A stretch of DNA of 64,000 bases, from assembly GCF_016865485.1 (NCBI RefSeq), contig NZ_AP024452.1, forward strand, positions 3,432,501 through 3,496,500, read 5' to 3'. The notes under the pieces are model-generated. The model was given only the letters and a program-made list of their open reading frames with translations. It did not search any database and was not told the origin of the DNA. Position numbers and translations under genes: made by a program. The DNA comes from Luteitalea sp. TBR-22. GTDB lineage: Bacteria; Acidobacteriota; Vicinamibacteria; Vicinamibacterales; Vicinamibacteraceae. Positions 1 through 64,000 of the stretch are shown in pieces. Every line of letters starts with the position of its first letter. The first letter of the stretch is position 1.

Positions 1-112
1 GCTGCATCAACGACCTACAGCTTGCCAACCGGGCTGTTCCCCGATTTCTCCATCGCGAACGGATCAGTCAGCAGGCGGATCGCAGGCTCACGTCCGCCCT
101 CGGCCAGGTGCA

Positions 113-628
113 TTGTCGTGGACGTGGACATCTGACAGGGGTATCGCCGTGGCCGACGCCATCATCCTCCGCTTCTCCCACCCCGCCTTCCCGCCAGGGC
201 GGGTGCAAGGGTTCTCCTTGATCTGGGCCTTCTACGTGAAGGGCTTCATCCCCGAGACGCATTGCCAGTGCTGCTTCAAGGGGCTCCGCGCGCCGAACTT
301 CCACTCTCGCAATGCCTCCAGTGGCGTGGACATCATCCTCGACCTCCTGGACGTGTCACCGATCGTCTACATCTGCGGCGTGGCGATGGGACCGGAAGAC
401 CAGCGGAAGTACCGGAACCTCCATCTGCCTGTCCGGTACGAGGAGGGCTCGACGACGTCAGCGACGACGTACAACGGCTACACGGTCGAAGTGACGAACG
501 CCAGGGCGCTGCCCATTCCTCCCGTGCCTGACGGCTACAACGGCCTGCCCCCGCACCACACGCGCTGCAAGAACTTCCAGTTCGGGTTGGCGACGTTCGG
601 CACTCGGCAATCGGCGCCGAGAGCGTGA
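113..628 (+). CDS. Hypothetical protein, Cys-containing
   Basis: I do not recognise this 171-residue protein. The frame looks coding because third codon positions are mostly G or C and the residue composition is ordinary, unlike the Arg-rich shadow frames. It has a clustered CQCC (about residues 52-55), a later Cys in HTRCKNF, and a Pro-rich C-terminal third. No signal peptide or membrane segment is obvious. An alternative GTG start lies at 149. It sits ahead of a hydrolase remnant, so it may itself be part of a decaying region. Confidence 0.4.
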   Translation: MSWTWTSDRGIAVADAIILRFSHPAFPPGRVQGFSLIWAFYVKGFIPETHCQCCFKGLRAPNFHSRNASSGVDIILDLLDVSPIVYICGVAMGPEDQRKYRNLHLPVRYEEGSTTSATTYNGYTVEVTNARALPIPPVPDGYNGLPPHHTRCKNFQFGLATFGTRQSAPRA

Positions 629-673
629 CGAGGTTCGAGCAGCACGTGTGGGACGGGCCGAAGTCTGCGCCGC

Positions 674-964
674 TCAGGAGGGCACCGATGGATGCCCGGG
701 CGCTGCCTTGGCCGACGCCGCCCTGATCAACTCGGCAACGGCGTCAGGCGCTTCAAAGTTGGGTGCGTGCCCCACCCCTTCGATACGATGCAGTCGCGCT
801 CCCCGGATGCCCTCAACGAGCGCATCGGCGTGTACGGGCGGAGACGTTCTGTCCAGCGTGCCGACAACCACGGTGCAGGGCACCTGTACGACGCCCCTGG
901 CCAGCAGATGCACGGCACCCGCCGCGGACGCAAGAGTGACGAGCCCTGCGACGAAGAGCGGCAT
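674..964 (-). pseudogene. Alpha/beta-hydrolase C-terminal remnant
   Basis: The 96-residue frame matches only the end of an alpha/beta-hydrolase. It has the strand preceding the acid (PCTVVVGTLDRTSPP, carrying the catalytic-type Asp) and the final histidine segment (IEGVGHAPNFEAPDAV). The nucleophile elbow, oxyanion loop and lid that should precede it are absent. The DNA just upstream (965-1069) has no hydrolase-like reading in any frame before the next gene ends. This looks like a 5'-deleted gene rather than a functional small protein. Confidence 0.6.
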
Positions 965-1069
965 GCATCCGCCTTTCGCAAGTGTTTCGGACCACGCTCC
1001 TCCGACCGACGGGAGCCCGCTCCACCCCTTCGCCGATTCCCGACACAGCAGCAGGACCGGCAGCGACGT

Positions 1070-1825
1070 TCAGCCGCCCGTGACCAACGCGTCGGGGATC
1101 TCGTGGCGCTCGCCCGACGGGAACGTGACGATCGTCGTGTCGCCCTTCCGCTCGACCGACATGGCCTCGCTGGCGTCCGACGCCGTCGGCTTGCCCTTCT
1201 CGAACAGGATGTTCCGGACGCCGGCCGTGCCGAGTTCGATCTCCACGGTGGCCGTGCCGTCACGGCCCCGACGAATCACGCCGGCCTTGCACGGCTTGGG
1301 CGTCTTGTCGGTGTCGTACGGATTGGCCACGCACGGGATCGAGGCTTCCGCGTGGCGATGCGTGCCCGGCACGAGCGCATCGGCCGACGAGGCGAGCGGA
1401 CGCAACGGCGCGCCGGTCACGCCGATCGTCAGCGCATAGCTGGTGGCTGCCCCCCGACGGGCGATCGCCCTGATCAGGTAGACGCGCACCTTGTAGTCGC
1501 CGTCGGCAGGCAGGCGGCCCTTGTACGAGGCCGCGCCATCGGAGACGTACATGGCCGCGTCGGCGCTGCCCGGCGGCAGCACGTTGAACGAGGTCGACTT
1601 GTTGGTCGGCGCCAGGGTGACGGTGATCGTCTGGCCGGCCGCCGCCTTGACCACGTAGTCGATGGTCTCGTCACCCTTCAACTGCCCCTTGATCGCCGCC
1701 GACGAGGCGCCGGCCGCGAACGCGACCCGTTCGGCCTTTGGCGGGGGCGGCTGGGCAATGGCGGTCGAGGCCAGCGACAGGGCGCCGAGCGCCACGACCA
1801 GGCACGGACGGATGAGCAAGCGCAT
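1070..1825 (-). CDS. Secreted hypothetical protein
   Basis: The 251-residue protein begins with a clear signal peptide (MRLLIRPCLVVALGALSLAS, cleavage near AIAQ). The first half (about residues 30-140) resembles a beta-rich pre-peptidase-like or adhesion domain: hydrophobic strands alternate with Gly/Asp turns (GDETIDYVVKAAAGQTITVTL). The second half has two cysteines (IPCVANPYD, PKPCKAGV) that could form a disulfide in the periplasm. No catalytic motif was recognised. The gene stands alone, with repeat-containing spacer DNA upstream. Confidence 0.6.
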   Translation of the reverse strand: MRLLIRPCLVVALGALSLASTAIAQPPPPKAERVAFAAGASSAAIKGQLKGDETIDYVVKAAAGQTITVTLAPTNKSTSFNVLPPGSADAAMYVSDGAASYKGRLPADGDYKVRVYLIRAIARRGAATSYALTIGVTGAPLRPLASSADALVPGTHRHAEASIPCVANPYDTDKTPKPCKAGVIRRGRDGTATVEIELGTAGVRNILFEKGKPTASDASEAMSVERKGDTTIVTFPSGERHEIPDALVTGG

Positions 1826-1896
1826 CCCCTGACTCTAGCGTTAGGGCGGCTACAGGCGAAAGCCGATTTCCGCCACGAGCCGTAACGGCAGAGAAC

Positions 1897-1922
1897 GGCC
1901 GGGTGGGACACCCGGCCCTACC
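1897..1922. repeat. GC hairpin with flanking CTACC, copy 1
   Basis: Perfect 9-bp arms GGCCGGGTG and CACCCGGCC enclose GGA and are followed by CTACC. A nearly identical copy lies at 35923-35948. It sits in spacer DNA upstream of the secreted gene. It has no T tract, so it may be a dispersed extragenic palindrome rather than only a terminator. Confidence 0.7.
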
Positions 1923-1995
1923 GGTGTGGAGTCTCGGCCCTGAGCCGCGAACGGGATGGGCCGCGTCGGCCCGCGGCCCGACGGTTGTGTCAGGA

Positions 1996-2016
1996 CCTGA
2001 GCCCTGAGCCTTGAGC
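1996..2016. repeat. Heptamer tandem array (CCTGAGC x3)
   Basis: Three consecutive 7-bp units, CCTGAGC, CCTGAGC and CTTGAGC, lie just beyond the 3' end of the DUF3592 gene. The unit length matches the arrays at 33682 and 50553, although the unit sequence differs. Confidence 0.7.
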
Positions 2017-2022
2017 CCTCTT

Positions 2023-2481
2023 CTATCGCCGGGTGCGAGAGGTGCCACGGGCATCCCGGGGCCCGAACACCGCCACCGCAACTCCGGTGCCCCCCAGCAA
2101 CAGCACGCCGCCGAGCCAGATGAGGACGGGCGCGAGGAACTCGATGCGCCGGTCCACGCGGGCGCGCATCGGCTGGCTCGCATCGTACCGGACCGGGACC
2201 GCCTCGCCGACCGCGTAGGGAGGGCGCCCGTAGCTCGACACGCTGCGAAAACGGACGCGTTGCCCATCCGGGGTCGTGAAGGCCACGACCAGGCGGTACC
2301 GCTGCTCCACTTTCTTGGCCTCGCGCACGTAGGACTCGTGCGCGACCACCTGGCCGGTCGTTCGCGCCGCCTGCAGCAGGAAGAAGCGGTCGGTCTCGGT
2401 GAGCCGCCAGCCGACGGCGAACAGCGCGATTGCCACCAGCACCAGCACCGTCCCGACGACACTCCGGCCACCTGCTGCCAT
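2023..2481 (-). CDS. DUF3592-like membrane protein
   Basis: A 152-residue protein with two membrane segments, one near residues 8-25 (VVGTVLVLVAIALFAVGW) and one near 122-143 (APVLIWLGGVLLLGGTGVAV). They flank a beta-rich extracytoplasmic domain. The pattern 'TTGQVV...YRLVVAFTTPDGQRVRF...YAVGEAVPVRYD' is typical of DUF3592, whose function is unknown. The ATG at 2481 is preferred because a longer in-frame extension is Arg/Gly-rich and noncoding-like. The gene appears monocistronic. Confidence 0.75.
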   Translation of the reverse strand: MAAGGRSVVGTVLVLVAIALFAVGWRLTETDRFFLLQAARTTGQVVAHESYVREAKKVEQRYRLVVAFTTPDGQRVRFRSVSSYGRPPYAVGEAVPVRYDASQPMRARVDRRIEFLAPVLIWLGGVLLLGGTGVAVAVFGPRDARGTSRTRR

Positions 2482-2688
2482 CCGCGCAGCATAGCAAGGT
2501 GAGCCCCCGGGGCGGCGTCGCCGGCCGGGGTTGCCAACCAGGCCCGACCACGGCACGGCATGTGCAATGAATCAATGCGTTCAGGCAGCAGCAATTCACG
2601 CCGTCTCTTTCCGGCCGCGTCAAATCGAGACACATCCCCATTGGCGATGTTTACACTCCGCCAGACCGCTGGCCGTAATCCACAGCAC

Positions 2689-2709
2689 TGTGTTCAAATT
2701 TTGAACACA
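2689..2709. promoter_or_regulatory. Operator-like palindrome upstream of sigma-54 regulator
   Basis: Perfect 9-bp arms TGTGTTCAA and TTGAACACA flank ATT, in an AT-rich island within otherwise GC-rich DNA. It lies 46 bp before the response-regulator start. Immediately downstream (2710-2726) is a second inverted repeat, CCAAGG / CCTTGG, around a 5-nt loop. The layout suggests a protein-binding site plus a leader hairpin, possibly autoregulatory. Confidence 0.55.
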
Positions 2710-2755
2710 CCAAGGTTTCCCCTTGGCAAGGGTCGACTCGGCCCGGGAGCCCCGC

Positions 2756-4140
<1,385 letters not shown>

Positions 4141-4144
<4 letters not shown>

Positions 4145-4683
4145 ACCTCCCCTCGCGACACCCTGCCGTCGACGAGACCTGCCAACGGATGCTCGACCAC
4201 CTCGCCGCCATGGTGCGTGTGTGGACGCCGACGACGGGCGTCACCTACGTCAACCGCGCCTGGCGGACACTGACGGGCAGTTCGCTCGACGCCAACGTCG
4301 GGGAGGGCTGGCTGCGGTTCGTCCATCCCGACGACCGGGCCGGCCTCGCGACTTCCGCACCGGGCAGTGCCGTCGGTTATCGCCTGGTCACCGACGCGAG
4401 CGAGCCGGTGCCGGTCGTGGATACGAGCGCGGAATGGACGAGCGAGGACGGCGCCGTGCTCGGCGTCATCCACACGATCACGCCTCAACCCGCCGCCGCG
4501 CCCGCGACCATCGCGATGTCGAAGTGGGCGCACGAACTGCGCGGGCCCCTGAACGCGATTCTCGGCTGGTCCGACTTGCTGAGTGCGGGCGACGCGGGAC
4601 CCGACGTCCTGGAGCGAGGGCTCAAGGCGATCGCCGCCAACGCGCGGCAACAGGCGGTGATCATCAAGCGGATGACCGAGTAG
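4141..4683 (+). CDS. PAS-HisKA protein lacking an ATPase domain
   Basis: A 180-residue protein with an N-terminal PAS-like domain (about 15-115; 'VTYVNRAWRTLTG', 'FVHPDDRA'). A histidine-kinase dimerisation segment follows, with H131 in WAHELRGPLNAILGWSDLL. It stops about 50 residues after the H-box, so the HATPase_c domain (N, G1, G2 boxes) is absent. No such domain is visible in the downstream DNA in any frame. It cannot autophosphorylate by itself; it could be a phosphotransfer, phosphatase or dimerisation partner of the coupled regulator, or a truncated kinase. Confidence 0.8.
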
Positions 4684-4703
4684 GCGCGGCGCTCGCGGGC
4701 ACG

Positions 4704-4719
4704 TGGCATTCCGCTTGCT
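4704..4719 (+). promoter_or_regulatory. Candidate sigma-54 (-24/-12) promoter
   Basis: TGGCATT, CCGC, TTGCT reproduces the TGGCAYR-N4-TTGCW consensus at every position except one (T in place of R). GG and GC have the required spacing. It lies directly after a sigma-54 activator operon and before the small helix-turn-helix gene. The predicted start of transcription (~4730) leaves almost no leader for ATG 4733, so a leaderless mRNA or a chance match must be considered. Confidence 0.4.
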
Positions 4720-4732
4720 CCTGAGCGGCGGC

Positions 4733-4954
4733 ATGAACCAGCGTGCCCACCCGTCTTTCAACAGACCCGAGGCGCTGCAGCGCGTCGTCGGCGAGTACCT
4801 CGAGATGCCCGGGCTGTCGCTCAGCGCGTCGCAAGCGGCCAGGCTGTGGCACCTCGATGCGCGGCAGTGCGAACAACTGCTCGAAGTGCTGGTCGATCGG
4901 CACTTCCTGCATCGCACGTCGCGCGGACTCTACGTCCGCCCCAGTCAGCACTGA
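4733..4954 (+). CDS. Small winged-helix-like protein
   Basis: A 73-residue protein. Its core (PGLSLSASQAARLWHLDARQ, then a helix 'CEQLLEVLVDRHFL' and a short wing 'HRTSRGLYVR') fits a compact helix-turn-helix or winged-helix fold. Related small proteins recur as uncharacterised genes in proteobacteria and acidobacteria (from memory). An alternative start at 4703 would add ten residues. It follows the PAS/H-box gene on the same strand and ends before a strong hairpin, so the three genes may form one regulatory unit. No enzyme motif is visible. Confidence 0.65.
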   Translation: MNQRAHPSFNRPEALQRVVGEYLEMPGLSLSASQAARLWHLDARQCEQLLEVLVDRHFLHRTSRGLYVRPSQH

Positions 4955-4993
4955 CCGCACCCAGCGCTCGGCGCCACCGGGATCGAAACGCCG

Positions 4994-5020
4994 CGGGGCG
5001 GGCTGTCCAGGCCCGCCCCG
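4994..5020. terminator. Strong GC hairpin between convergent genes
   Basis: A perfect 10-bp stem, CGGGGCGGGC / GCCCGCCCCG, with a 7-nt loop and followed by ATTGTTG on the + strand. It lies 40 bp after the small helix-turn-helix gene and 46 bp after the end of the CsbD-like gene, so it could terminate both. Confidence 0.7.
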
Positions 5021-5065
5021 ATTGTTGCCCGGCCCGACAGTGCGTCTCACCGCACTGCATGCAGG

Positions 5066-5293
5066 TCAGCCGCGGGCGGTACCTCCCCAACTGCTGCCCT
5101 CGGCCTCGTCAATCTCCTGGAGCCGACGCTCCACGTCGGCCCGCGACATCCCGTACCGCTCCTGGATGTGCCCGACGAACTTGTCGCGCTGCCCGTCGAA
5201 CCGGTCGAGGTCGTCGTCGGTCAACTCGCCCCACGTCTCCTTGATGCGGGTGCGCAGCACCTTCCACTTCACCTCGGCAGTGGCGCGGTTCAT
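5066..5293 (-). CDS. CsbD-like stress protein
   Basis: A 75-residue hydrophilic helical protein matching the CsbD family in length and pattern ('VKWKVLRTRIKETWGELTDDDLDRFDG...LVGHIQERYG'-like). CsbD proteins are general-stress proteins of unknown biochemical role in the cytoplasm. Its ATG overlaps the stop of the upstream BON-domain gene by 4 nt (5290-5293), so the two are almost certainly co-translated as a stress or envelope pair. The transcript probably ends at the hairpin at 4994-5020. Confidence 0.85.
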   Translation of the reverse strand: MNRATAEVKWKVLRTRIKETWGELTDDDLDRFDGQRDKFVGHIQERYGMSRADVERRLQEIDEAEGSSWGGTARG

Positions 5294-6075
5294 GGCTGGC
5301 GCTCCGGCGCGCGGCGCACCGTCATCTGGTCGACCACCCGGTTCACGCCCTCGGTCTCGCGGGCGATGCGGAGCACGCGATCGCGCAGCTCGGGCGACGG
5401 CACGTCGCCGGTGATCGTGACGACGTTCTTCTTCACCTTCACGTCGACGTCCACGTTCTCGAGCGCGTCGTCGGCGTTGATCTTCCCGGCGATCTTGCTG
5501 GTGATCCAGGTCTCGTCGACCTTCTCGGGCGTCGCCGTCACCACGTCGCGGGTCTTCTTCGCGCCGGTCACCACGGCGTCCTTGGTCGCCTCGGCGGCGT
5601 CACCGATGGCACTACCCGTCTTCTCGAGCGCGTCCTCGGTCTTGTCACCCGCCTTGCGCGCCGTATCCTTCACGTCGCCCGCGAGCACCGATCCCTTGGT
5701 GCCCTCACTGGCCGACGTCCCGGCCGCCGTCATGCGAATGGCGATCTGGTTGTCGATGCTCGAGACGCCCTTGACGCCCTTGGCCAGGCGCTCGGCCGTC
5801 TGTCGCTGCGCGGCCGTGGCGACCTCGCCCTCGATCACCAGGCGCGTGCCGTCCATGCGCGCCTGCAGGTCCGCGTCGGCGAGCGTCTTGTCCGCCGACC
5901 AGCGCTGTTCGACCCGATCCGCGACGTCATCGCTGGCGTCGGCCGAAGCCCGTTGCGTTCCCTGCGCCTGCTGGATCACCGCCGCCGTGACGGCGCCACT
6001 GGCCATCGCTGGCGTGCCGGCGATCATGGCGGCCCCCAGCGCGAGGCCGAGGCACGGAATGAAGTTCCGACTCAT
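5290..6075 (-). CDS. Exported BON-domain protein
   Basis: A 261-residue protein with a signal peptide (MSRNFIPCLGLALGAAMIAG, cleavage near AMASG) and two BON-like domains, one mid-protein ('ARMDGTRLVIEGEVATAAQR') and one C-terminal ('DVDVKVKKNVVTITGDVPSP'). A Lys/Asp-rich linker separates them. BON domains bind phospholipid or envelope surfaces, as in OsmY. ATG 6075 is chosen because an AAAGGAGAA ribosome site lies a few bases upstream; the longer open frame is not protein-like. It is coupled to the CsbD-like gene. Confidence 0.88.
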   Translation of the reverse strand: MSRNFIPCLGLALGAAMIAGTPAMASGAVTAAVIQQAQGTQRASADASDDVADRVEQRWSADKTLADADLQARMDGTRLVIEGEVATAAQRQTAERLAKGVKGVSSIDNQIAIRMTAAGTSASEGTKGSVLAGDVKDTARKAGDKTEDALEKTGSAIGDAAEATKDAVVTGAKKTRDVVTATPEKVDETWITSKIAGKINADDALENVDVDVKVKKNVVTITGDVPSPELRDRVLRIARETEGVNRVVDQMTVRRAPERQP

Positions 6076-6245
6076 CAGCTTCTCCTTTCGCGTCGGGCGG
6101 AGGCCCGACGAAACACGTGTCGAAAGGGAGAGCAAGGACCGGACCAGCGGCGGGAATGCCGCGCAGCCGGGCCCGACAGTCGAAATCAGGGCAGCGGCGC
6201 GGCAACTTCGCGCCGCGTGTACGCGGCGCATACACGCCGCGATCG

Positions 6246-7622
6246 TCAGCGCCTGTACGGGACCGCTTCAGCGCGAGCGATGAACGACTGCAGCGACTCG
6301 ACCATGGCGCGCTGCGGCGTATTGACGTCGCCGCTGCGGTCCACCTTCTGGAGCGGGTCATCGTCGAGGTTGAACAGCTCGAACGGGGCGCGCGGGCGAT
6401 GCTGGACCAGTGTCCACGCCCCACGCCGCATCGCGTACACGGCCTGGCCGCCGAGGCGCGGGCCTTCGCGGATGCTGAACAGCAGATCACGCGGAGCCCA
6501 CGGCGCGCCTGCCAGGAGAGGCCGCAGGTCGCGCCCGGCGACGTCCGGGCCGAGCACGGCTTGCGCCACGCCCGCAATCGTCGGGGCGAGATCCATCGAC
6601 TGGATGGGCGTGCCCTCGCTGCGTCCGGCGAACGCCGCGTGCGGCCATCGCACCACGGTCGGGATCCGCAGCCCGCCTTCGTGGAGCGTCGGCTTGCCGC
6701 CGCGCAGCCCGTTGTTGGTGGCGCCGGCCGGCACTTCCCCGCCGTTGTCGCTGGTGAAGATCACGAGCGTGTCGTCGAGCATCCGCTTGCGCTCGAGCGC
6801 CGCCACCACCTGGCCGATGCCGGCATCCATGTGCTCGACCAGGGCCAGCAACTTCGCTCGCGGCTCGGCAATCCCGGGGATGCGCGCGCGCACCTCGGCC
6901 AGCGATGCTGCCGTCGGCTGGATCGGCACGTGCGGGGCGTTGTAGGCCAGGTAGAGGAAGAGCGGCGAGCGGGGATCGTGCCGGTCCACGGCCTCGACCG
7001 CCCAGCGCGTGAACAGGTCGGTCGCGTGGCCCGCCGGGTCGATGGCGTCGCGGCCGTCGCGCATGTAGTTGATGCCGTGACGACGATGGGTGACGTAGTC
7101 GTCCATCATGTCGCCCAGGAAGCCCGTGAACGCGTCGAAGCCGCGATCCATCGGGTGGTCACCGGGCTCGAGCCCGAGGTGCCACTTCCCCACGGCGGCG
7201 GTGCGATAGCCGACCGCGCGCAGTGCCTCCGGCAGCAGGCGCAGGTCGCGCCGCAACGCCCCCCAGGAGTTGGCCGGGTCGGTGCGGATCACGCCGGGCA
7301 CGCCGACCATCGGGGGGTGCTGGCCGGTCATCAGCGCGGCGCGGGTCGGCGAGCACACCGGCGCATTGGCGTACGCGCTGGTGAAGCGCACGCCCTCGCG
7401 ACCCAGCCGATCGATCGACGGCGTCCGCACGTCGGTGGCGCCGTACGCGGAGACCTCGCCGATGCCGAGGTCGTCGGCGACGATCAGCAGGACGTGGGGG
7501 CGGGCCATGGCCGGCGACCGTCCGGACTGGCCCGAGGGGACGGCCAGGGCGAGCGTGGCCAGGACGACGGTGAGCGCGAGTCGGAGGCTGTGGCGTCGTC
7601 TCACGGCTGGGCAGGCTATCAT
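6246..7622 (-). CDS. Exported sulfatase
   Basis: A 458-residue protein with an N-terminal export signal, then the metal-binding start of the sulfatase fold (RPHVLLIVADDLG). The formylglycine motif C90-S-P-T-R lies in NAPVCSPTRAALMTG, followed by VGKWHLG and the second metal site 'VIFTSDNGG'. It is therefore an arylsulfatase-type hydrolase needing maturation of Cys90 by a formylglycine-generating enzyme, not seen here. It probably acts on sulfated glycans in the periplasm. ATG 7622 faces the divergent flavodoxin-like gene with only 9 bp between starts. Confidence 0.92.
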   Translation of the reverse strand: MIACPAVRRRHSLRLALTVVLATLALAVPSGQSGRSPAMARPHVLLIVADDLGIGEVSAYGATDVRTPSIDRLGREGVRFTSAYANAPVCSPTRAALMTGQHPPMVGVPGVIRTDPANSWGALRRDLRLLPEALRAVGYRTAAVGKWHLGLEPGDHPMDRGFDAFTGFLGDMMDDYVTHRRHGINYMRDGRDAIDPAGHATDLFTRWAVEAVDRHDPRSPLFLYLAYNAPHVPIQPTAASLAEVRARIPGIAEPRAKLLALVEHMDAGIGQVVAALERKRMLDDTLVIFTSDNGGEVPAGATNNGLRGGKPTLHEGGLRIPTVVRWPHAAFAGRSEGTPIQSMDLAPTIAGVAQAVLGPDVAGRDLRPLLAGAPWAPRDLLFSIREGPRLGGQAVYAMRRGAWTLVQHRPRAPFELFNLDDDPLQKVDRSGDVNTPQRAMVESLQSFIARAEAVPYRR

Positions 7623-7631
7623 GCGGCGTCC

Positions 7632-8228
7632 ATGCCACGCGTGCTGGTGCTGTTCGCGCACCCTGCCTACGAGAAGTCCCGGGTGAACCGGCGGCTGGTC
7701 GAGGCGATTGCCGACCTCGACGAGATCACCGTCCACGACCTCTACGAGGCCTATCCCGACTTCCGGATCGACGTGGCGGCCGAGCAGGCGCGCCTGGTCG
7801 CGCACGACGTGATCGTGCTGCAGCACCCGTTCTACTGGTACAGCGCCCCGGCCCTGCTCAAGGAATACCTCGACCTGGTGCTCGAGCACGGCTTCGCGTA
7901 CGGCTCGCAGGGCCACGCCCTCGACGGCAAGCTGCTGATGAATGCCACGACGACCGGCGGCGCCGAGTCGGCCTACCAGATCGGCGGGCGCAACCGCTTC
8001 ACGATGCGGCAACTGCTCGCGCCGTTCGACCAGACCGCCTTCCTGTGCCGCATGACCTACCTGGCGCCCTTCGTCGTGCACGGGGCGCTGCGCATCGACG
8101 CCGAGGGTGGCCTCGACGTCGCGGAGCGACGGTACCGCGCACTGCTCGTCGCGCTCCGCGACGGCACGCTCGACCTCGCGCGCGCCGTCGAGGGCTCGCG
8201 CATCAACGACCTCGTCGCGGACGCGTGA
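7632..8228 (+). CDS. KefF/KefG-like NAD(P)H oxidoreductase
   Basis: A 198-residue flavodoxin-fold quinone reductase of the KefF/MdaB type. Features are LFAHPAYEKSRVNRRLV near the N-terminus, VLQHPFYWYSAPALLKEYLD and TTTGGAESAY. Such proteins are cytoplasmic FMN-binding ancillary subunits that activate Kef antiporters. It ends by a 1-nt TGATG overlap into a KefB/C-like antiporter gene, which strongly supports the role of ancillary subunit. E. coli shows the same pairing (KefF-KefC, KefG-KefB). Confidence 0.88.
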   Translation: MPRVLVLFAHPAYEKSRVNRRLVEAIADLDEITVHDLYEAYPDFRIDVAAEQARLVAHDVIVLQHPFYWYSAPALLKEYLDLVLEHGFAYGSQGHALDGKLLMNATTTGGAESAYQIGGRNRFTMRQLLAPFDQTAFLCRMTYLAPFVVHGALRIDAEGGLDVAERRYRALLVALRDGTLDLARAVEGSRINDLVADA

Positions 8229-10141
8229 TGCACGACAACCTCCTCGCGCAGGCCTTCGTCTACCTCGCGGCCGCGGTGGCCGCGGTGCCGCTCGCCCGCC
8301 GCCTGGGCATGGGCGCGGTCCTCGGCTACCTCCTGGCCGGCATCGCCATCGGGCCGTTCGGCCTGCGCCTGGTGGCCGACGGCGCGGGCGATGTCCTGCA
8401 CGTCGCCGAGTTCGGCGTCGTGATGATGCTGTTCCTGATCGGCCTCGAACTGCGTCCGGCGGCCCTCTGGCGGATGCGGGGCGCGGTCGTCGGCCTCGGC
8501 GGGGGGCAGATCGTCGCGACCGCGGCGCTGGGCTGCGCGGCGGGCGTCGCGCTGGGCGTGCCCTGGCGCATGGCGCTGGCCGTCGGCGTGATCATCGCGA
8601 TGTCGTCGACGGCCATCGTGCTCCAGAGCCTCGCCGAGACGGGCCGCCTGCGCACCGACGCCGGCCAGCGCATCTTCGCCATCCTGCTCTCGCAGGACAT
8701 CGCGGTGATTCCGATCCTGGCGGTCCTGCCGCTGCTGGCCACCTCGCCGCCCCCAGCGGCGGCCGAGATGCACGGCGTGGGCGCGCTGCCAGGGTGGCAA
8801 CAGGCGATCGTCGTGCTCGGCGCCGTCGCCGCGATCGTCGCGGGCGGGCGCTACCTGCTGCGTCCCGTGTTCCGGGCGATCGCGCGAACGGGCCTGCGCG
8901 AGATCTTCACGGCCACGGCGCTGTTGCTCGTGGTGGGGATCGCACTGCTGATGCAGGCGGTGGGGCTGAGCCCGGCGCTGGGCACCTTCCTCGCGGGCGT
9001 GGTGCTCGCCGACAGCGAGTACCGGCACGAGCTCGAGGGCGACATCGAGCCCTTCAAGGGCCTGCTGCTCGGCCTCTTCTTCATCTCGGTCGGCGCCGGC
9101 ATCGACTTCCGGCTGGTCGCGGCCGCCCCGGGATCGCTGGGCGCGCTGGTGTTGGGGATCATGGGGCTCAAGGCGCTGGTCCTGGTGCTGGTCGCGCGCC
9201 GGGCGGGCAGCGTCATGGCCGATGCGCTGTTCATCGCTGCCGCGCTCTGCCAGGTGGGCGAGTTCGCCTTCGTGCTCCTCGGCATGGCGCGCGGCGCGGG
9301 CGTGTTGCCCGACCAGCAGGCCGGACAACTGGTCGCCGCCGTCGCGCTGTCGATGCTCGCCACCCCGCTCCTGCTGCTCGCCCATGCACGCCTGGTCGAA
9401 CCGCGACTGGCCGGGGCGGCCCCGACGCGCGAGGCCGACGCCATCCCAGACGAAGACACGCCGGTGATCGTCGCGGGTTTCGGCCGGGTCGGCAGCACGC
9501 TCGGCCGGCTCCTGCGCGCGAGCGGCGTCGGCACCACCGTGCTCGACCTCGACGGCGACCGGATCGAGGTGCTGCGACGCCTCGGCCTCGAGGCCTACTA
9601 CGGTGACGCCACCCGCCTCGAACTGCTGCAGGCGGCCGGGGCGGCCCGGGCGCGCATCCTCGTGGTGGCGGTCGACGACTTTGCGGTCACCGAGCGGCTC
9701 GTCGAGGTGGCGCGCCGACATTTCCCGCACCTGCGGTTGATCGTCCGGGTGCCGGATCGGCCCGAGGCGTACGCGCTGCTGCGCGACGGCGTGTCGGAGG
9801 TGCACCGGGAGACCGTCGGCACCGCGTGCGACATGGGGTACGCGACGTTGCGTGCGCTCGGCCATCGCGCGTTCCAGGCCCGGCGTGCCGTCCAGGCGTT
9901 CCGCGACCACGACGAGCAGGGCGTGCGCGCGCTCGCCGACAAGTGGGGCGACGACCGCTCGTACTTCTCCGCGGCCCGCGCCAGGATCGCCGAGTCGGCC
10001 CAGCTGCTTGCCTCACTGGACTTCGTGGATCGACACTTCGATCTCGCGTGGGACAACACGACACTGCGCGACGAGGCGCTTGGCCGCCCGTCTGCGGCCA
10101 CCACGCCCGAACCACCGTCGACCGATTCCGTCGAGGAGTGA
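8228..10141 (+). CDS. KefB/KefC-like cation:proton antiporter
   Basis: A 637-residue protein. Its N-terminal ~390 residues form about 12 membrane helices of the CPA2 family ('LIGLELRP', 'SSTAIVLQSL', 'FFISVGAGIDF'). A cytoplasmic TrkA-N Rossmann domain follows (AGFGRVGSTLGRLLRASG, then a 'VLDLDGDRIE' strand) with a regulatory tail. It probably exports K+ in exchange for H+ under electrophile or redox stress, gated by nucleotide or glutathione-type ligands. The start at 8228 overlaps the stop of the flavodoxin-like partner. A small secreted protein gene follows 3 bp later. Confidence 0.92.
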   Translation: MHDNLLAQAFVYLAAAVAAVPLARRLGMGAVLGYLLAGIAIGPFGLRLVADGAGDVLHVAEFGVVMMLFLIGLELRPAALWRMRGAVVGLGGGQIVATAALGCAAGVALGVPWRMALAVGVIIAMSSTAIVLQSLAETGRLRTDAGQRIFAILLSQDIAVIPILAVLPLLATSPPPAAAEMHGVGALPGWQQAIVVLGAVAAIVAGGRYLLRPVFRAIARTGLREIFTATALLLVVGIALLMQAVGLSPALGTFLAGVVLADSEYRHELEGDIEPFKGLLLGLFFISVGAGIDFRLVAAAPGSLGALVLGIMGLKALVLVLVARRAGSVMADALFIAAALCQVGEFAFVLLGMARGAGVLPDQQAGQLVAAVALSMLATPLLLLAHARLVEPRLAGAAPTREADAIPDEDTPVIVAGFGRVGSTLGRLLRASGVGTTVLDLDGDRIEVLRRLGLEAYYGDATRLELLQAAGAARARILVVAVDDFAVTERLVEVARRHFPHLRLIVRVPDRPEAYALLRDGVSEVHRETVGTACDMGYATLRALGHRAFQARRAVQAFRDHDEQGVRALADKWGDDRSYFSAARARIAESAQLLASLDFVDRHFDLAWDNTTLRDEALGRPSAATTPEPPSTDSVEE

Positions 10142-10144
10142 CCC

Positions 10145-10774
10145 ATGCTGCAGATGCTCGTGATGCTGGCGATGTTGACGGTCCCCCAGGCCAAGGCGCC
10201 TGCCGCGCCGCAGGTGCCCGAGGGCTGGCAGGTGCGCGTGGACGGCGGGGACCACGGCACGGCCGACGCGAGCGGTGTCTCCTTTGTCACCATGCCGCCG
10301 GGTTGGCACGTGACGACCGGACCGGCGGCCATCCTCTACCGGCCCGCCGGCAAGGCGACCGGCGCCTACACCGTGCGCAGCGAGATCTTCCAGTTCGATC
10401 CCGGGACGCGTCGCGAGGGCTACGGCCTGCTGATCGGGGGCAAGGCGCTCGACACGCCGCAGCAGGCCTACACGTACTTCCTGATTCGCCGCTCCGGTGA
10501 GTTCCTGATCAAGCGGCGCACCGGCGGCACGACCGCCACCGTCAAGGACTGGACGCCGAGTCCAGCGATCGTGAAGTTCGACGACCGCAAGGCGGGACAG
10601 CAGTCGGTCAAGAACGCACTCGAGGTCCGCGTCGCTGCCGACACCACCGCTTTCCTCGTCAACGGCACCGAAGTCGCGCGGGTGCCCACAAAGGAACTCG
10701 ACACCGATGGCGTCGTCGGCCTCCGCGTCAACCACCAACTCAACCTGCACGTGAGCCTGCTCGAGGTGAAGTGA
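10145..10774 (+). CDS. Secreted LamG/DUF1080-like protein
   Basis: A 209-residue protein with a short N-terminal signal (MLQMLVMLAMLTVPQAKA), then a beta-sandwich like concanavalin/LamG or DUF1080. It contains ATGAYTVRSEIFQFDP, YGLLIGGKAL, TYFLIRRSGEFLIKRR and a final GVVGLRVNHQLNLHV. Such domains often bind glycans; no catalytic residues could be assigned. It starts 3 bp after the antiporter stop, so it is probably on the same transcript, though a functional link is unclear. Confidence 0.65.
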   Translation: MLQMLVMLAMLTVPQAKAPAAPQVPEGWQVRVDGGDHGTADASGVSFVTMPPGWHVTTGPAAILYRPAGKATGAYTVRSEIFQFDPGTRREGYGLLIGGKALDTPQQAYTYFLIRRSGEFLIKRRTGGTTATVKDWTPSPAIVKFDDRKAGQQSVKNALEVRVAADTTAFLVNGTEVARVPTKELDTDGVVGLRVNHQLNLHVSLLEVK

Positions 10775-10814
10775 CGGCCGCGGTCGGCGCGAGGGCGCGC
10801 GGTATCATTTCCTG

Positions 10815-11663
10815 ATGGCCGCTCGCCCGCCGTTCCGCTATCGCCTTGCCGCGATCGACATCGACGACACGCTGGTCGGCCCCGACAAGCAGATCAGCCC
10901 GGCCAACCGGGAGGCCATCGACCGCCTGCGCGCCGCCGGCTGTCGCGTGATCCTTGCCTCCGGGCGGGAGCACCACAGCATGGCCATCTACCAGCAGCGG
11001 CTCGGGCTCGACGACTACGTGGTGTCGAGCCAGGGCGCACTCGTCGTGCATCCGAGCACGGGCCACCAGCTCTGGCGCCGGCCGGTCGATGCGGCACTTG
11101 CCGCGCAGCTGCTGGCGCGCGGGCGTGCTGAAGGCTTCGACGTGCTGCTGGCCACCGACGAGGGGTTCGTGGCGGCGCCGACCAGCCCGTGGGTCGTGCA
11201 CAACTTCGCCGAACGCGACGGCACGCTCCGGATCGAGCCACGCGATCTCGACGAGGAGGTACGGCACGCGCCGCTGAAGGTCCTGTGGTTCGGCGAGACC
11301 GACGCGGTGCACGCCTGGGCGGCGACGATGGCGGCCGAGCTCGGCGCCGACGCGGAAGTCGTGATCACCACCAGGCACCTGCTGGAGTTCAACGCCCCCG
11401 ATGCCACCAAGGCGACCGGTGTGGCCGCCGTCGCCCGCCACTACGGCGTCGCGCGCGAGGACGTCCTGACGTTCGGCGACAGCCACAACGACGTGCCCAT
11501 GTTGCGATGGGCCGGGCTGGGCGTCGCCATGCCCCACGCGCTGCCGGAGGCGCACGCAGCCGCCGACCTCGTCGCCCCGGACGCCGACCCGGAGGACGCC
11601 CTGGCCGTGGCCATCGACGTGCTGTTGGCCGAGCACAGCCCGCACCCGGCCGGCTGCCTCTGA
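10815..11663 (+). CDS. Cof-type HAD-IIB hydrolase
   Basis: A 282-residue cytoplasmic phosphatase of the Cof subfamily. Motif I is AAIDIDDTLVGPD (nucleophile Asp and acid/base Asp), motif II 'ILASGRE', the Lys of motif III is in ATKATGVAAV, and motif IV is TFGDSHNDVPML, a GDxxND Mg2+ site. A type-IIB cap lies in between (about 85-200). Substrates of the family are sugar phosphates or small phosphorylated cofactors; the specific one cannot be read here. It stands between the antiporter operon and a convergent gene pair. Confidence 0.92.
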   Translation: MAARPPFRYRLAAIDIDDTLVGPDKQISPANREAIDRLRAAGCRVILASGREHHSMAIYQQRLGLDDYVVSSQGALVVHPSTGHQLWRRPVDAALAAQLLARGRAEGFDVLLATDEGFVAAPTSPWVVHNFAERDGTLRIEPRDLDEEVRHAPLKVLWFGETDAVHAWAATMAAELGADAEVVITTRHLLEFNAPDATKATGVAAVARHYGVAREDVLTFGDSHNDVPMLRWAGLGVAMPHALPEAHAAADLVAPDADPEDALAVAIDVLLAEHSPHPAGCL

Positions 11664-11694
11664 AGCCGGCCCGCCGTCGCCGCCCGTCCTGGCC

Positions 11695-12084
11695 TCAGTG
11701 CCCGTCCGATCCTGCGCCCGCCGCGCGCGAGGACGCGCGCGGCGGCAGGCCCTCCGGTGCGGTATCGGGCGTGAGCGATACGCCGTCCCACCGGAACACC
11801 CGGCGCTGCCCCTGCGCGTCGGTCGGGTCGATGACGACCCGGATGGGCCGCGCCGACGTCGGGAAGTTCTGCCTGACGATCTTCTGCGCGATGGTCTCGG
11901 CGTGCTCCGGGTAGGACGCGGTCACGTGCACCACCAGCGCGCCGTCGGCCGAGCGCGATCGCCCGAGGGACAGCCACGGCCCGGTGTCGCGCGAGTTGTG
12001 CGCGTCGCGCTGGACGTCGGAGCCCGGGGGCCCGCAGGCCACCGTAACGAGCGCCAGCCACGCGACGACCAGCACCCGGCTCAC
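11695..12084 (-). CDS. Putative lipoprotein
   Basis: A 129-residue protein with a hydrophobic leader ending 'ALVTVAC', a weak lipobox, followed by a soluble region that I do not recognise ('YPEHAETIAQKIVRQNFPTS'). A GTG start at 12084 is chosen because GTGA at 12081-12084 overlaps the stop of the upstream SRPBCC gene, implying translational coupling. The C-terminal Arg/Ser/Ala tail is low in complexity. The role is unknown; it is likely anchored in the envelope. Confidence 0.6.
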   Translation of the reverse strand: MSRVLVVAWLALVTVACGPPGSDVQRDAHNSRDTGPWLSLGRSRSADGALVVHVTASYPEHAETIAQKIVRQNFPTSARPIRVVIDPTDAQGQRRVFRWDGVSLTPDTAPEGLPPRASSRAAGAGSDGH

Positions 12085-12815
12085 CACGGCTGGTGCCCTG
12101 GATCGGGAAGCGGCTCGGGCGTGACCGCGGCCACCACCTCCGGACGCACGTCCTCGCGGCCTTCCAGCAGAGAGCGAAGACGATCGAGGTCCTCGCGTAC
12201 CTGCGCGGCAGGGTCGTGGCCGAACAACGCGGCGATGGCCCGCGCTGCGCGCCCACCCGGCGGTGCGTACTGGAAGTGCACGGCGACCTGGGTGTGGGTG
12301 CCGCCCATCGGCTTGAAGATGACGCTGCCGGCGCTCACCACGTCGGCCTCGCCGATGCTCTTCCACGAGATCAGCGCATCCGGCTCGTCACTCAGGATCT
12401 CGGCGTCCCACTGGAACCGCATATCGCCGGGTCCCTTGACCACCCAGTGCGACCGGCTGCCATCGAGCACGTCGACGCGCTCGACGTGACGCAGGAACCG
12501 CGCGAGGTTCTCGAAGTCGCGCCAGAACGCGTAGACCTCGTGCGCCGGCCGCCTGATCACGACCTTCTCTCTCACGTGGATGCCAGCGGGCCCGCCGAGC
12601 GCACGCCTGGTGTCGGTGCGTCTGCCGTCACCGACCATGGCCTGCTTCACGGGGCACGCGCCCGACATCCCCCGCATCACCAGGCCGGCGCCGACCGCCT
12701 GCGAGGTACGTCGCCACGCGGGCCGGCGCGCCGCGACGTACAACAGGCCCGCGCCTGCCGCAACCGATCCAATCCGCTCCCACGTCCCGAGGTTGGTGCG
12801 CACGTCGAACTCCAC
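12081..12815 (-). CDS. DUF2892-SRPBCC protein
   Basis: About 244 residues. The first ~60 look like a DUF2892 (YgaP-type) inner-membrane hairpin ('VRTNLGTWERIGSVAAGAGLLY'). A START/SRPBCC domain follows, of the type seen in polyketide cyclase/dehydrase proteins ('VIRRPAHEVYAFWRDFENLARF', 'GPGDMRFQWDAEI', 'ISWKSIG'). Such domains bind hydrophobic ligands. GTG 12815 is chosen; a TTG at 12836 in the same frame is an alternative. It is coupled by GTGA to the putative lipoprotein. Confidence 0.8.
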   Translation of the reverse strand: MEFDVRTNLGTWERIGSVAAGAGLLYVAARRPAWRRTSQAVGAGLVMRGMSGACPVKQAMVGDGRRTDTRRALGGPAGIHVREKVVIRRPAHEVYAFWRDFENLARFLRHVERVDVLDGSRSHWVVKGPGDMRFQWDAEILSDEPDALISWKSIGEADVVSAGSVIFKPMGGTHTQVAVHFQYAPPGGRAARAIAALFGHDPAAQVREDLDRLRSLLEGREDVRPEVVAAVTPEPLPDPGHQPW

Positions 12816-12983
12816 TCCATGAAGGGCACTCGGCAATGAGTGTCGGGAGCCATCGCCTGCAAGAAGTGATGCAAGCCGGCGTGCGGTCTGGGGCCGGCGG
12901 ATCGACCATCACGAGCATGACGGAGCGGGCAGGACGCGCACTCGTCGGCGCGTTTCGTGCAGTGACCTTCCCCGGAGGTGACC

Positions 12984-13139
12984 ATGCTCTGGACTCTGGC
13001 CTTGATCCTGTTCGTGCTGTGGCTGCTCGGTACCGTGAGCGCCTATACGATGGGCGGGATGATTCACGCCCTGCTCGTGCTCGCGCTCATCCTCGTGGTG
13101 GTCAACCTGTTCACGGGAACGCGACGGGCGGCACTCTGA
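12984..13139 (+). CDS. lmo0937-type small membrane protein
   Basis: A 51-residue protein, almost entirely two membrane helices: 'LWTLALILFVLWLLG' then 'GGMIHALLVLALILVVVNLF', followed by a basic tail. This is the pattern of the lmo0937/DUF5670 family, in which the turn reads G-x-x-x-H-x-L-L-V-x-A. A GGAGGTG ribosome site lies just before the ATG. Members are common in stress-associated loci; the function is unknown. Neighbouring genes are not obviously in its operon. Confidence 0.85.
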   Translation: MLWTLALILFVLWLLGTVSAYTMGGMIHALLVLALILVVVNLFTGTRRAAL

Positions 13140-13144
13140 CCCGG

Positions 13145-13213
13145 CGGGAGCCTTCAGCTCGCGGCGCGCCGCACCATGCGCGCGCAGCAATCCGCGAACG
13201 CTGAGGGCTCCCG
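13145..13213 (+). terminator. Long inverted repeat after small membrane gene
   Basis: Fourteen-bp arms at 13145-13158 and 13200-13213 pair with one mismatch around a 41-nt loop that is itself GC-palindromic. It starts 5 bp after the stop codon and is followed by an AGGGGGACTCTT stretch. It could be a terminator or a small structured RNA. A second near-palindrome (GGGGCCGCGGCCC) lies at 13233-13245. Confidence 0.45.
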
Positions 13214-13523
13214 AGGGGGACTCTTGTGGTGAGGGGCCGCGGCCCTCGCAGGAGTGCACTGCTGCGCTGCAGGCCGAACGACTGCACTTCATCGCGACCG
13301 AAGCTGGACCGCCACCCGGGGCATCCACACGGGCGTGTCTCTGACGGCGTACCTCCCGGCGACGAGCTGAGGCCCGGCGTCGATGGCCATCCCGACGGTC
13401 CATCGTGATCCATGGTCGTGTTCGGGAATGCACCACGTGGCGCAGCCACCTACAGGCCACGCATCAGGTCGCGCCTCGCTTCCTGCAGTTACCACGACGC
13501 GAGACCAGTGTCGTCCGGTAGGC
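13214..13523. other. Spacer without convincing gene
   Basis: No frame here has natural codon or residue composition. It precedes treZ and probably carries its promoter, but I could not assign -35/-10 or -24/-12 elements. Confidence 0.5.
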
Positions 13524-15449
13524 ATGCCCCTTGCCCTGCCGCCGTCCATGGTCGAGTCCACGCCCCTGCCCACGCGTCCCGTCACCAGTCGCCGCTTGTC
13601 CGTCGGGGCAGAGATCATCGCGCCCGGTATGGTGAGCGTGCGCGTGTGGGCGCCCGATCACGCGCGCGTCGCCGTGGTGATGGACGCCGCGCGTCACGTG
13701 CTGGCCAGAGAGCCCGACGGCCATCATTCGGGCGAGGTGCCGGGACGGGCCGGGAGCCGGTATGCCTTCCTTCTCGGCGACGACCCGACGCCCTATCCGG
13801 ACCCGGCCTCGCGTTTCCAGCCCGACGGGCCGCACGACCTGTCGGAGGTGATCGATCCGCGCGCGTACACCTGGGAGGACGGCGACTGGCCCGGCGTCGA
13901 CCACGACCACGCCGTGCTCTACGAACTGCACCTGGGCTCCTTCACACCGGAGGGCACAACGGCGGCGGCGACGACGCAGCTCGAGGCGCTGGCGGCGCTC
14001 GGGGTCACCGTCCTGCAGGTGATGCCGGTGGCCGACTTCCCTGGCGCCTTCGGCTGGGGCTACGACGGCGTCAACCTGTATGCGCCGTCGCGCCTGTACG
14101 GCCGGCCCGACGACCTGCGCCGGTTCGTCGACCGCGCCCACGCCCTCGGCCTCGCCGTGGTCCTCGACGTCGTCTACAACCACGTCGGGCCCGACGGGAA
14201 CTACCTGCGCAAGTTCTCGCAGGGCTACTTCACCGATCGCTACGACAACGAGTGGGGCGACGCGCTCGACTTCGACGGGCCAGAGTCCGCGCCGGTGCGC
14301 GCGTGGGTCCTCGACAACGTGGCGTACTGGGTGGACGAGTTCCATGTCGACGGCTTCCGCCTCGACGCCACGCAGCAGATCTTCGATGCCTCGCCCGAGC
14401 ACCTGGTGGCGGCGGTCGCGCGCGTGGCGCGGGCCACGGCCGGCCCGCGGCGCGTGCTCGTCACCGCCGAGAACGAGCCACAGCACGCTCGCCTGGTCAC
14501 GCCGGTCGCCGACGGCGGCCACGGACTCGACGCCATCTACAACGAGGACTTCCACCACAGCGCGCGCATGGCGCTGGTCGGCACGCACGAGGCCTACTTC
14601 AGCGACTACCACGGCACGCCGGCCGAGTGGCTCGCCTGCGCCCGCTGGGGCGCCCTGTTCCAGGGCCAGCACTACGCCTGGCAGAAGCAGGCGCGCGGCA
14701 CGCCGGCGCTGCACCTGCCGCGCTCGACCATGGTGCACTTCCTCGAGAACCACGATCAGGTCGCCAACACGGACCGGGGACGCCGCCTCGTCGATCTCGC
14801 ACGGCCCTCTGACCTGCGTGCGCTCACCGCGCTGTGCCTGCTCATGCCGGGAATCCCGATGCTCTTCCAGGGGCAGGAATTCGGGTCGCGGGCGCCCTTC
14901 CTCTACTTCGCCGACCACGTTGCGCCCCTGCGCGAGGCGGTGGCCGCCGGACGACGGCAGTTCCTCGAGCAGTTCGAGCGCTTGCGCGATCCGGACGTGC
15001 AGGCGAACCTCGCCGTGCCCCACAGCCCCGACGCCTTCCACCGCTGCAAGCTGCGTCGGTCGCCCGACGATGACGAGCAGGGCCGATGGCTCGCGCTGCA
15101 CACCGACCTGCTCGCGCTGCGACGGCGGAGGCCGCGCCTGGCCGGCGCGCATCGCCTCGACGGGAGCACGCCCGACGCCTTCCTGTTGCTCCTCCGCTAC
15201 TTCGGCGACGGCGGTGCCGACTGGCTGGTGCTGGTGAACATGGGGGCGGACCGCGACGTGGCGTCGCTGGCCGACCCGCTCGTGGCGCCCCCCGGCGGCC
15301 GCGAGTGGCAGCACGCGTGGTCGAGCGAGCAGCCGGCATACGGCGGACAAGGCACGATGGCGTGGACGTCGGGCCACTGGCCCGTCCCCGGACACGCGTG
15401 TCTCGTGCTGCAGGCCACACCGGTGCGCGATCGCGAGGTGGCGGCATGA
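13524..15449 (+). CDS. treZ: Malto-oligosyltrehalose trehalohydrolase
   Basis: A 641-residue GH13 enzyme. An N-terminal beta-sandwich (SVRVWAPDHARVAVVM) precedes the barrel. The catalytic nucleophile is D281 in VDGFRLDAT, the acid/base E316 in VTAENEPQ, and the transition-state stabiliser lies in FLENHDQVAN (D411). The combination 'YELHLGSFTPEGT' plus 'GWGYDGVNLYAPSRLYG' is that of TreZ, which releases trehalose from maltooligosyl-trehalose in the cytoplasm. TreY is not in this window. ATG 13524 is chosen over 13548 or upstream ATGs. It overlaps the debranching-enzyme gene by ATGA. Confidence 0.93.
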   Translation: MPLALPPSMVESTPLPTRPVTSRRLSVGAEIIAPGMVSVRVWAPDHARVAVVMDAARHVLAREPDGHHSGEVPGRAGSRYAFLLGDDPTPYPDPASRFQPDGPHDLSEVIDPRAYTWEDGDWPGVDHDHAVLYELHLGSFTPEGTTAAATTQLEALAALGVTVLQVMPVADFPGAFGWGYDGVNLYAPSRLYGRPDDLRRFVDRAHALGLAVVLDVVYNHVGPDGNYLRKFSQGYFTDRYDNEWGDALDFDGPESAPVRAWVLDNVAYWVDEFHVDGFRLDATQQIFDASPEHLVAAVARVARATAGPRRVLVTAENEPQHARLVTPVADGGHGLDAIYNEDFHHSARMALVGTHEAYFSDYHGTPAEWLACARWGALFQGQHYAWQKQARGTPALHLPRSTMVHFLENHDQVANTDRGRRLVDLARPSDLRALTALCLLMPGIPMLFQGQEFGSRAPFLYFADHVAPLREAVAAGRRQFLEQFERLRDPDVQANLAVPHSPDAFHRCKLRRSPDDDEQGRWLALHTDLLALRRRRPRLAGAHRLDGSTPDAFLLLLRYFGDGGADWLVLVNMGADRDVASLADPLVAPPGGREWQHAWSSEQPAYGGQGTMAWTSGHWPVPGHACLVLQATPVRDREVAA

Positions 15450-17557
15450 CGGAGGTGACCACGGCTCCCGCTCATGCCACCAACGCCGCGCTGCTGTCGG
15501 AACTGGCGCCCCTGGTGCGCCGGATCCCCTTCGTGGCCGGCGAGGCTCCCACCCTCGAGGAGGACGGTACGCGTGAGTGGCTGGTGACCAATGGCCTCGG
15601 CGGCTACGCCGCGGGAACACTCATGGGCGCGCTGACCCGGCGCTTCCATGGCCTGCTGGTGGCCGCGTTGCCCGCGCCCGCCGGCCGGACGATGCTGCTC
15701 ACCCATCTCGAGGAGCGCCTCGGGTGGCGCGACGGCACGCGCGCCTGGCTGGGATTGCACGGCGCCGCCGGACGCCTGGCGCAGCTGGACGCCGGCCTGC
15801 ACCTCGACGAGTTCCGCCTCGAGGCTGGCCTCCCCGTGTGGCGCTACGTCGTCAACGGGGCGATCGTCGAGAAGCGCGTGCTGATGCCGCACGGGCAGAA
15901 CACGGTGCACGTCAGCTACCGCCTGATCGACGGCGCCGACCGCCTGCGCCTGTCGCTGCGGCCGATGGTCGGCTTCCGCCCCCACGAGGCCCCCGTCGAT
16001 CGCTCCCCCGTCGATGGCTACACGGTGAGCGCACGAGGTCAGCGCATCGAGGTCGTCGCCGATGGCGGCCTGCCGCCGCTCCGCCTCGTCCTGCACGCGG
16101 CGACCGGCGTGTTCATGTTCGACGACCAGGCCATCCGCGACGTGCGCTACCTCGTGGAGGAACGGCGCGGCTACGACCATGCCGGGCCACTCTGGAGCCC
16201 CGGCCGGTTCCGGACCGACCTCACGCCAGAGGCCCCGGTCACGATCATCGCCTCGGCCGAGTCGTGGGACACGCTGGCCGCGATCAATCCCGACGAGGCC
16301 CTCGCGGTGGAGCTCACGCGTCGCGCCAGGCTGCTGGCGCTCGCCGATCCTTCGGTGCGGACCGGCGCAGGGGCCGAGCTGGTGCTCGCCGCCGATCAGT
16401 TCCTGATGACGCCCGCCTCGCGCACGCTGGATCACGTGCTGGTGCGCGCCAGCGGCGGCCAGGCGCGGTCGGTGATCGCGGGCTATCCGTGGTTCACCGA
16501 CTGGGGCCGCGACACGATGATCTCGCTCGAGGGCCTCACGCTCTGCACCGGCAGGACCAACGAGGCCCGCGACATCCTGCGGACCTTCGCCTACCACGTG
16601 CGCGACGGCCTGATCCCCAACATGTTTCCCGAAGGGGACAACGACGGGCTGTACCACACCGCCGACGCCACGCTGTGGTTCTTCCACGCCATCGACCGCT
16701 ACCAGCGGCGCACCCACGACGTCCTCCTGCTGCGCGAGTTGCTGCCGGCGCTGCGGCGGATCGTCGCGGCACACCGCGCCGGCACGCGCTTCGGGATCGA
16801 GGTGGACCCCGAGGATGGCCTGCTGCGCCAGGGCGCAGAGGGTTATCAACTCACGTGGATGGACGCCAAGGTCGACGACTGGGTCGTGACGCCGCGGCGC
16901 GGCAAGGCCGTCGAGATCAACGCGCTCTGGTACAACGCCGTGCGGTTGCTCGCGGGCTGGGAGCGGGAGACGGGCGATGCCGCTGCCGCGGCGACGCTGG
17001 AGACGTACGCCACCGACGTGCGCGCGTCGTTCAACCGCCGCTTCTGGAACCCCGAGGTCGGCCACCTGAACGACGTGGTCGACGGCGAGGCGGGCGACGA
17101 CCCGGCATGCCGGCCCAACCAGCTGCTGGCCATGAGCCTCGCCTTCCCGGTGCTCGACCGGGCGCACTGGGACGAGGTGCTCGACGTGGTGCGGCGCGAA
17201 CTGCTGACGCCGGTAGGCCTGCGATCGCTTTCGCCGCGACACGCCCAGTACCAGCGACAGTACTTCGGTGATCTCCGGGCGCGTGACGCGGCCTACCACC
17301 AGGGCACGGTCTGGAGTTGGTTGATTGGCCCTCTCGTGGACGCGTGGCTGGCCCGCCATCCCGATGATCTCGCCGGCGCTCGTCGCTTCGTCGAGCCGTG
17401 CCTCGCGCACCTGGATCAGGCGTGCATCGGCTCGGTCAGCGAGATCTTCGACGCCGAGCCGCCGTACGCCCCTCGTGGCTGCTTCGCGCAGGCCTGGGGC
17501 GTGGCCGAGTGGTTGCGTGCGCTGGCGCGGACGGCTACTCCTCGGCCGACGGGCTGA
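15446..17557 (+). CDS. Glycogen debranching enzyme (amylo-1,6-glucosidase type)
   Basis: A 703-residue protein with an N-terminal GDE_N-like beta domain (REWLVTNGLGGYAAGTLMG, FHGLLVAALP) and a C-terminal (alpha/alpha)6 GDE_C barrel (AGYPWFTDWGRDTMISLEGL, NMFPEGDNDGLYHTADATLW, QLTWMDAKVDDWVVTPR, YHQGTVWSW). It hydrolyses alpha-1,6 branch points of glycogen, giving linear chains for the TreY/TreZ route. The ATGA overlap with treZ indicates coupled translation. Its 3' end overlaps the convergent regulator gene by 23 nt. Confidence 0.92.
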   Translation: MTEVTTAPAHATNAALLSELAPLVRRIPFVAGEAPTLEEDGTREWLVTNGLGGYAAGTLMGALTRRFHGLLVAALPAPAGRTMLLTHLEERLGWRDGTRAWLGLHGAAGRLAQLDAGLHLDEFRLEAGLPVWRYVVNGAIVEKRVLMPHGQNTVHVSYRLIDGADRLRLSLRPMVGFRPHEAPVDRSPVDGYTVSARGQRIEVVADGGLPPLRLVLHAATGVFMFDDQAIRDVRYLVEERRGYDHAGPLWSPGRFRTDLTPEAPVTIIASAESWDTLAAINPDEALAVELTRRARLLALADPSVRTGAGAELVLAADQFLMTPASRTLDHVLVRASGGQARSVIAGYPWFTDWGRDTMISLEGLTLCTGRTNEARDILRTFAYHVRDGLIPNMFPEGDNDGLYHTADATLWFFHAIDRYQRRTHDVLLLRELLPALRRIVAAHRAGTRFGIEVDPEDGLLRQGAEGYQLTWMDAKVDDWVVTPRRGKAVEINALWYNAVRLLAGWERETGDAAAAATLETYATDVRASFNRRFWNPEVGHLNDVVDGEAGDDPACRPNQLLAMSLAFPVLDRAHWDEVLDVVRRELLTPVGLRSLSPRHAQYQRQYFGDLRARDAAYHQGTVWSWLIGPLVDAWLARHPDDLAGARRFVEPCLAHLDQACIGSVSEIFDAEPPYAPRGCFAQAWGVAEWLRALARTATPRPTG

Positions 17558-18926
17558 TCGGGTCGGCGCGCCACAGGCCGTACTTGCGCAGCTTGTTGTA
17601 GAGGGTGGGCCGATGGATGCCGAGCAGCGCGGCGGCGGCCCGCTTGTTGCCGCGCGTGCGCTCGAGGGTCTGCACGATCGCCAGGCGCTCGATCTCGTCG
17701 AGCGACTGCCCGATCGGCATCGACGTGTGGAAGGCGGACGCGAGCGGGTGCCGCACCGTGTCGGGCAGATCCTCCACCCTGATGTCGGTGCCCGCGCACA
17801 GGATCACCGCGCGCTCGATGACGTGCTCGAGTTCGCGCACGTTGCCGGGCCACGCGTGGCGTTCGAGCACCCGCAACGCCGCCGCATCGATGCTGCTCAC
17901 CGGTCGGCGGTGGCGTTCGGAGAACTGCGCGATGAACCGGGTGGCCAGCAGCGGGAGGTCGCCGTCGCGATCGCGTAACGGCGGCAGGCTGAGCACGATG
18001 GTGTTGAGCCGGAAGAACAGGTCCTCGCGCAGCTGGCCTCGTCGAACCGCCTCTGCCGGGTCGAGGTTGGTGGCACACAGCAGCCGCACGTCGGCGCGCA
18101 GACTGGTGAGGCTGCCGACCGGACGGAACTCGCGCTCCTGCAGCACGCGCAGCAGCTTCACCTGGAGCGCCGTCGGCATCTCGGCGATCTCGTCGAACAG
18201 CACGGTCCCGCCCTGCGCGACCTCCAGCAGGCCCTTCTTGTCGACCGAGGCGCCGGTGAACGCACCGCGCCGATGTCCGAACAGCTCCGACTCGAGGAGG
18301 TCGCCCGGGATGGCGGCGCAGTTCAGCCGGATGAAGGGGTGTCCCGCGCGCCGGCTGTGGTCGTGCAGCGCCGAGGCCATCAGCTCCTTGCCCGTGCCGT
18401 TCTCGCCGACGATGAGCACGTTGGCGTCGGTCGGCGCGGCCGCCCGGGCGAGTCGGAAGGCATCGCGCATGCCCTGCGACCGTGACACCAGGCGACCGAA
18501 CGTCTCCACGCCGGGCTCGACCTCGGCGCGTCCTGCCTCGTCGAGCAGGGCCGCGCGTCGCGCCAGTGCCCGGTGCAGGTGCCCGAGCAGCACCGGCAGG
18601 TCCACCGGCTTCTCGAGCAACGTCGCGATCCCTTCGCCCAACGCCTCGACGGCGCGCCGCACCGTGGCGTGGCGCGTGATGACGATCACCGGGGCGTGCC
18701 CCAGGAGGCCGCGACAGCGCGTGAACCAGGAGAGGCCGTCCTCGTCGGGCAGCACCAGTTCCAGCAGCACCACGTGAGGCCGCCACAGCCGCACCTGCAC
18801 TTCGGCACTCGCGCCTTCGCGCACGATCCGGACGGCAAAGCCCCGGTCCTCCAGGTCGGCCACCAGTCCGCCGCGCTCGGGGACTTCGGGGTCGACCAGC
18901 AGCACGCGCGTGAGCGGTCGAGTCAC
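17535..18926 (-). CDS. Sigma-54 activator with degenerate receiver
   Basis: A 463-residue NtrC-type protein with receiver, AAA+ domain (Walker A GENGTGKE, GAFTGA loop) and Fis-type helix-turn-helix (TRGNKRAAAALLGIHRPTLY). In the receiver the phosphoacceptor is E56 (VVLLELVLP) instead of Asp, and the acidic pair is D12-P13; T84 and K106 are kept. It is therefore unlikely to be phosphorylated normally and may be permanently active-like. A GTG start at 18926 is used because longer frames are not protein-like. It faces the treZ/debranching operon tail to tail. Confidence 0.9.
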   Translation of the reverse strand: MTRPLTRVLLVDPEVPERGGLVADLEDRGFAVRIVREGASAEVQVRLWRPHVVLLELVLPDEDGLSWFTRCRGLLGHAPVIVITRHATVRRAVEALGEGIATLLEKPVDLPVLLGHLHRALARRAALLDEAGRAEVEPGVETFGRLVSRSQGMRDAFRLARAAAPTDANVLIVGENGTGKELMASALHDHSRRAGHPFIRLNCAAIPGDLLESELFGHRRGAFTGASVDKKGLLEVAQGGTVLFDEIAEMPTALQVKLLRVLQEREFRPVGSLTSLRADVRLLCATNLDPAEAVRRGQLREDLFFRLNTIVLSLPPLRDRDGDLPLLATRFIAQFSERHRRPVSSIDAAALRVLERHAWPGNVRELEHVIERAVILCAGTDIRVEDLPDTVRHPLASAFHTSMPIGQSLDEIERLAIVQTLERTRGNKRAAAALLGIHRPTLYNKLRKYGLWRADPISPSAEE

Positions 18927-18930
18927 GGGC

Positions 18931-19140
18931 TCAGAGGCCGGCCAGCCCGGGCAGGGACGGCAGGTCGGCGTGCGGGTCAGGCTCGCAAAGGAACGCGTCG
19001 GTGAACGGATGGTCGGGCTCGACGACCGGCACGTCGCGGGCCGGCTCGAGACAGCTGGAGGACCACGGCCCGAACGCGTCGATCCCGATGCGGCGGGTGG
19101 AAGTGTCGACAGGCCCGGGAGACGACGGCAGTGGTGGCAC
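18931..19140 (-). CDS. Possible small protein upstream of the regulator
   Basis: A 69-residue open frame from GTG 19140 whose TGA ends 4 bp before the regulator's GTG. Third positions are almost all G/C and the composition is acidic and Pro-rich ('PSLPGLAGL' at the end, 'PDHPFTDAFLCEPDPHADL'). That favours real coding over a shadow. No ribosome site is clear and I recognise no family. The spacing would suit translational coupling to the regulator. Confidence 0.4.
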   Translation of the reverse strand: MPPLPSSPGPVDTSTRRIGIDAFGPWSSSCLEPARDVPVVEPDHPFTDAFLCEPDPHADLPSLPGLAGL

Positions 19141-19179
19141 GTGATGACGTCGTGCAAGCGATGTACCCGCCCTGCACGG

Positions 19180-19200
19180 CGTTCTAGAACTTCTAGAACG
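19180..19200. promoter_or_regulatory. Perfect TTCTAGAA palindrome
   Basis: Ten-bp arms CGTTCTAGAA and TTCTAGAACG mirror each other around a single central C at 19190. It lies 40 bp upstream of the small frame and 254 bp upstream of the degenerate regulator, in a region otherwise lacking genes. Its symmetry suggests a dimeric repressor or activator site; the binder is unknown. Confidence 0.55.
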
Positions 19201-19579
19201 GCCGGGGTGTACCACCTGCGGACAGCCGTTGCCGTTCGCAACGTCGGACGAGTTCCCGACGCGCGCCTCGTGCCGCCCTCCACTGCCTTGCCTGCGTGCC
19301 GAAAGGTCAATCCCTCGCTCGATTTCCGCGACCGCTTGCGCTGGCGACGGTCGCACTCGCGCCGGAACGTGGGTTGCAGACCTGTCGCCTCCGATAGCGA
19401 CGCCACGACGGTGATGGCGCGTTCACGCTCGAGGGGACTGACGCATCCTCGAGCCCGATCACGAGGGGCTGGTCGCCCTATGGCGACCAGGTCGCCGCGC
19501 GGGTCGAGGCGGTCCTCGGCGTCACGTCGTCCATCCGGGGCCGCCGCCGCGGCGCCGTTCCCGCTCGCGGAGCGCACGC
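19201..19579. other. Noncoding spacer before glycosyltransferase
   Basis: No frame is convincing. Apart from the flanking palindrome I found no clear promoter, RNA or repeat. Confidence 0.5.
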
Positions 19580-20689
19580 ATGCTGAACCGTTGTCATGTG
19601 GTGGTGCTGGGTCTCTCCATCAGCTCGTCGTGGGGCAACGGCCACGCGACCACCTACCGCAGCCTGCTCGGCGCGCTGGCCCGCCGCGGCCACGACGTGC
19701 TCTTCCTCGAGCGCGACGTGCCCTGGTACGCCGCGCACCGTGACCTGCGCGACTGGGACAGCGTGCGGGTGGGCTTCTACACCTCGCTGGAGGATCTGGC
19801 CTGCCAGTACCGGTCGGCCGTCGAGGCCGCCGACGTGGTGATTGTGGGGTCCTGCGTGCCGGAAGGCCCCGAGGTCCTCGAGTGGGCACGGCGCAGCACC
19901 AACGGCGTGCTGATGTTCTACGACATCGACACGCCGATCACCCTGGCCGCCCTCGAGAGCGGCCAGCCGTGCGAGTACCTGCGTCCCGATCAACTGCGCC
20001 TGGTCGACTCGGTCCTGTCGTTCACGGCAGGTCACGCCCTCGATCGCCTGTGCGCGCTGGGCGCGCCACGCGCCCATGCGCTGTGCTGCTCGGTGGACCC
20101 GACCATCCACCTGCCGGTCGTCGAGGAGACCCGATGGGACATCGGCTACCTCGGCACGTATGCCCCCGATCGGCAGCCGGGACTCGAGGCGCTGATGCTC
20201 GACGTCGCACGCACGCGGCCCTGGGGGCGCTACGCGGTCGCCGGGCCGATGTATCCCGACACGGTCGCCTGGCCTGCCAACGTCGATCGCGTCGACCACC
20301 TGCCGCCGGCGGCGCACGCGCCGTTCTACTGCGGCCAGCGCTTCACGCTGAACCTCACCCGCGCCGACATGCGCCGCCTGGGGCACTCCCCCAGCGTCCG
20401 GCTGTTCGAGGCAGCCGCGTGCGGCGCCGCGATCATCAGCGACGAGTGGCCCGGCCTCGAGGACTTCTTCGAGCCCTACATCGAGATCCTGCCGGCGGCG
20501 ACGCGGGCCGACGTCGAGCAGTACCTCGACATGCCCGATGCCGCGCGGCGCACGCTCGGACTCCGCGCGCGGGAGCGCGTCCTGGCGGCGCACACCGCCG
20601 AGCACCGCGCCATCGAGTTCGAGGCGTACGCGGCCGAGGCCATGGGGCTGCACCAGCTCGCCCGCTCCCGCGTCGCTCAGGGGCAGTGA
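19580..20689 (+). CDS. CgeB-like glycosyltransferase
   Basis: A 369-residue protein with two Rossmann-like halves. The N-terminal half has GLSISSSWGNGHATTYRSL and 'GHDVLFLERDVPWY'. The C-terminal part has 'RWDIGYLGTYAPDRQP' and the nucleotide-sugar site 'PSVRLFEAAACGAAIISDEW', as in CgeB and GT-B glycosyltransferases. It probably transfers a sugar to a surface or spore-type polymer in the cytoplasm; donor and acceptor are unknown. It precedes a Gfo/Idh/MocA dehydrogenase gene, with a 29-codon frame (20689-20778) between that shows no recognisable features. Confidence 0.82.
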   Translation: MLNRCHVVVLGLSISSSWGNGHATTYRSLLGALARRGHDVLFLERDVPWYAAHRDLRDWDSVRVGFYTSLEDLACQYRSAVEAADVVIVGSCVPEGPEVLEWARRSTNGVLMFYDIDTPITLAALESGQPCEYLRPDQLRLVDSVLSFTAGHALDRLCALGAPRAHALCCSVDPTIHLPVVEETRWDIGYLGTYAPDRQPGLEALMLDVARTRPWGRYAVAGPMYPDTVAWPANVDRVDHLPPAAHAPFYCGQRFTLNLTRADMRRLGHSPSVRLFEAAACGAAIISDEWPGLEDFFEPYIEILPAATRADVEQYLDMPDAARRTLGLRARERVLAAHTAEHRAIEFEAYAAEAMGLHQLARSRVAQGQ

Positions 20690-20770
20690 TGAGGCTCGCG
20701 GGCTCGGGCGACGATGCCCTCGGCGTCATGCAGGCGTGGCCCGACGGCTTCCTGACCGCGGTGGTGCGTC

Positions 20771-21649
20771 GTGCCTGACATGCGGCGGCGTCCTCGCGTC
20801 GGCGCCCTGGGAGCGGGCTGGATCGGCAGGCACCGCCTCGAAACGCTCGTGGCCGCCGACCTCGTCGACCTCGTCGCCGTGGCCGACCCGGTGACCGAGG
20901 CCGCCAGCGAGGCCGCCGGACTCGCGCCGGGCGCCGTCGCGCTCGAGGATCTGGACGGCTTGCTCGGCCTGGACCTCGACGGCCTCGTCGTCGCCACCCC
21001 CACCGCCCTGCACGCGACGCAGTCCGCGCTGGCCCTTCGCGCCGGACTGGCCGTGTGCTGCCAGAAGCCACTGGCGCGATCGGGAGACGAGGCAGAAGCC
21101 GTGGTGGCCGCGGCGCGGCGCGCCAACCGCTTGCTGCTCGTCGACTTCTCCTACCGCTATACCGACGCCGCCCGCGTCGTCCGCGACGAGTTCCAGGCCG
21201 GCGCCATCGGCACGCTCGTCGCTGCCACCCTGACCTTCCACAACGCGTACGGACCCGACAAGGCCTGGTACGGAACCCGCGATCTCGCCGGCGGCGGCTG
21301 CCTGATGGACCTGGGCGTGCACCTGCTCGACCTGCTGACCTGGATCACCGGCGCGGGCGTGACGCGCGTGTCGAGCAGTGTCCTGTTCGCCCAGGGGCGC
21401 CGGTGGCACGACCCGACCCTGGTCGAGGATCACGCGCAGTGTGCCTTCGACCTCGAGGGCGGGGCGAGCGCGACGCTCGGGTGCTCGTGGTGGCTCCCGG
21501 CCGGATGCGATGCGGTGATGGAAGTGGCGCTGTACGGCACGCGCGGCGGCCTGCGGATGTGCAACGTCGCCGGGTCGTTCCACGACTTCGTGGCCGAGCG
21601 CCTCGACGGCACGCGCACGCACGTGGTCAGTGCCCCGCCCGACGCCTAG
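20771..21649 (+). CDS. Gfo/Idh/MocA oxidoreductase, TAG-interrupted
   Basis: A 292-residue frame with the N-terminal Rossmann motif VGALGAGWIGRHRLE and the EKP-type motif altered to QKP (CCQKPLARSG). A C-terminal alpha/beta substrate domain follows ('GGGCLMDLGVHLLDLL'). The family catalyses NAD(P)-dependent oxidation of sugars or cyclitols. It ends at TAG 21647-21649, but the same frame continues with typical family C-terminal residues to 21775. The gene is therefore full length only if the TAG is read through or is an error; otherwise it is a recently truncated allele. Confidence 0.85.
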   Translation: MPDMRRRPRVGALGAGWIGRHRLETLVAADLVDLVAVADPVTEAASEAAGLAPGAVALEDLDGLLGLDLDGLVVATPTALHATQSALALRAGLAVCCQKPLARSGDEAEAVVAAARRANRLLLVDFSYRYTDAARVVRDEFQAGAIGTLVAATLTFHNAYGPDKAWYGTRDLAGGGCLMDLGVHLLDLLTWITGAGVTRVSSSVLFAQGRRWHDPTLVEDHAQCAFDLEGGASATLGCSWWLPAGCDAVMEVALYGTRGGLRMCNVAGSFHDFVAERLDGTRTHVVSAPPDA

Positions 21650-21775
21650 GGAGGGCGCGCGGTGGTGGACTGGGCGCGGCGCCTCGCCCGTGATTCCGGC
21701 TACCAGGCCGATTGCGAGGCGCACGTCGAGGTCAGCCGCACCATCGACGCGCTCTACGCCGCCGCGCGTGCGTGA
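21650..21775 (+). pseudogene. In-frame C-terminal tail of the dehydrogenase
   Basis: Directly after TAG, the same frame encodes 41 more residues ('VVDWARRLARDSGYQADC', then 'VSRTIDALYAAARA') before TGA 21773. This is the pattern of the last helix of Gfo/Idh/MocA proteins. GTG codons at 21662 and 21665 could restart translation, but a free C-terminal helix is unlikely to be useful. Confidence 0.7.
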
Positions 21776-21808
21776 GCAGGGCCGAGGGGACGAATCCCCC
21801 CGGCTTCC

Positions 21809-22087
21809 CTACGCCTGCAACTCGCCTTCTTCCTCGTCGTCTTCGTCCTCGAGGTCGTCCTCGTCGTCGGCGTCCTCGTCGTCGAGGTCGTCCTCCTCGT
21901 CGTCGTCCTCGAGGTCCTCGTCGTCTTCATCCTCGTCGTCTTCGTCGTCCTCGTCGTCCTCGACCTCCTCCTCGACATCTTCCTCGGCGAGGGCGAGCAA
22001 CGGGCGATCGGTCGCGTCGAGCGTCCGGTCATCGGCATAGCCGAGAAAATCGAGCGGAATGATGGGCAGGCTGATGGTGTTGGTCAT
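21809..22087 (-). CDS. Very acidic low-complexity small protein
   Basis: A 92-residue protein with a conventional N-terminus (MTNTISLPIIPLDFLGYADD, then 'RTLDATDRPLLALAEE') and a C-terminal half made almost only of Asp and Glu. The DNA is a run of GAC/GAG-type triplets. A GGGAGGAG ribosome site precedes ATG 22087, so translation is plausible. The tail could bind cations or basic proteins, or mimic nucleic acid; I recognise no family. Triplet repeats make its length prone to change. Confidence 0.7.
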   Translation of the reverse strand: MTNTISLPIIPLDFLGYADDRTLDATDRPLLALAEEDVEEEVEDDEDDEDDEDEDDEDLEDDDEEDDLDDEDADDEDDLEDEDDEEEGELQA

Positions 22088-22364
22088 GCGGGGCTCCTCC
22101 CGGAGGCCGAAGGTCACGAACGCGTCACGCTGGTGGGTGGGTTGGTACCGGTCGACAGCGCGCCACCCACGCTACTGCCCCCCATCCTGGTCATCATGTC
22201 TTCTTTTGGCCGTGCACCGCGTCGCGGCGCCGCCCGACCCGTTGCAAGGACGCTGCCGAGCGTCCGTGCCGTCAACGGCGCGCTGGGCGCGGCGTCCACC
22301 GTCACCGAAGCAGCGTGGGACTGCGCAGGGTTGACACGGTTCATGACGCGTGCAGCGCGACGCG

Positions 22365-23171
22365 TCAGTCGCGGGGCGTCAGCAGCATCCGCAAGGCGCG
22401 CGCCTGCCCTTCGAGACTCGGAAAGAGCGACGCGGGACTCACGTTCATGCGCCAGAGGTCGTCGAGTGCCTCGGTGCGCGTCGCGCGCGGCACGGTCAGT
22501 TGCACGATCGCTGGCGCGCCATGGGGAGCGGGCACGGCATCGAGCAGTCCACGGATGGGTCGGCTCACGTCGCCCGGGCAGAGGAAGCAGGCCTGCTGCG
22601 CACTCTGTCTCGGATCGAAGCGCCAGGGCTCGACGGGGAACACGACGGGGATGCAACATCCCGGCGGCGAGACGAGGCGCCGGACCAGGGCGCCGTGCTC
22701 ATGAGTGACCATCCGGGCGGCCTCGTCGGGGGCCAGGCCCCAGTGACCTTCGACGGCGCTGGCGGCCTGCGCGGCGCACGCCCGGGTGTCGATGCACCAG
22801 ATCGCGGCGTCGGTCTCGTCGCCACACTCGGGCTCCTCGAGCGCGAAGAAGGCCGCGACGTACGGCGAGCGCGTCACGTCGAGCAGGCGCGTCGGCGCCC
22901 CGTAGTGCTGCATCAGCGCCATCCACCCGAAGACGTCCTCGTCGGTGAGTTGGAGTTGCGGTGGCAGATGAAGGGCGGCCCGGCGCCTGAAGTGATCGAT
23001 CATGCGCCACTCGTCGGCGGCACGGTCGGCGCTGTCAGCGCGCTCGAGGGCGGTGGCGAGCGGCCACGAGGCTCCGGCATGGCCGCGAAAGACCCACGCG
23101 GGGCCGAACTGCGAGAGGCGCGTTTTCAGGCCGGCCCAGTCGGCGATCGGCTCCCGGCATGCGGACGTCAC
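22365..23171 (-). CDS. FRG-domain protein
   Basis: A 268-residue protein with the FRG signature: 'GPAWVFRGHAGASWPLATAL' near residue 25, then 'LMQHYGAPTRLLDVTRSPYVAAFFAL' with the conserved H-x-G-x-x-T-R-L-L-D segment around residue 90. FRG domains occur alone and in proposed conflict or toxin-like proteins, but the activity is not established. A GTG start at 23171 is used. A strong hairpin lies 41-69 nt upstream in the leader. No toxin, antitoxin or other defence partner is adjacent. Confidence 0.82.
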   Translation of the reverse strand: MTSACREPIADWAGLKTRLSQFGPAWVFRGHAGASWPLATALERADSADRAADEWRMIDHFRRRAALHLPPQLQLTDEDVFGWMALMQHYGAPTRLLDVTRSPYVAAFFALEEPECGDETDAAIWCIDTRACAAQAASAVEGHWGLAPDEAARMVTHEHGALVRRLVSPPGCCIPVVFPVEPWRFDPRQSAQQACFLCPGDVSRPIRGLLDAVPAPHGAPAIVQLTVPRATRTEALDDLWRMNVSPASLFPSLEGQARALRMLLTPRD

Positions 23172-23211
23172 GTCGGGAGCCGATGCAAGGGCGGGTCCGC
23201 AGACATGACAC

Positions 23212-23240
23212 GGGCCCGGTGCCGTGAAGGCATCGGGCCC
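23212..23240. other. Hairpin upstream of the FRG gene
   Basis: Twelve-bp arms, GGGCCCGGTGCC and GGCATCGGGCCC (one wobble mismatch), around GTGAA. It lies in the 5' region of the FRG gene and could be a leader structure or an upstream terminator. Confidence 0.5.
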
Positions 23241-23866
23241 GCCGGATGTGTTCTCCCTTTCGTGGTTCGGACGGTCCGGGTCGTGCTGGCAGCGTGGCGT
23301 GCGCGTCGGCAGTTGCCGTGAGGCACATGGGCCTCGGTGTCGTGGCGCTCACGCAGCCAGCGTGGACCTGCAGGTCGTGCCGCGCAGGAACTCGCCTGTC
23401 TCCTACGCGGCGTTCCTGTTCGGTGGCGTGTCCATGTCCAGTGCGCACCTCCGACTCGGATGTCGATGCCCGGCCGCTCCTGCGCGGCGGACCACTGCTG
23501 TATGCGATCTCGCCCTCGTGCGCGTGGCGCCGGCAGCTGCCGTGTGGGTCGATGCCCACGGTGTCCGTGCGGTCACGAGCGGCGGGATCGCGCCGGCTGG
23601 CACGGTCGGCGTCAGTGACGGCGGCCGTGCCCTTCCTGGAAAGGTGGACTGTCCTCGGCCATGGTGACCTCCCTCGCCGATACCGGTCGAAGAGCGGTGG
23701 ATCGGCGCTGTCAGGGCCACCGTACGCCCAGCCCTCCACGCCGGCAACCCTGGTCGACATCACCGCATGCGCATGATGATCTCCGGTCGAGGGTGCCGCC
23801 GAGGCGGGCCAATTGCCATACGGATGAGTAGGCGCTTCCGGGGCCTTCTGGTCTAATGAGCCCTTC
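23241..23866. other. Long spacer, no convincing gene
   Basis: All open frames across this ~625 bp are Arg/Ser/Gly-rich shadows without family features. It may hold the promoters of the divergent FRG and Omp85-like genes, or decayed coding sequence. Confidence 0.5.
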
Positions 23867-25156
23867 ATGACCGACACGCGGCCGTGCCTCCTCCGGACCA
23901 CTGCAGTGGTCGGCGCTGCGCGGGCTGCGGCGCGGAGCGTACGGCGCGTCGGCAGTGTCGTTGGCCTCGTCCTCGTGACGACGTGTGGTGTCGCGCACGG
24001 CCAGGCCGAGGAATCTCGGGCCGCCGAGATCGAACGGGCGCGACGCGCCAAGGGCGAGGCCCTCGCCGAGGCGCCGCCGCCCAACAAGGTGGAGCGGGCC
24101 TTCACGTTCATCGAGCAGGCACGCCTCTTCCAGCGCATCTTCAACCCACCCCGTGGCTGGTTCGCGCAAGTGGGCGGCGTGGGTGAGGGCAACGGCTTCA
24201 CGCTGGGGGGCGGCTACCGGCAGCCGACAGCCCTGGGCGCCCTCACCTTGCGCGGGCTGGGCTCGCTGAGAGAGTCGTACCTGGTGAGCGCCGACTTCTC
24301 GCGCGCCTTCCTGCCGCGCGACGCCGGCGAGGTCGGCCTGACCGTGATGCGCCGCCACGAGGCGGCGCAGCGGTTCTACGGCGCCGGCCCCGACTCCGAG
24401 TTCGACGACCGCAGCAGCTTCGGCCTGTCGGCCACGCAGGTCGAGGGCCATGCCTCGGTGCGGGTGACGCGGTGGCTGACGGGTACGGCGACGGTCGGCT
24501 ACGCGGTTCCGGACCTGGGAGCCTCGTCGGAGGCCTCGCGCGTGCCAGGCACGCAGGAGGCGTTCACCGAGGCGGAGGCGCCGGGCCTGACCTTCCAGCC
24601 GGCGTACGTGACGGCCACCCTCGGCGCGCTGATCGACACACGAGACACCGGCAATCCCCGCCAGGGCGGGCTGTATCTCCTCCAGTTGCGCCGCTTCGAC
24701 GACCAGGACGGCGGCGCGTTCTCCTTCACCGACACCCGCATCGACCTGCAGCAGTTCATCCCGTTCTGGAACCTCAGTCGCGTGCTCGCGCTGCGGGTGC
24801 TCGCCCAGCATGCCGATGGCCTCGGGCAGGCGCAGGTGCCCTTCTACCTGATGCCCACCCTGGGCGGGGCGCGCGGCCTCCGCGGGTACGAGCGCCAGCG
24901 CTTCCGCGACCGCAGCCTGATCCTCGTGTCGGCCGAGTATCGTTACGAGATCAACCCGTTCCTCATGGCGGCGGTCTTCTACGACGCGGGCCAGGTGGCG
25001 CCCGACTGGAGCAACTTCCGCCTGCGCGACTTCCGCGACAACTATGGCGTCGGCTTCCGCTTCGGCTACAGCAACGCCGTCGCCCTGCGCGCCGACCTGG
25101 CGTTCGGCGGCGAGAGCACCGCGCGCCTGATCGTCGGCTTCAGCACGAGTTTCTGA
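23867..25156 (+). CDS. Omp85/BamA-like outer-membrane barrel
   Basis: A 429-residue protein with a signal region (hydrophobic 'VGSVVGLVLVTTCGVAHGQA'), a short helical linker, then about 370 residues of alternating beta strands ending in Phe (FSTSF), typical of outer-membrane barrels. 'GARGLRGYERQRFRD' corresponds to the conserved VRGY/lid-loop motif of the Omp85 surface-antigen family. POTRA domains are missing, so it is more like TamA-barrel or TpsB-less variants. It starts a three-gene run with the next protein 3 bp downstream. Confidence 0.82.
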   Translation: MTDTRPCLLRTTAVVGAARAAARSVRRVGSVVGLVLVTTCGVAHGQAEESRAAEIERARRAKGEALAEAPPPNKVERAFTFIEQARLFQRIFNPPRGWFAQVGGVGEGNGFTLGGGYRQPTALGALTLRGLGSLRESYLVSADFSRAFLPRDAGEVGLTVMRRHEAAQRFYGAGPDSEFDDRSSFGLSATQVEGHASVRVTRWLTGTATVGYAVPDLGASSEASRVPGTQEAFTEAEAPGLTFQPAYVTATLGALIDTRDTGNPRQGGLYLLQLRRFDDQDGGAFSFTDTRIDLQQFIPFWNLSRVLALRVLAQHADGLGQAQVPFYLMPTLGGARGLRGYERQRFRDRSLILVSAEYRYEINPFLMAAVFYDAGQVAPDWSNFRLRDFRDNYGVGFRFGYSNAVALRADLAFGGESTARLIVGFSTSF

Positions 25157-25159
25157 CCG

Positions 25160-26830
25160 ATGTCACGGCCTTCCCCGCCCTCGTTCCTGCGCCGCGTGGC
25201 CGTCCTGGCCCTCGCGGCCGCGCTGGTGGCTGGCGCCACGCGGATCGACGAGCCGCGCACCATCCACTTCCGTGCCGACGATCCCCTCTGGGTGGACGCC
25301 GACATGGTGGTCGACGCCAGCAAGGTCGCACCCCAGGAACTGAGCCAGTCCTACGACTTCCTCGAGAACACCTTCGCCCTCAAGGGCGATCGGCGCGACA
25401 TCCGGGCGCTGAACGTCAACACGCTTGACGAAGTGCCGGACTCCAGCTGGTTCACCAATCGCATCACGCAGCGACCGATCGACGACCTGGCGCTGGCCCA
25501 GGGGCCGAACTCGTTCGAGACGCTGCGCGCCGACGCCTGGACGATCGTCGCCGGGAAGAACACCGGCCTGCAGCCCGGCTTCCGCGCCACCATCACCGGG
25601 GCGAACGACAAGCAGCTCTACCAGATCGAGTTCGATCCGCCCGGGCACCCGCAACTGGCGACCGGTGCCGAGATGATCGGCACGCTGCTCTACCACGCAC
25701 TCGGCTACCACGTCGTCGAGAACTACATCGTCTATGTCGATCCGGCGACGATCACGATTGCGCCCGACGCCACGTACCGCGATCGCGACGGCCGCAAGCA
25801 GCCCTTCACGCGCGAGACGCTCGAGCGCCTGTTCTGGCGCGCCGCCCGCAGTGCCGACGGCACGTACCGCGCCCTGGCCAGTCGCTTCGCCCCGGGCAAG
25901 CCTGCCGGCCAGTTCCGCTACTACGGCACCAGGCACGACGACCCCAACGACATCTACCCGCACGAGCACCGGCGCGAGTTGCGGGCGGCGCGCGTGTTCG
26001 CCGCCTGGGTCAACCACGACGACTCGCGCGCCAACAACACGCTCGACATGATCGAGGGCGATGGCGACCACGCGGCGCTGCGCCACTACATGTTCGACTT
26101 CGGCTCGATCATGGGCAGCGGCACCACCGGTCCGGACACCGCGCGGTCGGGCCGCACGTACCTGATCGACGCGCCGACGGCCTGGCGCGTGCTGCGCACG
26201 TTCGGCCTGTGGGCCCCGGCCTGGGCCCGACGCCACATCGCGCCGTACCATCCGTCGGTCGGCCCCTACACGGCCGACGGGTTCGAGCCGGCGGACTGGA
26301 AGGCCGAGTACCCGAACGCGGCATTCCTCAACATGCGCCCCGACGACGCGTTCTGGGGCGCGCGTCGCGTCGCGGCGTTCACCGACGCACAACTGCGGCT
26401 GCTCGCCGAGCAGGGCCGCTACAGCGATCCGGCGGCGACCGCGCAGGTGGCGCAGGCGCTGATCGGCCGGCGCGACGCGATCGCCCGCCAGTGGCTCACC
26501 GGCGTGACGCCGCTGGTGTCGCCCGTCCTCGTGCAGGGGCGCCTCCGCTTCGCCAACGCCGCGGTCGACGCCGGAGTGTGCGCCCCGCCGTCCCGATACG
26601 TTGTGCAATGGGAGGCCTTCGACAACGCCACCGGCATCCACACGCCGGTCGACGGTCCGGTGAGCGTCGACATCCCGGAGGCCCAGTTGCCGGCGGCGAT
26701 CGCCCAGGAGGCCTTCGTGGTCGCGCGCGTGCACGCGGTCCACCCGCAGTTCCGGCACTGGTCCACGCCGGTCGCGTTCTACTTCCGTCGCCAGGGCGAC
26801 CACTGGACACCCGTGGGTCTCTATCGCTGA
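25160..26830 (+). CDS. Exported protein with kinase-like motifs
   Basis: A 556-residue protein with an N-terminal export signal ('VAVLALAAALVAGATRI'). Residues ~140-320 have an order like the HipA/CotH/PI-kinase fold. A strand 'GFRATITGAND' is followed by E171 in an ATGAEMIG helix. 'NHDDSRANN' (D287-N292/293) resembles a catalytic loop and 'MFDFGS' (D313) a DFG motif. The expected strand Lys appears to be Glu (YQIEF). This is my inference from the pattern; the enzyme activity is unproven. It lies between the Omp85-like gene and a nucleotide-carrier-like gene. Confidence 0.6.
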   Translation: MSRPSPPSFLRRVAVLALAAALVAGATRIDEPRTIHFRADDPLWVDADMVVDASKVAPQELSQSYDFLENTFALKGDRRDIRALNVNTLDEVPDSSWFTNRITQRPIDDLALAQGPNSFETLRADAWTIVAGKNTGLQPGFRATITGANDKQLYQIEFDPPGHPQLATGAEMIGTLLYHALGYHVVENYIVYVDPATITIAPDATYRDRDGRKQPFTRETLERLFWRAARSADGTYRALASRFAPGKPAGQFRYYGTRHDDPNDIYPHEHRRELRAARVFAAWVNHDDSRANNTLDMIEGDGDHAALRHYMFDFGSIMGSGTTGPDTARSGRTYLIDAPTAWRVLRTFGLWAPAWARRHIAPYHPSVGPYTADGFEPADWKAEYPNAAFLNMRPDDAFWGARRVAAFTDAQLRLLAEQGRYSDPAATAQVAQALIGRRDAIARQWLTGVTPLVSPVLVQGRLRFANAAVDAGVCAPPSRYVVQWEAFDNATGIHTPVDGPVSVDIPEAQLPAAIAQEAFVVARVHAVHPQFRHWSTPVAFYFRRQGDHWTPVGLYR

Positions 26831-28209
26831 TGAACGATCCCCGCACCCTCGTCAGCCACCCCGAACTCGAGTCGCAGCAGTCGTTCCCGCACTTCCGGAC
26901 CGTCGGCGAGCCGCCGCGCAACGCGCTGGAACGGGTGCTCTCGGTCTTTGCCGACGTCCGCGCCGGCGAGGGCCTCGGCGTCCTGCTGCTCGCGGTCACG
27001 GTGTTCCTGCTGCTGGCCGGGTACTACCTCCTCAAGACGGCACGCGAGGCGCTCATCCTCACCGAGGGCGGCGCGGAGGTGAAGGCGTACTCGTCGGCGG
27101 CCCAGGCCGTCCTGCTCCTGCTGGTCGTGCCCGCCTACGGCTGGCTGGCGTCGCGGGTCGCGCGCGTGCCGCTCATCGGCCTGTCCAATGCCTTCTTCGC
27201 CGCGACCCTCCTGGTGTTCGCCTCCCTGAGGGCGGCCGGCACGCCCGTCGGCATCGTGTTCTACATCTGGCTCGGCATCTTCAACGTCTTCGTGATCTCC
27301 CAGTTCTGGGCCTTCGCCAACGACGTCTACACCGAGGGTCAGGGCCGGCGCCTGTTCCCCTTCATCGGCGTCGGCAGTTCGCTGGGGGCATGGCTCGGCG
27401 CCGAAGCCGCCGGGGCGCTGGTCACGTACACGACCGCCGATCCCGGCACCCTGATGATCGGCACCGCCGCCCTGCTCGCGGTCTGCTTCGGCCTGATCGT
27501 CGTGGTGAACCGGCGCGAGGTGCAGCGCAGCGACGCCGTCGGCCGGCGGCAGAGCGACGCCCCGATCGAGGGCCGCAACGGCTTTGCCCTGATCGTCGCC
27601 GACCGCTACCTGCTGCTCATCGCGGCGCTGATGGTGCTGCTCAACATCGTCAACACCTCGGGCGAGTTCCTGCTGAGCAAGCTGGTGGTCGCCGATGCGG
27701 CCGCGCACGTCACCGGCGGCGACGTCGGCGCGCGGCAGCGGTACATCGGCGCCTTCTACGGCGCGTTCTTCGGCCGCGTCAACCTGCTCGGCCTGCTGCT
27801 GCAACTGTTCGTCACCTCGCGCCTGCTGCGGGCCATCGGCGTGCGCGGCGCGCTCTTCGTGTTGCCGGTGCTGGCGCTGGTGAACTACTCGGTGATCGCC
27901 GTCGCCCCGGTGCTCGCGGTGGTCGGCGCGCTCAAGGTGCTCGAGAACAGCACCGACTACTCGATCCAGAACACCGTCCGCCAGGCGCTCTTCCTGCCGA
28001 CGACCCGCGAGGCCAAGTACAAGGCCAAGGCCGCGATCGACACGTTCTTCATGCGGCTGGGCGACGTGACGCAGGCCCTGATCGTCCGCGTCGGCACGGG
28101 CATGGGCGCCGGCGTGGCCGCCTTCGCCTGGCTCAACGTGGCTCTGACGGTGGCCTGGCTGGCGTTGGCGGGCCAGATTGCGCGGGAGCATCGGCGCCGG
28201 ACGGTGTGA
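26830..28209 (+). CDS. ATP/ADP-carrier-like (NTT/MFS) transporter
   Basis: A 459-residue protein with about 12 membrane helices. 'GYYLLKTAREALIL', 'QFWAFANDVYTEGQGRRLFPF' and 'ENSTDYSIQNTVRQALFLPTTREAKYKAKAAID' closely fit the pattern of NTT-type nucleotide carriers found in many free-living bacteria. The substrate cannot be read; nucleotide exchange is known for symbiont members only. Its ATG overlaps the previous stop by 1 nt. Its 3' end runs 77 nt into the convergent carrier gene. Confidence 0.8.
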   Translation: MNDPRTLVSHPELESQQSFPHFRTVGEPPRNALERVLSVFADVRAGEGLGVLLLAVTVFLLLAGYYLLKTAREALILTEGGAEVKAYSSAAQAVLLLLVVPAYGWLASRVARVPLIGLSNAFFAATLLVFASLRAAGTPVGIVFYIWLGIFNVFVISQFWAFANDVYTEGQGRRLFPFIGVGSSLGAWLGAEAAGALVTYTTADPGTLMIGTAALLAVCFGLIVVVNRREVQRSDAVGRRQSDAPIEGRNGFALIVADRYLLLIAALMVLLNIVNTSGEFLLSKLVVADAAAHVTGGDVGARQRYIGAFYGAFFGRVNLLGLLLQLFVTSRLLRAIGVRGALFVLPVLALVNYSVIAVAPVLAVVGALKVLENSTDYSIQNTVRQALFLPTTREAKYKAKAAIDTFFMRLGDVTQALIVRVGTGMGAGVAAFAWLNVALTVAWLALAGQIAREHRRRTV

Positions 28210-30373
28210 GCGACGGCGTGCGCGCCAACTGCTCCAGCAGCCCCTCCTGCGAACGCAGCAGCGCCTCGAGGGCCGAGGTCGATCCGGCGGCCGACGCCGC
28301 ACGCCCGACCGAGGCGTCGAGCACCTCCCACAGCCGCGCCCGCACGGGCTCGGGCAGGACACCATTGAGGTACTCGAGAGCCAGCCCGCGCAACATCGGA
28401 TCCTCGCTGTGGACGACGCGGAAGGCCACCTTCACGGGCTCACGCGGGAGCACGGTGACCAGCAGCGAGAACACGTGCTCGAGGGCGCGGTTGGCCCGGT
28501 CGCGCAGGTGCTCGTCGAGGTACAGGACCGCGTCGGCGTTGTCGAACTGATCGAGCAGGCGATGGCCGTTCCACACCGGCCTGGCCACCGACAACTCGCG
28601 CTCGACCACCTGGTGGATGCGGGCCGCATCGACCTTCAGCCCCGGCTCGGCCACCAGCACCCGGTCCATGGCGCGACTGCACTGGTAGCGCACCTCGAAC
28701 CGGCTGTCCGACAGGCCGAGCACCAACCCGTCGAGCGTCCGTTGCGTCGGGGCCCCGATGAGCACCCGCGGGATCCGGCGCCGCACGGCGAACTCGGTGC
28801 CGCCGTCGAGCAGCGCGTCGACGAGCAGGCCCGAGTGGCGGTCCACCACGTGCTCGAGTGCCCTCCGCACCAGCGGCGTCACGTCGTCCCACGCCAGCAA
28901 CTGGATGGTCTGCGCGACGTGCATGGCCTCGAACCGCGGCGCCGACTCGAGCGCCGCGGACACGACGGTCCGATCACCCGATCGGAGTTGGCGCAGCAGG
29001 TCGAGCGGCTCGTCGAGCAGCACCTGCACCGGCACGTGCGGACGGTGCGCCGGCTGCACGTCCTCGAGCACGGGCGCCGAAGCCACCACCGGGATCTCGA
29101 GGCTGGCCAGCGTGGGGCCGCCGAAATCGCCGAAGCCTCCCACCACGTCCTGGTCCTCGGCGTGGTCGACGAGACGCCGCTCGATGCCCTGCAGGTACAG
29201 GCCGTCGAGCCGCTGCCCGATCCAGATGCTGGCCGTCGCCATCAGGATCATCACGCCGAGCATCTCGTTGACGACGAAGAGCGGGCCGGTCAGCAGCAGG
29301 AGCTGCACGACGCCGGCCCCCAGGGCATCACCGGCGCGATCGCAGGCGACGTCGAGGAACGTCTTCACGCGCCGCTTCTCGGCCGGTGGCATCGAGGAGA
29401 ACAGCAGCTCGTAGCCACTCCGGAACAACGACCCGCGCAGCACGGATTCGGCGCCGCGGGCCAGCGCGAAGGTCGGCGTCGCCGGGAAGAAGAGCGACAG
29501 CACGGCGCCGACGCCGACCCCCACCGGCAGCAACGTCACCGACCGCCCGACGCCGATCTGCTTCTGCAGGGGGGCGGCCACGAAGGCCTGCACCACGAAC
29601 GTCAGGACCTGCACGACGGTGTAGAAGACGGCGAAGAACTGCAGCAGCTGTCCCCCGCTGTACTCGGCCGCGGCGCGCGACTTGAGCAGGTAGTCGACGA
29701 TGGCCGCACTGCCCGTCCCGAGCACGACGAGCAGGGCGATCTCCTTGACCTGCGGGGACGCGCTGAACACGCGGCGGCCGCCGAAGGTCGCCTCGGGCTC
29801 GCGGCGCCGACCGCCCCCGACCATGCCCGCGCACAGGGGCCACAAGCCGATGGCGCACGCCAGGTGCAGTCCCGCCAGCAGGAGGAGGGAGTCGGCCGGC
29901 GTCGCCCAGGCGCCGATGCGCTCGACCGCCAGGCCGCCCGACACGCCTCCCAGGGAACCGGCCGTGGCGATCCGCGCGAACTGCTCGCGCGCCGAGTGCG
30001 GATCGAACAGCTCGCTGGTCAGCGACCAGAACCCCGACAGCAGCAGCGCCCCGAAGGCCGCCACGTGCACGTAGATGAGCGCCGGGACGATCGGCCCCGG
30101 CCCGTAGGCGACCCACTCGGCGGCGTGAGCCAGCGCGCTGAGCAGGAACCCGGCCGGCACCAGCCGCTTCGGGCTCGCCCAGGCCAGCAGGTGGGCGTAC
30201 ACGGGCACGGCGAGCACCGACAGCACGGCCGCGAGGATCACCATGCGCGGCAGGTCGGTAGCCGGCAGCGCGCCGAGGAACAGCGCGTCGCGCACCGCCT
30301 TGCCGGCGACCTGGTGCGCGAGCATGACGGCCGACACCGTCATGGCCATGCGCGAGAGGGAGCGGATGTCCAC
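28133..30373 (-). CDS. NTT-like carrier with HEAT-like C-terminal domain
   Basis: A 746-residue protein. Residues 1-390 form ~12 membrane helices of the same carrier type as the convergent gene ('VRDALFLGALPATDLPRM', 'FWSLTSELFDPHSAREQFAR'). Residues ~400-746 are a soluble helical region resembling HEAT repeats ('SALESAPRFEAMHVAQTIQL', 'LEHVVDRHSGLLVDALLDGG'). A GTG at 30373 is chosen; the longer frame is shadow. It lies 8 bp after the Ser/Thr kinase gene, so the two are probably an operon. It overlaps the convergent carrier by 77 nt. Confidence 0.78.
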   Translation of the reverse strand: MDIRSLSRMAMTVSAVMLAHQVAGKAVRDALFLGALPATDLPRMVILAAVLSVLAVPVYAHLLAWASPKRLVPAGFLLSALAHAAEWVAYGPGPIVPALIYVHVAAFGALLLSGFWSLTSELFDPHSAREQFARIATAGSLGGVSGGLAVERIGAWATPADSLLLLAGLHLACAIGLWPLCAGMVGGGRRREPEATFGGRRVFSASPQVKEIALLVVLGTGSAAIVDYLLKSRAAAEYSGGQLLQFFAVFYTVVQVLTFVVQAFVAAPLQKQIGVGRSVTLLPVGVGVGAVLSLFFPATPTFALARGAESVLRGSLFRSGYELLFSSMPPAEKRRVKTFLDVACDRAGDALGAGVVQLLLLTGPLFVVNEMLGVMILMATASIWIGQRLDGLYLQGIERRLVDHAEDQDVVGGFGDFGGPTLASLEIPVVASAPVLEDVQPAHRPHVPVQVLLDEPLDLLRQLRSGDRTVVSAALESAPRFEAMHVAQTIQLLAWDDVTPLVRRALEHVVDRHSGLLVDALLDGGTEFAVRRRIPRVLIGAPTQRTLDGLVLGLSDSRFEVRYQCSRAMDRVLVAEPGLKVDAARIHQVVERELSVARPVWNGHRLLDQFDNADAVLYLDEHLRDRANRALEHVFSLLVTVLPREPVKVAFRVVHSEDPMLRGLALEYLNGVLPEPVRARLWEVLDASVGRAASAAGSTSALEALLRSQEGLLEQLARTPSLTPSGADAPAQSGPPTPARPPSEPR

Positions 30374-30381
30374 GAGCGGCG

Positions 30382-31995
30382 TCAGCGTACCAGGACGGGC
30401 GAGGGCTGTGCTTGCGGGTCGACGGCCGGAATGCGGTGCGAGGACGAGGGCGGCAGGTGCGTGCGCCACCAGCCGTCGGCATCCTCGTCGCACCACTGGT
30501 CGGCTTCCGCGCACGCGTCGAGCAACCGGATCAGCGCCCGGGCGCTGGTCGGCCTGTCGCCCGGCTTCTTGGCCAGGCACTGCATGACGACAGCCTCGAG
30601 GTCGGCAGCGATCGGCAGCTCGGTGCGCGCCGAGGGCGGCTCCGGCGACTTCTGCACGTGGGCCACGGCCATCGCCGTCGGGCTGGTCTCGTTGAAGACC
30701 AGGGTGCCGGTCAACAGGAAGTAGGCGACGCAGCCGAGCGTGTACAGGTCGGCCCGACCGTCGATCCGCTCGTCGCCCATCGCGATCTCCGGCGCGATGT
30801 AGCCGGGCGTGCCGGCCGACACGCCGTCCATCGTCAGGTGCGTGAGGTCCTCGGCTTGCGTCGGCTTGACCAGCCCGAAATCGAGCACCTTCACGAAGTC
30901 GTGCTGCAGGGCCACCTTGCAGGCCATGATGTTGGAGGGCTTGAGGTCACGGTGCACCAGTCCACGGGCGTGCGCCTCCTCGAGCGACAGGCACACCTGC
31001 CGCAGCAGGTGGATGACGCGCGAGCCGGGCTGGGGTCCGAACACCTGCACCAGCTTCTGCAGGCTGACGCCGTCGAGCAGTTCCATGACGAAGTAGAAGT
31101 GCCCCTCGCGCGAGGTCCCGAAGTCGTAGAGGTACACGGTGTGCGGGCTCTGCAGGTCGGCCGTGACCCGGGCTTCGCGCTCGAAGCGGCGCACCGCGAC
31201 GTCGGCCTGCCTGGCCGTCGCGCCGTGCATCAGCTCGGGCCTGATGATCTTGATGGCAGCCTCGCGCGCCAGCATCTTGTGCCGTGCCCGCCAGACCTCC
31301 CCCATGCCGCCCTTGCCGATCAGCGACTCGAGGTAATAGCTGCCGAGGTCCTGCGCCTTGCGTGCCGCCGCCTCCATGTGCTCGACGCGACGCGAGATGA
31401 AGTAGGCCAGCAGCGCCGCGAAGTACGGCACGAAGATCCAGGCCAGCAGGCGGTTGAGCGGCAGGGGCGCCAGGTCGAGACGGGCCTGGTTGATGAGGTA
31501 GGCGATGGGCCACGTCGATGCCGCCAGCAGCGCCACCGACAGCGTGACCAGCGGCGTGTTGGGCACCAGGAAGCCGACGATGACGATCCAGATGGCCAGG
31601 TTGGAGCCGCCCCGCACGAACCCGTCTGAGAACGGCAGGCTCGTCTCCAGCGTCGAGATCGAGAAGGCCACGACCAGTTCGAAGACCATGCCCAGCTGCA
31701 GCACGGTGGCCGCCGGCACGACACGGTAGCGCTGCAGGGCGATGATCCCCGCGGCGCACAACACGTTTGCCAGCAGCGCCAGGGCATTGACCGGATCGCG
31801 CTGGGCCTCGACGATTTCGGGCTGGATCAGCCGCTGGATGACGAAGGCGCCGACGGTGGTCACCGCCGCCAGCAGCGACACCCAGCACAGCCGTGTCGCA
31901 GCCTGATTCACCAGGCGCGGCGAGAGGGCCGCCTCGGACGAGACGTGCGGGGAGGTCCCCTGACCGAGCGTGGTGGCGCGGACGACGTCCTGCAT
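30382..31995 (-). CDS. Six-TM receptor-like Ser/Thr protein kinase
   Basis: A 537-residue protein. An N-terminal membrane module (about residues 35-200, six helices) is followed by a Hanks-type kinase. It has the glycine loop IGKGGMGEVW, VAIK-type Lys 'AAIKII', catalytic loop HRDLKPSNI, DFG in VLDFGLVKP, and APE in 'GTPGYIAPEIAM'. Unlike PknB, the membrane part precedes the kinase and no PASTA repeats are present. It could sense membrane state and phosphorylate cytosolic targets, perhaps including the adjacent carrier's soluble domain. Confidence 0.92.
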   Translation of the reverse strand: MQDVVRATTLGQGTSPHVSSEAALSPRLVNQAATRLCWVSLLAAVTTVGAFVIQRLIQPEIVEAQRDPVNALALLANVLCAAGIIALQRYRVVPAATVLQLGMVFELVVAFSISTLETSLPFSDGFVRGGSNLAIWIVIVGFLVPNTPLVTLSVALLAASTWPIAYLINQARLDLAPLPLNRLLAWIFVPYFAALLAYFISRRVEHMEAAARKAQDLGSYYLESLIGKGGMGEVWRARHKMLAREAAIKIIRPELMHGATARQADVAVRRFEREARVTADLQSPHTVYLYDFGTSREGHFYFVMELLDGVSLQKLVQVFGPQPGSRVIHLLRQVCLSLEEAHARGLVHRDLKPSNIMACKVALQHDFVKVLDFGLVKPTQAEDLTHLTMDGVSAGTPGYIAPEIAMGDERIDGRADLYTLGCVAYFLLTGTLVFNETSPTAMAVAHVQKSPEPPSARTELPIAADLEAVVMQCLAKKPGDRPTSARALIRLLDACAEADQWCDEDADGWWRTHLPPSSSHRIPAVDPQAQPSPVLVR

Positions 31996-32389
31996 GGTGC
32001 GTGTGACCTCCCGCCGACCATGATGCCGGACGGGGGCAAGCCTGCCCGGCCGTTCAGGCAGGTCCGCGGAGCGCGGTCAATGGATAGCACAGACGGAGGG
32101 GCACGGCCTCCGGTTCGCGCCGGGTCCTCACGACCGAGGCGCTCTCCTGACCAACGAGCCATCCCGGGGGCAGCGAACATCCGTGCGCCCGGGGCGACTG
32201 CTCGCTCTGGGAACCAACAGGTACCCGGCTCAGCACTCGGTCCGGAAGTTCCTTTCACTCCAAGGGTGCCGCATGTCCAGATGGTCCTCGAGACTGCTGT
32301 CGTCCCGCGCCTCGCTGGCGGCCGCCCTCTCAGCCGTGGCCGTGCCGCGCCCCCCGTCGTACCCGGCCGGTAGACCTCCCGAGGGAACG
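31996..32389. other. Noncoding spacer before kinase
   Basis: No frame shows natural composition. It should contain the kinase promoter on the minus strand; I could not assign elements with confidence. Confidence 0.5.
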
Positions 32390-32548
32390 TCAGCCGAGCA
32401 CGAAGAGTCCGAAGACGAAAATGCCGAGGAGCGCGAGGAAGAGCGCCAGCCACGCCAGCGCGATCGTCCGCTCCTCGGCCGGCTTGGGTTCACTGATGCC
32501 AATCGTCATGTGAATGAGCCTGACGAGGCGCACGAGCGGGTCGAGCAT
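32390..32548 (-). CDS. Small single-TM protein
   Basis: A 52-residue protein whose last 25 residues are one membrane helix (ALAWLALFLALLGIFVFGLF). AAGGA lies 5 nt before ATG 32548; an inner ATG at 32509 would give 39 residues. It is divergent from the META-type lipoprotein gene. No family was recognised. Confidence 0.55.
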   Translation of the reverse strand: MLDPLVRLVRLIHMTIGISEPKPAEERTIALAWLALFLALLGIFVFGLFVLG

Positions 32549-32600
32549 CGCGTCCTTGAATAACACGAACCGAGACGCGCGACCGCGAGGAGTCGACAGG

Positions 32601-33527
32601 ATGCCGTGGATGATGACCGGGGGGGCGCGGGCGGCGATGTTGCTGGTGGCGACTGGCCTGCTCGCCGGATGCGGGGCCAGGCAGGCTGGGGTGAACACCG
32701 GCCCCCCGGCCGCCATGACCGCCGGCGCCGTGGCCTCGGCCACCATTCTCGGCGCCTTCGACACGCCGATCACGCTGGTCGACGGACGGTACGAAGGGGC
32801 GCCGTACGCGCCGGGAGGGGCCTCCAGGCCCACGGCCACGCTGCTCGCGCCGCTGACCGCCATCGGCGACCTCGATGACGCGCCCGGTGCCGACGCGGCT
32901 GCCGTGATCGCCACCAACGAGGGCGGCAACGGCGAGCGCGTCGTGCTGACCGTCGTCGGCCTGCGCGGCGGCAAGGCCACCAGCGTCGGTTCCACCCTGG
33001 TCGGCGACCGCACCAGGATCCGCGACCTGCGCCTGGCTGGCCGCGACATCGTCCTCGAGGTCGTCGAGATCGGCCCGAAGGACGCGGCGTGTTGCGCCAC
33101 GCAGCTGGCCACCAGGACCTACCGCTTGCAGGGCGGCCGACTGGGCCTGCAGTCGTCCGTGGTCACTGGCACGCTCTCGGTCGCCACCCTGGGCGGCGCC
33201 GCGTGGACCGCCGTCGAGATCGACGGCACGCCCGTGCCGGCCGGCATCACGGCGCCGACCCTGACGTACGAGAATGGGCGGATCTCTGGCACATCCGGCT
33301 GCAACCGCTACACCGGCGCGCTGACCGAGTCGACACCCGGCACCGTGAAGGTCGGGCCGACCGCCGGCACCCGCCGCCTGTGCGCCGAGGAGGCCGCCAA
33401 CGCCACCGAGACCCGCTACCTCACCGCGCTCCAGGCCGCGACCCGCTACACGTTCCTGGCAGGACGCCTCCACCTGTCAGGCGGCGACGCCAGCGTGACG
33501 CACACGATCCTGTTCAGGAAGAATTGA
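32601..33527 (+). CDS. META-domain lipoprotein
   Basis: A 308-residue protein with a lipoprotein signal ending LLAGC (residue ~22). An N-terminal region 'GDLDDAPGADAAAVIATNEGG...ERVVLTVVGLRG' resembles beta-rich solute or inhibitor domains. A C-terminal META/HslJ domain follows ('TYENGRISGTSGCNRYTGAL', 'VGPTAGTRRLC' with paired Cys). META proteins are envelope or secreted proteins linked to novobiocin resistance and motility in E. coli, with unclear chemistry. GAGGAG precedes ATG 32601. Confidence 0.82.
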   Translation: MPWMMTGGARAAMLLVATGLLAGCGARQAGVNTGPPAAMTAGAVASATILGAFDTPITLVDGRYEGAPYAPGGASRPTATLLAPLTAIGDLDDAPGADAAAVIATNEGGNGERVVLTVVGLRGGKATSVGSTLVGDRTRIRDLRLAGRDIVLEVVEIGPKDAACCATQLATRTYRLQGGRLGLQSSVVTGTLSVATLGGAAWTAVEIDGTPVPAGITAPTLTYENGRISGTSGCNRYTGALTESTPGTVKVGPTAGTRRLCAEEAANATETRYLTALQAATRYTFLAGRLHLSGGDASVTHTILFRKN

Positions 33528-33571
33528 CCGGCATCGGGCCGCTTCTCGCGTCCTCCCTGACGTATCCCTGA

Positions 33572-33596
33572 CCGTCGCCCAAGGGCGACGGCTACG
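33572..33596. terminator. Hairpin with CTACG between convergent genes
   Basis: Perfect 9-bp arms CCGTCGCCC and GGGCGACGG around AA, followed by CTACG. It lies 44 bp after the META gene and may terminate it. Its layout (hairpin plus CTACG) parallels repeats at 1897, 35923 and 39154. A second GC hairpin (TCCGCC/GGCGGA) follows at about 33600-33625. Confidence 0.6.
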
Positions 33597-33681
33597 TTCC
33601 GCCTCCGCCAAGGCTCCGGCGGACAGGCCTTCGTTCGGCGGTCGGCGGTCGGCGTTGCCCGATCCGCGATCCGCGTTGAGC

Positions 33682-33709
33682 GTTAAACGTCAAACGTCAA
33701 ACGTTAAAC
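33682..33709. repeat. Heptamer tandem array (GTYAAAC x4)
   Basis: Four adjacent 7-bp units, GTTAAAC, GTCAAAC, GTCAAAC and GTTAAAC, end 1 bp before the stop codon of the convergent dehydrogenase gene (33711). The AT-richness contrasts with the surrounding DNA. Confidence 0.85.
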
Positions 33710-33710
33710 G

Positions 33711-35006
33711 TCACAACGCGTACGGCTTCCTGAACTTCCGCGAAAGGTACCGGTTCGCATCGTCGTCGCCGACGAACCGCTCGCGCGTGTCGTCCCAGTG
33801 CAGCCGGCGCCCGGTGCGATAGGCGATGTTGGACAGCAGGCCCAGCTTCGTCAGCCGATGACCGTAGCGCACGTTGCACGTGGTCTCGAGGTTGCGGGCC
33901 TTGATCGCGTCGATGAACTCGCGCAGGTGCCCGGGCGAATCGGGGATGCTCTGGGCAGGCCGCGGGAAGTCCTCGACGAGCTTGCCCTTCACCCACACCT
34001 CGTGCCGGCCGTAGTTGGTGACCAGCGTCGCCTCGCTGCCTTCGAACACGCACCCGATACCGCCCATGTGCGTGAAGCCCGTCGGCGGCGCCGGACGCAG
34101 GCTGAACGACAGCAGCAGTTCGGGATACTCGAGGAGCGCCTCCATCGTGTCCGGCGTCTCGGTGACGTCGTTGACGACGTATCGCCCGCCCATCGCCGAC
34201 ACGCTGCGCGGCGCCTTCAGGTCGAGCGCCCACACGGCCACGTCGACGATGTGGCACCAGAAGTCGATGAACGTGCCGCCCGAGTAGTCCCAGAAGTTGC
34301 GGAAGGACCGGTGCGACCGGAGCGGGTGGTATTCGCGCCGCGGCGCGGGGCCGAGCCAGAAGTCGTAGTCGAGTTCGGCCGGGCGCGTCGCCGGTTCGCC
34401 GTTGGTCAGCGGACCGTCCCACGTCTTCCAGCACTGCACGCGGTGGATGCGCCCCAGCGCGCCCGACCTCACCAGCTCCACCACGTTGCGGTAGTTCCGC
34501 CCGGTGTTGTGGATGTGGTTGCCCATCTGCGTGACCCGGGCATGGCGGGTCGAGGCGTCGGCCATGGCTCGCCCTTCCGCCACGCTGTACGCAAGCGGCT
34601 TCTCGACGAACACGTCCTTGCCGGCCTCCATCGCGCGCACCGCCGTGATGGCGTGCCAGTGATCGGGCGTCTGGATGGCGACCGCGTCGATGTCCTTGCG
34701 GGTGAGCAGGCGGCGGAAGTCGCCCTCCCCTGCCGGCGCGTACCCGAGCGCGCCGTTCACCAGCGCGATGGCGGCGTCGCGGTGGCGGCTGTCGACGTCG
34801 CAGATGGCCGCGATGCGCACGTCGGGGTGGGTGATGAAGTCCTTGAGGCGCCCCGTGCCCATGCCACCGACGCCAATCAACGCGAGGCGCAACTGGTCAC
34901 TCGGCGCTGCCGGCTGGGCGAAGGCCGGACGATGGATGACGGAGGCGAGGCCGGCGGCCGCGCCGAGGAACACGCGGCGCGACACGCCGCCCTGCTGATC
35001 AGACAC
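33711..35006 (-). CDS. Tat-exported Gfo/Idh/MocA dehydrogenase
   Basis: A 431-residue protein beginning with a twin-arginine signal ('SRRVFLGAAAGLASVIHRPA'). The NAD-binding domain follows (LALIGVGGMGTGRLKDF) with FVEKPLAYSVAEG and the substrate domain 'WDYSGGTFIDFWCHIVDVAVW'. It resembles the exported glucose-fructose-oxidoreductase-like dehydrogenases common in Planctomycetes and Acidobacteria that oxidise sugars in the periplasm with a tightly bound cofactor. A GTG at 35006 is chosen. It is 14 bp downstream of an MBL hydrolase gene and probably co-transcribed. Confidence 0.9.
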   Translation of the reverse strand: MSDQQGGVSRRVFLGAAAGLASVIHRPAFAQPAAPSDQLRLALIGVGGMGTGRLKDFITHPDVRIAAICDVDSRHRDAAIALVNGALGYAPAGEGDFRRLLTRKDIDAVAIQTPDHWHAITAVRAMEAGKDVFVEKPLAYSVAEGRAMADASTRHARVTQMGNHIHNTGRNYRNVVELVRSGALGRIHRVQCWKTWDGPLTNGEPATRPAELDYDFWLGPAPRREYHPLRSHRSFRNFWDYSGGTFIDFWCHIVDVAVWALDLKAPRSVSAMGGRYVVNDVTETPDTMEALLEYPELLLSFSLRPAPPTGFTHMGGIGCVFEGSEATLVTNYGRHEVWVKGKLVEDFPRPAQSIPDSPGHLREFIDAIKARNLETTCNVRYGHRLTKLGLLSNIAYRTGRRLHWDDTRERFVGDDDANRYLSRKFRKPYAL

Positions 35007-35020
35007 GCGTAGGGCTCCGC

Positions 35021-35890
35021 TTACTTCTTCAGCTCGGCATAGATGGCCGACACGTTGGCCTGGCCTCGACCGATCTGGTAGTCCTTGAACTGCTCCGGCA
35101 GCTTCAGGCCCGCGAAGGCCTCCTCTGCCGTCTTGCCGTCCTTGATGGCCTGTTGCACGGCAGCGAGGAACGCGGCGTTGAACTGCCCGAACTCGACGAA
35201 GCGGCTCCAGGGCATCACGTCGGCGTGACCGGGGATCACCGTGTCGACGCCGGAGATGCCGGCCGCCGCCTTCTTCAGGGTCTCGGGGTACGCCACGCCC
35301 GTGCCGCCGTTCTTCGTGTCGATGAGCGGCGTCCCGAGGCCCGCGAACAGGTCGCCGGTATGCGCCACCCGCAACGCCGGGAAGACGACGATGGTGTCGC
35401 CGTTGGTGTGGCCGGGGCCGAAGTGGCGCAACTCGATGCGCTCGTCGCCCGAGCCCAGCGTCAACCGGTCGGTGTAGGTCCGGTCGGGCAGGAACTGCGC
35501 CTTCTCGCCGGCGAAGGCCGGCATCTTCTCCATGTTGGCCTTGGTGTTGACGTGCGCCACCACCTCGACCGACGCCGGGAAGTACTCGTTGCTGCCCGTG
35601 TGATCCCCGTGCGTGTGGGTGTTGATGATCGTCGTCACCGGCTTGTCGGTGACCGTGCGCACCTGCTGCATGATCCGCTCGCCCCAGTTGGCGAGCTTGG
35701 TGTCCACCAGGACCACGCCGGCTCTGGTGATGAAGGCCGCCGTGTTGCCACCGCCGCCCTTCACCACGTACAGGTTGTCCTTGACCTTCAGGATCTCGGC
35801 CACCTGCGGCGGCCCGCCCGCCGGTTGCCGCGCCATGATGCCCGCGGCGCCGAAGGCCACGAGGACGCCGATGAGGAAGAACCTTCGCAT
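35021..35890 (-). CDS. Exported metallo-beta-lactamase-fold hydrolase
   Basis: A 289-residue protein with a signal peptide (MRRFFLIGVLVAFGAAGIMA) and the zinc motif HxHxDH in NTHTHGDHTGS. Later metal ligands lie in FGPGHTNGDT and 'IPGHADV'. It is a periplasmic MBL-fold hydrolase of the cyclase/quinoprotein-type subgroup. The substrate is uncertain (lactone, phosphoester or beta-lactam). It is upstream of, and close to, the Tat dehydrogenase, suggesting a joint periplasmic step such as opening of a sugar lactone (inference). Confidence 0.9.
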   Translation of the reverse strand: MRRFFLIGVLVAFGAAGIMARQPAGGPPQVAEILKVKDNLYVVKGGGGNTAAFITRAGVVLVDTKLANWGERIMQQVRTVTDKPVTTIINTHTHGDHTGSNEYFPASVEVVAHVNTKANMEKMPAFAGEKAQFLPDRTYTDRLTLGSGDERIELRHFGPGHTNGDTIVVFPALRVAHTGDLFAGLGTPLIDTKNGGTGVAYPETLKKAAAGISGVDTVIPGHADVMPWSRFVEFGQFNAAFLAAVQQAIKDGKTAEEAFAGLKLPEQFKDYQIGRGQANVSAIYAELKK

Positions 35891-35922
35891 GTCGCCGCTC
35901 CTTGCGTGACGCCTGACCATTG

Positions 35923-35948
35923 GGCCGGGTGAGACACCCGGCCTTACC
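35923..35948. repeat. GC hairpin with TTACC, copy 2
   Basis: Arms GGCCGGGTG and CACCCGGCC around AGA, followed by TTACC. It nearly repeats 1897-1922. Here the TTA is the stop codon of the HupE-like gene on the minus strand, so the hairpin follows that stop directly and may end or stabilise its mRNA. Confidence 0.7.
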
Positions 35949-37056
35949 TGGGGGCCGAGAGCCACGTGCGCTCGACGAACCACCACGCGCCGGCCAGCAG
36001 CACCACCACGGAGCCGACGACCACGATCCGCTCGGCGACCCGCGGCGCGCGACGCCGCACCGCCGCCATGGCGGAGGCGACCACCACCACGATGGCGGCC
36101 TGGCCGATCTCCACGCCCAGGTTGAACGCGAACAACGATACCCCAAGGGCGGTCGGTGGCAAGCCCTGCTCGCGCAGCACGCCTGCGAACCCGAAGCCGT
36201 GCACGAGGCCGAAGACGAGCGCCACCCAGAGCCGCACGTCGCGACCACGCCCCCCGACCAGCAGCGTGTCGGCGCCGACGAAGACGATGCTGAGCGCGAT
36301 CAGCGGCTCGACGATGCGGGCGGGCGGGTCGACGATCGACAACGTGGCCAGCGCCAGCGTGACGCTGTGCCCGACCGTGAAGGCCGTGACGATCGCCAGC
36401 AGGCGCCGCAGCGTGCCGCCCGGAAGCAGCAGCCCGATGATGAAGAGGATGTGATCGGGGCCGATCGCGATGTGGTGGATGCCCGAGGCGACGAACCGCC
36501 GCAGCACGGCCATCCGCCCCTGGCGCGTGCCCGTGAAGTACTCGGCGCGGTAGCGCTGGTTGTCGAGCACGTCCTGCCAGCGCACCTGATCGCCTTCATA
36601 CACGGTCACGAAGGTCTGGTGATTGGACTCGCCCGGGAACAGACGCGCGCCGATCCCCAGCAGGCCGGGCGACCGTGACAACTGCGCATGCCAGGCGATG
36701 GCCACGGCGTCCTGGCCCGGAACAGGCTCCACCCGGTCGATCTGCCAGGTGATGGGCGTGCCGTCCGCCTCGATGGCCGCACGCGTGGTGACCAGGGTGA
36801 CGATGGCGTCCAGGTGACGCGCCACCGTCGCCGGTTCGGCCAGGGCGCGCGGATCCGGCAGCCCCACTTCGCGGGCCACGTCGATGGTGTGCAGCACCAA
36901 CGTTCCGTCGAGGCGGGCGGGCGAGACCTTCACGTCGAGGTAACTGAACGGCGCCGGGTGCGCCGCCACCGGCCGCGTCCCCGCCACCAGGATCAGGGCG
37001 GCCAACAGGCACGCACGGACCGCGTAGGTCGCGGCGATCGCTTGGCACGAGCGCAT
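35944..37056 (-). CDS. HupE/UreJ-like membrane protein
   Basis: A 370-residue protein with a signal peptide, an extracytoplasmic beta-rich N-terminal part ('AHPAPFSYLDVKVSPARLDG'), then six or seven membrane helices with the motif FVASGIHHIAIGPDHILFII and 'AFTVGHSVTLALA...GLVHGFGFAGVL'. The His/Asp-rich membrane motifs are those of HupE/UreJ (Ni2+/Co2+ permeases or accessory proteins). No hydrogenase or urease is in the window. Its ATG overlaps the stop of the phytanoyl-CoA-dioxygenase-like gene by 1 nt. Confidence 0.85.
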   Translation of the reverse strand: MRSCQAIAATYAVRACLLAALILVAGTRPVAAHPAPFSYLDVKVSPARLDGTLVLHTIDVAREVGLPDPRALAEPATVARHLDAIVTLVTTRAAIEADGTPITWQIDRVEPVPGQDAVAIAWHAQLSRSPGLLGIGARLFPGESNHQTFVTVYEGDQVRWQDVLDNQRYRAEYFTGTRQGRMAVLRRFVASGIHHIAIGPDHILFIIGLLLPGGTLRRLLAIVTAFTVGHSVTLALATLSIVDPPARIVEPLIALSIVFVGADTLLVGGRGRDVRLWVALVFGLVHGFGFAGVLREQGLPPTALGVSLFAFNLGVEIGQAAIVVVVASAMAAVRRRAPRVAERIVVVGSVVVLLAGAWWFVERTWLSAPR

Positions 37057-37826
37057 CACTGCGGATGCCCGAGGCCCCGGCGGATGGCACGCTCGACCGG
37101 CGAGTAGGCGCCATCGGCGCGATCGAGTTGCAGCGGCGCCGCCGGGTGCAACGGCGGCTGGGCGAGGAATCGCGGCATCGTCCCGTGGTGCGGTTGCGCC
37201 GCGTGGACCAGGAACGGATGGCAGAGGAACACGTCGCCGGCGCGTCCGGTGGCGAAGGCGAGCGGCCGCGCCAGCGTCGACGGCGGGAATCGCTGGGCCA
37301 GTTCCATGAACGTCAGCCCGTCCGGGCCGGCCGGCTGCAGCAATCGCGGGATGTCCAGGTGCGACCCCACCAGGAGCCGCGTCGGGGCGTCGTCGGGGCC
37401 CGTATCCGAGAACAGGAAGAGCATCAGCAACGCGCGGCCGCGGGAATCCACCGTGAGGCGCATGGAGCCGTCGGCGGCGTAGAAGCCGGCGTCGACGTGC
37501 CAGCCGGCGTCGCCGGGGTCCTCTGGCGAGGGGAACCGCACGGGACAGGTGCCGAGGCTGACCCGCGGGGTCCAGCGGCCGGGGCCCACCAACACGTCGA
37601 AGGCGGCGTGGAGGGCCGGCGTATTGGCGGCGGCGCGGAATGGTTCGGCGGCCTGATCGCCGAGGCGGACCACGGGACGTGTCCAGGTGCTCCGGTCGCG
37701 CGGGTCGCACCCCGTCTGCGGCCACAACAGGGCGCGACACTCGGCGGCGACCGCTGGCGGAAACGCCTCGCGGACCACCACGAACCCGTCGTCTTCGAAG
37801 CGCGTGGCGTTGACCGGTGACGACAC
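37056..37826 (-). CDS. Phytanoyl-CoA dioxygenase-family protein
   Basis: About 256 residues with the Fe(II)/2-oxoglutarate site: H and D in 'AGWHVDAGFY' and the distal His in 'HPFLVHAAQPHH', with Arg in 'MPRFLAQPPL' likely binding oxoglutarate. It is a cytoplasmic PhyH-like oxygenase of unknown substrate. GTG 37826 is preferred over GTG/ATG 37883 because the preceding residues are basic and the fold begins at 'FEDDGFVVVREAFP'. It is coupled to the HupE-like gene downstream. Confidence 0.8.
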   Translation of the reverse strand: MSSPVNATRFEDDGFVVVREAFPPAVAAECRALLWPQTGCDPRDRSTWTRPVVRLGDQAAEPFRAAANTPALHAAFDVLVGPGRWTPRVSLGTCPVRFPSPEDPGDAGWHVDAGFYAADGSMRLTVDSRGRALLMLFLFSDTGPDDAPTRLLVGSHLDIPRLLQPAGPDGLTFMELAQRFPPSTLARPLAFATGRAGDVFLCHPFLVHAAQPHHGTMPRFLAQPPLHPAAPLQLDRADGAYSPVERAIRRGLGHPQ

Positions 37827-37918
37827 GGCCGCATTGTGCCGCACAGCCGAGCAGGACGCACGTCGAGGCGACGAGAAGTGCAAGTCGCCGGCCCGAGCTT
37901 CGCGGGCACTACATAGCT

Positions 37919-37940
37919 GTATACTTAGTTCACTTTATAC
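37919..37940. promoter_or_regulatory. AT-rich GTATAC half-site region
   Basis: GTATAC at 37919-37924 and TATAC at 37936-37940 form an imperfect inverted pair in an AT-rich island. TATACT at 37920-37925 could serve as a -10 element. It shares half-sites with the perfect palindrome at 38136-38157. Confidence 0.4.
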
Positions 37941-38135
37941 GTGCCCCTGCACGCTCGACGAGGCGGAAACCTTATTCAAACCATGGGATCCGAACCTGGC
38001 GTAGCGACCGTCGGTCGGCCAACACGCCCGCCATGCATCCCGCGGGCAGCGTGCCTCGGGGCAGGCCGCGGTCAGTGCCGCGCGCACCCGGGCGCCCCCG
38101 CGATCCTGTCGAGTTCCCTTGGATTGCGTCGAGAT

Positions 38136-38157
38136 AAGTATACGTGCATGTATACTT
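38136..38157 (+). promoter_or_regulatory. Operator-like GTATAC palindrome
   Basis: Eight-bp arms AAGTATAC and GTATACTT surround GTGCAT. The site ends 17 bp before the ATG of the ribbon-helix-helix-like gene and just before its AGGAG ribosome site. It is therefore well placed to repress or autoregulate that gene. Confidence 0.6.
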
Positions 38158-38174
38158 TTCCACAGGAGTACTTC

Positions 38175-38624
38175 ATGCCTCAGGTGACGTTGTACGTGAA
38201 GGACAGCGATCAACCGGTCTGGGAGTCGGCCAGGAGCCTGGCGGCGGCGCGCGGCGAGAGCCTGTCTGCCCTGGTCACCACCGCGCTCGAACTGGTCGCC
38301 GGACGCCGGGACGCGCGGCCTGCGCCCCGCGGTGAGATGGCGCCGGTCGAACTGGTGGGTTGGGACTTCCGCAACCGTGACGTGCCCAGGACGCTTCGCT
38401 TCACGGGCGTGAAGGTGGCGCAAGTGGGTACACTCTCGGCGTACCTCACGCGAGCGCAGAAGATCATCCTCGAGGAATGGGAACTCCTCGACGAGCGCTA
38501 CGTGGCCGTGTTCGATTCCTACGAGGCGCTGCAGGCCCACCCGGTCGCGCAGGCCCTCGACAGCCGCCTGCTGGCCGACATCGCTGCGGCCGTGGGCACC
38601 CCCTTCGTGGAGACCATCGAATGA
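38175..38624 (+). CDS. EXLDI-like / ribbon-helix-helix-type protein
   Basis: A 149-residue protein. The first ~45 residues ('TLYVKDSDQPVWESARSLA', then 'ESLSALVTTALEL') look like a ribbon-helix-helix unit. The rest ('RTLRFTGVKVAQVGTLSAYL', 'VAVFDSYEAL') resembles EXLDI-family proteins, though the diagnostic C-terminal motif is not exact. A DNA-binding regulator is likely. AGGAG lies 6 nt before ATG 38175. A perfect GTATAC palindrome sits just upstream, and the stop overlaps the DinB-like gene by ATGA. Confidence 0.62.
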   Translation: MPQVTLYVKDSDQPVWESARSLAAARGESLSALVTTALELVAGRRDARPAPRGEMAPVELVGWDFRNRDVPRTLRFTGVKVAQVGTLSAYLTRAQKIILEEWELLDERYVAVFDSYEALQAHPVAQALDSRLLADIAAAVGTPFVETIE

Positions 38625-39130
38625 GACCTGCCCTGCTTGCCGTTGCCGCCCTGCTCCTCTCCTCCGTTCCCGCCGCGGCCCAGACCGCCATCGACGGCAT
38701 CCGCACCGAGTTCGCAGCCGTGAAGGCGCAGGTGATGACGGCGGCCAACAAGGCCCCCGAATCGATCTACGGATTCCAGGCGACGCCGGAGGTCTTCACG
38801 CTGCGCAAGCAGTTCCTGCACATCGCCGACGCGAGCTACAGCATCTGTTCCGGGCTGGCGGGCACGCCCGGCAAGCGGCCCAAGGTCGACGCCGACGCGC
38901 CACTGGCCAAGGCCGACGTGCTCGCCGCGCTGACCGGCGCGTTCGACTACTGCGACGCGGCACTGAAGGCCGCCACCGACGCGACGCTGGCCGAGACGGT
39001 GAAGACGGCCAACGGCACCGCGCGCGTCAAGAGCTACTACGCGGCGCATCTGCTCGCCCACACGGGCCTGCACTACGGCAACGTGGTCACCTACATGCGC
39101 CTGAACAAGCTGTCCCCGGGCGAGCAGTAG
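38621..39130 (+). CDS. Secreted DinB-family protein
   Basis: A 169-residue protein with a signal peptide (MRPALLAVAALLLSSVPAAA) and a DinB-like four-helix bundle. Metal-ligand-like His residues lie in 'QFLHIADASYSIC' and 'YAAHLLAHTGLHYGN'. DinB/YfiT proteins are metal-dependent enzymes, often thiol transferases, of varied function; export makes this an envelope member. It is translationally coupled to the EXLDI-like regulator gene. Confidence 0.83.
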   Translation: MRPALLAVAALLLSSVPAAAQTAIDGIRTEFAAVKAQVMTAANKAPESIYGFQATPEVFTLRKQFLHIADASYSICSGLAGTPGKRPKVDADAPLAKADVLAALTGAFDYCDAALKAATDATLAETVKTANGTARVKSYYAAHLLAHTGLHYGNVVTYMRLNKLSPGEQ

Positions 39131-39153
39131 GACAGGCTCCGACCATGCGTGCG

Positions 39154-39217
39154 CGTCGACCTGAAGGTCGACGCCTACGCATTTCTGCTCGTACCTGCCG
39201 ACCTTCAGGTCGGCAGG
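39154..39217. repeat. Paired hairpins between convergent genes
   Basis: Two perfect stems. The first has arms CGTCGACC/GGTCGACG around TGAA (39154-39173), followed by CCTACG. The second has arms CCTGCCGACC/GGTCGGCAGG around TTCA (39194-39217), preceded by CGTAC. The loops are reverse complements, so the pair is also an inverted repeat. It could act as a two-way terminator. Confidence 0.75.
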
Positions 39218-39226
39218 CAGCGCGCG

Positions 39227-40690
39227 CTACGCCAGCAGCGCGTCGACGACCTTCCCGTGCACGTCGGTCAACCGGAACCGGCGGCCCTGGTGAAAGTACG
39301 TGAGCCGTTCGTGGTCCACGCCGAGCAGCCGCAGCATCGTCGCGTGCAGGTCGTGCACGTGGACGCCGCCGTCGACGATGTTGTAGCCGAAGTCGTCGGT
39401 GGCGCCGTGCACGTAGCCGGCCTTCACGCCGCCGCCGGCCATCCACATCGAGAAGCAGCGCGGATGGTGATCGCGCCCGTAGTTGGTCGCCGTCAGCTTC
39501 CCCTGCGAATAGCTGGTACGACCGAACTCCCCGCCCCACACCACGAGCGTGTCGTCGAGCAGGCCGCGTCGCTTCAGGTCGGTCACCAGTGCCGCGCTCG
39601 CGCGATCGGTCTCGCGGCACTGCCGCTCGATGCCTTTCGGCAGGCTGTCGTGCTGATCCCAGCCCTGGTGATACAGCTGGATGAACTTCACGCCCCGCTC
39701 GGCGAGGCGCCGCGCGAGCAGGCAATTGGCGGCGAAGGTGCCCGGCTGCCGCGCGTCGGGGCCGTACAGCTCGAAGGTCTCCGCGGTCTCGCCCGACAAG
39801 TCCATCACGCCCGGCACGCTGGCCTGCATCCGGTACGCCATCTCGTACTGTGCGATGCGCGCGTCGACCTCCGCATCGCCGATCTGCGCCGCTGCCTCGG
39901 CCTGCAGGTCGCGCAAGCGGTCGAGGAGCGCGCGCCGTGACTGCGGACTCACGCCGGCAGGATTGGCCAGGTACAAGACCGCGTCCTTGCCGCTGCGGAA
40001 CTGCACCCCCTGATGCTGCGACGGCAGGAAGCCGCTCCCCCACAGCCGGGAGTACAGCGGCTGATCGACCTTTCCTGGCGTGATCAGCACGACGAAGGCC
40101 GGCAGGTCATCGGTGTCGCTGCCCAGGCCGTAATGCACCCAGGCGCCCATGCTCGGGCGCCCGGCGATCTGCGACCCGGTCTGGAAGAACGTGATCGCCG
40201 GATCGTGGTTGATCGCGTCCGTGTACATGGACCGCACGACGCAGAGCTCGTCGATCACGCGCGCCGTGTGCGGCAGCAGGTCGGAGACCCAGGTGCCCGA
40301 CCGGCCCGCCCGCGAGAACCCGAACTGCGAGCCGGCCAGCGGCAACGACGACTGGTTGCCGGACATGCCCGTGAGCCGCTGCCCCTGGCGCACCGAATCG
40401 GGCAGTTGTTCGCCGTTGCGCGCCCGCAGTACCGGCTTGTCGTCGAACGTCTCCATCTGCGACGGGCCGCCCGCCATGAACAGGTAGATGACCCGCCTGG
40501 CGCGAGGCGTGAAGTGCAGCGCGCGACCGAGGACGCCGGGCGTCGCCGTGGGGCCCGCCGCTGCGGCGACGCGCGGGTGCACGAGACTGCCGAGGGCCAC
40601 GCTGCCCAGGCCCATGCCGACGCGTTGCAGCAGCGCACGCCGCGAGAGACCGGCGGTGGGCAGATCGCCCGTGCAGTGATGGATGCTCAT
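39227..40690 (-). CDS. DUF1501 family protein (Tat-exported)
   Basis: A 487-residue protein with a Tat signal ('LSRRALLQRVGMGLGSVALG') and the DUF1501 core: 'RVIYLFMAGGPSQMETFDDKP', 'LYHQGWDQH', 'VVWGGEFGRTS', 'GRDHHPRCFSMW', 'HVHDLHATML'. The fold is sulfatase/alkaline-phosphatase-like but the reaction is unknown. It lies 10 bp after the PSCyt/DUF1549/DUF1553 gene, the usual pairing in Planctomycetes and Acidobacteria, where both are thought to act outside the cytoplasm on polysaccharides. Confidence 0.92.
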   Translation of the reverse strand: MSIHHCTGDLPTAGLSRRALLQRVGMGLGSVALGSLVHPRVAAAAGPTATPGVLGRALHFTPRARRVIYLFMAGGPSQMETFDDKPVLRARNGEQLPDSVRQGQRLTGMSGNQSSLPLAGSQFGFSRAGRSGTWVSDLLPHTARVIDELCVVRSMYTDAINHDPAITFFQTGSQIAGRPSMGAWVHYGLGSDTDDLPAFVVLITPGKVDQPLYSRLWGSGFLPSQHQGVQFRSGKDAVLYLANPAGVSPQSRRALLDRLRDLQAEAAAQIGDAEVDARIAQYEMAYRMQASVPGVMDLSGETAETFELYGPDARQPGTFAANCLLARRLAERGVKFIQLYHQGWDQHDSLPKGIERQCRETDRASAALVTDLKRRGLLDDTLVVWGGEFGRTSYSQGKLTATNYGRDHHPRCFSMWMAGGGVKAGYVHGATDDFGYNIVDGGVHVHDLHATMLRLLGVDHERLTYFHQGRRFRLTDVHGKVVDALLA

Positions 40691-40700
40691 CCGGCCCGCC

Positions 40701-43700
40701 TCATCGGGTGACCACGAAGGCCTCGGTGTTCATGATCAACGTCGTCACGGCCATCGTCGCCGCGACGTCGATGACCGGCAGCCGCGCATCGCGCGGACGC
40801 TCGCCGACGGCGAGCCACTGCGCGGCCGCCTTCGGATCGGCCGCCGCGAACCGACGTTGCTGCGCGGCCGCCTCGGCGAGCACCCGCGCCTCGGCGGCCG
40901 TCGGCGGACGGCCGGCCAGTGCGAGAAAGGCCGCGCGATGGCGCGCCTCCGGGTCGGATGGATGCGCGCGCACCAACCGCTCGGCGAGGACCCGCGCCGC
41001 CTCGACGAACTGCGGGTCGTTCAACAGCACGAGCGCCTGCAGCGGCGTCTGCGTCGTCTCGCGCCGCGCCACGCACACCTCGCGCGAGACCGCGTCGAAG
41101 GTCGTCATCGACGGCGGCGGCGACGTGCGTCGCCAGAACGTGTAGAGGCTGCGCCGGTACAGCGCGGCGCCGTGATCCTGCACGTACTTCTGCCCCGTGC
41201 CCGACTGCTCCCAGAGCCCCTCGGGCTGATAGGGCTTCACGCTGCGCCCGCCGACCCGCCGCACCAGCAGCCCACTCGCCGCGAGGGCGCTGTCGCGCAC
41301 GTGCTCGGCGGGCAACCGCACGGCCGGCCCGCGCGCGAGTCGCAGATTCTCTGGATCCTGTCGCACCAGGTCGGGAGACGCGTCGGAGGCCTGCTGGAAC
41401 GTCTGCGAGCCGACGATCAGGCGGTGCATCGCCTTGACGTCCCAGCCGCTGTCGATGAAGCGAGCGGCGAGCCAGTCGAGCAGCTCGGGGTGCGTCGGCT
41501 GGCGTCCCTGGCTGCCGAAGTCCTCGGCCGAGGCCACCAGGCCGCGACCGAAATGCATCTTCCAGATGCGGTTGACGGCGACCCGCGCCGTGAGGGGGTT
41601 GTCGCGGCTGGTGAGCCAGCGCGCCAGGCCGAGCCTGTTGCGCGGCTGATCCTTCGGCAAGGGCGGCAGGCTGGCCGGCGTGTCGCGCGGCACCACCGGG
41701 CCGGGCGCGTCGTAGGCGCCGCGCGCGAGCAGGTGCGCCGGACGCGCCTCGGGCAGTTCCTCCATCACCATCAGTTCCGGGACGAGCCTGATTCGCCGCT
41801 GCTCCTCGACCCGCGCCTGCCGCAATTGCGCCTGCAGCCGCTGCGCCTCGGGCGACACCCTCGCGAGGTAATGGGCGCGCGCCGCTTGCGGCTCCCCGGG
41901 AACACGTCCGGCGACTTCCGCCGCCGTCAGCGCGACGTCGTACACGCGCAGGTCGTCGACCAGCCCGTTCCTGAATCCACTGTCGCGGAAGCGGGCACCG
42001 ATTGTCAGCGGCGTCGGCCTGGCCTGCAGGTCGCCGGCCGCCGGGTCGTACAGGATGTCCTTGTAGAGCCGGTCACGGACGATGTCGACCGGCACGGGCG
42101 TGCCGTCGAGGTAGAGCGCGAGCCCTGACGCCCGGCTCGACCCGTCGTACGTGACCACCACCGAGGACCAGGCGCCGCGGGGCAACGGCTCGCGCGCACG
42201 AATGGCGATGGCGTTGCCGGGCCAGAAGTGCACGAGCGCGGCCGAGGGCCGGCCGTCCTCGAGGGTGAGCTCGAATCCGCGACTGCCCGCGTCGGTCCAG
42301 GCACGCGACTGATGAATCACGACGGCGCGATCCTGCCGCTCGGTCGGCTTGATGCGCAGGGCCACGGAGAAGGCGTCGGTGCGCGAGAACTGACGGACCG
42401 ACCCGAGCACGGCGGCGTTGTCGCCGCTGAAACGCAACGCCTTGCCGCCGCTTGCCTCCCCATCGTCCACCAGTGCCGGGCCATCCTGGAGGGTGGCGCT
42501 GTCCTTTCCGGACAGGCCGGGCGTCGTGCCGTTCACGACGGTGTCGAAGGGGAACGCGGCGATCGGTGACGGGGACACGATGGCCGACGGGCTGCGCTGC
42601 CAGCGCTGGAACGCCGGATCGGTGGAAGGCGCGAGCCCCTCGAGCCGATGCTCGAGCGCGGCGATGCGGCGCACCACGCGCGCGTGCGCCGCCTCCTGCG
42701 CGTGCGAGGGCCACAGCAGCAGCGACGGCGACGGCGTCGCGTTGGTGAAGTGCGAGTAGAGGCCCGACTCGTCGATGCTGTTGAAGAACGCAAACAGCGA
42801 GAAGTAGTCGCGTTGGGTGATCGGGTCGAACTTGTGGTCGTGACAGCGGGCGCATTCGAGCCCGAGGCCGAGCATCGCCGTGCCGAACGTGTTGACGCGG
42901 TCGGCCACGTACTCGGTGCGGAACTCGGCCTCGATGCTGCCGCCCTCGTTGGTCTGGCGATGGAGGCGGTTGAACGCCGTGGCGATCCGCTGCGCGCGCG
43001 TCGCGCCCGGCAGCAGGTCACCCGCGAGCTGCCACGTCAGGAACTGGTCGTAGGGCAGGTTGGAGTTGAAGGCGCCGATCACCCAGTCGCGGTAGGGCGA
43101 CATGTCCCGCGTCACGTCGGCCTGGTAGCCGTACGTGTCGGCGTACCGGGCCAGGTCGAGCCAGTCGGCCGCCATCCGCTCGCCGTACGCGGGCGAGGCC
43201 AGCAGGCGCTCGATCGCCGCTGCGTAGCGAGCCTCGGACGGGTCGGCGCGGAACGCCTCGAGTTCGGCGGGCGTCGGCGGCAAGCCGGTGAGCGAGAAGG
43301 TCACGCGCCGGAGCAGCACGTCCGGCGCAGCGCGGGGCGACGGCGCGATGCCGTCCCCGGCGAGCGCGGCGCGCACGAAGGCGTCCACCGGATGCGACGG
43401 GCCCGTGGACGTGGGCGGCACGGCCGGCGCGACGATCGGCTCCCACGACCAGTGCCCGCGGAACTCCGCGCCTTCGACGACCCACTGGCGCAGCAGGGCC
43501 TTCTCCGCGTCCGAGAGCGACAGGTGGGCGTCGGCCGGAGGCATCACGTCCTCGTCATCGGGCGCGAGGGACACGCGGCGGATCAACTCGCTCCGCTCGG
43601 GCGCGCCTGGCACGACCACCGCCGTGCCGACCTCGAGTTCCTGGAAAAGCCCGTCGCGGGTGTCGAGACGCAGGCGGGCCTTGCGCGTCCGCGGGTCGGG

Positions 43701-43883
43701 GCCATGGCAGCGGAAGCAACGGTCCGACAGCAGCGGCCGGACGTCGCGGGTGAACGAGACGCGGGTCGAGGTCGCCGCCGACGACGCCTGGCCCGGCGCG
43801 GAGGCCGCCGTCGCGGCAGCGAGGGCCGAGGCCAGGAGGCCGGTCGCCAGCCCCCACGACGCCGCCCGCCGCAGGAAGGTCAT
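40701..43883 (-). CDS. PSCyt1-DUF1549-LamG-DUF1553 protein
   Basis: A 1060-residue exported protein. A signal peptide is followed by a planctomycete-type cytochrome c domain with one heme motif (CFRCH, ~residue 55). DUF1549 follows ('RRVTFSLTGLPPTPAELEAF', 'DWLDLARYADTYGYQ'), then a LamG-like glycan-binding insert ('ALRFSGDNAAVLG', 'VVTYDGSSRASGLALYLDGT'). DUF1553 is at the end ('LTARVAVNRIWKMHFGRGLV', 'QTPLQALVLLNDPQFVEAAR'). The heme suggests electron transfer coupled to a secreted oxidation. It is transcribed with the DUF1501 gene. Confidence 0.92.
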   Translation of the reverse strand: MTFLRRAASWGLATGLLASALAAATAASAPGQASSAATSTRVSFTRDVRPLLSDRCFRCHGPDPRTRKARLRLDTRDGLFQELEVGTAVVVPGAPERSELIRRVSLAPDDEDVMPPADAHLSLSDAEKALLRQWVVEGAEFRGHWSWEPIVAPAVPPTSTGPSHPVDAFVRAALAGDGIAPSPRAAPDVLLRRVTFSLTGLPPTPAELEAFRADPSEARYAAAIERLLASPAYGERMAADWLDLARYADTYGYQADVTRDMSPYRDWVIGAFNSNLPYDQFLTWQLAGDLLPGATRAQRIATAFNRLHRQTNEGGSIEAEFRTEYVADRVNTFGTAMLGLGLECARCHDHKFDPITQRDYFSLFAFFNSIDESGLYSHFTNATPSPSLLLWPSHAQEAAHARVVRRIAALEHRLEGLAPSTDPAFQRWQRSPSAIVSPSPIAAFPFDTVVNGTTPGLSGKDSATLQDGPALVDDGEASGGKALRFSGDNAAVLGSVRQFSRTDAFSVALRIKPTERQDRAVVIHQSRAWTDAGSRGFELTLEDGRPSAALVHFWPGNAIAIRAREPLPRGAWSSVVVTYDGSSRASGLALYLDGTPVPVDIVRDRLYKDILYDPAAGDLQARPTPLTIGARFRDSGFRNGLVDDLRVYDVALTAAEVAGRVPGEPQAARAHYLARVSPEAQRLQAQLRQARVEEQRRIRLVPELMVMEELPEARPAHLLARGAYDAPGPVVPRDTPASLPPLPKDQPRNRLGLARWLTSRDNPLTARVAVNRIWKMHFGRGLVASAEDFGSQGRQPTHPELLDWLAARFIDSGWDVKAMHRLIVGSQTFQQASDASPDLVRQDPENLRLARGPAVRLPAEHVRDSALAASGLLVRRVGGRSVKPYQPEGLWEQSGTGQKYVQDHGAALYRRSLYTFWRRTSPPPSMTTFDAVSREVCVARRETTQTPLQALVLLNDPQFVEAARVLAERLVRAHPSDPEARHRAAFLALAGRPPTAAEARVLAEAAAQQRRFAAADPKAAAQWLAVGERPRDARLPVIDVAATMAVTTLIMNTEAFVVTR

Positions 43884-43955
43884 GCGCGCATTCTGTGAAG
43901 CCGTTGGTAGGCTGTCAAACTAGACCGCCATGGACATCCTGTCCGCGTTGCGCCC

Positions 43956-44324
43956 GTGAACGACCACGCCAGGCCGACCGACGTGCACGCCGTGCATGCC
44001 GCGCTGCGTGGCTGGCAGCAACGGGTGCAGGCAGTCATCGAGATCGCCCGCGACACCGACGACCTGGCGGCTCGCCTGCCCGTCCTCGATGCGCTGGCCG
44101 ATGAACTGGTCGCGGACATCTCTCGTGCCGTCGAAGGACTCGACGTGCTGGCGCACCGCCCGGGCGTGACGTTGCCCGAGGGCACCGACCTGCTACGGGA
44201 GGCGCTGGGCAAGGCGCACGACCTGCTCCACGGCATCACGCTGTGGCACCGTGGCCCGAGCGTCGCGGCGCTGCGCAAGGCGCGCGACCACTTCGCGGCG
44301 GCAGGGCGAGCGCCGCGCACCTGA
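43956..44324 (+). CDS. Hypothetical helical protein
   Basis: A 122-residue, mainly helical, acidic protein from a GTG start ('VHAALRGWQQRVQAVIEIAR', 'LDALADELVADISRAVEGLD'). I recognise no family. The composition and GC3 are natural. No signal or membrane segment is visible. It points toward the convergent 463-residue unknown gene. Confidence 0.6.
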   Translation: MNDHARPTDVHAVHAALRGWQQRVQAVIEIARDTDDLAARLPVLDALADELVADISRAVEGLDVLAHRPGVTLPEGTDLLREALGKAHDLLHGITLWHRGPSVAALRKARDHFAAAGRAPRT

Positions 44325-44367
44325 TGGCCGCGGCGTCGGCCGCACGGCGCACCACCACCGCGGCGGC

Positions 44368-45759
44368 TCAGGCGGGCGTGACGTCGGGCTGGCCCATCGG
44401 CACCCCTCGCGGCCGTCCAAGGGCGGCGAGCCGCTCGGCGACGCGCTCTTCGGGATACCCCTCCTGCTCGGCCGCCAGCAGGCGCTCCACGCACAGTGGC
44501 ACCAGGCGCTGCCATTCCGGGCCGTCGATGCCGAGGCGCGCGGCCAGGTCGCGGATGCGGTCGGGCGTCCACGAGCAGACGATTGCCGCCACGTCCTCCT
44601 CGGGCACGGCGTCGATCCCGTCCGCCGGCGAAGACGCCGGCAGGCGCTTGAAGCGTGTCTCCTCGCTGTCGAGCCATCCCTGCCAGGTTGCATCGCGCTC
44701 GGGCGACGAGGACGGCCGGTGGCGGGCCGCCCCCACCAGGTCGAGGGCCGCCGTACGGCACTGCTCGCGGATCGCCAGCGTCTCGGCCGAACCGTAGCGC
44801 GCGCAGGCCGCCATCAGCGCCGCCAGGTCATCCAGCCGTGCCTGGCAATGGGTCGGGTCCGAGCCATGCGCGTCGGAGGCCGAGGCGGCCAGGACGTCGG
44901 CGGCGCGCTGCCGCAAGACCTCGCACTCCTGCGCGTCGTCGGCACGGGCCTGCGCGAGGGCGTCGGGTGTCACGACGCGGCGCTCGGGCGCGAACAACAC
45001 GTTGCCATCGCGGTGCAGGAGGAGACGCTCGCGTGGACCTGCCTCCACCACGACCGCCGAGGCGGCCTCGGCAGCAGGCGTGGCTGTGCCCGGCGTCGCC
45101 ACCCCGGCCAGCGCATCGATCGTCGGCGCCAGGTGTTCCTCGAGCGCGCGCAGGCAGGTCGCCAGTTGGCGGTCCACGTCGGCGGCGACGCCAAGGCGCC
45201 CCTCGTACGGACTCCCCGCGTTCGCGCCGAGCAGGCTGCGGGCGACGCGCAGCGTGTGCGGCGGGTCGCCCTCCTCGGGATGTCGCATGGCCTCGTCCGC
45301 ACGGGTGAACGCACCGTCGAGCGTGGCAAACCACCGGGGGCCGTCGAAATTGCCGCCCTTCAGTCGCAGGCGCGCGCGCATGGCGGCGCGCAGCTGCTCG
45401 ACGAAGGCATCGCCGTGCCGTCGCCGTGCGGCCTCGCGCACCAGCCAGCCGGCATGCAACAGGAACCAGAAGGGCGCGGGGCCGCGTACCGGCTCGGGAA
45501 GGACGGCCGCCAGCGCCTCGAGTTCGGCGTCGCTCAGCCCGAAGTGATCGAACAGCACCTGGTCGACGATGACGTCGGCGACGTGGGCGGCTTCCCTGCC
45601 CCATGCCGGGTTGGCCGTGCCCGCGCCACGAGGCACGACGAGGGCGCCGACCCCCGCCACGAGGATCGACACGCTGCCGGCGACGAGGCTGCCCTCCGCC
45701 AGCGAGAGTAGACCGAACAGGGCGAGCAACCCCAAAAGCACGTCGAGGAGGCGGGTCAT
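44368..45759 (-). CDS. Uncharacterised membrane-anchored protein
   Basis: A 463-residue protein with two N-terminal membrane helices ('LLDVLLGLLALFGLLSLAEG', 'VAGSVSILVAGVGALVVP') and a long, mostly helical cytoplasmic region. It contains motifs such as 'VIVDQVLFDHFGLSDAELEA' and 'LDGAFTRADEAMRHPEEGDPP'. I do not recognise the family. ATG 45759 is chosen; the frame extends upstream through the tRNA gene, but that part is not protein-like. Confidence 0.65.
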   Translation of the reverse strand: MTRLLDVLLGLLALFGLLSLAEGSLVAGSVSILVAGVGALVVPRGAGTANPAWGREAAHVADVIVDQVLFDHFGLSDAELEALAAVLPEPVRGPAPFWFLLHAGWLVREAARRRHGDAFVEQLRAAMRARLRLKGGNFDGPRWFATLDGAFTRADEAMRHPEEGDPPHTLRVARSLLGANAGSPYEGRLGVAADVDRQLATCLRALEEHLAPTIDALAGVATPGTATPAAEAASAVVVEAGPRERLLLHRDGNVLFAPERRVVTPDALAQARADDAQECEVLRQRAADVLAASASDAHGSDPTHCQARLDDLAALMAACARYGSAETLAIREQCRTAALDLVGAARHRPSSSPERDATWQGWLDSEETRFKRLPASSPADGIDAVPEEDVAAIVCSWTPDRIRDLAARLGIDGPEWQRLVPLCVERLLAAEQEGYPEERVAERLAALGRPRGVPMGQPDVTPA

Positions 45760-45931
45760 CGGTGAAACGCGACGCGTCGCGCCCCACGGGCGGGTCGCAT
45801 CCCCGGGGTAATCGGCACGTCGAGCCCCGCTACGCAGGCGACAGCCCGCCCCCCCGCAGCACGCGGCACGCGGCACGGCTCGGCGGCCGCGGCGGCCGAC
45901 CGGAGTGGCGAAATTGTGAGGGGGGGAGGAT

Positions 45932-46008
45932 TGGTCGGGATGGCGAGATTCGAACTCGCGACCCCCTGAACCCCATTCAGGTGCGCTACCAGGCTGCGCT
46001 ACATCCCG
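45932..46008 (-). tRNA. tRNA-Pro (GGG)
   Basis: The minus strand folds as a complete 77-nt tRNA. The 7-bp acceptor is CGGGATG / CATCCCG. The anticodon arm CCTGA-ATGGGGT-TCAGG has anticodon GGG, and the T arm is GCGAG-TTCGAAT-CTCGC. An encoded ACCA end follows. Proline with anticodon GGG reads CCC and CCU. It is flanked by short spacers. Confidence 0.95.
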
Positions 46009-46106
46009 ACCGGCGCCGTACGGCGCGAACGCAGAGTGTACCGCAACCAAGGCGCCGGGGGCTAGGGTCCGGTCACGAGGGGCGACCGGCGTTCCACAAT
46101 GGCTCC

Positions 46107-47114
46107 ATGACCTCGCCGCGCCTGTCCGTGCTCGACCTCACGCCCTTCCCGTCCGGGTCCACGGCAGGAACGGCCCTGCGCGAGTCCGTGACGTTGGCGC
46201 AGCACGTGGAGGCCCTCGGGTATCACCGCTTCTGGCTCGCCGAGCACCACAACACGGGCGCGCTCGCGTGCCCGGCACCCGAGATCCTCATCGGCCAGGT
46301 CGCCGCCGCCACCCGCACCCTGCGCGTCGGGTCCGGCGGCGTGATGCTGCCCAACTACAGTCCGCTGAAGGTCGCCGAATGGTTCCGCGTCCTCGAAGCC
46401 CTGCATCCGGGTCGCATCGACCTCGGCATCGGTCGCGCCCCCGGCACGGACCAGCGCACTTCGCTGGCATTGCGCCGCTCGCCTCAGGCCCTCATGGCCG
46501 AGGACTTTCCGGACCGCGTGCAGGACCTGCTCGCCTACCTGGAGGACGCGCCGACCGCCGATGGCGGTCGTGCGGTGCTCGCCATGCCGACGGGCGTGCC
46601 TGCCCCGCCGGTGTGGATGCTGGGCTCGAGCACGTTCGGGGCGCGACTGGCGGCGACGCTGGGACTCGGCTTCGCCTTCGCGTACCACATCGACCCCGCC
46701 CCGGCGCTCGCAGCCTTCGAGATCTACCGCACCGCATTCCGCCCGACGCCGCGACGGGAGTCACCCGAGGCCATCCTGGCCGTGTCGGCGATCTGCGGCG
46801 AGTCGAGGGCGCATGCCGAGGACCTCGCGTCGAGCGGCGACCTGCTCTGGGTGCGGTTCCTCGGGGGCGACGTGCACCAGCGGGTGCCGTCGGTCGCGGA
46901 AGCACGCGCCTACGCCTTCACCGCCGGCGACCGCGCCATCGTCGGTCACGTCCGCAGTCGCCTGCTGCTCGGCACCGCCGCGGACGTGGCCGAACAGGCA
47001 CGCGGTCTGGCGCGCGCCTTCGGGGCATCGGAGGTGATGGTCACCACCGTGGTCCACGACACCGCAGAACGTCGCGCGAGTTACACGCGGTTGATGGAAG
47101 CCTGGCGAGGCTGA
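46107..47114 (+). CDS. LLM-class flavin-dependent oxidoreductase
   Basis: A 335-residue luciferase-like TIM-barrel protein of the subgroup beginning LSVLDLTPFPSGSTAGTALR, with 'YHRFWLAEHHNTGALACPAP', 'LRVGSGGVMLPNYSPLKVAE' and 'IDLGIGRAPGTDQ'. It should use FMN/FMNH2 in the cytoplasm as a monooxygenase or reductase of unknown substrate. ATG 46107 is chosen; the longer frame overlaps the tRNA region. Confidence 0.92.
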   Translation: MTSPRLSVLDLTPFPSGSTAGTALRESVTLAQHVEALGYHRFWLAEHHNTGALACPAPEILIGQVAAATRTLRVGSGGVMLPNYSPLKVAEWFRVLEALHPGRIDLGIGRAPGTDQRTSLALRRSPQALMAEDFPDRVQDLLAYLEDAPTADGGRAVLAMPTGVPAPPVWMLGSSTFGARLAATLGLGFAFAYHIDPAPALAAFEIYRTAFRPTPRRESPEAILAVSAICGESRAHAEDLASSGDLLWVRFLGGDVHQRVPSVAEARAYAFTAGDRAIVGHVRSRLLLGTAADVAEQARGLARAFGASEVMVTTVVHDTAERRASYTRLMEAWRG

Positions 47115-47168
47115 CGAGCGGGCGCGGGGCGGAGGGAGGAACCCTGGCCGGTCCCGGGCAGCAGCGGA

Positions 47169-47684
47169 TCAGGCGCGTCGCGAGCGCCGGGCGGGCGCCG
47201 GGGGCGGGGTCGCGCCGGGCGGCCCCAGCAGGTCCAGCAGCGAGCGCATGTCCTGTTTGACCTTGGCCAGCTTCAGACGCGCCTCCTCGGACACGACCGG
47301 CTCGGGCGCCGAGGCGACGACCGGAGCGGCCACCTCCCGCGCCGGGGCACCCCGGCCGGTCACCGGCCTGGCGTTGGCGGCTTCGGCGGCCTGCAACTCG
47401 GCGGCGAGGGTGAAGAGGTCGTCCGGGGCCGGTGGCTGCTCGGCCTCGAAGCGACGGCGGACGCCCGAGAGCGTCAGCCCTTCGGTGAAGACGAGCTCAC
47501 GGATGCGCAGCACCCGCTCGACATCGGCGCGCCTGTAGATTCGCGGGCCGCCGGGGGTCTTCGACAACCCCAGGTCGGGGAACTCCGATTCCCACGAGCG
47601 CAGCACGTACGGCTGGATCTGCGCGAGCTCGCACACTTCCCCGGCCTTGAACGCGGGCTTGTCCGGAATCACCACGTCGGGCAC
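47169..47684 (-). CDS. MerR-family transcriptional regulator
   Basis: A 171-residue protein with an N-terminal MerR winged helix ('FKAGEVCELAQIQPYVLRSW', 'TPGGPRIYRRADVERVLRIR') and no cysteine-rich metal site. A Pro/Ala-rich linker follows, then a short C-terminal helix ('ARLKLAKVKQDMRSLLDLLG'). It resembles the small MerR proteins found beside conserved genes in acidobacteria. A GTG start is used. It follows der by 33 bp and may share its transcript; targets are unknown. Confidence 0.85.
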   Translation of the reverse strand: MPDVVIPDKPAFKAGEVCELAQIQPYVLRSWESEFPDLGLSKTPGGPRIYRRADVERVLRIRELVFTEGLTLSGVRRRFEAEQPPAPDDLFTLAAELQAAEAANARPVTGRGAPAREVAAPVVASAPEPVVSEEARLKLAKVKQDMRSLLDLLGPPGATPPPAPARRSRRA

Positions 47685-47717
47685 GGTGAAAGTATAGGAC
47701 CTGTCAAAGGCGAACGT

Positions 47718-49142
47718 TCAGTCTTTCGACGTCGGTCGTGCCTTCCTGACCCTCTTGCCCTCTTCGCCCTTCGGACTCTGACGACGCCCCTCGCGCCTGC
47801 GGACGCTGATGCGGATCGGCGTGCCCTCGAACCCGAAGGTCTCGCGCAGGCTGTTGATGAGGAAGCGCTCGTACGAGAAGTGGAAGCCGGTCGCCACGTT
47901 GGTGAAGAACACGAACTGGGGCGGCGCGACACCGGTCTGTGCGGCGTAGAGGATCTTGACGTGCTTCTTGTCGGGACTCGACGGTGGATGCTCGCGCGCG
48001 AGGCGCTCGACGAAGCGGTTGAGTTCGCCCGTCGTGACGCGCTTCTTGCGGGCCGCGGCCACCCGATCGACGGTCTCGAGCAGCTTGGGCGCGCGCTCGC
48101 CGGTGAGCGCCGAGATGTGCAGCAGCGGCGCGTAGTCGAGGAACTTCATCCGGAAGCGCTGCTCCTCGTCGAAATCCTTGTAGTAGCGGTCGCCCTCCCC
48201 CTTGGTGAGGTCCCACTTGTTGGCCGCGATGATCATCCCGCAGCCGAGGCGTTCCGCCTCACCGGCAATGGCCGCGTCCTGGTCGGTGGCGCCCTGCGAC
48301 GCATCGATCACGAGCACGGCGACGTCGGCCCGCTCCATGGCGCGCTTGGCCGTGAGCACGCTGACCATCTCGACGGCGTGAGCGCTGGCCACCTTGCCCG
48401 GCCGCCGGATCCCGGCCGTGTCGACGATGCGGAACGTCCGCTTGTGCCACTGCAGCACGGTGTCGATGGCGTCGCGCGTGGTGCCGGGGATGTCGCTGAC
48501 GATGAGCCGCTCCTCGCGCAGGAGCCGGTTGACCAGCGATGACTTGCCGACGTTGGGCCGGCCGACGATGGCGACCGCGATCTCGTCCGGGTTCTCCTCG
48601 CTGCCGCTGCGGCCGACCTTGCCGGCCGCCTTCAGCTGCGCCAGCGCCTCGTCGAGCAGTTCCGGCACGCCCGTGCCGTGCTCGGCCGCGATCTCGAAGA
48701 CGTGGTCGAAGCCGAACGAGAAGAACTCGTACATGCGGTCGCGCGCGCGCTTGTCGTCGGCCTTGTTGACGGCGAGCAGCACCGGCGCGCTGGTCGTGCG
48801 CACGGCGGCCGCAATCTCGTCGTCGCCCGGCAGGCGACCTTCGCGGCCATCGACCACGAAGATGATGAGGTCGGCCTGCGCAATGGCGCGCTTGCCGTGT
48901 TCCACGACCATGTCGTGCAGCGGATCCTCGGTGTGGCCGAAGATGCCGCCGGTGTCGACCAGGCGCAACGGCACCTCGTTCCAGGACGCCTCGTGCGCGA
49001 GGACGTCGCGCGTCGTCCCGGCCATCGCGTTGACGATGGCGCGGCGGGTCCGCGTGATGCGGTTGAAGAGCGTCGACTTCCCCACGTTGGGGCGTCCGAC
49101 GAGCACCACGGTGGGCAGCGCGCGGGCGGAGGGTCCTGTCAT
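47718..49142 (-). CDS. der: Ribosome-associated GTPase Der (EngA)
   Basis: A 474-residue protein with two tandem GTPase domains. Domain 1 has P-loop GRPNVGKST and 'VDTGGI' and 'NKAD'. Domain 2 has GRPNVGKSS, 'VDTAGI' and 'NKWDL'. A C-terminal KH-like domain and a basic tail follow. Der is essential for late 50S ribosome assembly. The gene diverges from the HU gene, with 61 bp between starts. Confidence 0.97.
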   Translation of the reverse strand: MTGPSARALPTVVLVGRPNVGKSTLFNRITRTRRAIVNAMAGTTRDVLAHEASWNEVPLRLVDTGGIFGHTEDPLHDMVVEHGKRAIAQADLIIFVVDGREGRLPGDDEIAAAVRTTSAPVLLAVNKADDKRARDRMYEFFSFGFDHVFEIAAEHGTGVPELLDEALAQLKAAGKVGRSGSEENPDEIAVAIVGRPNVGKSSLVNRLLREERLIVSDIPGTTRDAIDTVLQWHKRTFRIVDTAGIRRPGKVASAHAVEMVSVLTAKRAMERADVAVLVIDASQGATDQDAAIAGEAERLGCGMIIAANKWDLTKGEGDRYYKDFDEEQRFRMKFLDYAPLLHISALTGERAPKLLETVDRVAAARKKRVTTGELNRFVERLAREHPPSSPDKKHVKILYAAQTGVAPPQFVFFTNVATGFHFSYERFLINSLRETFGFEGTPIRISVRRREGRRQSPKGEEGKRVRKARPTSKD

Positions 49143-49158
49143 GCGGGCATCTTGCGGA

Positions 49159-49188
49159 TTGACACTGCTAAACCCCTGAATCTATGCT
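49159..49188 (+). promoter_or_regulatory. Candidate sigma-70 promoter for HU
   Basis: TTGACA (49159-49164), an 18-nt spacer, then TATGCT (49183-49188). Transcription would begin near 49195, leaving roughly 9 nt before ATG 49204, with no clear ribosome site. The HU mRNA may therefore be nearly leaderless. Confidence 0.6.
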
Positions 49189-49203
49189 TCTTAGCGGCTG
49201 ACG

Positions 49204-49476
49204 ATGATCAAGGTCGACATCATCAACGAAGTGGCGACGATTGCCGACATCACCAAGGTGAAGGCCGAGATCGCCGTCGAGGCCGTCTTCGAGGCGATGC
49301 GCGAGGCCATGAAACGTGGCGAGCGTATCGAATTGCGCGGCTTCGGCGTCTTCCAGGTGAAGCCCCGCAAGCGCGGCATTGGCCGCAACCCCCGGACGGG
49401 CAAGGAGGTGCGCATCCCGCCGGGCCGCACCATCCGGTTCAAGCCGGGCAAGGATCTCCAGAACATCGGCGGCTGA
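49204..49476 (+). CDS. HU/IHF-type DNA-binding protein
   Basis: A 90-residue nucleoid protein. 'VKAEIAVEAVFEAMREAMKR' forms the dimerisation helices. 'IELRGFGVFQVKPRKRGIGR' and 'NPRTGKEVRIPPGRTIRFKP' form the DNA-binding arm with the intercalating-type Pro. HU/IHF bends DNA as a dimer. A near-consensus promoter lies 16 bp upstream. A site-2-protease gene starts 13 bp after its stop. Confidence 0.95.
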   Translation: MIKVDIINEVATIADITKVKAEIAVEAVFEAMREAMKRGERIELRGFGVFQVKPRKRGIGRNPRTGKEVRIPPGRTIRFKPGKDLQNIGG

Positions 49477-49489
49477 ACTTCCTCCGCCC

Positions 49490-50539
49490 GTGTCCACGCC
49501 TCCCCTGCCTCCGCCCCCCTTCGGCCCCGGCGACGAACCGGATCCGTTCTCCGACGCGCGCCAGGTTCGCTGGTCGGCGCAGGATCAGGCGTGGACGACC
49601 GGCCCACTCACGCCACCCGTGGAAGCCCCCGTCCGCATCGGTTCACGCGGCTGGGTCCACCTGCTGCTGCTCGTGCTCACGTTCGTCACGATGACGTGGG
49701 CCGGATCGAGCTTCTTCCTGAACTACGTCTCGGCCGTGGGCACGCGGCGAGTGGTGGTCACGGCCCCCGTGGCCTTGCTCGGCGGCCTCTGGTTCAGCGT
49801 GCCGGCGCTGTTGATCCTCGGCTCGCATGAACTCGGGCACTACTTCGCGTGTCGATATTACCGGATCCCGGCATCGCTCCCGTATTTCGTGCCGGCTCCG
49901 ATGTTCTCGATCGTCGGTACGCTCGGGGCGGTGATCCGGATGGCGCTGCCGCGCACCCGACGCGCCCTCTTCGATGTCGGCATCGCCGGTCCGCTGGCCG
50001 GCTTCCTCGTGCTGCTGCCCCTGGCCATCTACGGCGTCTCGCATTCGTACGTCGTGCGACTGCCCCGCCAGTTCGCGCTGCAGGGCGGACTCAACCTCGG
50101 CGATCCGCTGCTGCTGACCTTGCTGCAGAAGTTCTACTTCGGCGCCCTGCCGGACCGTGCGTTGTTCGTGATGCACCCCACGGGCTTTGCCGCGTGGTTC
50201 GGCCTGCTTGCGACGGCCCTCAACCTCTTTCCGGCCGGGCAACTCGACGGCGGCCACATCGTGCACGCGATCGTCGGACGCGCCTCGCGCTACGTGACGC
50301 TCGTGTCGGTCCTGATCCTGCTGGGGCTGGCCGTGTTCGTGTCGTACAGCTGGGCGGTGTGGACGGTGCTGCTGGTGCTGATGACCTACGCGTTCGGCCT
50401 CGATCACCCGCCGGTCGGCGAGGAACACCTGCCCATCGGGAACGTGCGCCTCGCCCTGGCCGTCGTCGCCGTGGCGATGTTCGCCCTCAGCTTCACGCCG
50501 GTGCCGATCAGCCCGATGGACTTCGTCGGCGGCCGGTAG
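49490..50539 (+). CDS. M50-family (site-2-protease-like) protein
   Basis: A 349-residue membrane protein with the zinc motif HELGH in 'LILGSHELGHYFACRYYRIP' and the third-ligand motif LFPAGQLDGGH, among about eight helices. A Pro-rich cytoplasmic N-terminal segment precedes them. M50 proteases cleave transmembrane substrates and often release transcription or sigma factors. GTG 49490 is the first plausible start after HU. No PDZ domain is present. Confidence 0.9.
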   Translation: MSTPPLPPPPFGPGDEPDPFSDARQVRWSAQDQAWTTGPLTPPVEAPVRIGSRGWVHLLLLVLTFVTMTWAGSSFFLNYVSAVGTRRVVVTAPVALLGGLWFSVPALLILGSHELGHYFACRYYRIPASLPYFVPAPMFSIVGTLGAVIRMALPRTRRALFDVGIAGPLAGFLVLLPLAIYGVSHSYVVRLPRQFALQGGLNLGDPLLLTLLQKFYFGALPDRALFVMHPTGFAAWFGLLATALNLFPAGQLDGGHIVHAIVGRASRYVTLVSVLILLGLAVFVSYSWAVWTVLLVLMTYAFGLDHPPVGEEHLPIGNVRLALAVVAVAMFALSFTPVPISPMDFVGGR

Positions 50540-50550
50540 CTGACACGAGC

Positions 50551-50675
50551 AATTTGAAATTCGAAATTTGAAATTGATCGGCGGCCGCCCTGTCGGCCGT
50601 GCCGCTCAAGGCGCCAAGCGGGGCGACCGGCCGAAGGCCGTCGCCCGCGAGAATTTCAAATTTCAAATTTCAAAT
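50551..50675. repeat. Facing heptamer arrays around a GC core
   Basis: The left array (50553-50573) is TTTGAAA, TTCGAAA, TTTGAAA; the right array (50654-50674) is TTTCAAA x3. They are inverted copies with one mismatch over 24 bp and enclose ~76 bp of GC-rich DNA that can itself form hairpins. The element lies between the convergent protease and priA ends. Confidence 0.85.
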
Positions 50676-50683
50676 GACCACCC

Positions 50684-53155
50684 TCAGAGCATCGTCAGCG
50701 GATCGACGTCGACCGTCACGCGCTTCTGCAAGGACGGCATCCCGCTGATCGCCTGGCGGGTCGCCTGACGCATCGCCGCGCGGTCGCGGCCCTTCAGGAA
50801 CAGCTGCACGCGCGACTCGCCGCGCAACCGCCCGAGCGGCGCCGGCGCCGGCCCGAGCACGCCGAAGCGCTCCGCCGCGAGTGACCGCAGCGTGTCGGCA
50901 AGCTGTCCGGCCTCCTTGAGCGCGGTCGCCAGCGACGCGTGCCGCACCACGATGTTGATCAGCGACAGCCAGGGCGGGTACCGCATGCGCTCGCGGTACT
51001 CCATCTCGCGCACCACGAACTCGTCGTAGGCCTGCCGCGCCGCCATGCCGATCGCATAGTGGTGCGGATGCAGCGTCTGCACCAACGCGGTGCCGCGGAT
51101 GTCCCCCCGGCCCGCCCTGCCGGCCACCTGCGTGAGCAACTGGAACGTGCGCTCCGCAGCGCGGAAGTCCGCGACGCCGAGGCCGATGTCGGCCGACACC
51201 ACGCCGACCAGCGTCACCTGCGGGAAGTCGTGGCCCTTGGCAATCATCTGCGTGCCGACCAGCACGTCGAGCTCGCGACGCGCGAACCGCGCGAGCACCT
51301 GCCCGATGGCGCCGCGCCGCTGCATCGTGTCACGGTCCACCCGCGCCACGCGCGCGCCCGGCACCGCCTCGAGCACCGACTGCTCCACCCGCTCGGTGCC
51401 CACACCCGTGTACTCGAGGAACTCGCCTTTGCACGAGGGGCACGCCGTCGGGAGCGCGGCTGCGTACCCGCAGTAATGACACCGCACCTGTCCGGCGCGA
51501 CGATGCACCGTGAGCGTCACCGCGCAGTTGGGGCACTCGGCGCTGTTGCCGCAGCCGCGACACAGCAGCGATGGCGCGTACCCGCGTCGGTTGAGGAGCA
51601 CCATCGCCTGTTCGTGACGGGCGACACACGCCTGCAACGCCTCGCGCAACGGCTGGCTCAACACGACGTCCGGCCCCTCGGTGGCGAGCACGTCGCGCAT
51701 GTCGATGGTCTCCACCTCGGCGAGCGGGCGATCGTTGACACGCTGCCGCATCTGCACGAGGCGATACCGTCCCTCCGACGCATGGCGCCACGTCTCGAGC
51801 GACGGGGTGGCCGACCCGAGCACGGCCAGCGCCCCGGCGTCCCGCGCCCGCACCAGCGCGGCGTCGCGCCCGTGGTAGCGCGGGCTCTCCTCCTGCTTGT
51901 AGGCGGTGTCGTGCTCCTCGTCGACGATCACCAGCCCGACGTCGGGCAGCGGCGCGAACACCGCCGATCGCGTGCCGATGACCACGTCCACTTCGCCGCG
52001 GCGGATGCGGTGCCATTGGTCGTAGCGCTCGCCGTCGGACAGCCCGGAGTGCTGGATCGCGACGCGTTCGCCGAACGCCCGCCGGAACAGCGACGCGACG
52101 GCGGAGGTCAGGGCGATCTCGGGCACCAGCAGCAGCACGCCGCGGTTGCGCGCCAGCGCCGCGCGCGCCAGCCGGAGGTAGACCTGCGTCTTGCCGCTGC
52201 CGGTCACGCCGTGCAACAAGGCCGCGTGGAACCCGCGCTCGAGCAGCGGCTCGAGCGTCGCCAGCGTCGCCTCCTGCTCGCCCGTCAGCGGGAGGAATGC
52301 CGGCGCGGCCAGCGCGTCGGACACGCCCGCCGAGCCGCTCGCGAACGGGTCGCGCTCCACGGCGCGCCACTCCACGGTGGCCAGGCCCATCGCGACCAAC
52401 CGACGCACCACCTCGCTGCCGATGCCCTGGTCGCGCAGCACGTTGGCGTCGACGCCCTCGGGTGAGCCCACCAGCACGGCGCACGCCGCGGCCTGTCGTG
52501 CCCCGAGGCGCTGGCTCGCGGGCTCGCTGGCGAGCGCGGTGGGCCGAATCCACCGACGCTTGCGCGCCGCGTCGGCCTTCCCGGTGACCACGGGTTGCAG
52601 CCGCACCTGGCCCAGCCTGAGCAGGCGACGCACGGCGCGCGAGACCACGTCGGGCGTCACGTCGGTCGCACGCAGGCGCGTCGCGACGGCACGTGGCACC
52701 TGCCGCCGCAGGACCGGTCCCTTCTCGCGCAACAGCGCGAGCACCGCCTCGTCGACCTGATCGTCGAGCGGCAACTCGAAGGCACCGTGCACCTCCACCT
52801 CACCCGCGTCCTCGGCCAGGGTGAGGGTCATGTCGCCGCGCAGCCAGCCCTTGGGCGGCATCGCCGCCGAGATCACCTCGCCCGGCCCGGCGAGGTAGTA
52901 CTCGCCGACCCACAACGCGAGGTCCACCACCGGCTCGGGCAGGAACGTAACGTCGTCGAGCACCTCCAGCACGTCCCGCAAGCGGTCCGGGACGTCGTCT
53001 GGCGGGGCGTTGTCGTGGGTGACCAGGCCGGTGACCTTGCGCGGGCCGACGGGCACGATGACGCGCGTGCCGCGGGGCGCCTGCAGGCCGTCCGGCAGGC
53101 GATAGGTCAGCAGGCCGAGCCCCGGGACGGGCACGGCCACGCGGACCAGGCGCAT
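50684..53155 (-). CDS. priA: Primosomal helicase PriA
   Basis: An 823-residue protein with an N-terminal 3'-end-binding and winged-helix region. The superfamily-2 helicase follows: Walker [20 protein letters not shown] in [15 protein letters not shown], and motif III 'LGSATPSLE'. Eight zinc cysteines lie in [14 protein letters not shown] and [19 protein letters not shown]. PriA restarts replication forks. It overlaps the uracil-DNA-glycosylase gene by 1 nt and is the last gene of the leftward operon. Confidence 0.95.
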
Positions 53156-53985
53156 CAGCGCGCCTCGCCGCCCTCGACTGCGGCGGGGCCCGTCTCGCCG
53201 GGGGCCTGTCGCAGGAGGGAGCGCACCAGCTTCATGTCCTCCCACGTCTCGCGCTTCTTGTCCGGGCTGCGGAGCAGGTACGCGGGATGGAAGGTCGGCA
53301 CGAGCGTGGCGCCGCGGAACTGGTGGACACGTCCGCGCAGCTTGGTGATCGGCGTGTCGGTGCGCAACAGGCTCTGCGCGGCGAACTTGCCGAGCGCGAC
53401 GATGACGCGGGGACGCACGAGGTCGATCTGCCGGAAGAGGAACGGCTCGCACACCGCCACTTCGTCCGGCTCGGGGTTGCGATTGCCAGGCGGCCGGCAC
53501 TTGATGACGTTGGCGATGTACACGTCGTCGCGACGCATCTCGATCGCCTCGATGATCTTCGTGAGCAGCTGCCCCGCCCGACCGACGAACGGGACGCCCT
53601 GCTCGTCTTCGTCCGAGCCGGGGGCCTCGCCGACGAACATCAGGTCGGCCTGCGGGTTGCCGACGCCGAAGACCACCTGCTTGCGCCCGAGCTGACAGAG
53701 CTTGCAGCGCGTGCACTGTGGGCCGATGTGGGCGCGCAGGGCCTCGAGGGAGTCGAGCGCCGAGAGATCGGCCGTCGGCAATCGGCCGTCAGCCGTCGAG
53801 GCGTCCTGCTCGACTGACAGGGCATTCGAGGCACTGGCGATGCGCTCCTCCGGTGCCCGGTGCCCGGCTTCCGCTGCCCGCCTCCCCGTCCACGCCGCGT
53901 CGCGGCTGAAGCCGGCGATGCCGAGGTCGGCGTAGAACTGCAGGTGCGCACGCAGTTGCGCGCGGGGATCCTGGCCGTCGCTCAT
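53155..53985 (-). CDS. Uracil-DNA glycosylase, family 4 type
   Basis: A 276-residue protein. A variable N-terminal ~80 residues are followed by the iron-sulfur UDG core: '[19 protein letters not shown]', the active-site loop [17 protein letters not shown], '[14 protein letters not shown]', and 'TFHPAYLLR'. It removes uracil from DNA. Translation is coupled to coaBC upstream (ATGA) and priA downstream. Confidence 0.93.
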
Positions 53986-55205
53986 GCTGGCACCATGCGG
54001 TCACTGGCGGCCGGGGCGAGCCTGGCGGCGATGAAGTCGACGATGCGCGCGGCCAGCACCGACTTGGCTTCGAGGGGAAACGACTGCGTCCCGCTGGCGG
54101 TCACGAAACTCGCGACGTTGGTGTCCACTTCGAAGCCGGCACCGGCCTGGCTGACGTCGTTGGCGACGATCAGGTCGACCTGCTTGGATTCCCGCTTGCG
54201 CGCTGCGTAGGCCAGCACGTCGGACGTCTCCGCGGCGAAGCCGACCAGGACGGGATGCGGACGCCCGGCCCGCCAGCCTCCGAGGTCCGCGAGGATGTCG
54301 ACCGTCCGCTCCAGCGTCACGGTCAGCGGCCCTTCCTGCTTCTTGACCTTGCCACCGGCCGGCCCGCCGGCCGGCGCGTAGTCGGCAACGGCGGCCGCCA
54401 TCACGATGGCATCGGCGTGGTCGCGCGCCTCGGTGACGGCGGCATGCATCTCCCGGGCGGAACGGACGCGCACCACGCGCATGCCGCCCGGCGGCTCGAC
54501 GGCGGTAGGCCCGAGCACCAGGGTGACATCGGCGCCTCGCGCCGCCGCCTCGGCCGCCACGGCCATGCCCATGCGCCCGCTCGAACGGTTCCCGAGGTAG
54601 CGGACGGGATCGAGGTCCTCGAAGGTCGGCCCGGCGGTCACCAGGACCCGCCGCCCGGCCAACGCACGCGACGGGGCGAGGAGCCGCAGCGCGGCCGCCG
54701 CGATCACGTCGGGCTCGGCCAGCCGGCCCTTGCCCACCCAGCCGCAGGCGAGGTAGCCCTCGCCCGGTTCGACCAGGTGGACGCCTCGGCTCCGCAGGGT
54801 GGCCAGGTTGGCCTGCGTGGCCGGATGGTCGTACATGTGCGTGTTCATCGCCGGCGCCAGCAGGACGGGCGCCCGCGTGGCCAGGGCCAGCGACGTCAGG
54901 AAATCGCCCGCCAGGCCATGGGCGAGCCTGGCGATGGTGTTGGCGGTCGCCGGCACCACCAGGAACAACGCCGCGTCGGAGGCGAGCGCGATGTGCTCGA
55001 TGTCGGCGTTGGCGCCCGGCGTCCACTGGCTGGTGACGACGCGGCGGCGCGTGATGGCCTCGAAGGTGAGCGGGCCGACAAAGCGCGTCGCGGCGCGCGT
55101 CATCACGACCGCGACCTCGTGGCCGGCCTTCTGGAGGAGGCGGACCACCTCGACCGCCTTGTACGCGCTGATGCCTCCGCTGACGCCGACGGCCACCAGG
55201 GCCAT
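53982..55205 (-). CDS. coaBC: Bifunctional CoaBC
   Basis: A 407-residue protein. The N-terminal decarboxylase (CoaC) has 'VGVSGGISAYKAVEVVRLL', PAMNTHMYDHPATQANL and the Cys in LACGWVGKGRLAEPD. The C-terminal phosphopantothenoylcysteine synthetase (CoaB) has 'TAGPTFEDLDPVRYLGNRSS' and 'VKKQEGPLTVTLERTVDIL'. It converts phosphopantothenate to phosphopantetheine for coenzyme A synthesis. It follows rpoZ and overlaps the glycosylase gene. Confidence 0.96.
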   Translation of the reverse strand: MALVAVGVSGGISAYKAVEVVRLLQKAGHEVAVVMTRAATRFVGPLTFEAITRRRVVTSQWTPGANADIEHIALASDAALFLVVPATANTIARLAHGLAGDFLTSLALATRAPVLLAPAMNTHMYDHPATQANLATLRSRGVHLVEPGEGYLACGWVGKGRLAEPDVIAAAALRLLAPSRALAGRRVLVTAGPTFEDLDPVRYLGNRSSGRMGMAVAAEAAARGADVTLVLGPTAVEPPGGMRVVRVRSAREMHAAVTEARDHADAIVMAAAVADYAPAGGPAGGKVKKQEGPLTVTLERTVDILADLGGWRAGRPHPVLVGFAAETSDVLAYAARKRESKQVDLIVANDVSQAGAGFEVDTNVASFVTASGTQSFPLEAKSVLAARIVDFIAARLAPAASDRMVPA

Positions 55206-55233
55206 GCCGAGTGCCTCCTGCGGGACTGCCGGA

Positions 55234-55443
55234 CTAGACCGGGGTGGGCGCCTGCGGGTCGATCGGGGCTTCGTCGGAGTACACGGGCTGTACGAGGCCC
55301 TCGAGGACCTCACGTTGCGCCGTGCGCGCCGGCTTGCCACTCGGCTCGACCTTGGGCACGCAGCCCTGCAGCAGCTGCTTGGCACGGGCCGAGGCCACGA
55401 CGACGAACTCGAAGGCGTTGGGGAGGGTGCTGCGATCGACCAT
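55234..55443 (-). CDS. rpoZ: RNA polymerase omega subunit
   Basis: A 69-residue protein with the omega pattern 'NAFEFVVVASARAKQLLQGC'. Its position between gmk and coaBC is a common bacterial order. It helps assemble beta' into RNA polymerase. The sequence is short and has diverged at the C-terminus, as usual. Confidence 0.92.
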   Translation of the reverse strand: MVDRSTLPNAFEFVVVASARAKQLLQGCVPKVEPSGKPARTAQREVLEGLVQPVYSDEAPIDPQAPTPV

Positions 55444-55487
55444 GGGTACTGGCGTTGCTCCGGGCGCTCTCGGGGCCCTGCCGCGCG

Positions 55488-56147
55488 TCAGGCGACCGGC
55501 TGGGCGCCGAACGTCTTCAGGATTGCCTCGGCCGTGGGTCGCATCCGTGTGCGACGGACCCGCTCGGCCAGGATGATGCTGCGCATCGCCGTCACGCAGG
55601 CATCGAGGTCGTCGTTGACGACCACGTAGTCGTAGTCCTCGTAGGCCGCCACCTCGCCCCGCGCCGTGTCGAGACGGCGCCGGATCGCGGCGTCCGGGTC
55701 CTTGCCACGCCCCCGGAGGCGTTGTTCGAGCACCTCGAACGACGGCGGCAGGACGAACACGGTGACCAGCGGTATGCCGGTCGCCCGGACCTGTCCAGCG
55801 CCCTGCACGTCGATGACCAGGACCACGTCCTTGCCCGAGGCCATCAGCTGCTCGGCATCGGCCCGGCCGGTCCCGTACAGGTTGCCGAAGACGTCGGCGT
55901 GCTCGAGGAACTCCCCGCGGGCCACCATGGCCTCGAAGGTGGCGCGGGACACGAAATTATAGTCTACCCCGTCGCGCTCGCCGGCGCGCGCGTTGCGCGA
56001 CGTGTAGCTCCGGGACATGGTCAGCCCCGGCACGACCTGAACCAGGCGTTCGACCACGGTGGTCTTGCCCGTGCCCGAGGGCGCGGACACGACGAAGAGC
56101 TGCCCCCCGCCCGGGACGTGAGTCGGCTGCTGCGCGGTGGTCGTCAT
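55488..56147 (-). CDS. gmk: Guanylate kinase
   Basis: A 219-residue enzyme with P-loop SAPSGTGKTTVVERL. The GMP-binding region includes 'SRSYTSRNARAGERDGVDYNFV' in two parts, 'FLEHADVFGNLYGT' and 'VVLVIDVQGAGQVR'. It phosphorylates GMP to GDP. Its start overlaps the stop of yicC by 4 nt, matching the widespread yicC-gmk-rpoZ order. Confidence 0.96.
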   Translation of the reverse strand: MTTTAQQPTHVPGGGQLFVVSAPSGTGKTTVVERLVQVVPGLTMSRSYTSRNARAGERDGVDYNFVSRATFEAMVARGEFLEHADVFGNLYGTGRADAEQLMASGKDVVLVIDVQGAGQVRATGIPLVTVFVLPPSFEVLEQRLRGRGKDPDAAIRRRLDTARGEVAAYEDYDYVVVNDDLDACVTAMRSIILAERVRRTRMRPTAEAILKTFGAQPVA

Positions 56148-57028
56148 TCCACGTTCTGGACCTGCTCCCGCAGTTTCTCGAGCTCGGCCTTGGCGGTCAC
56201 CACCAGGGCAGAGGCGCGGGCGCCCTCGGCCTTGGAGCCTATTGTATTCACCTCGCGGTTCATCTCTTGTAGAAGAAAGTCGAGCTTGCGGCCGACCGGC
56301 TCGTCGCCCGTCACCAACTCCACCCAGTGGGCCAGGTGGGCCCGCAGCCGGACCAGTTCCTCCCGGATCTCCGAGCGGGCCACGAACTTGACCACCTCCT
56401 GCGCCACCAGGGTCGGATCGACCTGCGGGTCGAGCCGGAGTTCCGCGACGCGTTGTAACAGCCGCTCCTGGATGGCCGCGGCCCCCTCACGGCTGGCCTC
56501 CTCGACGGCATCGACCAGGCCGATCAGCGCCTGCCGCCGCTCCTCGAGCTCGGCGGCCAGGAAATCGCCTTCCTTGCAGCGCATCACCTGGAGCGCCCGC
56601 AAGGCCTCGTCGAGGACCTCGGTCACGACGGTCTCGAGGCGCGCCGCATCGATGGCCGGCCGCTCCTCGCGCACCTTGAGCACCTGGGGAATCCGCAGCA
56701 TGTCGCCGGGCAGGAGCGCTCCCTCCACCACGCCCGACGCGCGCGCCCGGGCCACGGCCTCCCCCACCGCGTTGACGATCGTCTCGTCGAACTCCACCAC
56801 CGTGACCGGCTCGACGCGTTCCTGCACGGTCATCGCCACCTCGACGCGCCCGCGGGCGAGTCGCTGCTGCACGGTGGCGCGCAGCACGTGCTCGAGCGCC
56901 TGCACCGACTGCGGAAGGCGGAACTGCACGTCGAGGTGCCGGTGGTTCACGCTGCGCAGCGTGACGGTCACCGCCAGGTCCTCGGTCTCGCGGCTGGCCG
57001 CCGCAAAACCCGTCATCGACACGATCAT
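56144..57028 (-). CDS. yicC: YicC-family endoribonuclease
   Basis: A 294-residue protein with YicC_N ('MTGFAAASRETEDLAVTVTL', 'RSVNHRHLDVQFRLP') and DUF1732 at the end ('GRKLDFLLQEMNREVNTIGS', followed by 'ALVVTAKAELEKLREQVQN'). E. coli YicC is reported as an endoribonuclease acting on RyhB-type RNA. It overlaps both the exporter gene and gmk by 4 nt. Confidence 0.95.
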   Translation of the reverse strand: MIVSMTGFAAASRETEDLAVTVTLRSVNHRHLDVQFRLPQSVQALEHVLRATVQQRLARGRVEVAMTVQERVEPVTVVEFDETIVNAVGEAVARARASGVVEGALLPGDMLRIPQVLKVREERPAIDAARLETVVTEVLDEALRALQVMRCKEGDFLAAELEERRQALIGLVDAVEEASREGAAAIQERLLQRVAELRLDPQVDPTLVAQEVVKFVARSEIREELVRLRAHLAHWVELVTGDEPVGRKLDFLLQEMNREVNTIGSKAEGARASALVVTAKAELEKLREQVQNVE

Positions 57029-58860
57029 CGGTCTTCCATCGCGGGAACGGTGGTCGCCTGTCCCGCGGCAGGCCTCGGGGGCCCCGACGGCACGTCCGCC
57101 GTGGCCGTGACTGTTCTGCCCTCGGCAGCCGCCTCGTTGCCGAACATCTGCAAGGCGTACAACCGGCTGTACACCCCGCCGGCGCGCGCCAGCAACTCGT
57201 CGTGCCGGCCGGTCTCGACGATGCGCCCCTGCTCGAGCACGATGATGCGGTCGGCGCTGCGCACCGTCGACAGGCGGTGCGCGATCACGAACGACGTGCG
57301 ATTGCGCATCAGCGCCTGCAACGCCTCCTGGACGAGCCGCTCGGACTCGGCGTCGAGCGAGGAGGTGGCCTCGTCGAGCACCAGGATCGGCGAGTCCTTC
57401 AGGATGGCGCGCGCGATCGCCAGCCGCTGCCGCTGGCCGCCGCTCAGGCGGCCGCCCCGCTCGCCGATGCGCGTCTCGTAGCGCTCGGGCAACATGGCGA
57501 TGAACTCGTGGGCGTGGGCAGCGCGCGCCGCGGCCTCGATCTCGGCGGCCGACGCGTCCGGTCGTCCGTACGCGATGTTGCTCGCGATCGTGTCGTCGAA
57601 CAGCACGGTCTCCTGCGTCACCAGGCCGATGTGCGCGCGCAGCGAGGCGAGCGTCGCGTCGCGGATGTCCATGCCGTCGATGAGGATGGCGCCGCCGGTC
57701 ACGTCGTAGAACCGCGGCAGCAGGTTGACCAGCGTCGTCTTGCCGGCGCCGCTGAGCCCGACGATGGCGATGATCTCGCCGGCCTCGACGCGGAACGACA
57801 CGCCGTCGAGCACGGTGCGCCTGTCGCGATCGGCGTACGCGAAGCTGACCTCACGGAACTCCACGGCGGTGCGTGGCCGCGGCATCGGCACTGCCCCCGG
57901 GCGATCGGTGACCTCGGTGTGGGTGTCGAGCAGTTCGAAGATCCGCTGGGCGGCGGCCATCGCCTGCTGCAGCGTCGCGTTGACGCGGCTGAGCCGCTTG
58001 ATCGGCTCGTACATCAGGAACAGCGTCGTGACGAAGAGCATGAACTCGCCCATCGTCAGGCGCCCGCGGCCGATCTGCGACGCGCCGTACCAGAGCATGG
58101 CCGCGACGGCGATGCCCCCCAGCCACTCCATGAGCGGCGGCAGCGCCGACACGGTGCTGGTCACCTGCATGTTGGTGCGGTACACCCGGTGCGAGGCCTC
58201 CTCGAAGCGGGCCTGCTCGCGCGCCTCGGCACCGAATGCCTTGACGATGCGGTGCCCGCCAAACGCCTCGGCCGTGATGTGCGTGAGGACCTCGAGCTGT
58301 TCCTGCGAGCGCCGGCCACGGCGACGGACGCGCTGGCCGAGCCGCACCAGCGGGTAGATGAGCACCGGCGCGCCGGTCAGCGACACCAGCGCGAGTCGGG
58401 CGTCGTGGTAGAAGAGCAGCCCGATGTAGCCGACCAGCGCGAAGCCCTCGCGGATGATGTCGCCGAGCGTCTGCGACACCACCTGCTGCACCTGGTTGAC
58501 GTCGTTGTTGACGCGCGAGAGGAGCTGCCCCGTCGATCGCCGCGAGAAGAACGCCGCCGACTGCCCCAGCACGTGCCCGAACATCTGGTTGCGGATGTCG
58601 CGCACGACGCGCTGCCCGACGTCGGTCATCAGGTAGGCCGACAGGTACGCGCCAAGCCCCTTCACCAGGTACACGCCGACAATCGCCAGCGCGATGGTCG
58701 GCAGCTGCGACTGGCTGCCGAGGGCCTGGTCGAAGATCGGCTTGATCAGGTAGACGACGCCCGCCGACGCCGCCCCATAGGCCACCATCGCCGCGAAGGC
58801 CGCGACGATGCGGGCGCGATAGGGACGCGCGTAGCGGAGCAGCCGGAGCAGGACAGTCAC
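57025..58860 (-). CDS. MsbA-like ABC exporter
   Basis: A 611-residue half-transporter. A six-helix membrane domain (about 1-310) is followed by the ATPase with Walker A GLSGAGKTTLVNLL, signature 'RLSGGQRQRLAIARAI', Walker B 'ILVLDEATSSLDAESE' and the H-loop His in 'VIAHRLSTVR'. It most resembles MsbA, the lipid A flippase. The downstream link with galE/ugd and glycosyltransferases suits lipid or glycolipid export. It overlaps yicC by ATGA. Confidence 0.92.
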   Translation of the reverse strand: MTVLLRLLRYARPYRARIVAAFAAMVAYGAASAGVVYLIKPIFDQALGSQSQLPTIALAIVGVYLVKGLGAYLSAYLMTDVGQRVVRDIRNQMFGHVLGQSAAFFSRRSTGQLLSRVNNDVNQVQQVVSQTLGDIIREGFALVGYIGLLFYHDARLALVSLTGAPVLIYPLVRLGQRVRRRGRRSQEQLEVLTHITAEAFGGHRIVKAFGAEAREQARFEEASHRVYRTNMQVTSTVSALPPLMEWLGGIAVAAMLWYGASQIGRGRLTMGEFMLFVTTLFLMYEPIKRLSRVNATLQQAMAAAQRIFELLDTHTEVTDRPGAVPMPRPRTAVEFREVSFAYADRDRRTVLDGVSFRVEAGEIIAIVGLSGAGKTTLVNLLPRFYDVTGGAILIDGMDIRDATLASLRAHIGLVTQETVLFDDTIASNIAYGRPDASAAEIEAAARAAHAHEFIAMLPERYETRIGERGGRLSGGQRQRLAIARAILKDSPILVLDEATSSLDAESERLVQEALQALMRNRTSFVIAHRLSTVRSADRIIVLEQGRIVETGRHDELLARAGGVYSRLYALQMFGNEAAAEGRTVTATADVPSGPPRPAAGQATTVPAMEDR

Positions 58861-58878
58861 GCGCGGTGGACGCGGTCC

Positions 58879-59889
58879 TCAGTCGCCATAGCCATCGGGG
58901 TGCGCATCGAACCACCGCCAGGCGGTGCCGACGATGGCGTCGAGGTCCGCGTGGCGCGGCGTCCAGCCGAGCGCCGCGCGGATCGCGCCGTTGGCGGCAT
59001 AGAGCGTGGACGGGTCGCCGGCGCGCCGGGGCGCCACGGTGAAGGGCACGGGCCGCCCGGCGACGCGCGCCACCGCGTCGATCACTTCCTTGACCGAGTG
59101 CGGGGTGCCCGTCCCGACGTTGAACCGCGCCGACGCGCCGCCCTGCTCGAGCGACTCGAGGGCCCGGACGTGGGCGTCGGCCAGGTCGGTGACGTGGATG
59201 TAGTCGCGCAGGCAGGTGCCGTCGGGCGTCGGGTAGTCGTCGCCGAACACCTTCAGGCTGTCGGTGCCGCGAGCGGCGAAGATGGCGCGCGGGATGATGT
59301 GGATCTCGGGATCGTGGTCCTCGCCGAGCAGGCCGTCGGGGTCGGCCCCTGCGGCGTTGAAATACCGCAGCGCGATGCTCTTCAGGCCGTAGGCGGTCTC
59401 GAAATGCGGCAGCGCCCGCTCGACGGCCAGCTTGGTCTCGCCGTACGAGTTGATCGGCCGTTGCGGATGCGTCTCGTCGATCGGCACCTGCTGCGGCTCG
59501 CCGTAGGTCGCGCACGTGGACGAGAAGATCAGGCGCGTGACGCCGGCGCGCCGCAGGCCGTCGAGCAGCCCGAGCGAGCCGACGACGTTGTTGCGGTAGT
59601 ACCCGGCCGGGTCGGACACCGAGTCGCCCACCGACAGCCACGCCGCAAAGTGCATCGCGGCGTCGACGCCGTGCTCGCGGCACGTGGCCTCGACGGTGGC
59701 GGTGTCGCCGATGCCCGCCTCGACCACCGTCAACTGGCCCGGCGCCGCGATGGTCTGCAGCGCCGCACAGGCACCGCGGTGGCCCGCCGAGAAGTCGTCG
59801 AGCACCACCACGCGGCGTCCTGCCTTGAGGAGGGCCTTCACCGAGTGACTGCCGATGTACCCGGCTCCGCCGGTGACGAGCACGGCCAT
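58879..59889 (-). CDS. galE: UDP-glucose 4-epimerase
   Basis: A 336-residue extended SDR. It has NAD motif GGAGYIGSHSVKALL, catalytic Ser/Thr in 'FSSTCATYGEPQQVPI', Y-x3-K in NSYGETKLAVERAL, and 'YFNAAGADPDG'. It interconverts UDP-glucose and UDP-galactose. It is 4 bp after the ugd stop, so the two nucleotide-sugar genes are together. Confidence 0.96.
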   Translation of the reverse strand: MAVLVTGGAGYIGSHSVKALLKAGRRVVVLDDFSAGHRGACAALQTIAAPGQLTVVEAGIGDTATVEATCREHGVDAAMHFAAWLSVGDSVSDPAGYYRNNVVGSLGLLDGLRRAGVTRLIFSSTCATYGEPQQVPIDETHPQRPINSYGETKLAVERALPHFETAYGLKSIALRYFNAAGADPDGLLGEDHDPEIHIIPRAIFAARGTDSLKVFGDDYPTPDGTCLRDYIHVTDLADAHVRALESLEQGGASARFNVGTGTPHSVKEVIDAVARVAGRPVPFTVAPRRAGDPSTLYAANGAIRAALGWTPRHADLDAIVGTAWRWFDAHPDGYGD

Positions 59890-59893
59890 GCAG

Positions 59894-61189
59894 CTACCGT
59901 CCGATCGAGTAGTACGCGAAGCCCTGGGCCGCGATGGCCTCCGGCTTGTAGATGTTGCGGCCGTCGAAGATCACCGGAGACTTCATCCGCTTCTTCATGC
60001 GCGCGAAGTCGGGCTCGCGGAACTCGTTCCACTCGGTGATCAGGGCCAGGGCATCGGCGCCCTTGAGGGCGTCGTAGGCGTTCCTGCAGTACGTGATCCG
60101 GTCGCCGAAGATCCGCTTCGCGGTCGCATGGGCCTCGGGGTCGTAGGCCTGCACGGTCGCGCCGGCCTTCAGCAGGCCCTCGATGATGGTGATCGCCGGG
60201 GCCTCGCGCATGTCGTCGGTGCGCGGCTTGAACGCCAGCCCCCACACGCCGATCGTCTTGCCCTTCAGCGAGCGGAGGCGCTGCTTCATCATCTGCAGCA
60301 GCTTCTTCTTCTGCGCCGCGTTGACGTCCTCGACGGCCTCGAGGATCTTGAAGTCGTAGCCCTTGTCCCGGGAGAACTTCAGGATGGCCTTGACGTCCTT
60401 CGGGAAGCAGCTGCCGCCATACCCCACGCCCGGGAACAGGAACGACGGCCCGATGCGGGCGTCGGAGGCCACGGCACGGCGCACCTGGTCGACGTTGGCG
60501 CCGTAGAGCTCGCAGACGCGCGCCACCTCGTTCATGAACGAGATGCGCGTCGCCAGCATCGCGTTGGCGGCGTACTTGCAGAGCTCGGCGCTGGCGCAAT
60601 CCATGACCATGATCGGGGCGCCGGTGCGCGTGAACGGCGCATAGAGCTCGGTCATGACCTTGCCGCCGCGCTCGTCGTCGGCGCCGATGACCACGCGATC
60701 GGGCTTGAGGAAATCGTCGACCGCGGCGCCCTGCTTGAGGAACTCGGGGTTGCTCACCACGCTGAACGGATGCGTGGTCTCCTTGGCCATCACGGCGCGG
60801 ACCTTCTCGGACGTCCCGACCGGCACCGTGCTCTTGTCGACGATGACCTTGTAGCCGTTCATCGCCCGGGCGACGTCGCGCGCCACCCCGAGGACGTGCT
60901 TCAGGTCGGCCGAGCCGTCCTCGGCTTCAGGAGTGCCCACCGCGATGAAGATGATGTCGGTGGCCTTGACGGCCGAGGGCAGGTCGGTGGTGAAGGTGAG
61001 CCGCTTCTCCGAGGAGTTGCGCTTGACGATCTCCTCCAGGCCGGGCTCGTAGATGGGAATCTTGCCCCGCTTGAGCGCCTTGATCTTGTCGACGTTGCTG
61101 TCGACGCAGATCACCTCGTTGCCGTTCTCGGCGAAACACGCCCCGACGACGAGCCCCACGTAGCCCGTCCCCACCACCGAAATCTTCAC
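59894..61189 (-). CDS. ugd: UDP-glucose 6-dehydrogenase
   Basis: A 431-residue enzyme. It has the NAD site VVGTGYVGLVVGACFAENG, the catalytic Cys in 'GVGYGGSCFPKDVKAILKF', and a C-terminal UDP-binding domain ('IGVWGLAFKPRTDDMREAPA'). It oxidises UDP-glucose to UDP-glucuronate, a precursor for surface polysaccharides. Its start diverges from the glycosyltransferase run with ~104 bp between. Confidence 0.96.
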   Translation of the reverse strand: MKISVVGTGYVGLVVGACFAENGNEVICVDSNVDKIKALKRGKIPIYEPGLEEIVKRNSSEKRLTFTTDLPSAVKATDIIFIAVGTPEAEDGSADLKHVLGVARDVARAMNGYKVIVDKSTVPVGTSEKVRAVMAKETTHPFSVVSNPEFLKQGAAVDDFLKPDRVVIGADDERGGKVMTELYAPFTRTGAPIMVMDCASAELCKYAANAMLATRISFMNEVARVCELYGANVDQVRRAVASDARIGPSFLFPGVGYGGSCFPKDVKAILKFSRDKGYDFKILEAVEDVNAAQKKKLLQMMKQRLRSLKGKTIGVWGLAFKPRTDDMREAPAITIIEGLLKAGATVQAYDPEAHATAKRIFGDRITYCRNAYDALKGADALALITEWNEFREPDFARMKKRMKSPVIFDGRNIYKPEAIAAQGFAYYSIGR

Positions 61190-61293
61190 GTCTGATCCCT
61201 CCGGTCCGGGGGCGGCATGCCCGCTCCATCCGTACGCCAGCCCTGACGCGCCGAGGCACAGACGACCGAACGCCTTACGCTAGCATACGTCCC

Positions 61294-62394
61294 GTGAAGG
61301 TGCTGCTCGACTATCGCCCGGCCCTGCGGACGCGTACGGGCGTTGGCGAATACGTCCACCGCACGGCGCTCGCGCTGCAGGACACCGCCCCGGCCGGTGG
61401 CGAGGTCGCCGTGTTCTCGAGCAGCTGGAAGGATCGGCTGTCGGCTCCTGCCCCCGGCATCCGGGCCAGCGACGCCCGCGTGCCGGTCCGCGCCCTCAAC
61501 TGGGCCTGGCACCGGCTCGAGTGGCCGCCCATCGAGTGGCTGGCCGGCGCCCACGACATCGTCCACTCGCCCACGCCCCTGCTCATCCCGGCGCGGCGCG
61601 CGGCACAGGTCGTGACCATCCACGACCTCTTCTTCCTGGATCACCCGGAGGCGACGGCGGCGGAAGTGCGGCGGGACTATCCGGTCCTGGTCGCCGACCA
61701 CGCGCGCCGCGCCGACCTCGTGGTGACCGTGTCCGCCACGGTCGCCGCGCAGGTCGTCACGCGACTGGGCGTGCGGCCCCAGGCCGTGGTCACCTGCCAC
61801 AACGGCGCGCCGGCGTGGACCGCGCGTCGGGCGGTCCCGGCCGAAGGGCCGGTCATCTGCATCGGCACGCTCGAGCCACGCAAGAACGTCGGCGGCCTGC
61901 TCGACGCGTGGGAGCACCTGGTGGCGGCCGGCGTGCGGATTCCGTTGCGACTGGCTGGGGGCGCGCCGCCATCGGCGGCGCCGTTGCTGGCGCGGCTCGT
62001 CCGTCCCCCGCTCGCCGGCCTGGTCGAGCACGTCGGGTACGTGGAAGAGGCCGACCGTCGCGGGTTCTACGAGGCGGCCCGCCTGCTCGTCATGCCCTCC
62101 CTCGACGAGGGCTTCGGCCTGCCGGTCGTCGAGGCCATGGCCGCCGGCGTGCCCGTCGTCGCCTCGCGACGCGGCGCGCTGCCCGAGGTGTGTGGCGATG
62201 CGGCGGTGCTGGTCGAGCCCGACGACCCGCGCGGCATGGCGCAGGCCATCGCCGACCTGCTGGCCTCGCCGGCCCGCCTGGAGCAACTGCGCCAGCGTGG
62301 CGTCGCGCGTGCCGCGACGTTCTCGTGGGCCCGCTCGGCGCAACGCCTCTGGCAGGCATACGAGGACGCCGTGGCGCGGCGGAGGGCCCGCTGA
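61294..62394 (+). CDS. Family-4 glycosyltransferase (first)
   Basis: A 366-residue GT-B protein from a GTG start. The acceptor domain has 'RTRTGVGEYVHRTALALQ'. The donor domain has 'ICIGTLEPRKNVGGLLDAW', E-x7-E in PSLDEGFGLPVVEAMAAG, and 'FSWARSAQRLW'. GT4 enzymes retain anomeric configuration and use nucleotide sugars. It opens a co-directional run of three transferases facing away from ugd/galE. Confidence 0.93.
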   Translation: MKVLLDYRPALRTRTGVGEYVHRTALALQDTAPAGGEVAVFSSSWKDRLSAPAPGIRASDARVPVRALNWAWHRLEWPPIEWLAGAHDIVHSPTPLLIPARRAAQVVTIHDLFFLDHPEATAAEVRRDYPVLVADHARRADLVVTVSATVAAQVVTRLGVRPQAVVTCHNGAPAWTARRAVPAEGPVICIGTLEPRKNVGGLLDAWEHLVAAGVRIPLRLAGGAPPSAAPLLARLVRPPLAGLVEHVGYVEEADRRGFYEAARLLVMPSLDEGFGLPVVEAMAAGVPVVASRRGALPEVCGDAAVLVEPDDPRGMAQAIADLLASPARLEQLRQRGVARAATFSWARSAQRLWQAYEDAVARRRAR

Positions 62395-63503
62395 TGCGCA
62401 TCGGCGTGGACGCGCGCGAACTGGCCGGACGTCCGACCGGCGTGGGTCGCTACCTCCGCGAGTTGCTGGTCCGCTGGCAGGCGAGGCCGACCTGCGCAGG
62501 CGCCGAACTGATCCTCTTCTCGCCCGGCGCGATTGCCGTCGAGGCGGCGCTGGGCACGGGAGGCGCCAGGGTCTCGTCACGCCTGGTGCCAGGAACGCCC
62601 GGCACCCTGTGGGAACAGCATGCCCTGGCGCGCGCCGTCCGGGACGCCAAGGTCGACGTGCTGTTCTCGCCGGCCTACACGGCGCCCCTCCGGGTGAGCA
62701 CGCCGGTCGTCCTGGCCATGCACGACGTGTCGTTCGCCGCGCACCCGGAGTGGTATGCGTGGCGCCATGGCCTGCGGCTGCGCCTGATGGCCCGATGGAG
62801 CGCGCATCGCGCTGCCATCGTGCTCACGCTGACGCAGTTCTCGGCACGCGAAATCCAGGAGCACCTCGGCGTCGCGGCCGACCGCCTCCGGGTGGTGCCG
62901 CTGGCCGTGGACTATCACGACGCGCCACCGCCACCGCCGGCGCCGCCGCCGGCGACACCGGTCGTGCTGTTCGTCGGCTCGATCTTCGAGCGGCGCCACC
63001 TCCCGATGCTGATCGAGGCGGTCGCCCTGGCGCGGCGTACCGTGCCGGCATTGCGGCTCGAGGTCATCGGCGAGAACCGGACGCACCCGCGCCAGGACCT
63101 GCAGGCGCTGGCCGACCGCCTCGGCCTCGCCGATGGGATACGGCTGCGCGATTACGTCGCCGACCCCGACCTCGAAGCGGCCTATGCCTCGGCAGGGGTC
63201 TTCGCCTTCCTGTCCGAGTACGAAGGCTTCGGCCTGACGCCCCTCGAAGCGATGCGCCATCGCGTGCCCACCGTGGTGCTCGACACGGCAGTGGCGCGTG
63301 AGGTGTACGGCCAGGGGGGCCGGTACGTCCAGCTCGGCGACACCATGGGATTGGCGCAGATCCTGGCGCGCCTCGTGAGCGAACCCGTCGACCGCATCGC
63401 GCAGGTGGCGGCCGGCGACGCCACCGTGCAGAAGTACCGCTGGGAGGACGCCACGCGCCTCGTGTGGCAGGCACTCGTCGATGCCGCGAGGCAACGCCCG
63501 TGA
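62394..63503 (+). CDS. Family-4 glycosyltransferase (second)
   Basis: A 369-residue GT-B protein starting at the TGATG overlap with the previous gene. It has 'ELAGRPTGVGRYLRELLVRW', a Pro-rich inter-domain linker ('DAPPPPPAPPPATP'), 'VLFVGSIFERRHLPMLIEAV' and the donor motif 'FLSEYEGFGLTPLEAMRHRV'. It is similar in layout but not a recent duplicate of the neighbour. It acts in polysaccharide or glycolipid assembly. Confidence 0.93.
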   Translation: MRIGVDARELAGRPTGVGRYLRELLVRWQARPTCAGAELILFSPGAIAVEAALGTGGARVSSRLVPGTPGTLWEQHALARAVRDAKVDVLFSPAYTAPLRVSTPVVLAMHDVSFAAHPEWYAWRHGLRLRLMARWSAHRAAIVLTLTQFSAREIQEHLGVAADRLRVVPLAVDYHDAPPPPPAPPPATPVVLFVGSIFERRHLPMLIEAVALARRTVPALRLEVIGENRTHPRQDLQALADRLGLADGIRLRDYVADPDLEAAYASAGVFAFLSEYEGFGLTPLEAMRHRVPTVVLDTAVAREVYGQGGRYVQLGDTMGLAQILARLVSEPVDRIAQVAAGDATVQKYRWEDATRLVWQALVDAARQRP

Positions 63504-64000
63504 GCGTCGGCGTCTCGATCGTCGTCGTCACCTTCAACGCCCGCGAGGATGCGCTTGCGTGCCTGGCGTCGGTGCACGCGCACCCGCCGGCGCGGCCATG
63601 GGACGTCATCGTGGTGGACAACCACTCGGGCGACGGCACCGCTGACGCCATCGCGGCGCGCTGGCCGGAGGTGCCGCTGCGCCGGCTCCCCGAGAACCTC
63701 GGATTCGCCGCCGCCAACAACATCGGCATCCGCGCCACCGCGCACCCGTACGTGCTCCTGCTCAACAGCGACACCCTGGTCGGGGCGGGACAGCTCGAGG
63801 CGCTCTGCGCGGCGCTCGACGACGAGCCGGCCGCCGCAGCCGCCGGCCCGCGGCTGCTCGACGGGACCGGGCAACAGGAGCTGTCTTACGGCCCGATGAT
63901 CTCGCCGCTGGGCGAGGCCCGCCAGAAGGTGCGGAGCCGGCTGCTGGCCGCAGGTCCGGCGGCGGTGCGGGCCCGCATCGCCGCCGACATGCAGCGTCGC
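63500..64000 (+). CDS. Family-2 glycosyltransferase, cut by window end
   Basis: The first 167 codons of a GT-A protein from GTG 63500 (GTGA overlap with the previous gene). 'SVGVSIVVVTFNAREDALAC', 'VIVVDNHSGDGTADAIAARW', 'NLGFAAANNIGIR' and the D-x-D-like 'LLNSDTLVG' match rhamnosyltransferase-type GT2 enzymes. The C-terminus lies beyond the window. Confidence 0.92.
   Translation, partial: MSVGVSIVVVTFNAREDALACLASVHAHPPARPWDVIVVDNHSGDGTADAIAARWPEVPLRRLPENLGFAAANNIGIRATAHPYVLLLNSDTLVGAGQLEALCAALDDEPAAAAAGPRLLDGTGQQELSYGPMISPLGEARQKVRSRLLAAGPAAVRARIAADMQRR

Follow-up and report, generated by a model that had tools for sequence, protein, structure and literature searches.

The module described here is, on balance, probably a conserved cell-envelope system, with an exported kinase-like protein of the Fam20/CotH/HipA type and a POTRA-less Omp85 β-barrel at its core. 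Pairing of the barrel with the kinase-fold protein, which we refer to as K556, is the tightest bond in the module and defines its core unit. Nucleotide transporter (NTT) carriers and exported phosphatases recur beside this unit. The initial annotation mentions neither this bond, nor the recurring phosphatases, nor the lack of the usual β3 lysine in the window's K556. Here, we describe the locus, the evidence that bears on the function of each component, and a possible mechanism.

The five genes listed in the initial annotation are all present in the window (i.e., the whole 64-kb stretch of DNA that was analysed), and their arrangement is as proposed there (Table 1). The genes for the barrel, K556 and the first carrier, NTT1, form a tight run on the plus strand: the first two are separated by 3 bp, and the ATG of NTT1 overlaps the K556 stop codon (TGATG). 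Facing this run is the minus-strand pair, in which the gene for a six-TM Ser/Thr kinase lies directly upstream of that for a second, HEAT-containing carrier, NTT2. The two operons are convergent and overlap by 77 bp. Throughout, residue counts refer to 118 members of the K556 family, neighbour counts to 110 loci, and NTT-proximity counts to 58 loci with full flanks.

Table 1. Coordinates and supporting evidence for genes and features of the module in the 64-kb window.
Feature	Position	Strand	Evidence or note
POTRA-less Omp85 β-barrel, 429 aa, signal-like N-terminal segment	23867..25156	+	PF01103 E 1.5e-18, residues 137-414
K556, exported kinase-fold protein, 556 aa	25160..26830	+	AlphaFold2 and VIA
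K556 signal-peptide-like N-terminus, residues 1 to ~27	25160..25240	+	Hydrophobic segment 9-27; signal-like N-termini in most relatives
K556 kinase domain, residues ~120-448	25517..26503	+	Solved kinases align to model residues 92-420
K556 Lys133, glycine-rich-loop region	25556..25558	+	Lys in 110/118 members
K556 Glu157, β3 lysine column	25628..25630	+	Lys in 85/118 members
K556 Asp288, putative catalytic aspartate	26021..26023	+	Asp in 113/118
K556 Asn293, putative metal ligand (Asp+5, protein-kinase-like)	26036..26038	+	Asn in 115/118
K556 Asp313, DFG-like motif	26096..26098	+	Asp in 115/118
K556 C-terminal FnIII-like domain	26504..26800	+	Model residues 421-519 match FnIII domains, VIA Z ~8
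NTT1, single-domain NTT/TLC-family carrier, 459 aa	26830..28209	+	PF03219 61.4 bits
NTT2, NTT domain and C-terminal HEAT repeats	28133..30349	-	Start ATG 30349 or GTG 30373; profile matches
NTT2 HEAT domain, ~residues 445-680	28310..29017	-	pLDDT ~90 over most; HEAT profile matches
Hanks-type Ser/Thr kinase; kinase domain preceded by six N-terminal TM segments	30382..31995	-	PF00069 E 1.5e-39

The upstream protein had been annotated as an Omp85-like barrel, and its score against the Omp85 barrel profile PF01103 (67.9 bits, cut-off 24) bears this out. An Omp85 barrel gene lies directly upstream of the K556 gene, on the same strand, in 105 of the 110 loci. Two of the apparent exceptions, L069 and L148, are in fact NTT1-barrel reading frames upstream of K556; a tandem copy, a broken frame and an open-frame artefact account for the other three. 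The genome itself has four K556-family genes and four barrel genes (E 1e-33 or better), each adjoining one of the other, one to one. The two proteins also show a mirror correlation of 0.67 over 102 pairs against a permutation maximum of 0.15. Across the 110 loci, no neighbour other than the barrel is near-obligate for K556. An Omp85 barrel is likewise tied to an enzyme in PlpD (patatin-Omp85); in the module, the enzyme would be a separate kinase-fold protein encoded by the next gene. Searches with Pfam and NCBIfam found no POTRA domain in the barrel protein, which may resemble the Omp85 "noNterm" class, i.e., barrels without N-terminal domains (PMC4104836), though ~90 residues precede its barrel.

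By sequence, K556 is a member of an unnamed, predicted exported family across Acidobacteriota. The best 80 matches of a contig search all appear to be acidobacterial, and a search of plasmids gave no K556. Comparison of the K556 sequence with Pfam, NCBIfam, PHROGs and the PDB returned nothing useful; the protein has no Pfam or NCBIfam family, and the HipA-family profiles (PF07804/PF20613) do not match the copy in the window. Its relationship to kinases is visible only through structure and through a family-wide Pfam scan, in which 11 of the 78 relatives weakly match PF20613 (HipA_2), at E 7e-4 at best. Structure prediction, which the initial annotation had proposed as a check, gave a two-lobed kinase fold (AlphaFold2; pLDDT 95.1, pTM 0.94). 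The top solved matches to this model by VIA are atypical kinases, well above unrelated rows, with Z scores of 14.7 for CtkA, 13.2 for Fam20, 12.2 for CotH, 11.8 for PI4KII and 10 for HipA. Foldseek gave no match under E 0.001, with HipA/HipT/CtkA kinases closest; a monobody fusion, whose match presumably covers the FnIII part only, heads its list, and the VIA comparison decided the fold. The modelled K556 fold is of the Fam20/CotH/HipA kinase type.

Neighbourhood analysis, a second check named in the initial annotation, showed that linkage to the carriers, as to the barrel, is conserved and recurrent. An NTT gene lies within 4.5 kb of K556 in 25 of the 58 full-flank loci; the remaining 33 have no nearby NTT, and a linked carrier is therefore not required. 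NTT genes are present in 45/50 genomes with K556 versus 50/247 others. NTT1 placements near K556 vary (upstream, downstream, divergent or fused), the fused cases being L069 and L148, where NTT1 and the barrel share one open frame (847 and 837 aa, respectively). The initial annotation had stated that a predicted structure without a kinase fold, or carriers with neither nucleotide-binding residues nor conserved linkage, would count against it; given the kinase fold and the conserved, recurrent linkage, neither was found in full.

NTT1 is a clear family member, with a TLC profile score (PF03219) of 61.4 bits against a cut-off of 21 and profile matches to solved NTTs at E 4e-19 and 1.5e-14. Two of the four charged residues that matter in plant NTT1 (K155, E245, E385 and the ATP-associated K527; PMC4256464, PMC3306366) are replaced in it. 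Plant E245 corresponds to Gly149 and K527 to Asp412; E385 is shifted (near Glu279), and the counterpart of K155 is ambiguous (possibly Lys85). There is a possibility, not far short of even, that the NTTs of the module move cargo other than ATP (NAD, another nucleotide, S-adenosylmethionine or a phosphorylated metabolite), or that NTT1 and K556 share only regulation. In addition to the residue replacements, some NTT1 paralogues in this genome adjoin other genes (SDF/SBP, PLD, SDR and PAP2), and the NTT family includes Npt1, which carries NAD, and an S-adenosylmethionine carrier (references cited by PMC5381601). However, ThNTT1 and ThNTT3 differ from the plant residues at three of these four sites, yet both are ATP and GTP transporters (PMC4256464), so the losses in NTT1 are weak evidence against ATP transport. 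A direct link is favoured by the fusion of NTT1 to the barrel upstream of K556.

Exported phosphatases of two unrelated families are encoded directly downstream of K556 in 20 of the 110 loci (PAP2 in 15, metallophosphatase in 5), with 13 changes of this linkage on the K556 tree. The whole-genome background is 6 PAP2 and 11 metallophosphatase matches; neither of these neighbour families occurs within the 64-kb window. Together with the NTT carriers, these predicted exported phosphatases support extracytoplasmic phospho-chemistry. Two further neighbour clusters recur: cNMP-binding/histidine-kinase proteins at 13 loci, and regulators, sigma-54 types among them, at 8. Members of each vary in architecture and position, and we therefore treat both clusters as generic.

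The phosphatases also bear on the nature of the target. K556 could be an envelope lipid or glycan kinase rather than a protein kinase, acting on an outer-membrane lipid, a part of LPS or a surface glycan, with ATP or a lipid pyrophosphate as donor and PAP2-type phosphatases as a counterweight. PAP2 phosphatases, the commonest exported phosphatases adjoining K556, have lipid phosphates as their best-known substrates; K556 has PI4KII as one of its best structural matches; and the fold is known to phosphorylate non-proteins, as in Fam20B and the PI kinases. However, the protein kinases Fam20C, CotH and CtkA match K556 as well or better, the purple-acid-phosphatase-like neighbours are not lipid-specific, and lipid-synthesis genes are not among the recurrent neighbours of the family. 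We regard a lipid or glycan target as possible but rather improbable.

The initial annotation described K556 as an exported protein with kinase-like motifs, and residue conservation upholds this description. K556 has a single hydrophobic N-terminal segment, and both its "catalytic loop" (HDDSRANN, with Asp288 and Asn293) and its "DFG" motif (DFGS, with Asp313) are conserved in the family. Most members share only ~35-50% overall identity, yet these three residues are each kept in >95% of members (113-115/118), and the set is intact in all 39 NTT1-linked members. The β3 Lys/αC Glu pair is not found in the K556 of the window, which, like its close relatives, has Glu157 at the β3 lysine column; the β3 Lys is missing in 33/118 members. 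Lys133 is more conserved and is kept in the window's copy. The catalytic residues are lost in a few paralogues: L039 (in this genome), L043 and L049. Some copies may be inactive, given these losses and the Glu at the β3 column. It is unlikely, though, that K556 is in general a pseudokinase or scaffold that serves the barrel as cargo or as its soluble partner, in a system akin to two-partner secretion. The missing β3 Lys, the near-obligate tie to the barrel, and the retention of the barrel by L039 and L049 despite their lost catalytic residues fit such a role. However, it does not account for the conservation of Asp288, Asn293 and Asp313 in a divergent family, for the loss of Lys133 together with these residues in L039, L043 and L049 (a few other members also lack Lys133), or for the recurrent phosphatases.

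Least probable by far is that the NTT association reflects neighbourhood drift in GC-rich acidobacterial genomes: more than half of the full-flank loci have no nearby NTT and NTT genes are common in the phylum (95/297 genomes), but the observed 25/58 compares with ~1% expected by chance (six NTT matches over 6.47 Mb), which rejects chance proximity on numbers, and NTT1 linkage changes up to 22 times on the K556 tree (FastTree), with differing arrangements.

We therefore return to an envelope system built on K556 and the barrel, for which phosphotransfer outside the cytoplasm seems somewhat probable. The barrel would hold K556 at the outer membrane, or pass it through, and K556 would transfer phosphate to a protein, lipid or glycan target in the envelope or at the surface. 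The phosphatases of related loci would reverse this phosphorylation or recycle by-products. More tentatively, NTT1 may move a nucleotide, e.g., ATP out versus ADP in, providing a periplasmic donor for K556, and the cytoplasmic Ser/Thr kinase and the HEAT domain may tune NTT2. Supply of ATP to K556 through the carriers is a doubtful proposal at present, and a dedicated envelope phosphorylation system that combines NTT-exported ATP, a barrel-docked Fam20-like K556 and resetting phosphatases is more speculative still. The periplasm of Gram-negative bacteria is usually considered free of ATP, and kinases are therefore not expected there. The K556 family, with its barrels, NTTs and phosphatases, would make ATP-driven phosphorylation outside the bacterial cytoplasm directly testable.

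K556 can be compared with several known kinases. By sequence profile (HipA_2) and Foldseek, it is nearest to HipA, HipT and CtkA. HipA and HipT act as toxins in the cytoplasm and have HipB as antitoxin; K556, by contrast, has a signal-like N-terminus, and no HipB-like partner recurs among its neighbours. Fam20C and Fam20A of the Golgi have a kinase fold like that of K556 (VIA Z 13.2-12.5) and are secreted, with extracytoplasmic action; the eukaryotic secretory lumen, too, needs its ATP supplied. If the proposal is correct, the envelope phosphorylation system would parallel, in bacteria, the kinase system of the Golgi. Identity to these proteins is ~11-13% over the alignment, and K556 differs in being bacterial, paired with a barrel, equipped with an extra FnIII domain and, as a kinase, putative. 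The Fam20 system also includes an inactive sister, Fam20A (PMC7948968). CotH of the Bacillus spore coat, which is related to Fam20C (PMC12189002, PMC7821199), has an atypical bacterial kinase fold, as does K556. However, CotH belongs to Gram-positive spores, whereas the setting of K556 is a Gram-negative envelope that also contains a barrel and carriers; and the metal-binding DFG motif that CotH is said to lack (PMC12189002) is present in K556.

Both carrier types of the module, single-domain NTT and NTT-HEAT fusion, are described for free-living bacteria in the available text of PMC5381601, which gives their function as unknown and in which we found no mention of in-frame NTT1-barrel frames or of any association with an exported kinase and a barrel. 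The module offers a role for these proteins. The open-access papers searched hold no description of the module; since the search covered open-access literature only, this is no proof of novelty.

NTT2 matches weakly as a single sequence; as a profile, it matches plant NTT1 (E 6.1e-15) and an alpha-Rep HEAT protein (E 1.9e-20), consistent with an NTT domain followed by HEAT repeats. Its model has a mean pLDDT of 61, with a poor membrane part and a HEAT part mostly at ~90. The Ser/Thr kinase contains the Hanks-type motifs HRDLKPSN and DFG, and its kinase domain (residues 219-486) is shared with PknB-like Hanks kinases (PknB match, E 7e-50). It differs from these in that six hydrophobic, putative TM segments precede the kinase domain and its gene is coupled to that of an NTT-HEAT protein.

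The window (C1:3432501-3496500; C1 is the contig of an acidobacterial genome that is complete at 6.47 Mb) contains five genes arranged as two convergent operons. One encodes an Omp85 barrel, an exported protein that we refer to as K556, and NTT1, a single-domain NTT/TLC-family carrier; the other encodes a six-TM Ser/Thr kinase (STK) and NTT2-HEAT, an NTT carrier with HEAT repeats. The 3' ends of the NTT1 and NTT2 genes overlap by 77 bp. Third-position GC is 0.91-0.96 for each of the five genes, matching expectation for real genes in this genome. Among the flanking frames, the one with a very acidic tail may be a genuine acidic protein or a low-complexity artefact.

Coordinates of the module, its flanking genes and related loci
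Feature	Location	Strand	Remark
Short open frame	window 21809-22117	-	long Asp/Glu run at end
FRG-domain protein	window 22365-23171	-	PF08867, E 2e-23; just ahead of barrel gene, opposite strand
Omp85 barrel	window 23867-25156	+	
K556	window 25160-26830	+	556 aa, exported
NTT1	window 26830-28209	+	start codon overlaps K556 stop
NTT2-HEAT	window 28133 to about 30349	-	follows STK on same strand
STK	window 30382-31995	-	six TM
META-domain protein	window 32514-33527	+	C-terminal PF03724, E 1.3e-19; past STK gene
K556 paralogue	L039:5137-6861 (C1:417822-419339)		catalytic residues absent, barrel retained
NTT1-barrel frame	L069:2799-5339		847 aa
NTT1-barrel frame	L148:6312-8822		837 aa
NTT1 paralogue cluster	L176 (C1:5231872-5235832)		no K556

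K556 has a confidently predicted kinase fold. Searches with the single sequence found no family match in Pfam, NCBIfam or PDB. An AlphaFold2 model built with 78 aligned relatives (pLDDT 95.1, pTM 0.94) was compared with solved structures using the aligner VIA; the top ranks were CtkA (Z 14.7), Fam20 proteins (13.2-12.5) and CotH (12.2), followed by PI4KII (11.8), HipT (10.7) and HipA (10). The initial annotation had proposed a kinase-like protein here, and the model bears this out. Foldseek gave weaker matches than VIA, with the best kinase rows at E about 4e-3. Pfam HipA_2 is touched by 11 of the 78 relatives (best E 7e-4), and curated profiles do not place K556 in HipA. The N-terminus is signal-like, and the C-terminal part aligns structurally as an FnIII domain.

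Among 118 K556 family members, Asp288 is conserved in 113, Asn293 in 115 and the DFG-like Asp313 in 115; Lys133, which lies in the region of the glycine-rich loop, is conserved in 110. Judged by sequence, the family appears to be under selection for catalysis. The beta-3 lysine column (157) holds Lys in 85 members, Glu in 18, and Ser, Gln or another residue in the remainder. The window copy lacks this lysine and, because it has Glu, cannot be termed a canonical kinase; Lys133 may take over the role held elsewhere by the beta-3 lysine. The Asp/Asn/Asp set and Lys133 are jointly lost in three members (at loci L039, L043 and L049), and the first of these, an own-genome paralogue, is likely a pseudokinase.

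Of 297 Acidobacteriota genomes sampled, 50 contain relatives of K556. The relatives span several classes and, among the matches listed, include Bryobacterales/Terriglobia records, Vicinamibacteria and one Aminicenantes record. In 105 of the 110 loci with sufficient sequence, the barrel gene immediately precedes K556 on the same strand. The five exceptions can all be accounted for: two by NTT1-barrel reading frames, the others by a tandem copy, a broken frame and an open-frame artefact. The own genome has four K556 genes, each adjoining one of its four POTRA-less barrels (E 1e-33 or better). Barrel and kinase distances correlate (Spearman 0.67 for 102 pairs, against at most 0.15 in 500 permutations), as would also be expected from co-inheritance alone.

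Clustering of all neighbours at K556 loci revealed recurrent phosphatases that the initial annotation had not mentioned. An exported PAP2 phosphatase with motifs KX6RP, PSGH and SRX5HX3D lies directly downstream of K556 in 15/110 loci, and exported calcineurin-like metallophosphatases do so in five others, four of these proteins resembling purple acid phosphatases by motifs. The presence of either one changes state 13 times on the K556 tree. With 6 PAP2 and 11 metallophosphatase matches in the whole own genome, adjacency by chance would be expected at well under 1% by our arithmetic, assuming about 5,500 genes. The window itself contains no phosphatase of these families. The occurrence of unrelated exported phosphatases at the same place is good circumstantial evidence that K556 takes part in phosphate chemistry outside the cytoplasm. 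K556 would be located at or beyond the outer membrane together with its barrel, phosphorylating an envelope or surface target; if active, its mode of work would resemble that of Fam20/CotH-type kinases. The target could be a protein, lipid or glycan, a lipid being kept in play by the PAP2 neighbours and the similarity to PI4KII. Each part of the module is of a known kind (a PKL-fold kinase, Omp85, NTT, NTT-HEAT or a Hanks kinase); we found no description of the barrel-K556 pair or the whole module in the open-access literature searched.

Linkage of the carriers to this module recurs across Acidobacteriota. An NTT gene lies within 4.5 kb in 25 of the 58 K556 loci whose flanks extend for 4.5 kb or more on each side, versus about 1% expected by chance (our arithmetic, given that the 6.47 Mb genome has six NTT matches). 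An NTT1-type gene is found in 22, an NTT2-type gene in 12 and STK in 16. On a FastTree tree of K556, state changes scored over 75 rows number 22 for NTT1 linkage, 8 for NTT2 and 7 for STK, these being upper bounds on independent events, counted on the topology alone. NTT1 may be downstream, upstream or divergent, or share a frame with the barrel; in L069 and L148, K556 is immediately preceded by this single frame, in which the NTT1 and barrel parts meet at a signal-peptide-like segment. A TLC-family gene occurs in 45/50 genomes with K556 versus 50/247 without, as raw counts that ignore kinship.

Profile alignment of NTT1 to two solved NTTs places Gly149 and Asp412 at plant E245 and K527, and Asn275-Glu279 near plant E385; plant K155 falls near Lys85 in one of the two alignments. 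K155 and K527 of plant NTT1 have been linked with the binding of ADP and ATP (PMC3306366). However, ThNTT1 and ThNTT3 carry ATP and GTP despite changes at three of the four positions (PMC4256464), so nucleotide transport by NTT1 can be neither affirmed nor excluded from its residues. NTT-HEAT proteins have been described from free-living bacteria, with their function given as unknown (PMC5381601). Tentatively, the carriers might supply nucleotide, the second being regulated from the cytoplasm by STK and the HEAT domain.

NTT genes also cluster elsewhere. In the own genome, L176 brings together an NTT1 paralogue, a PAP2 phosphatase and a gene that fuses an SDF symporter to a solute-binding domain, all without K556; the same fusion type is near K556 and NTT1 in L063, L073, L118 and L133. 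Four further loci from several genomes (L157, L158, L161 and L163) have two or three clustered NTT or NTT-HEAT genes, with no K556 in the stretch examined.
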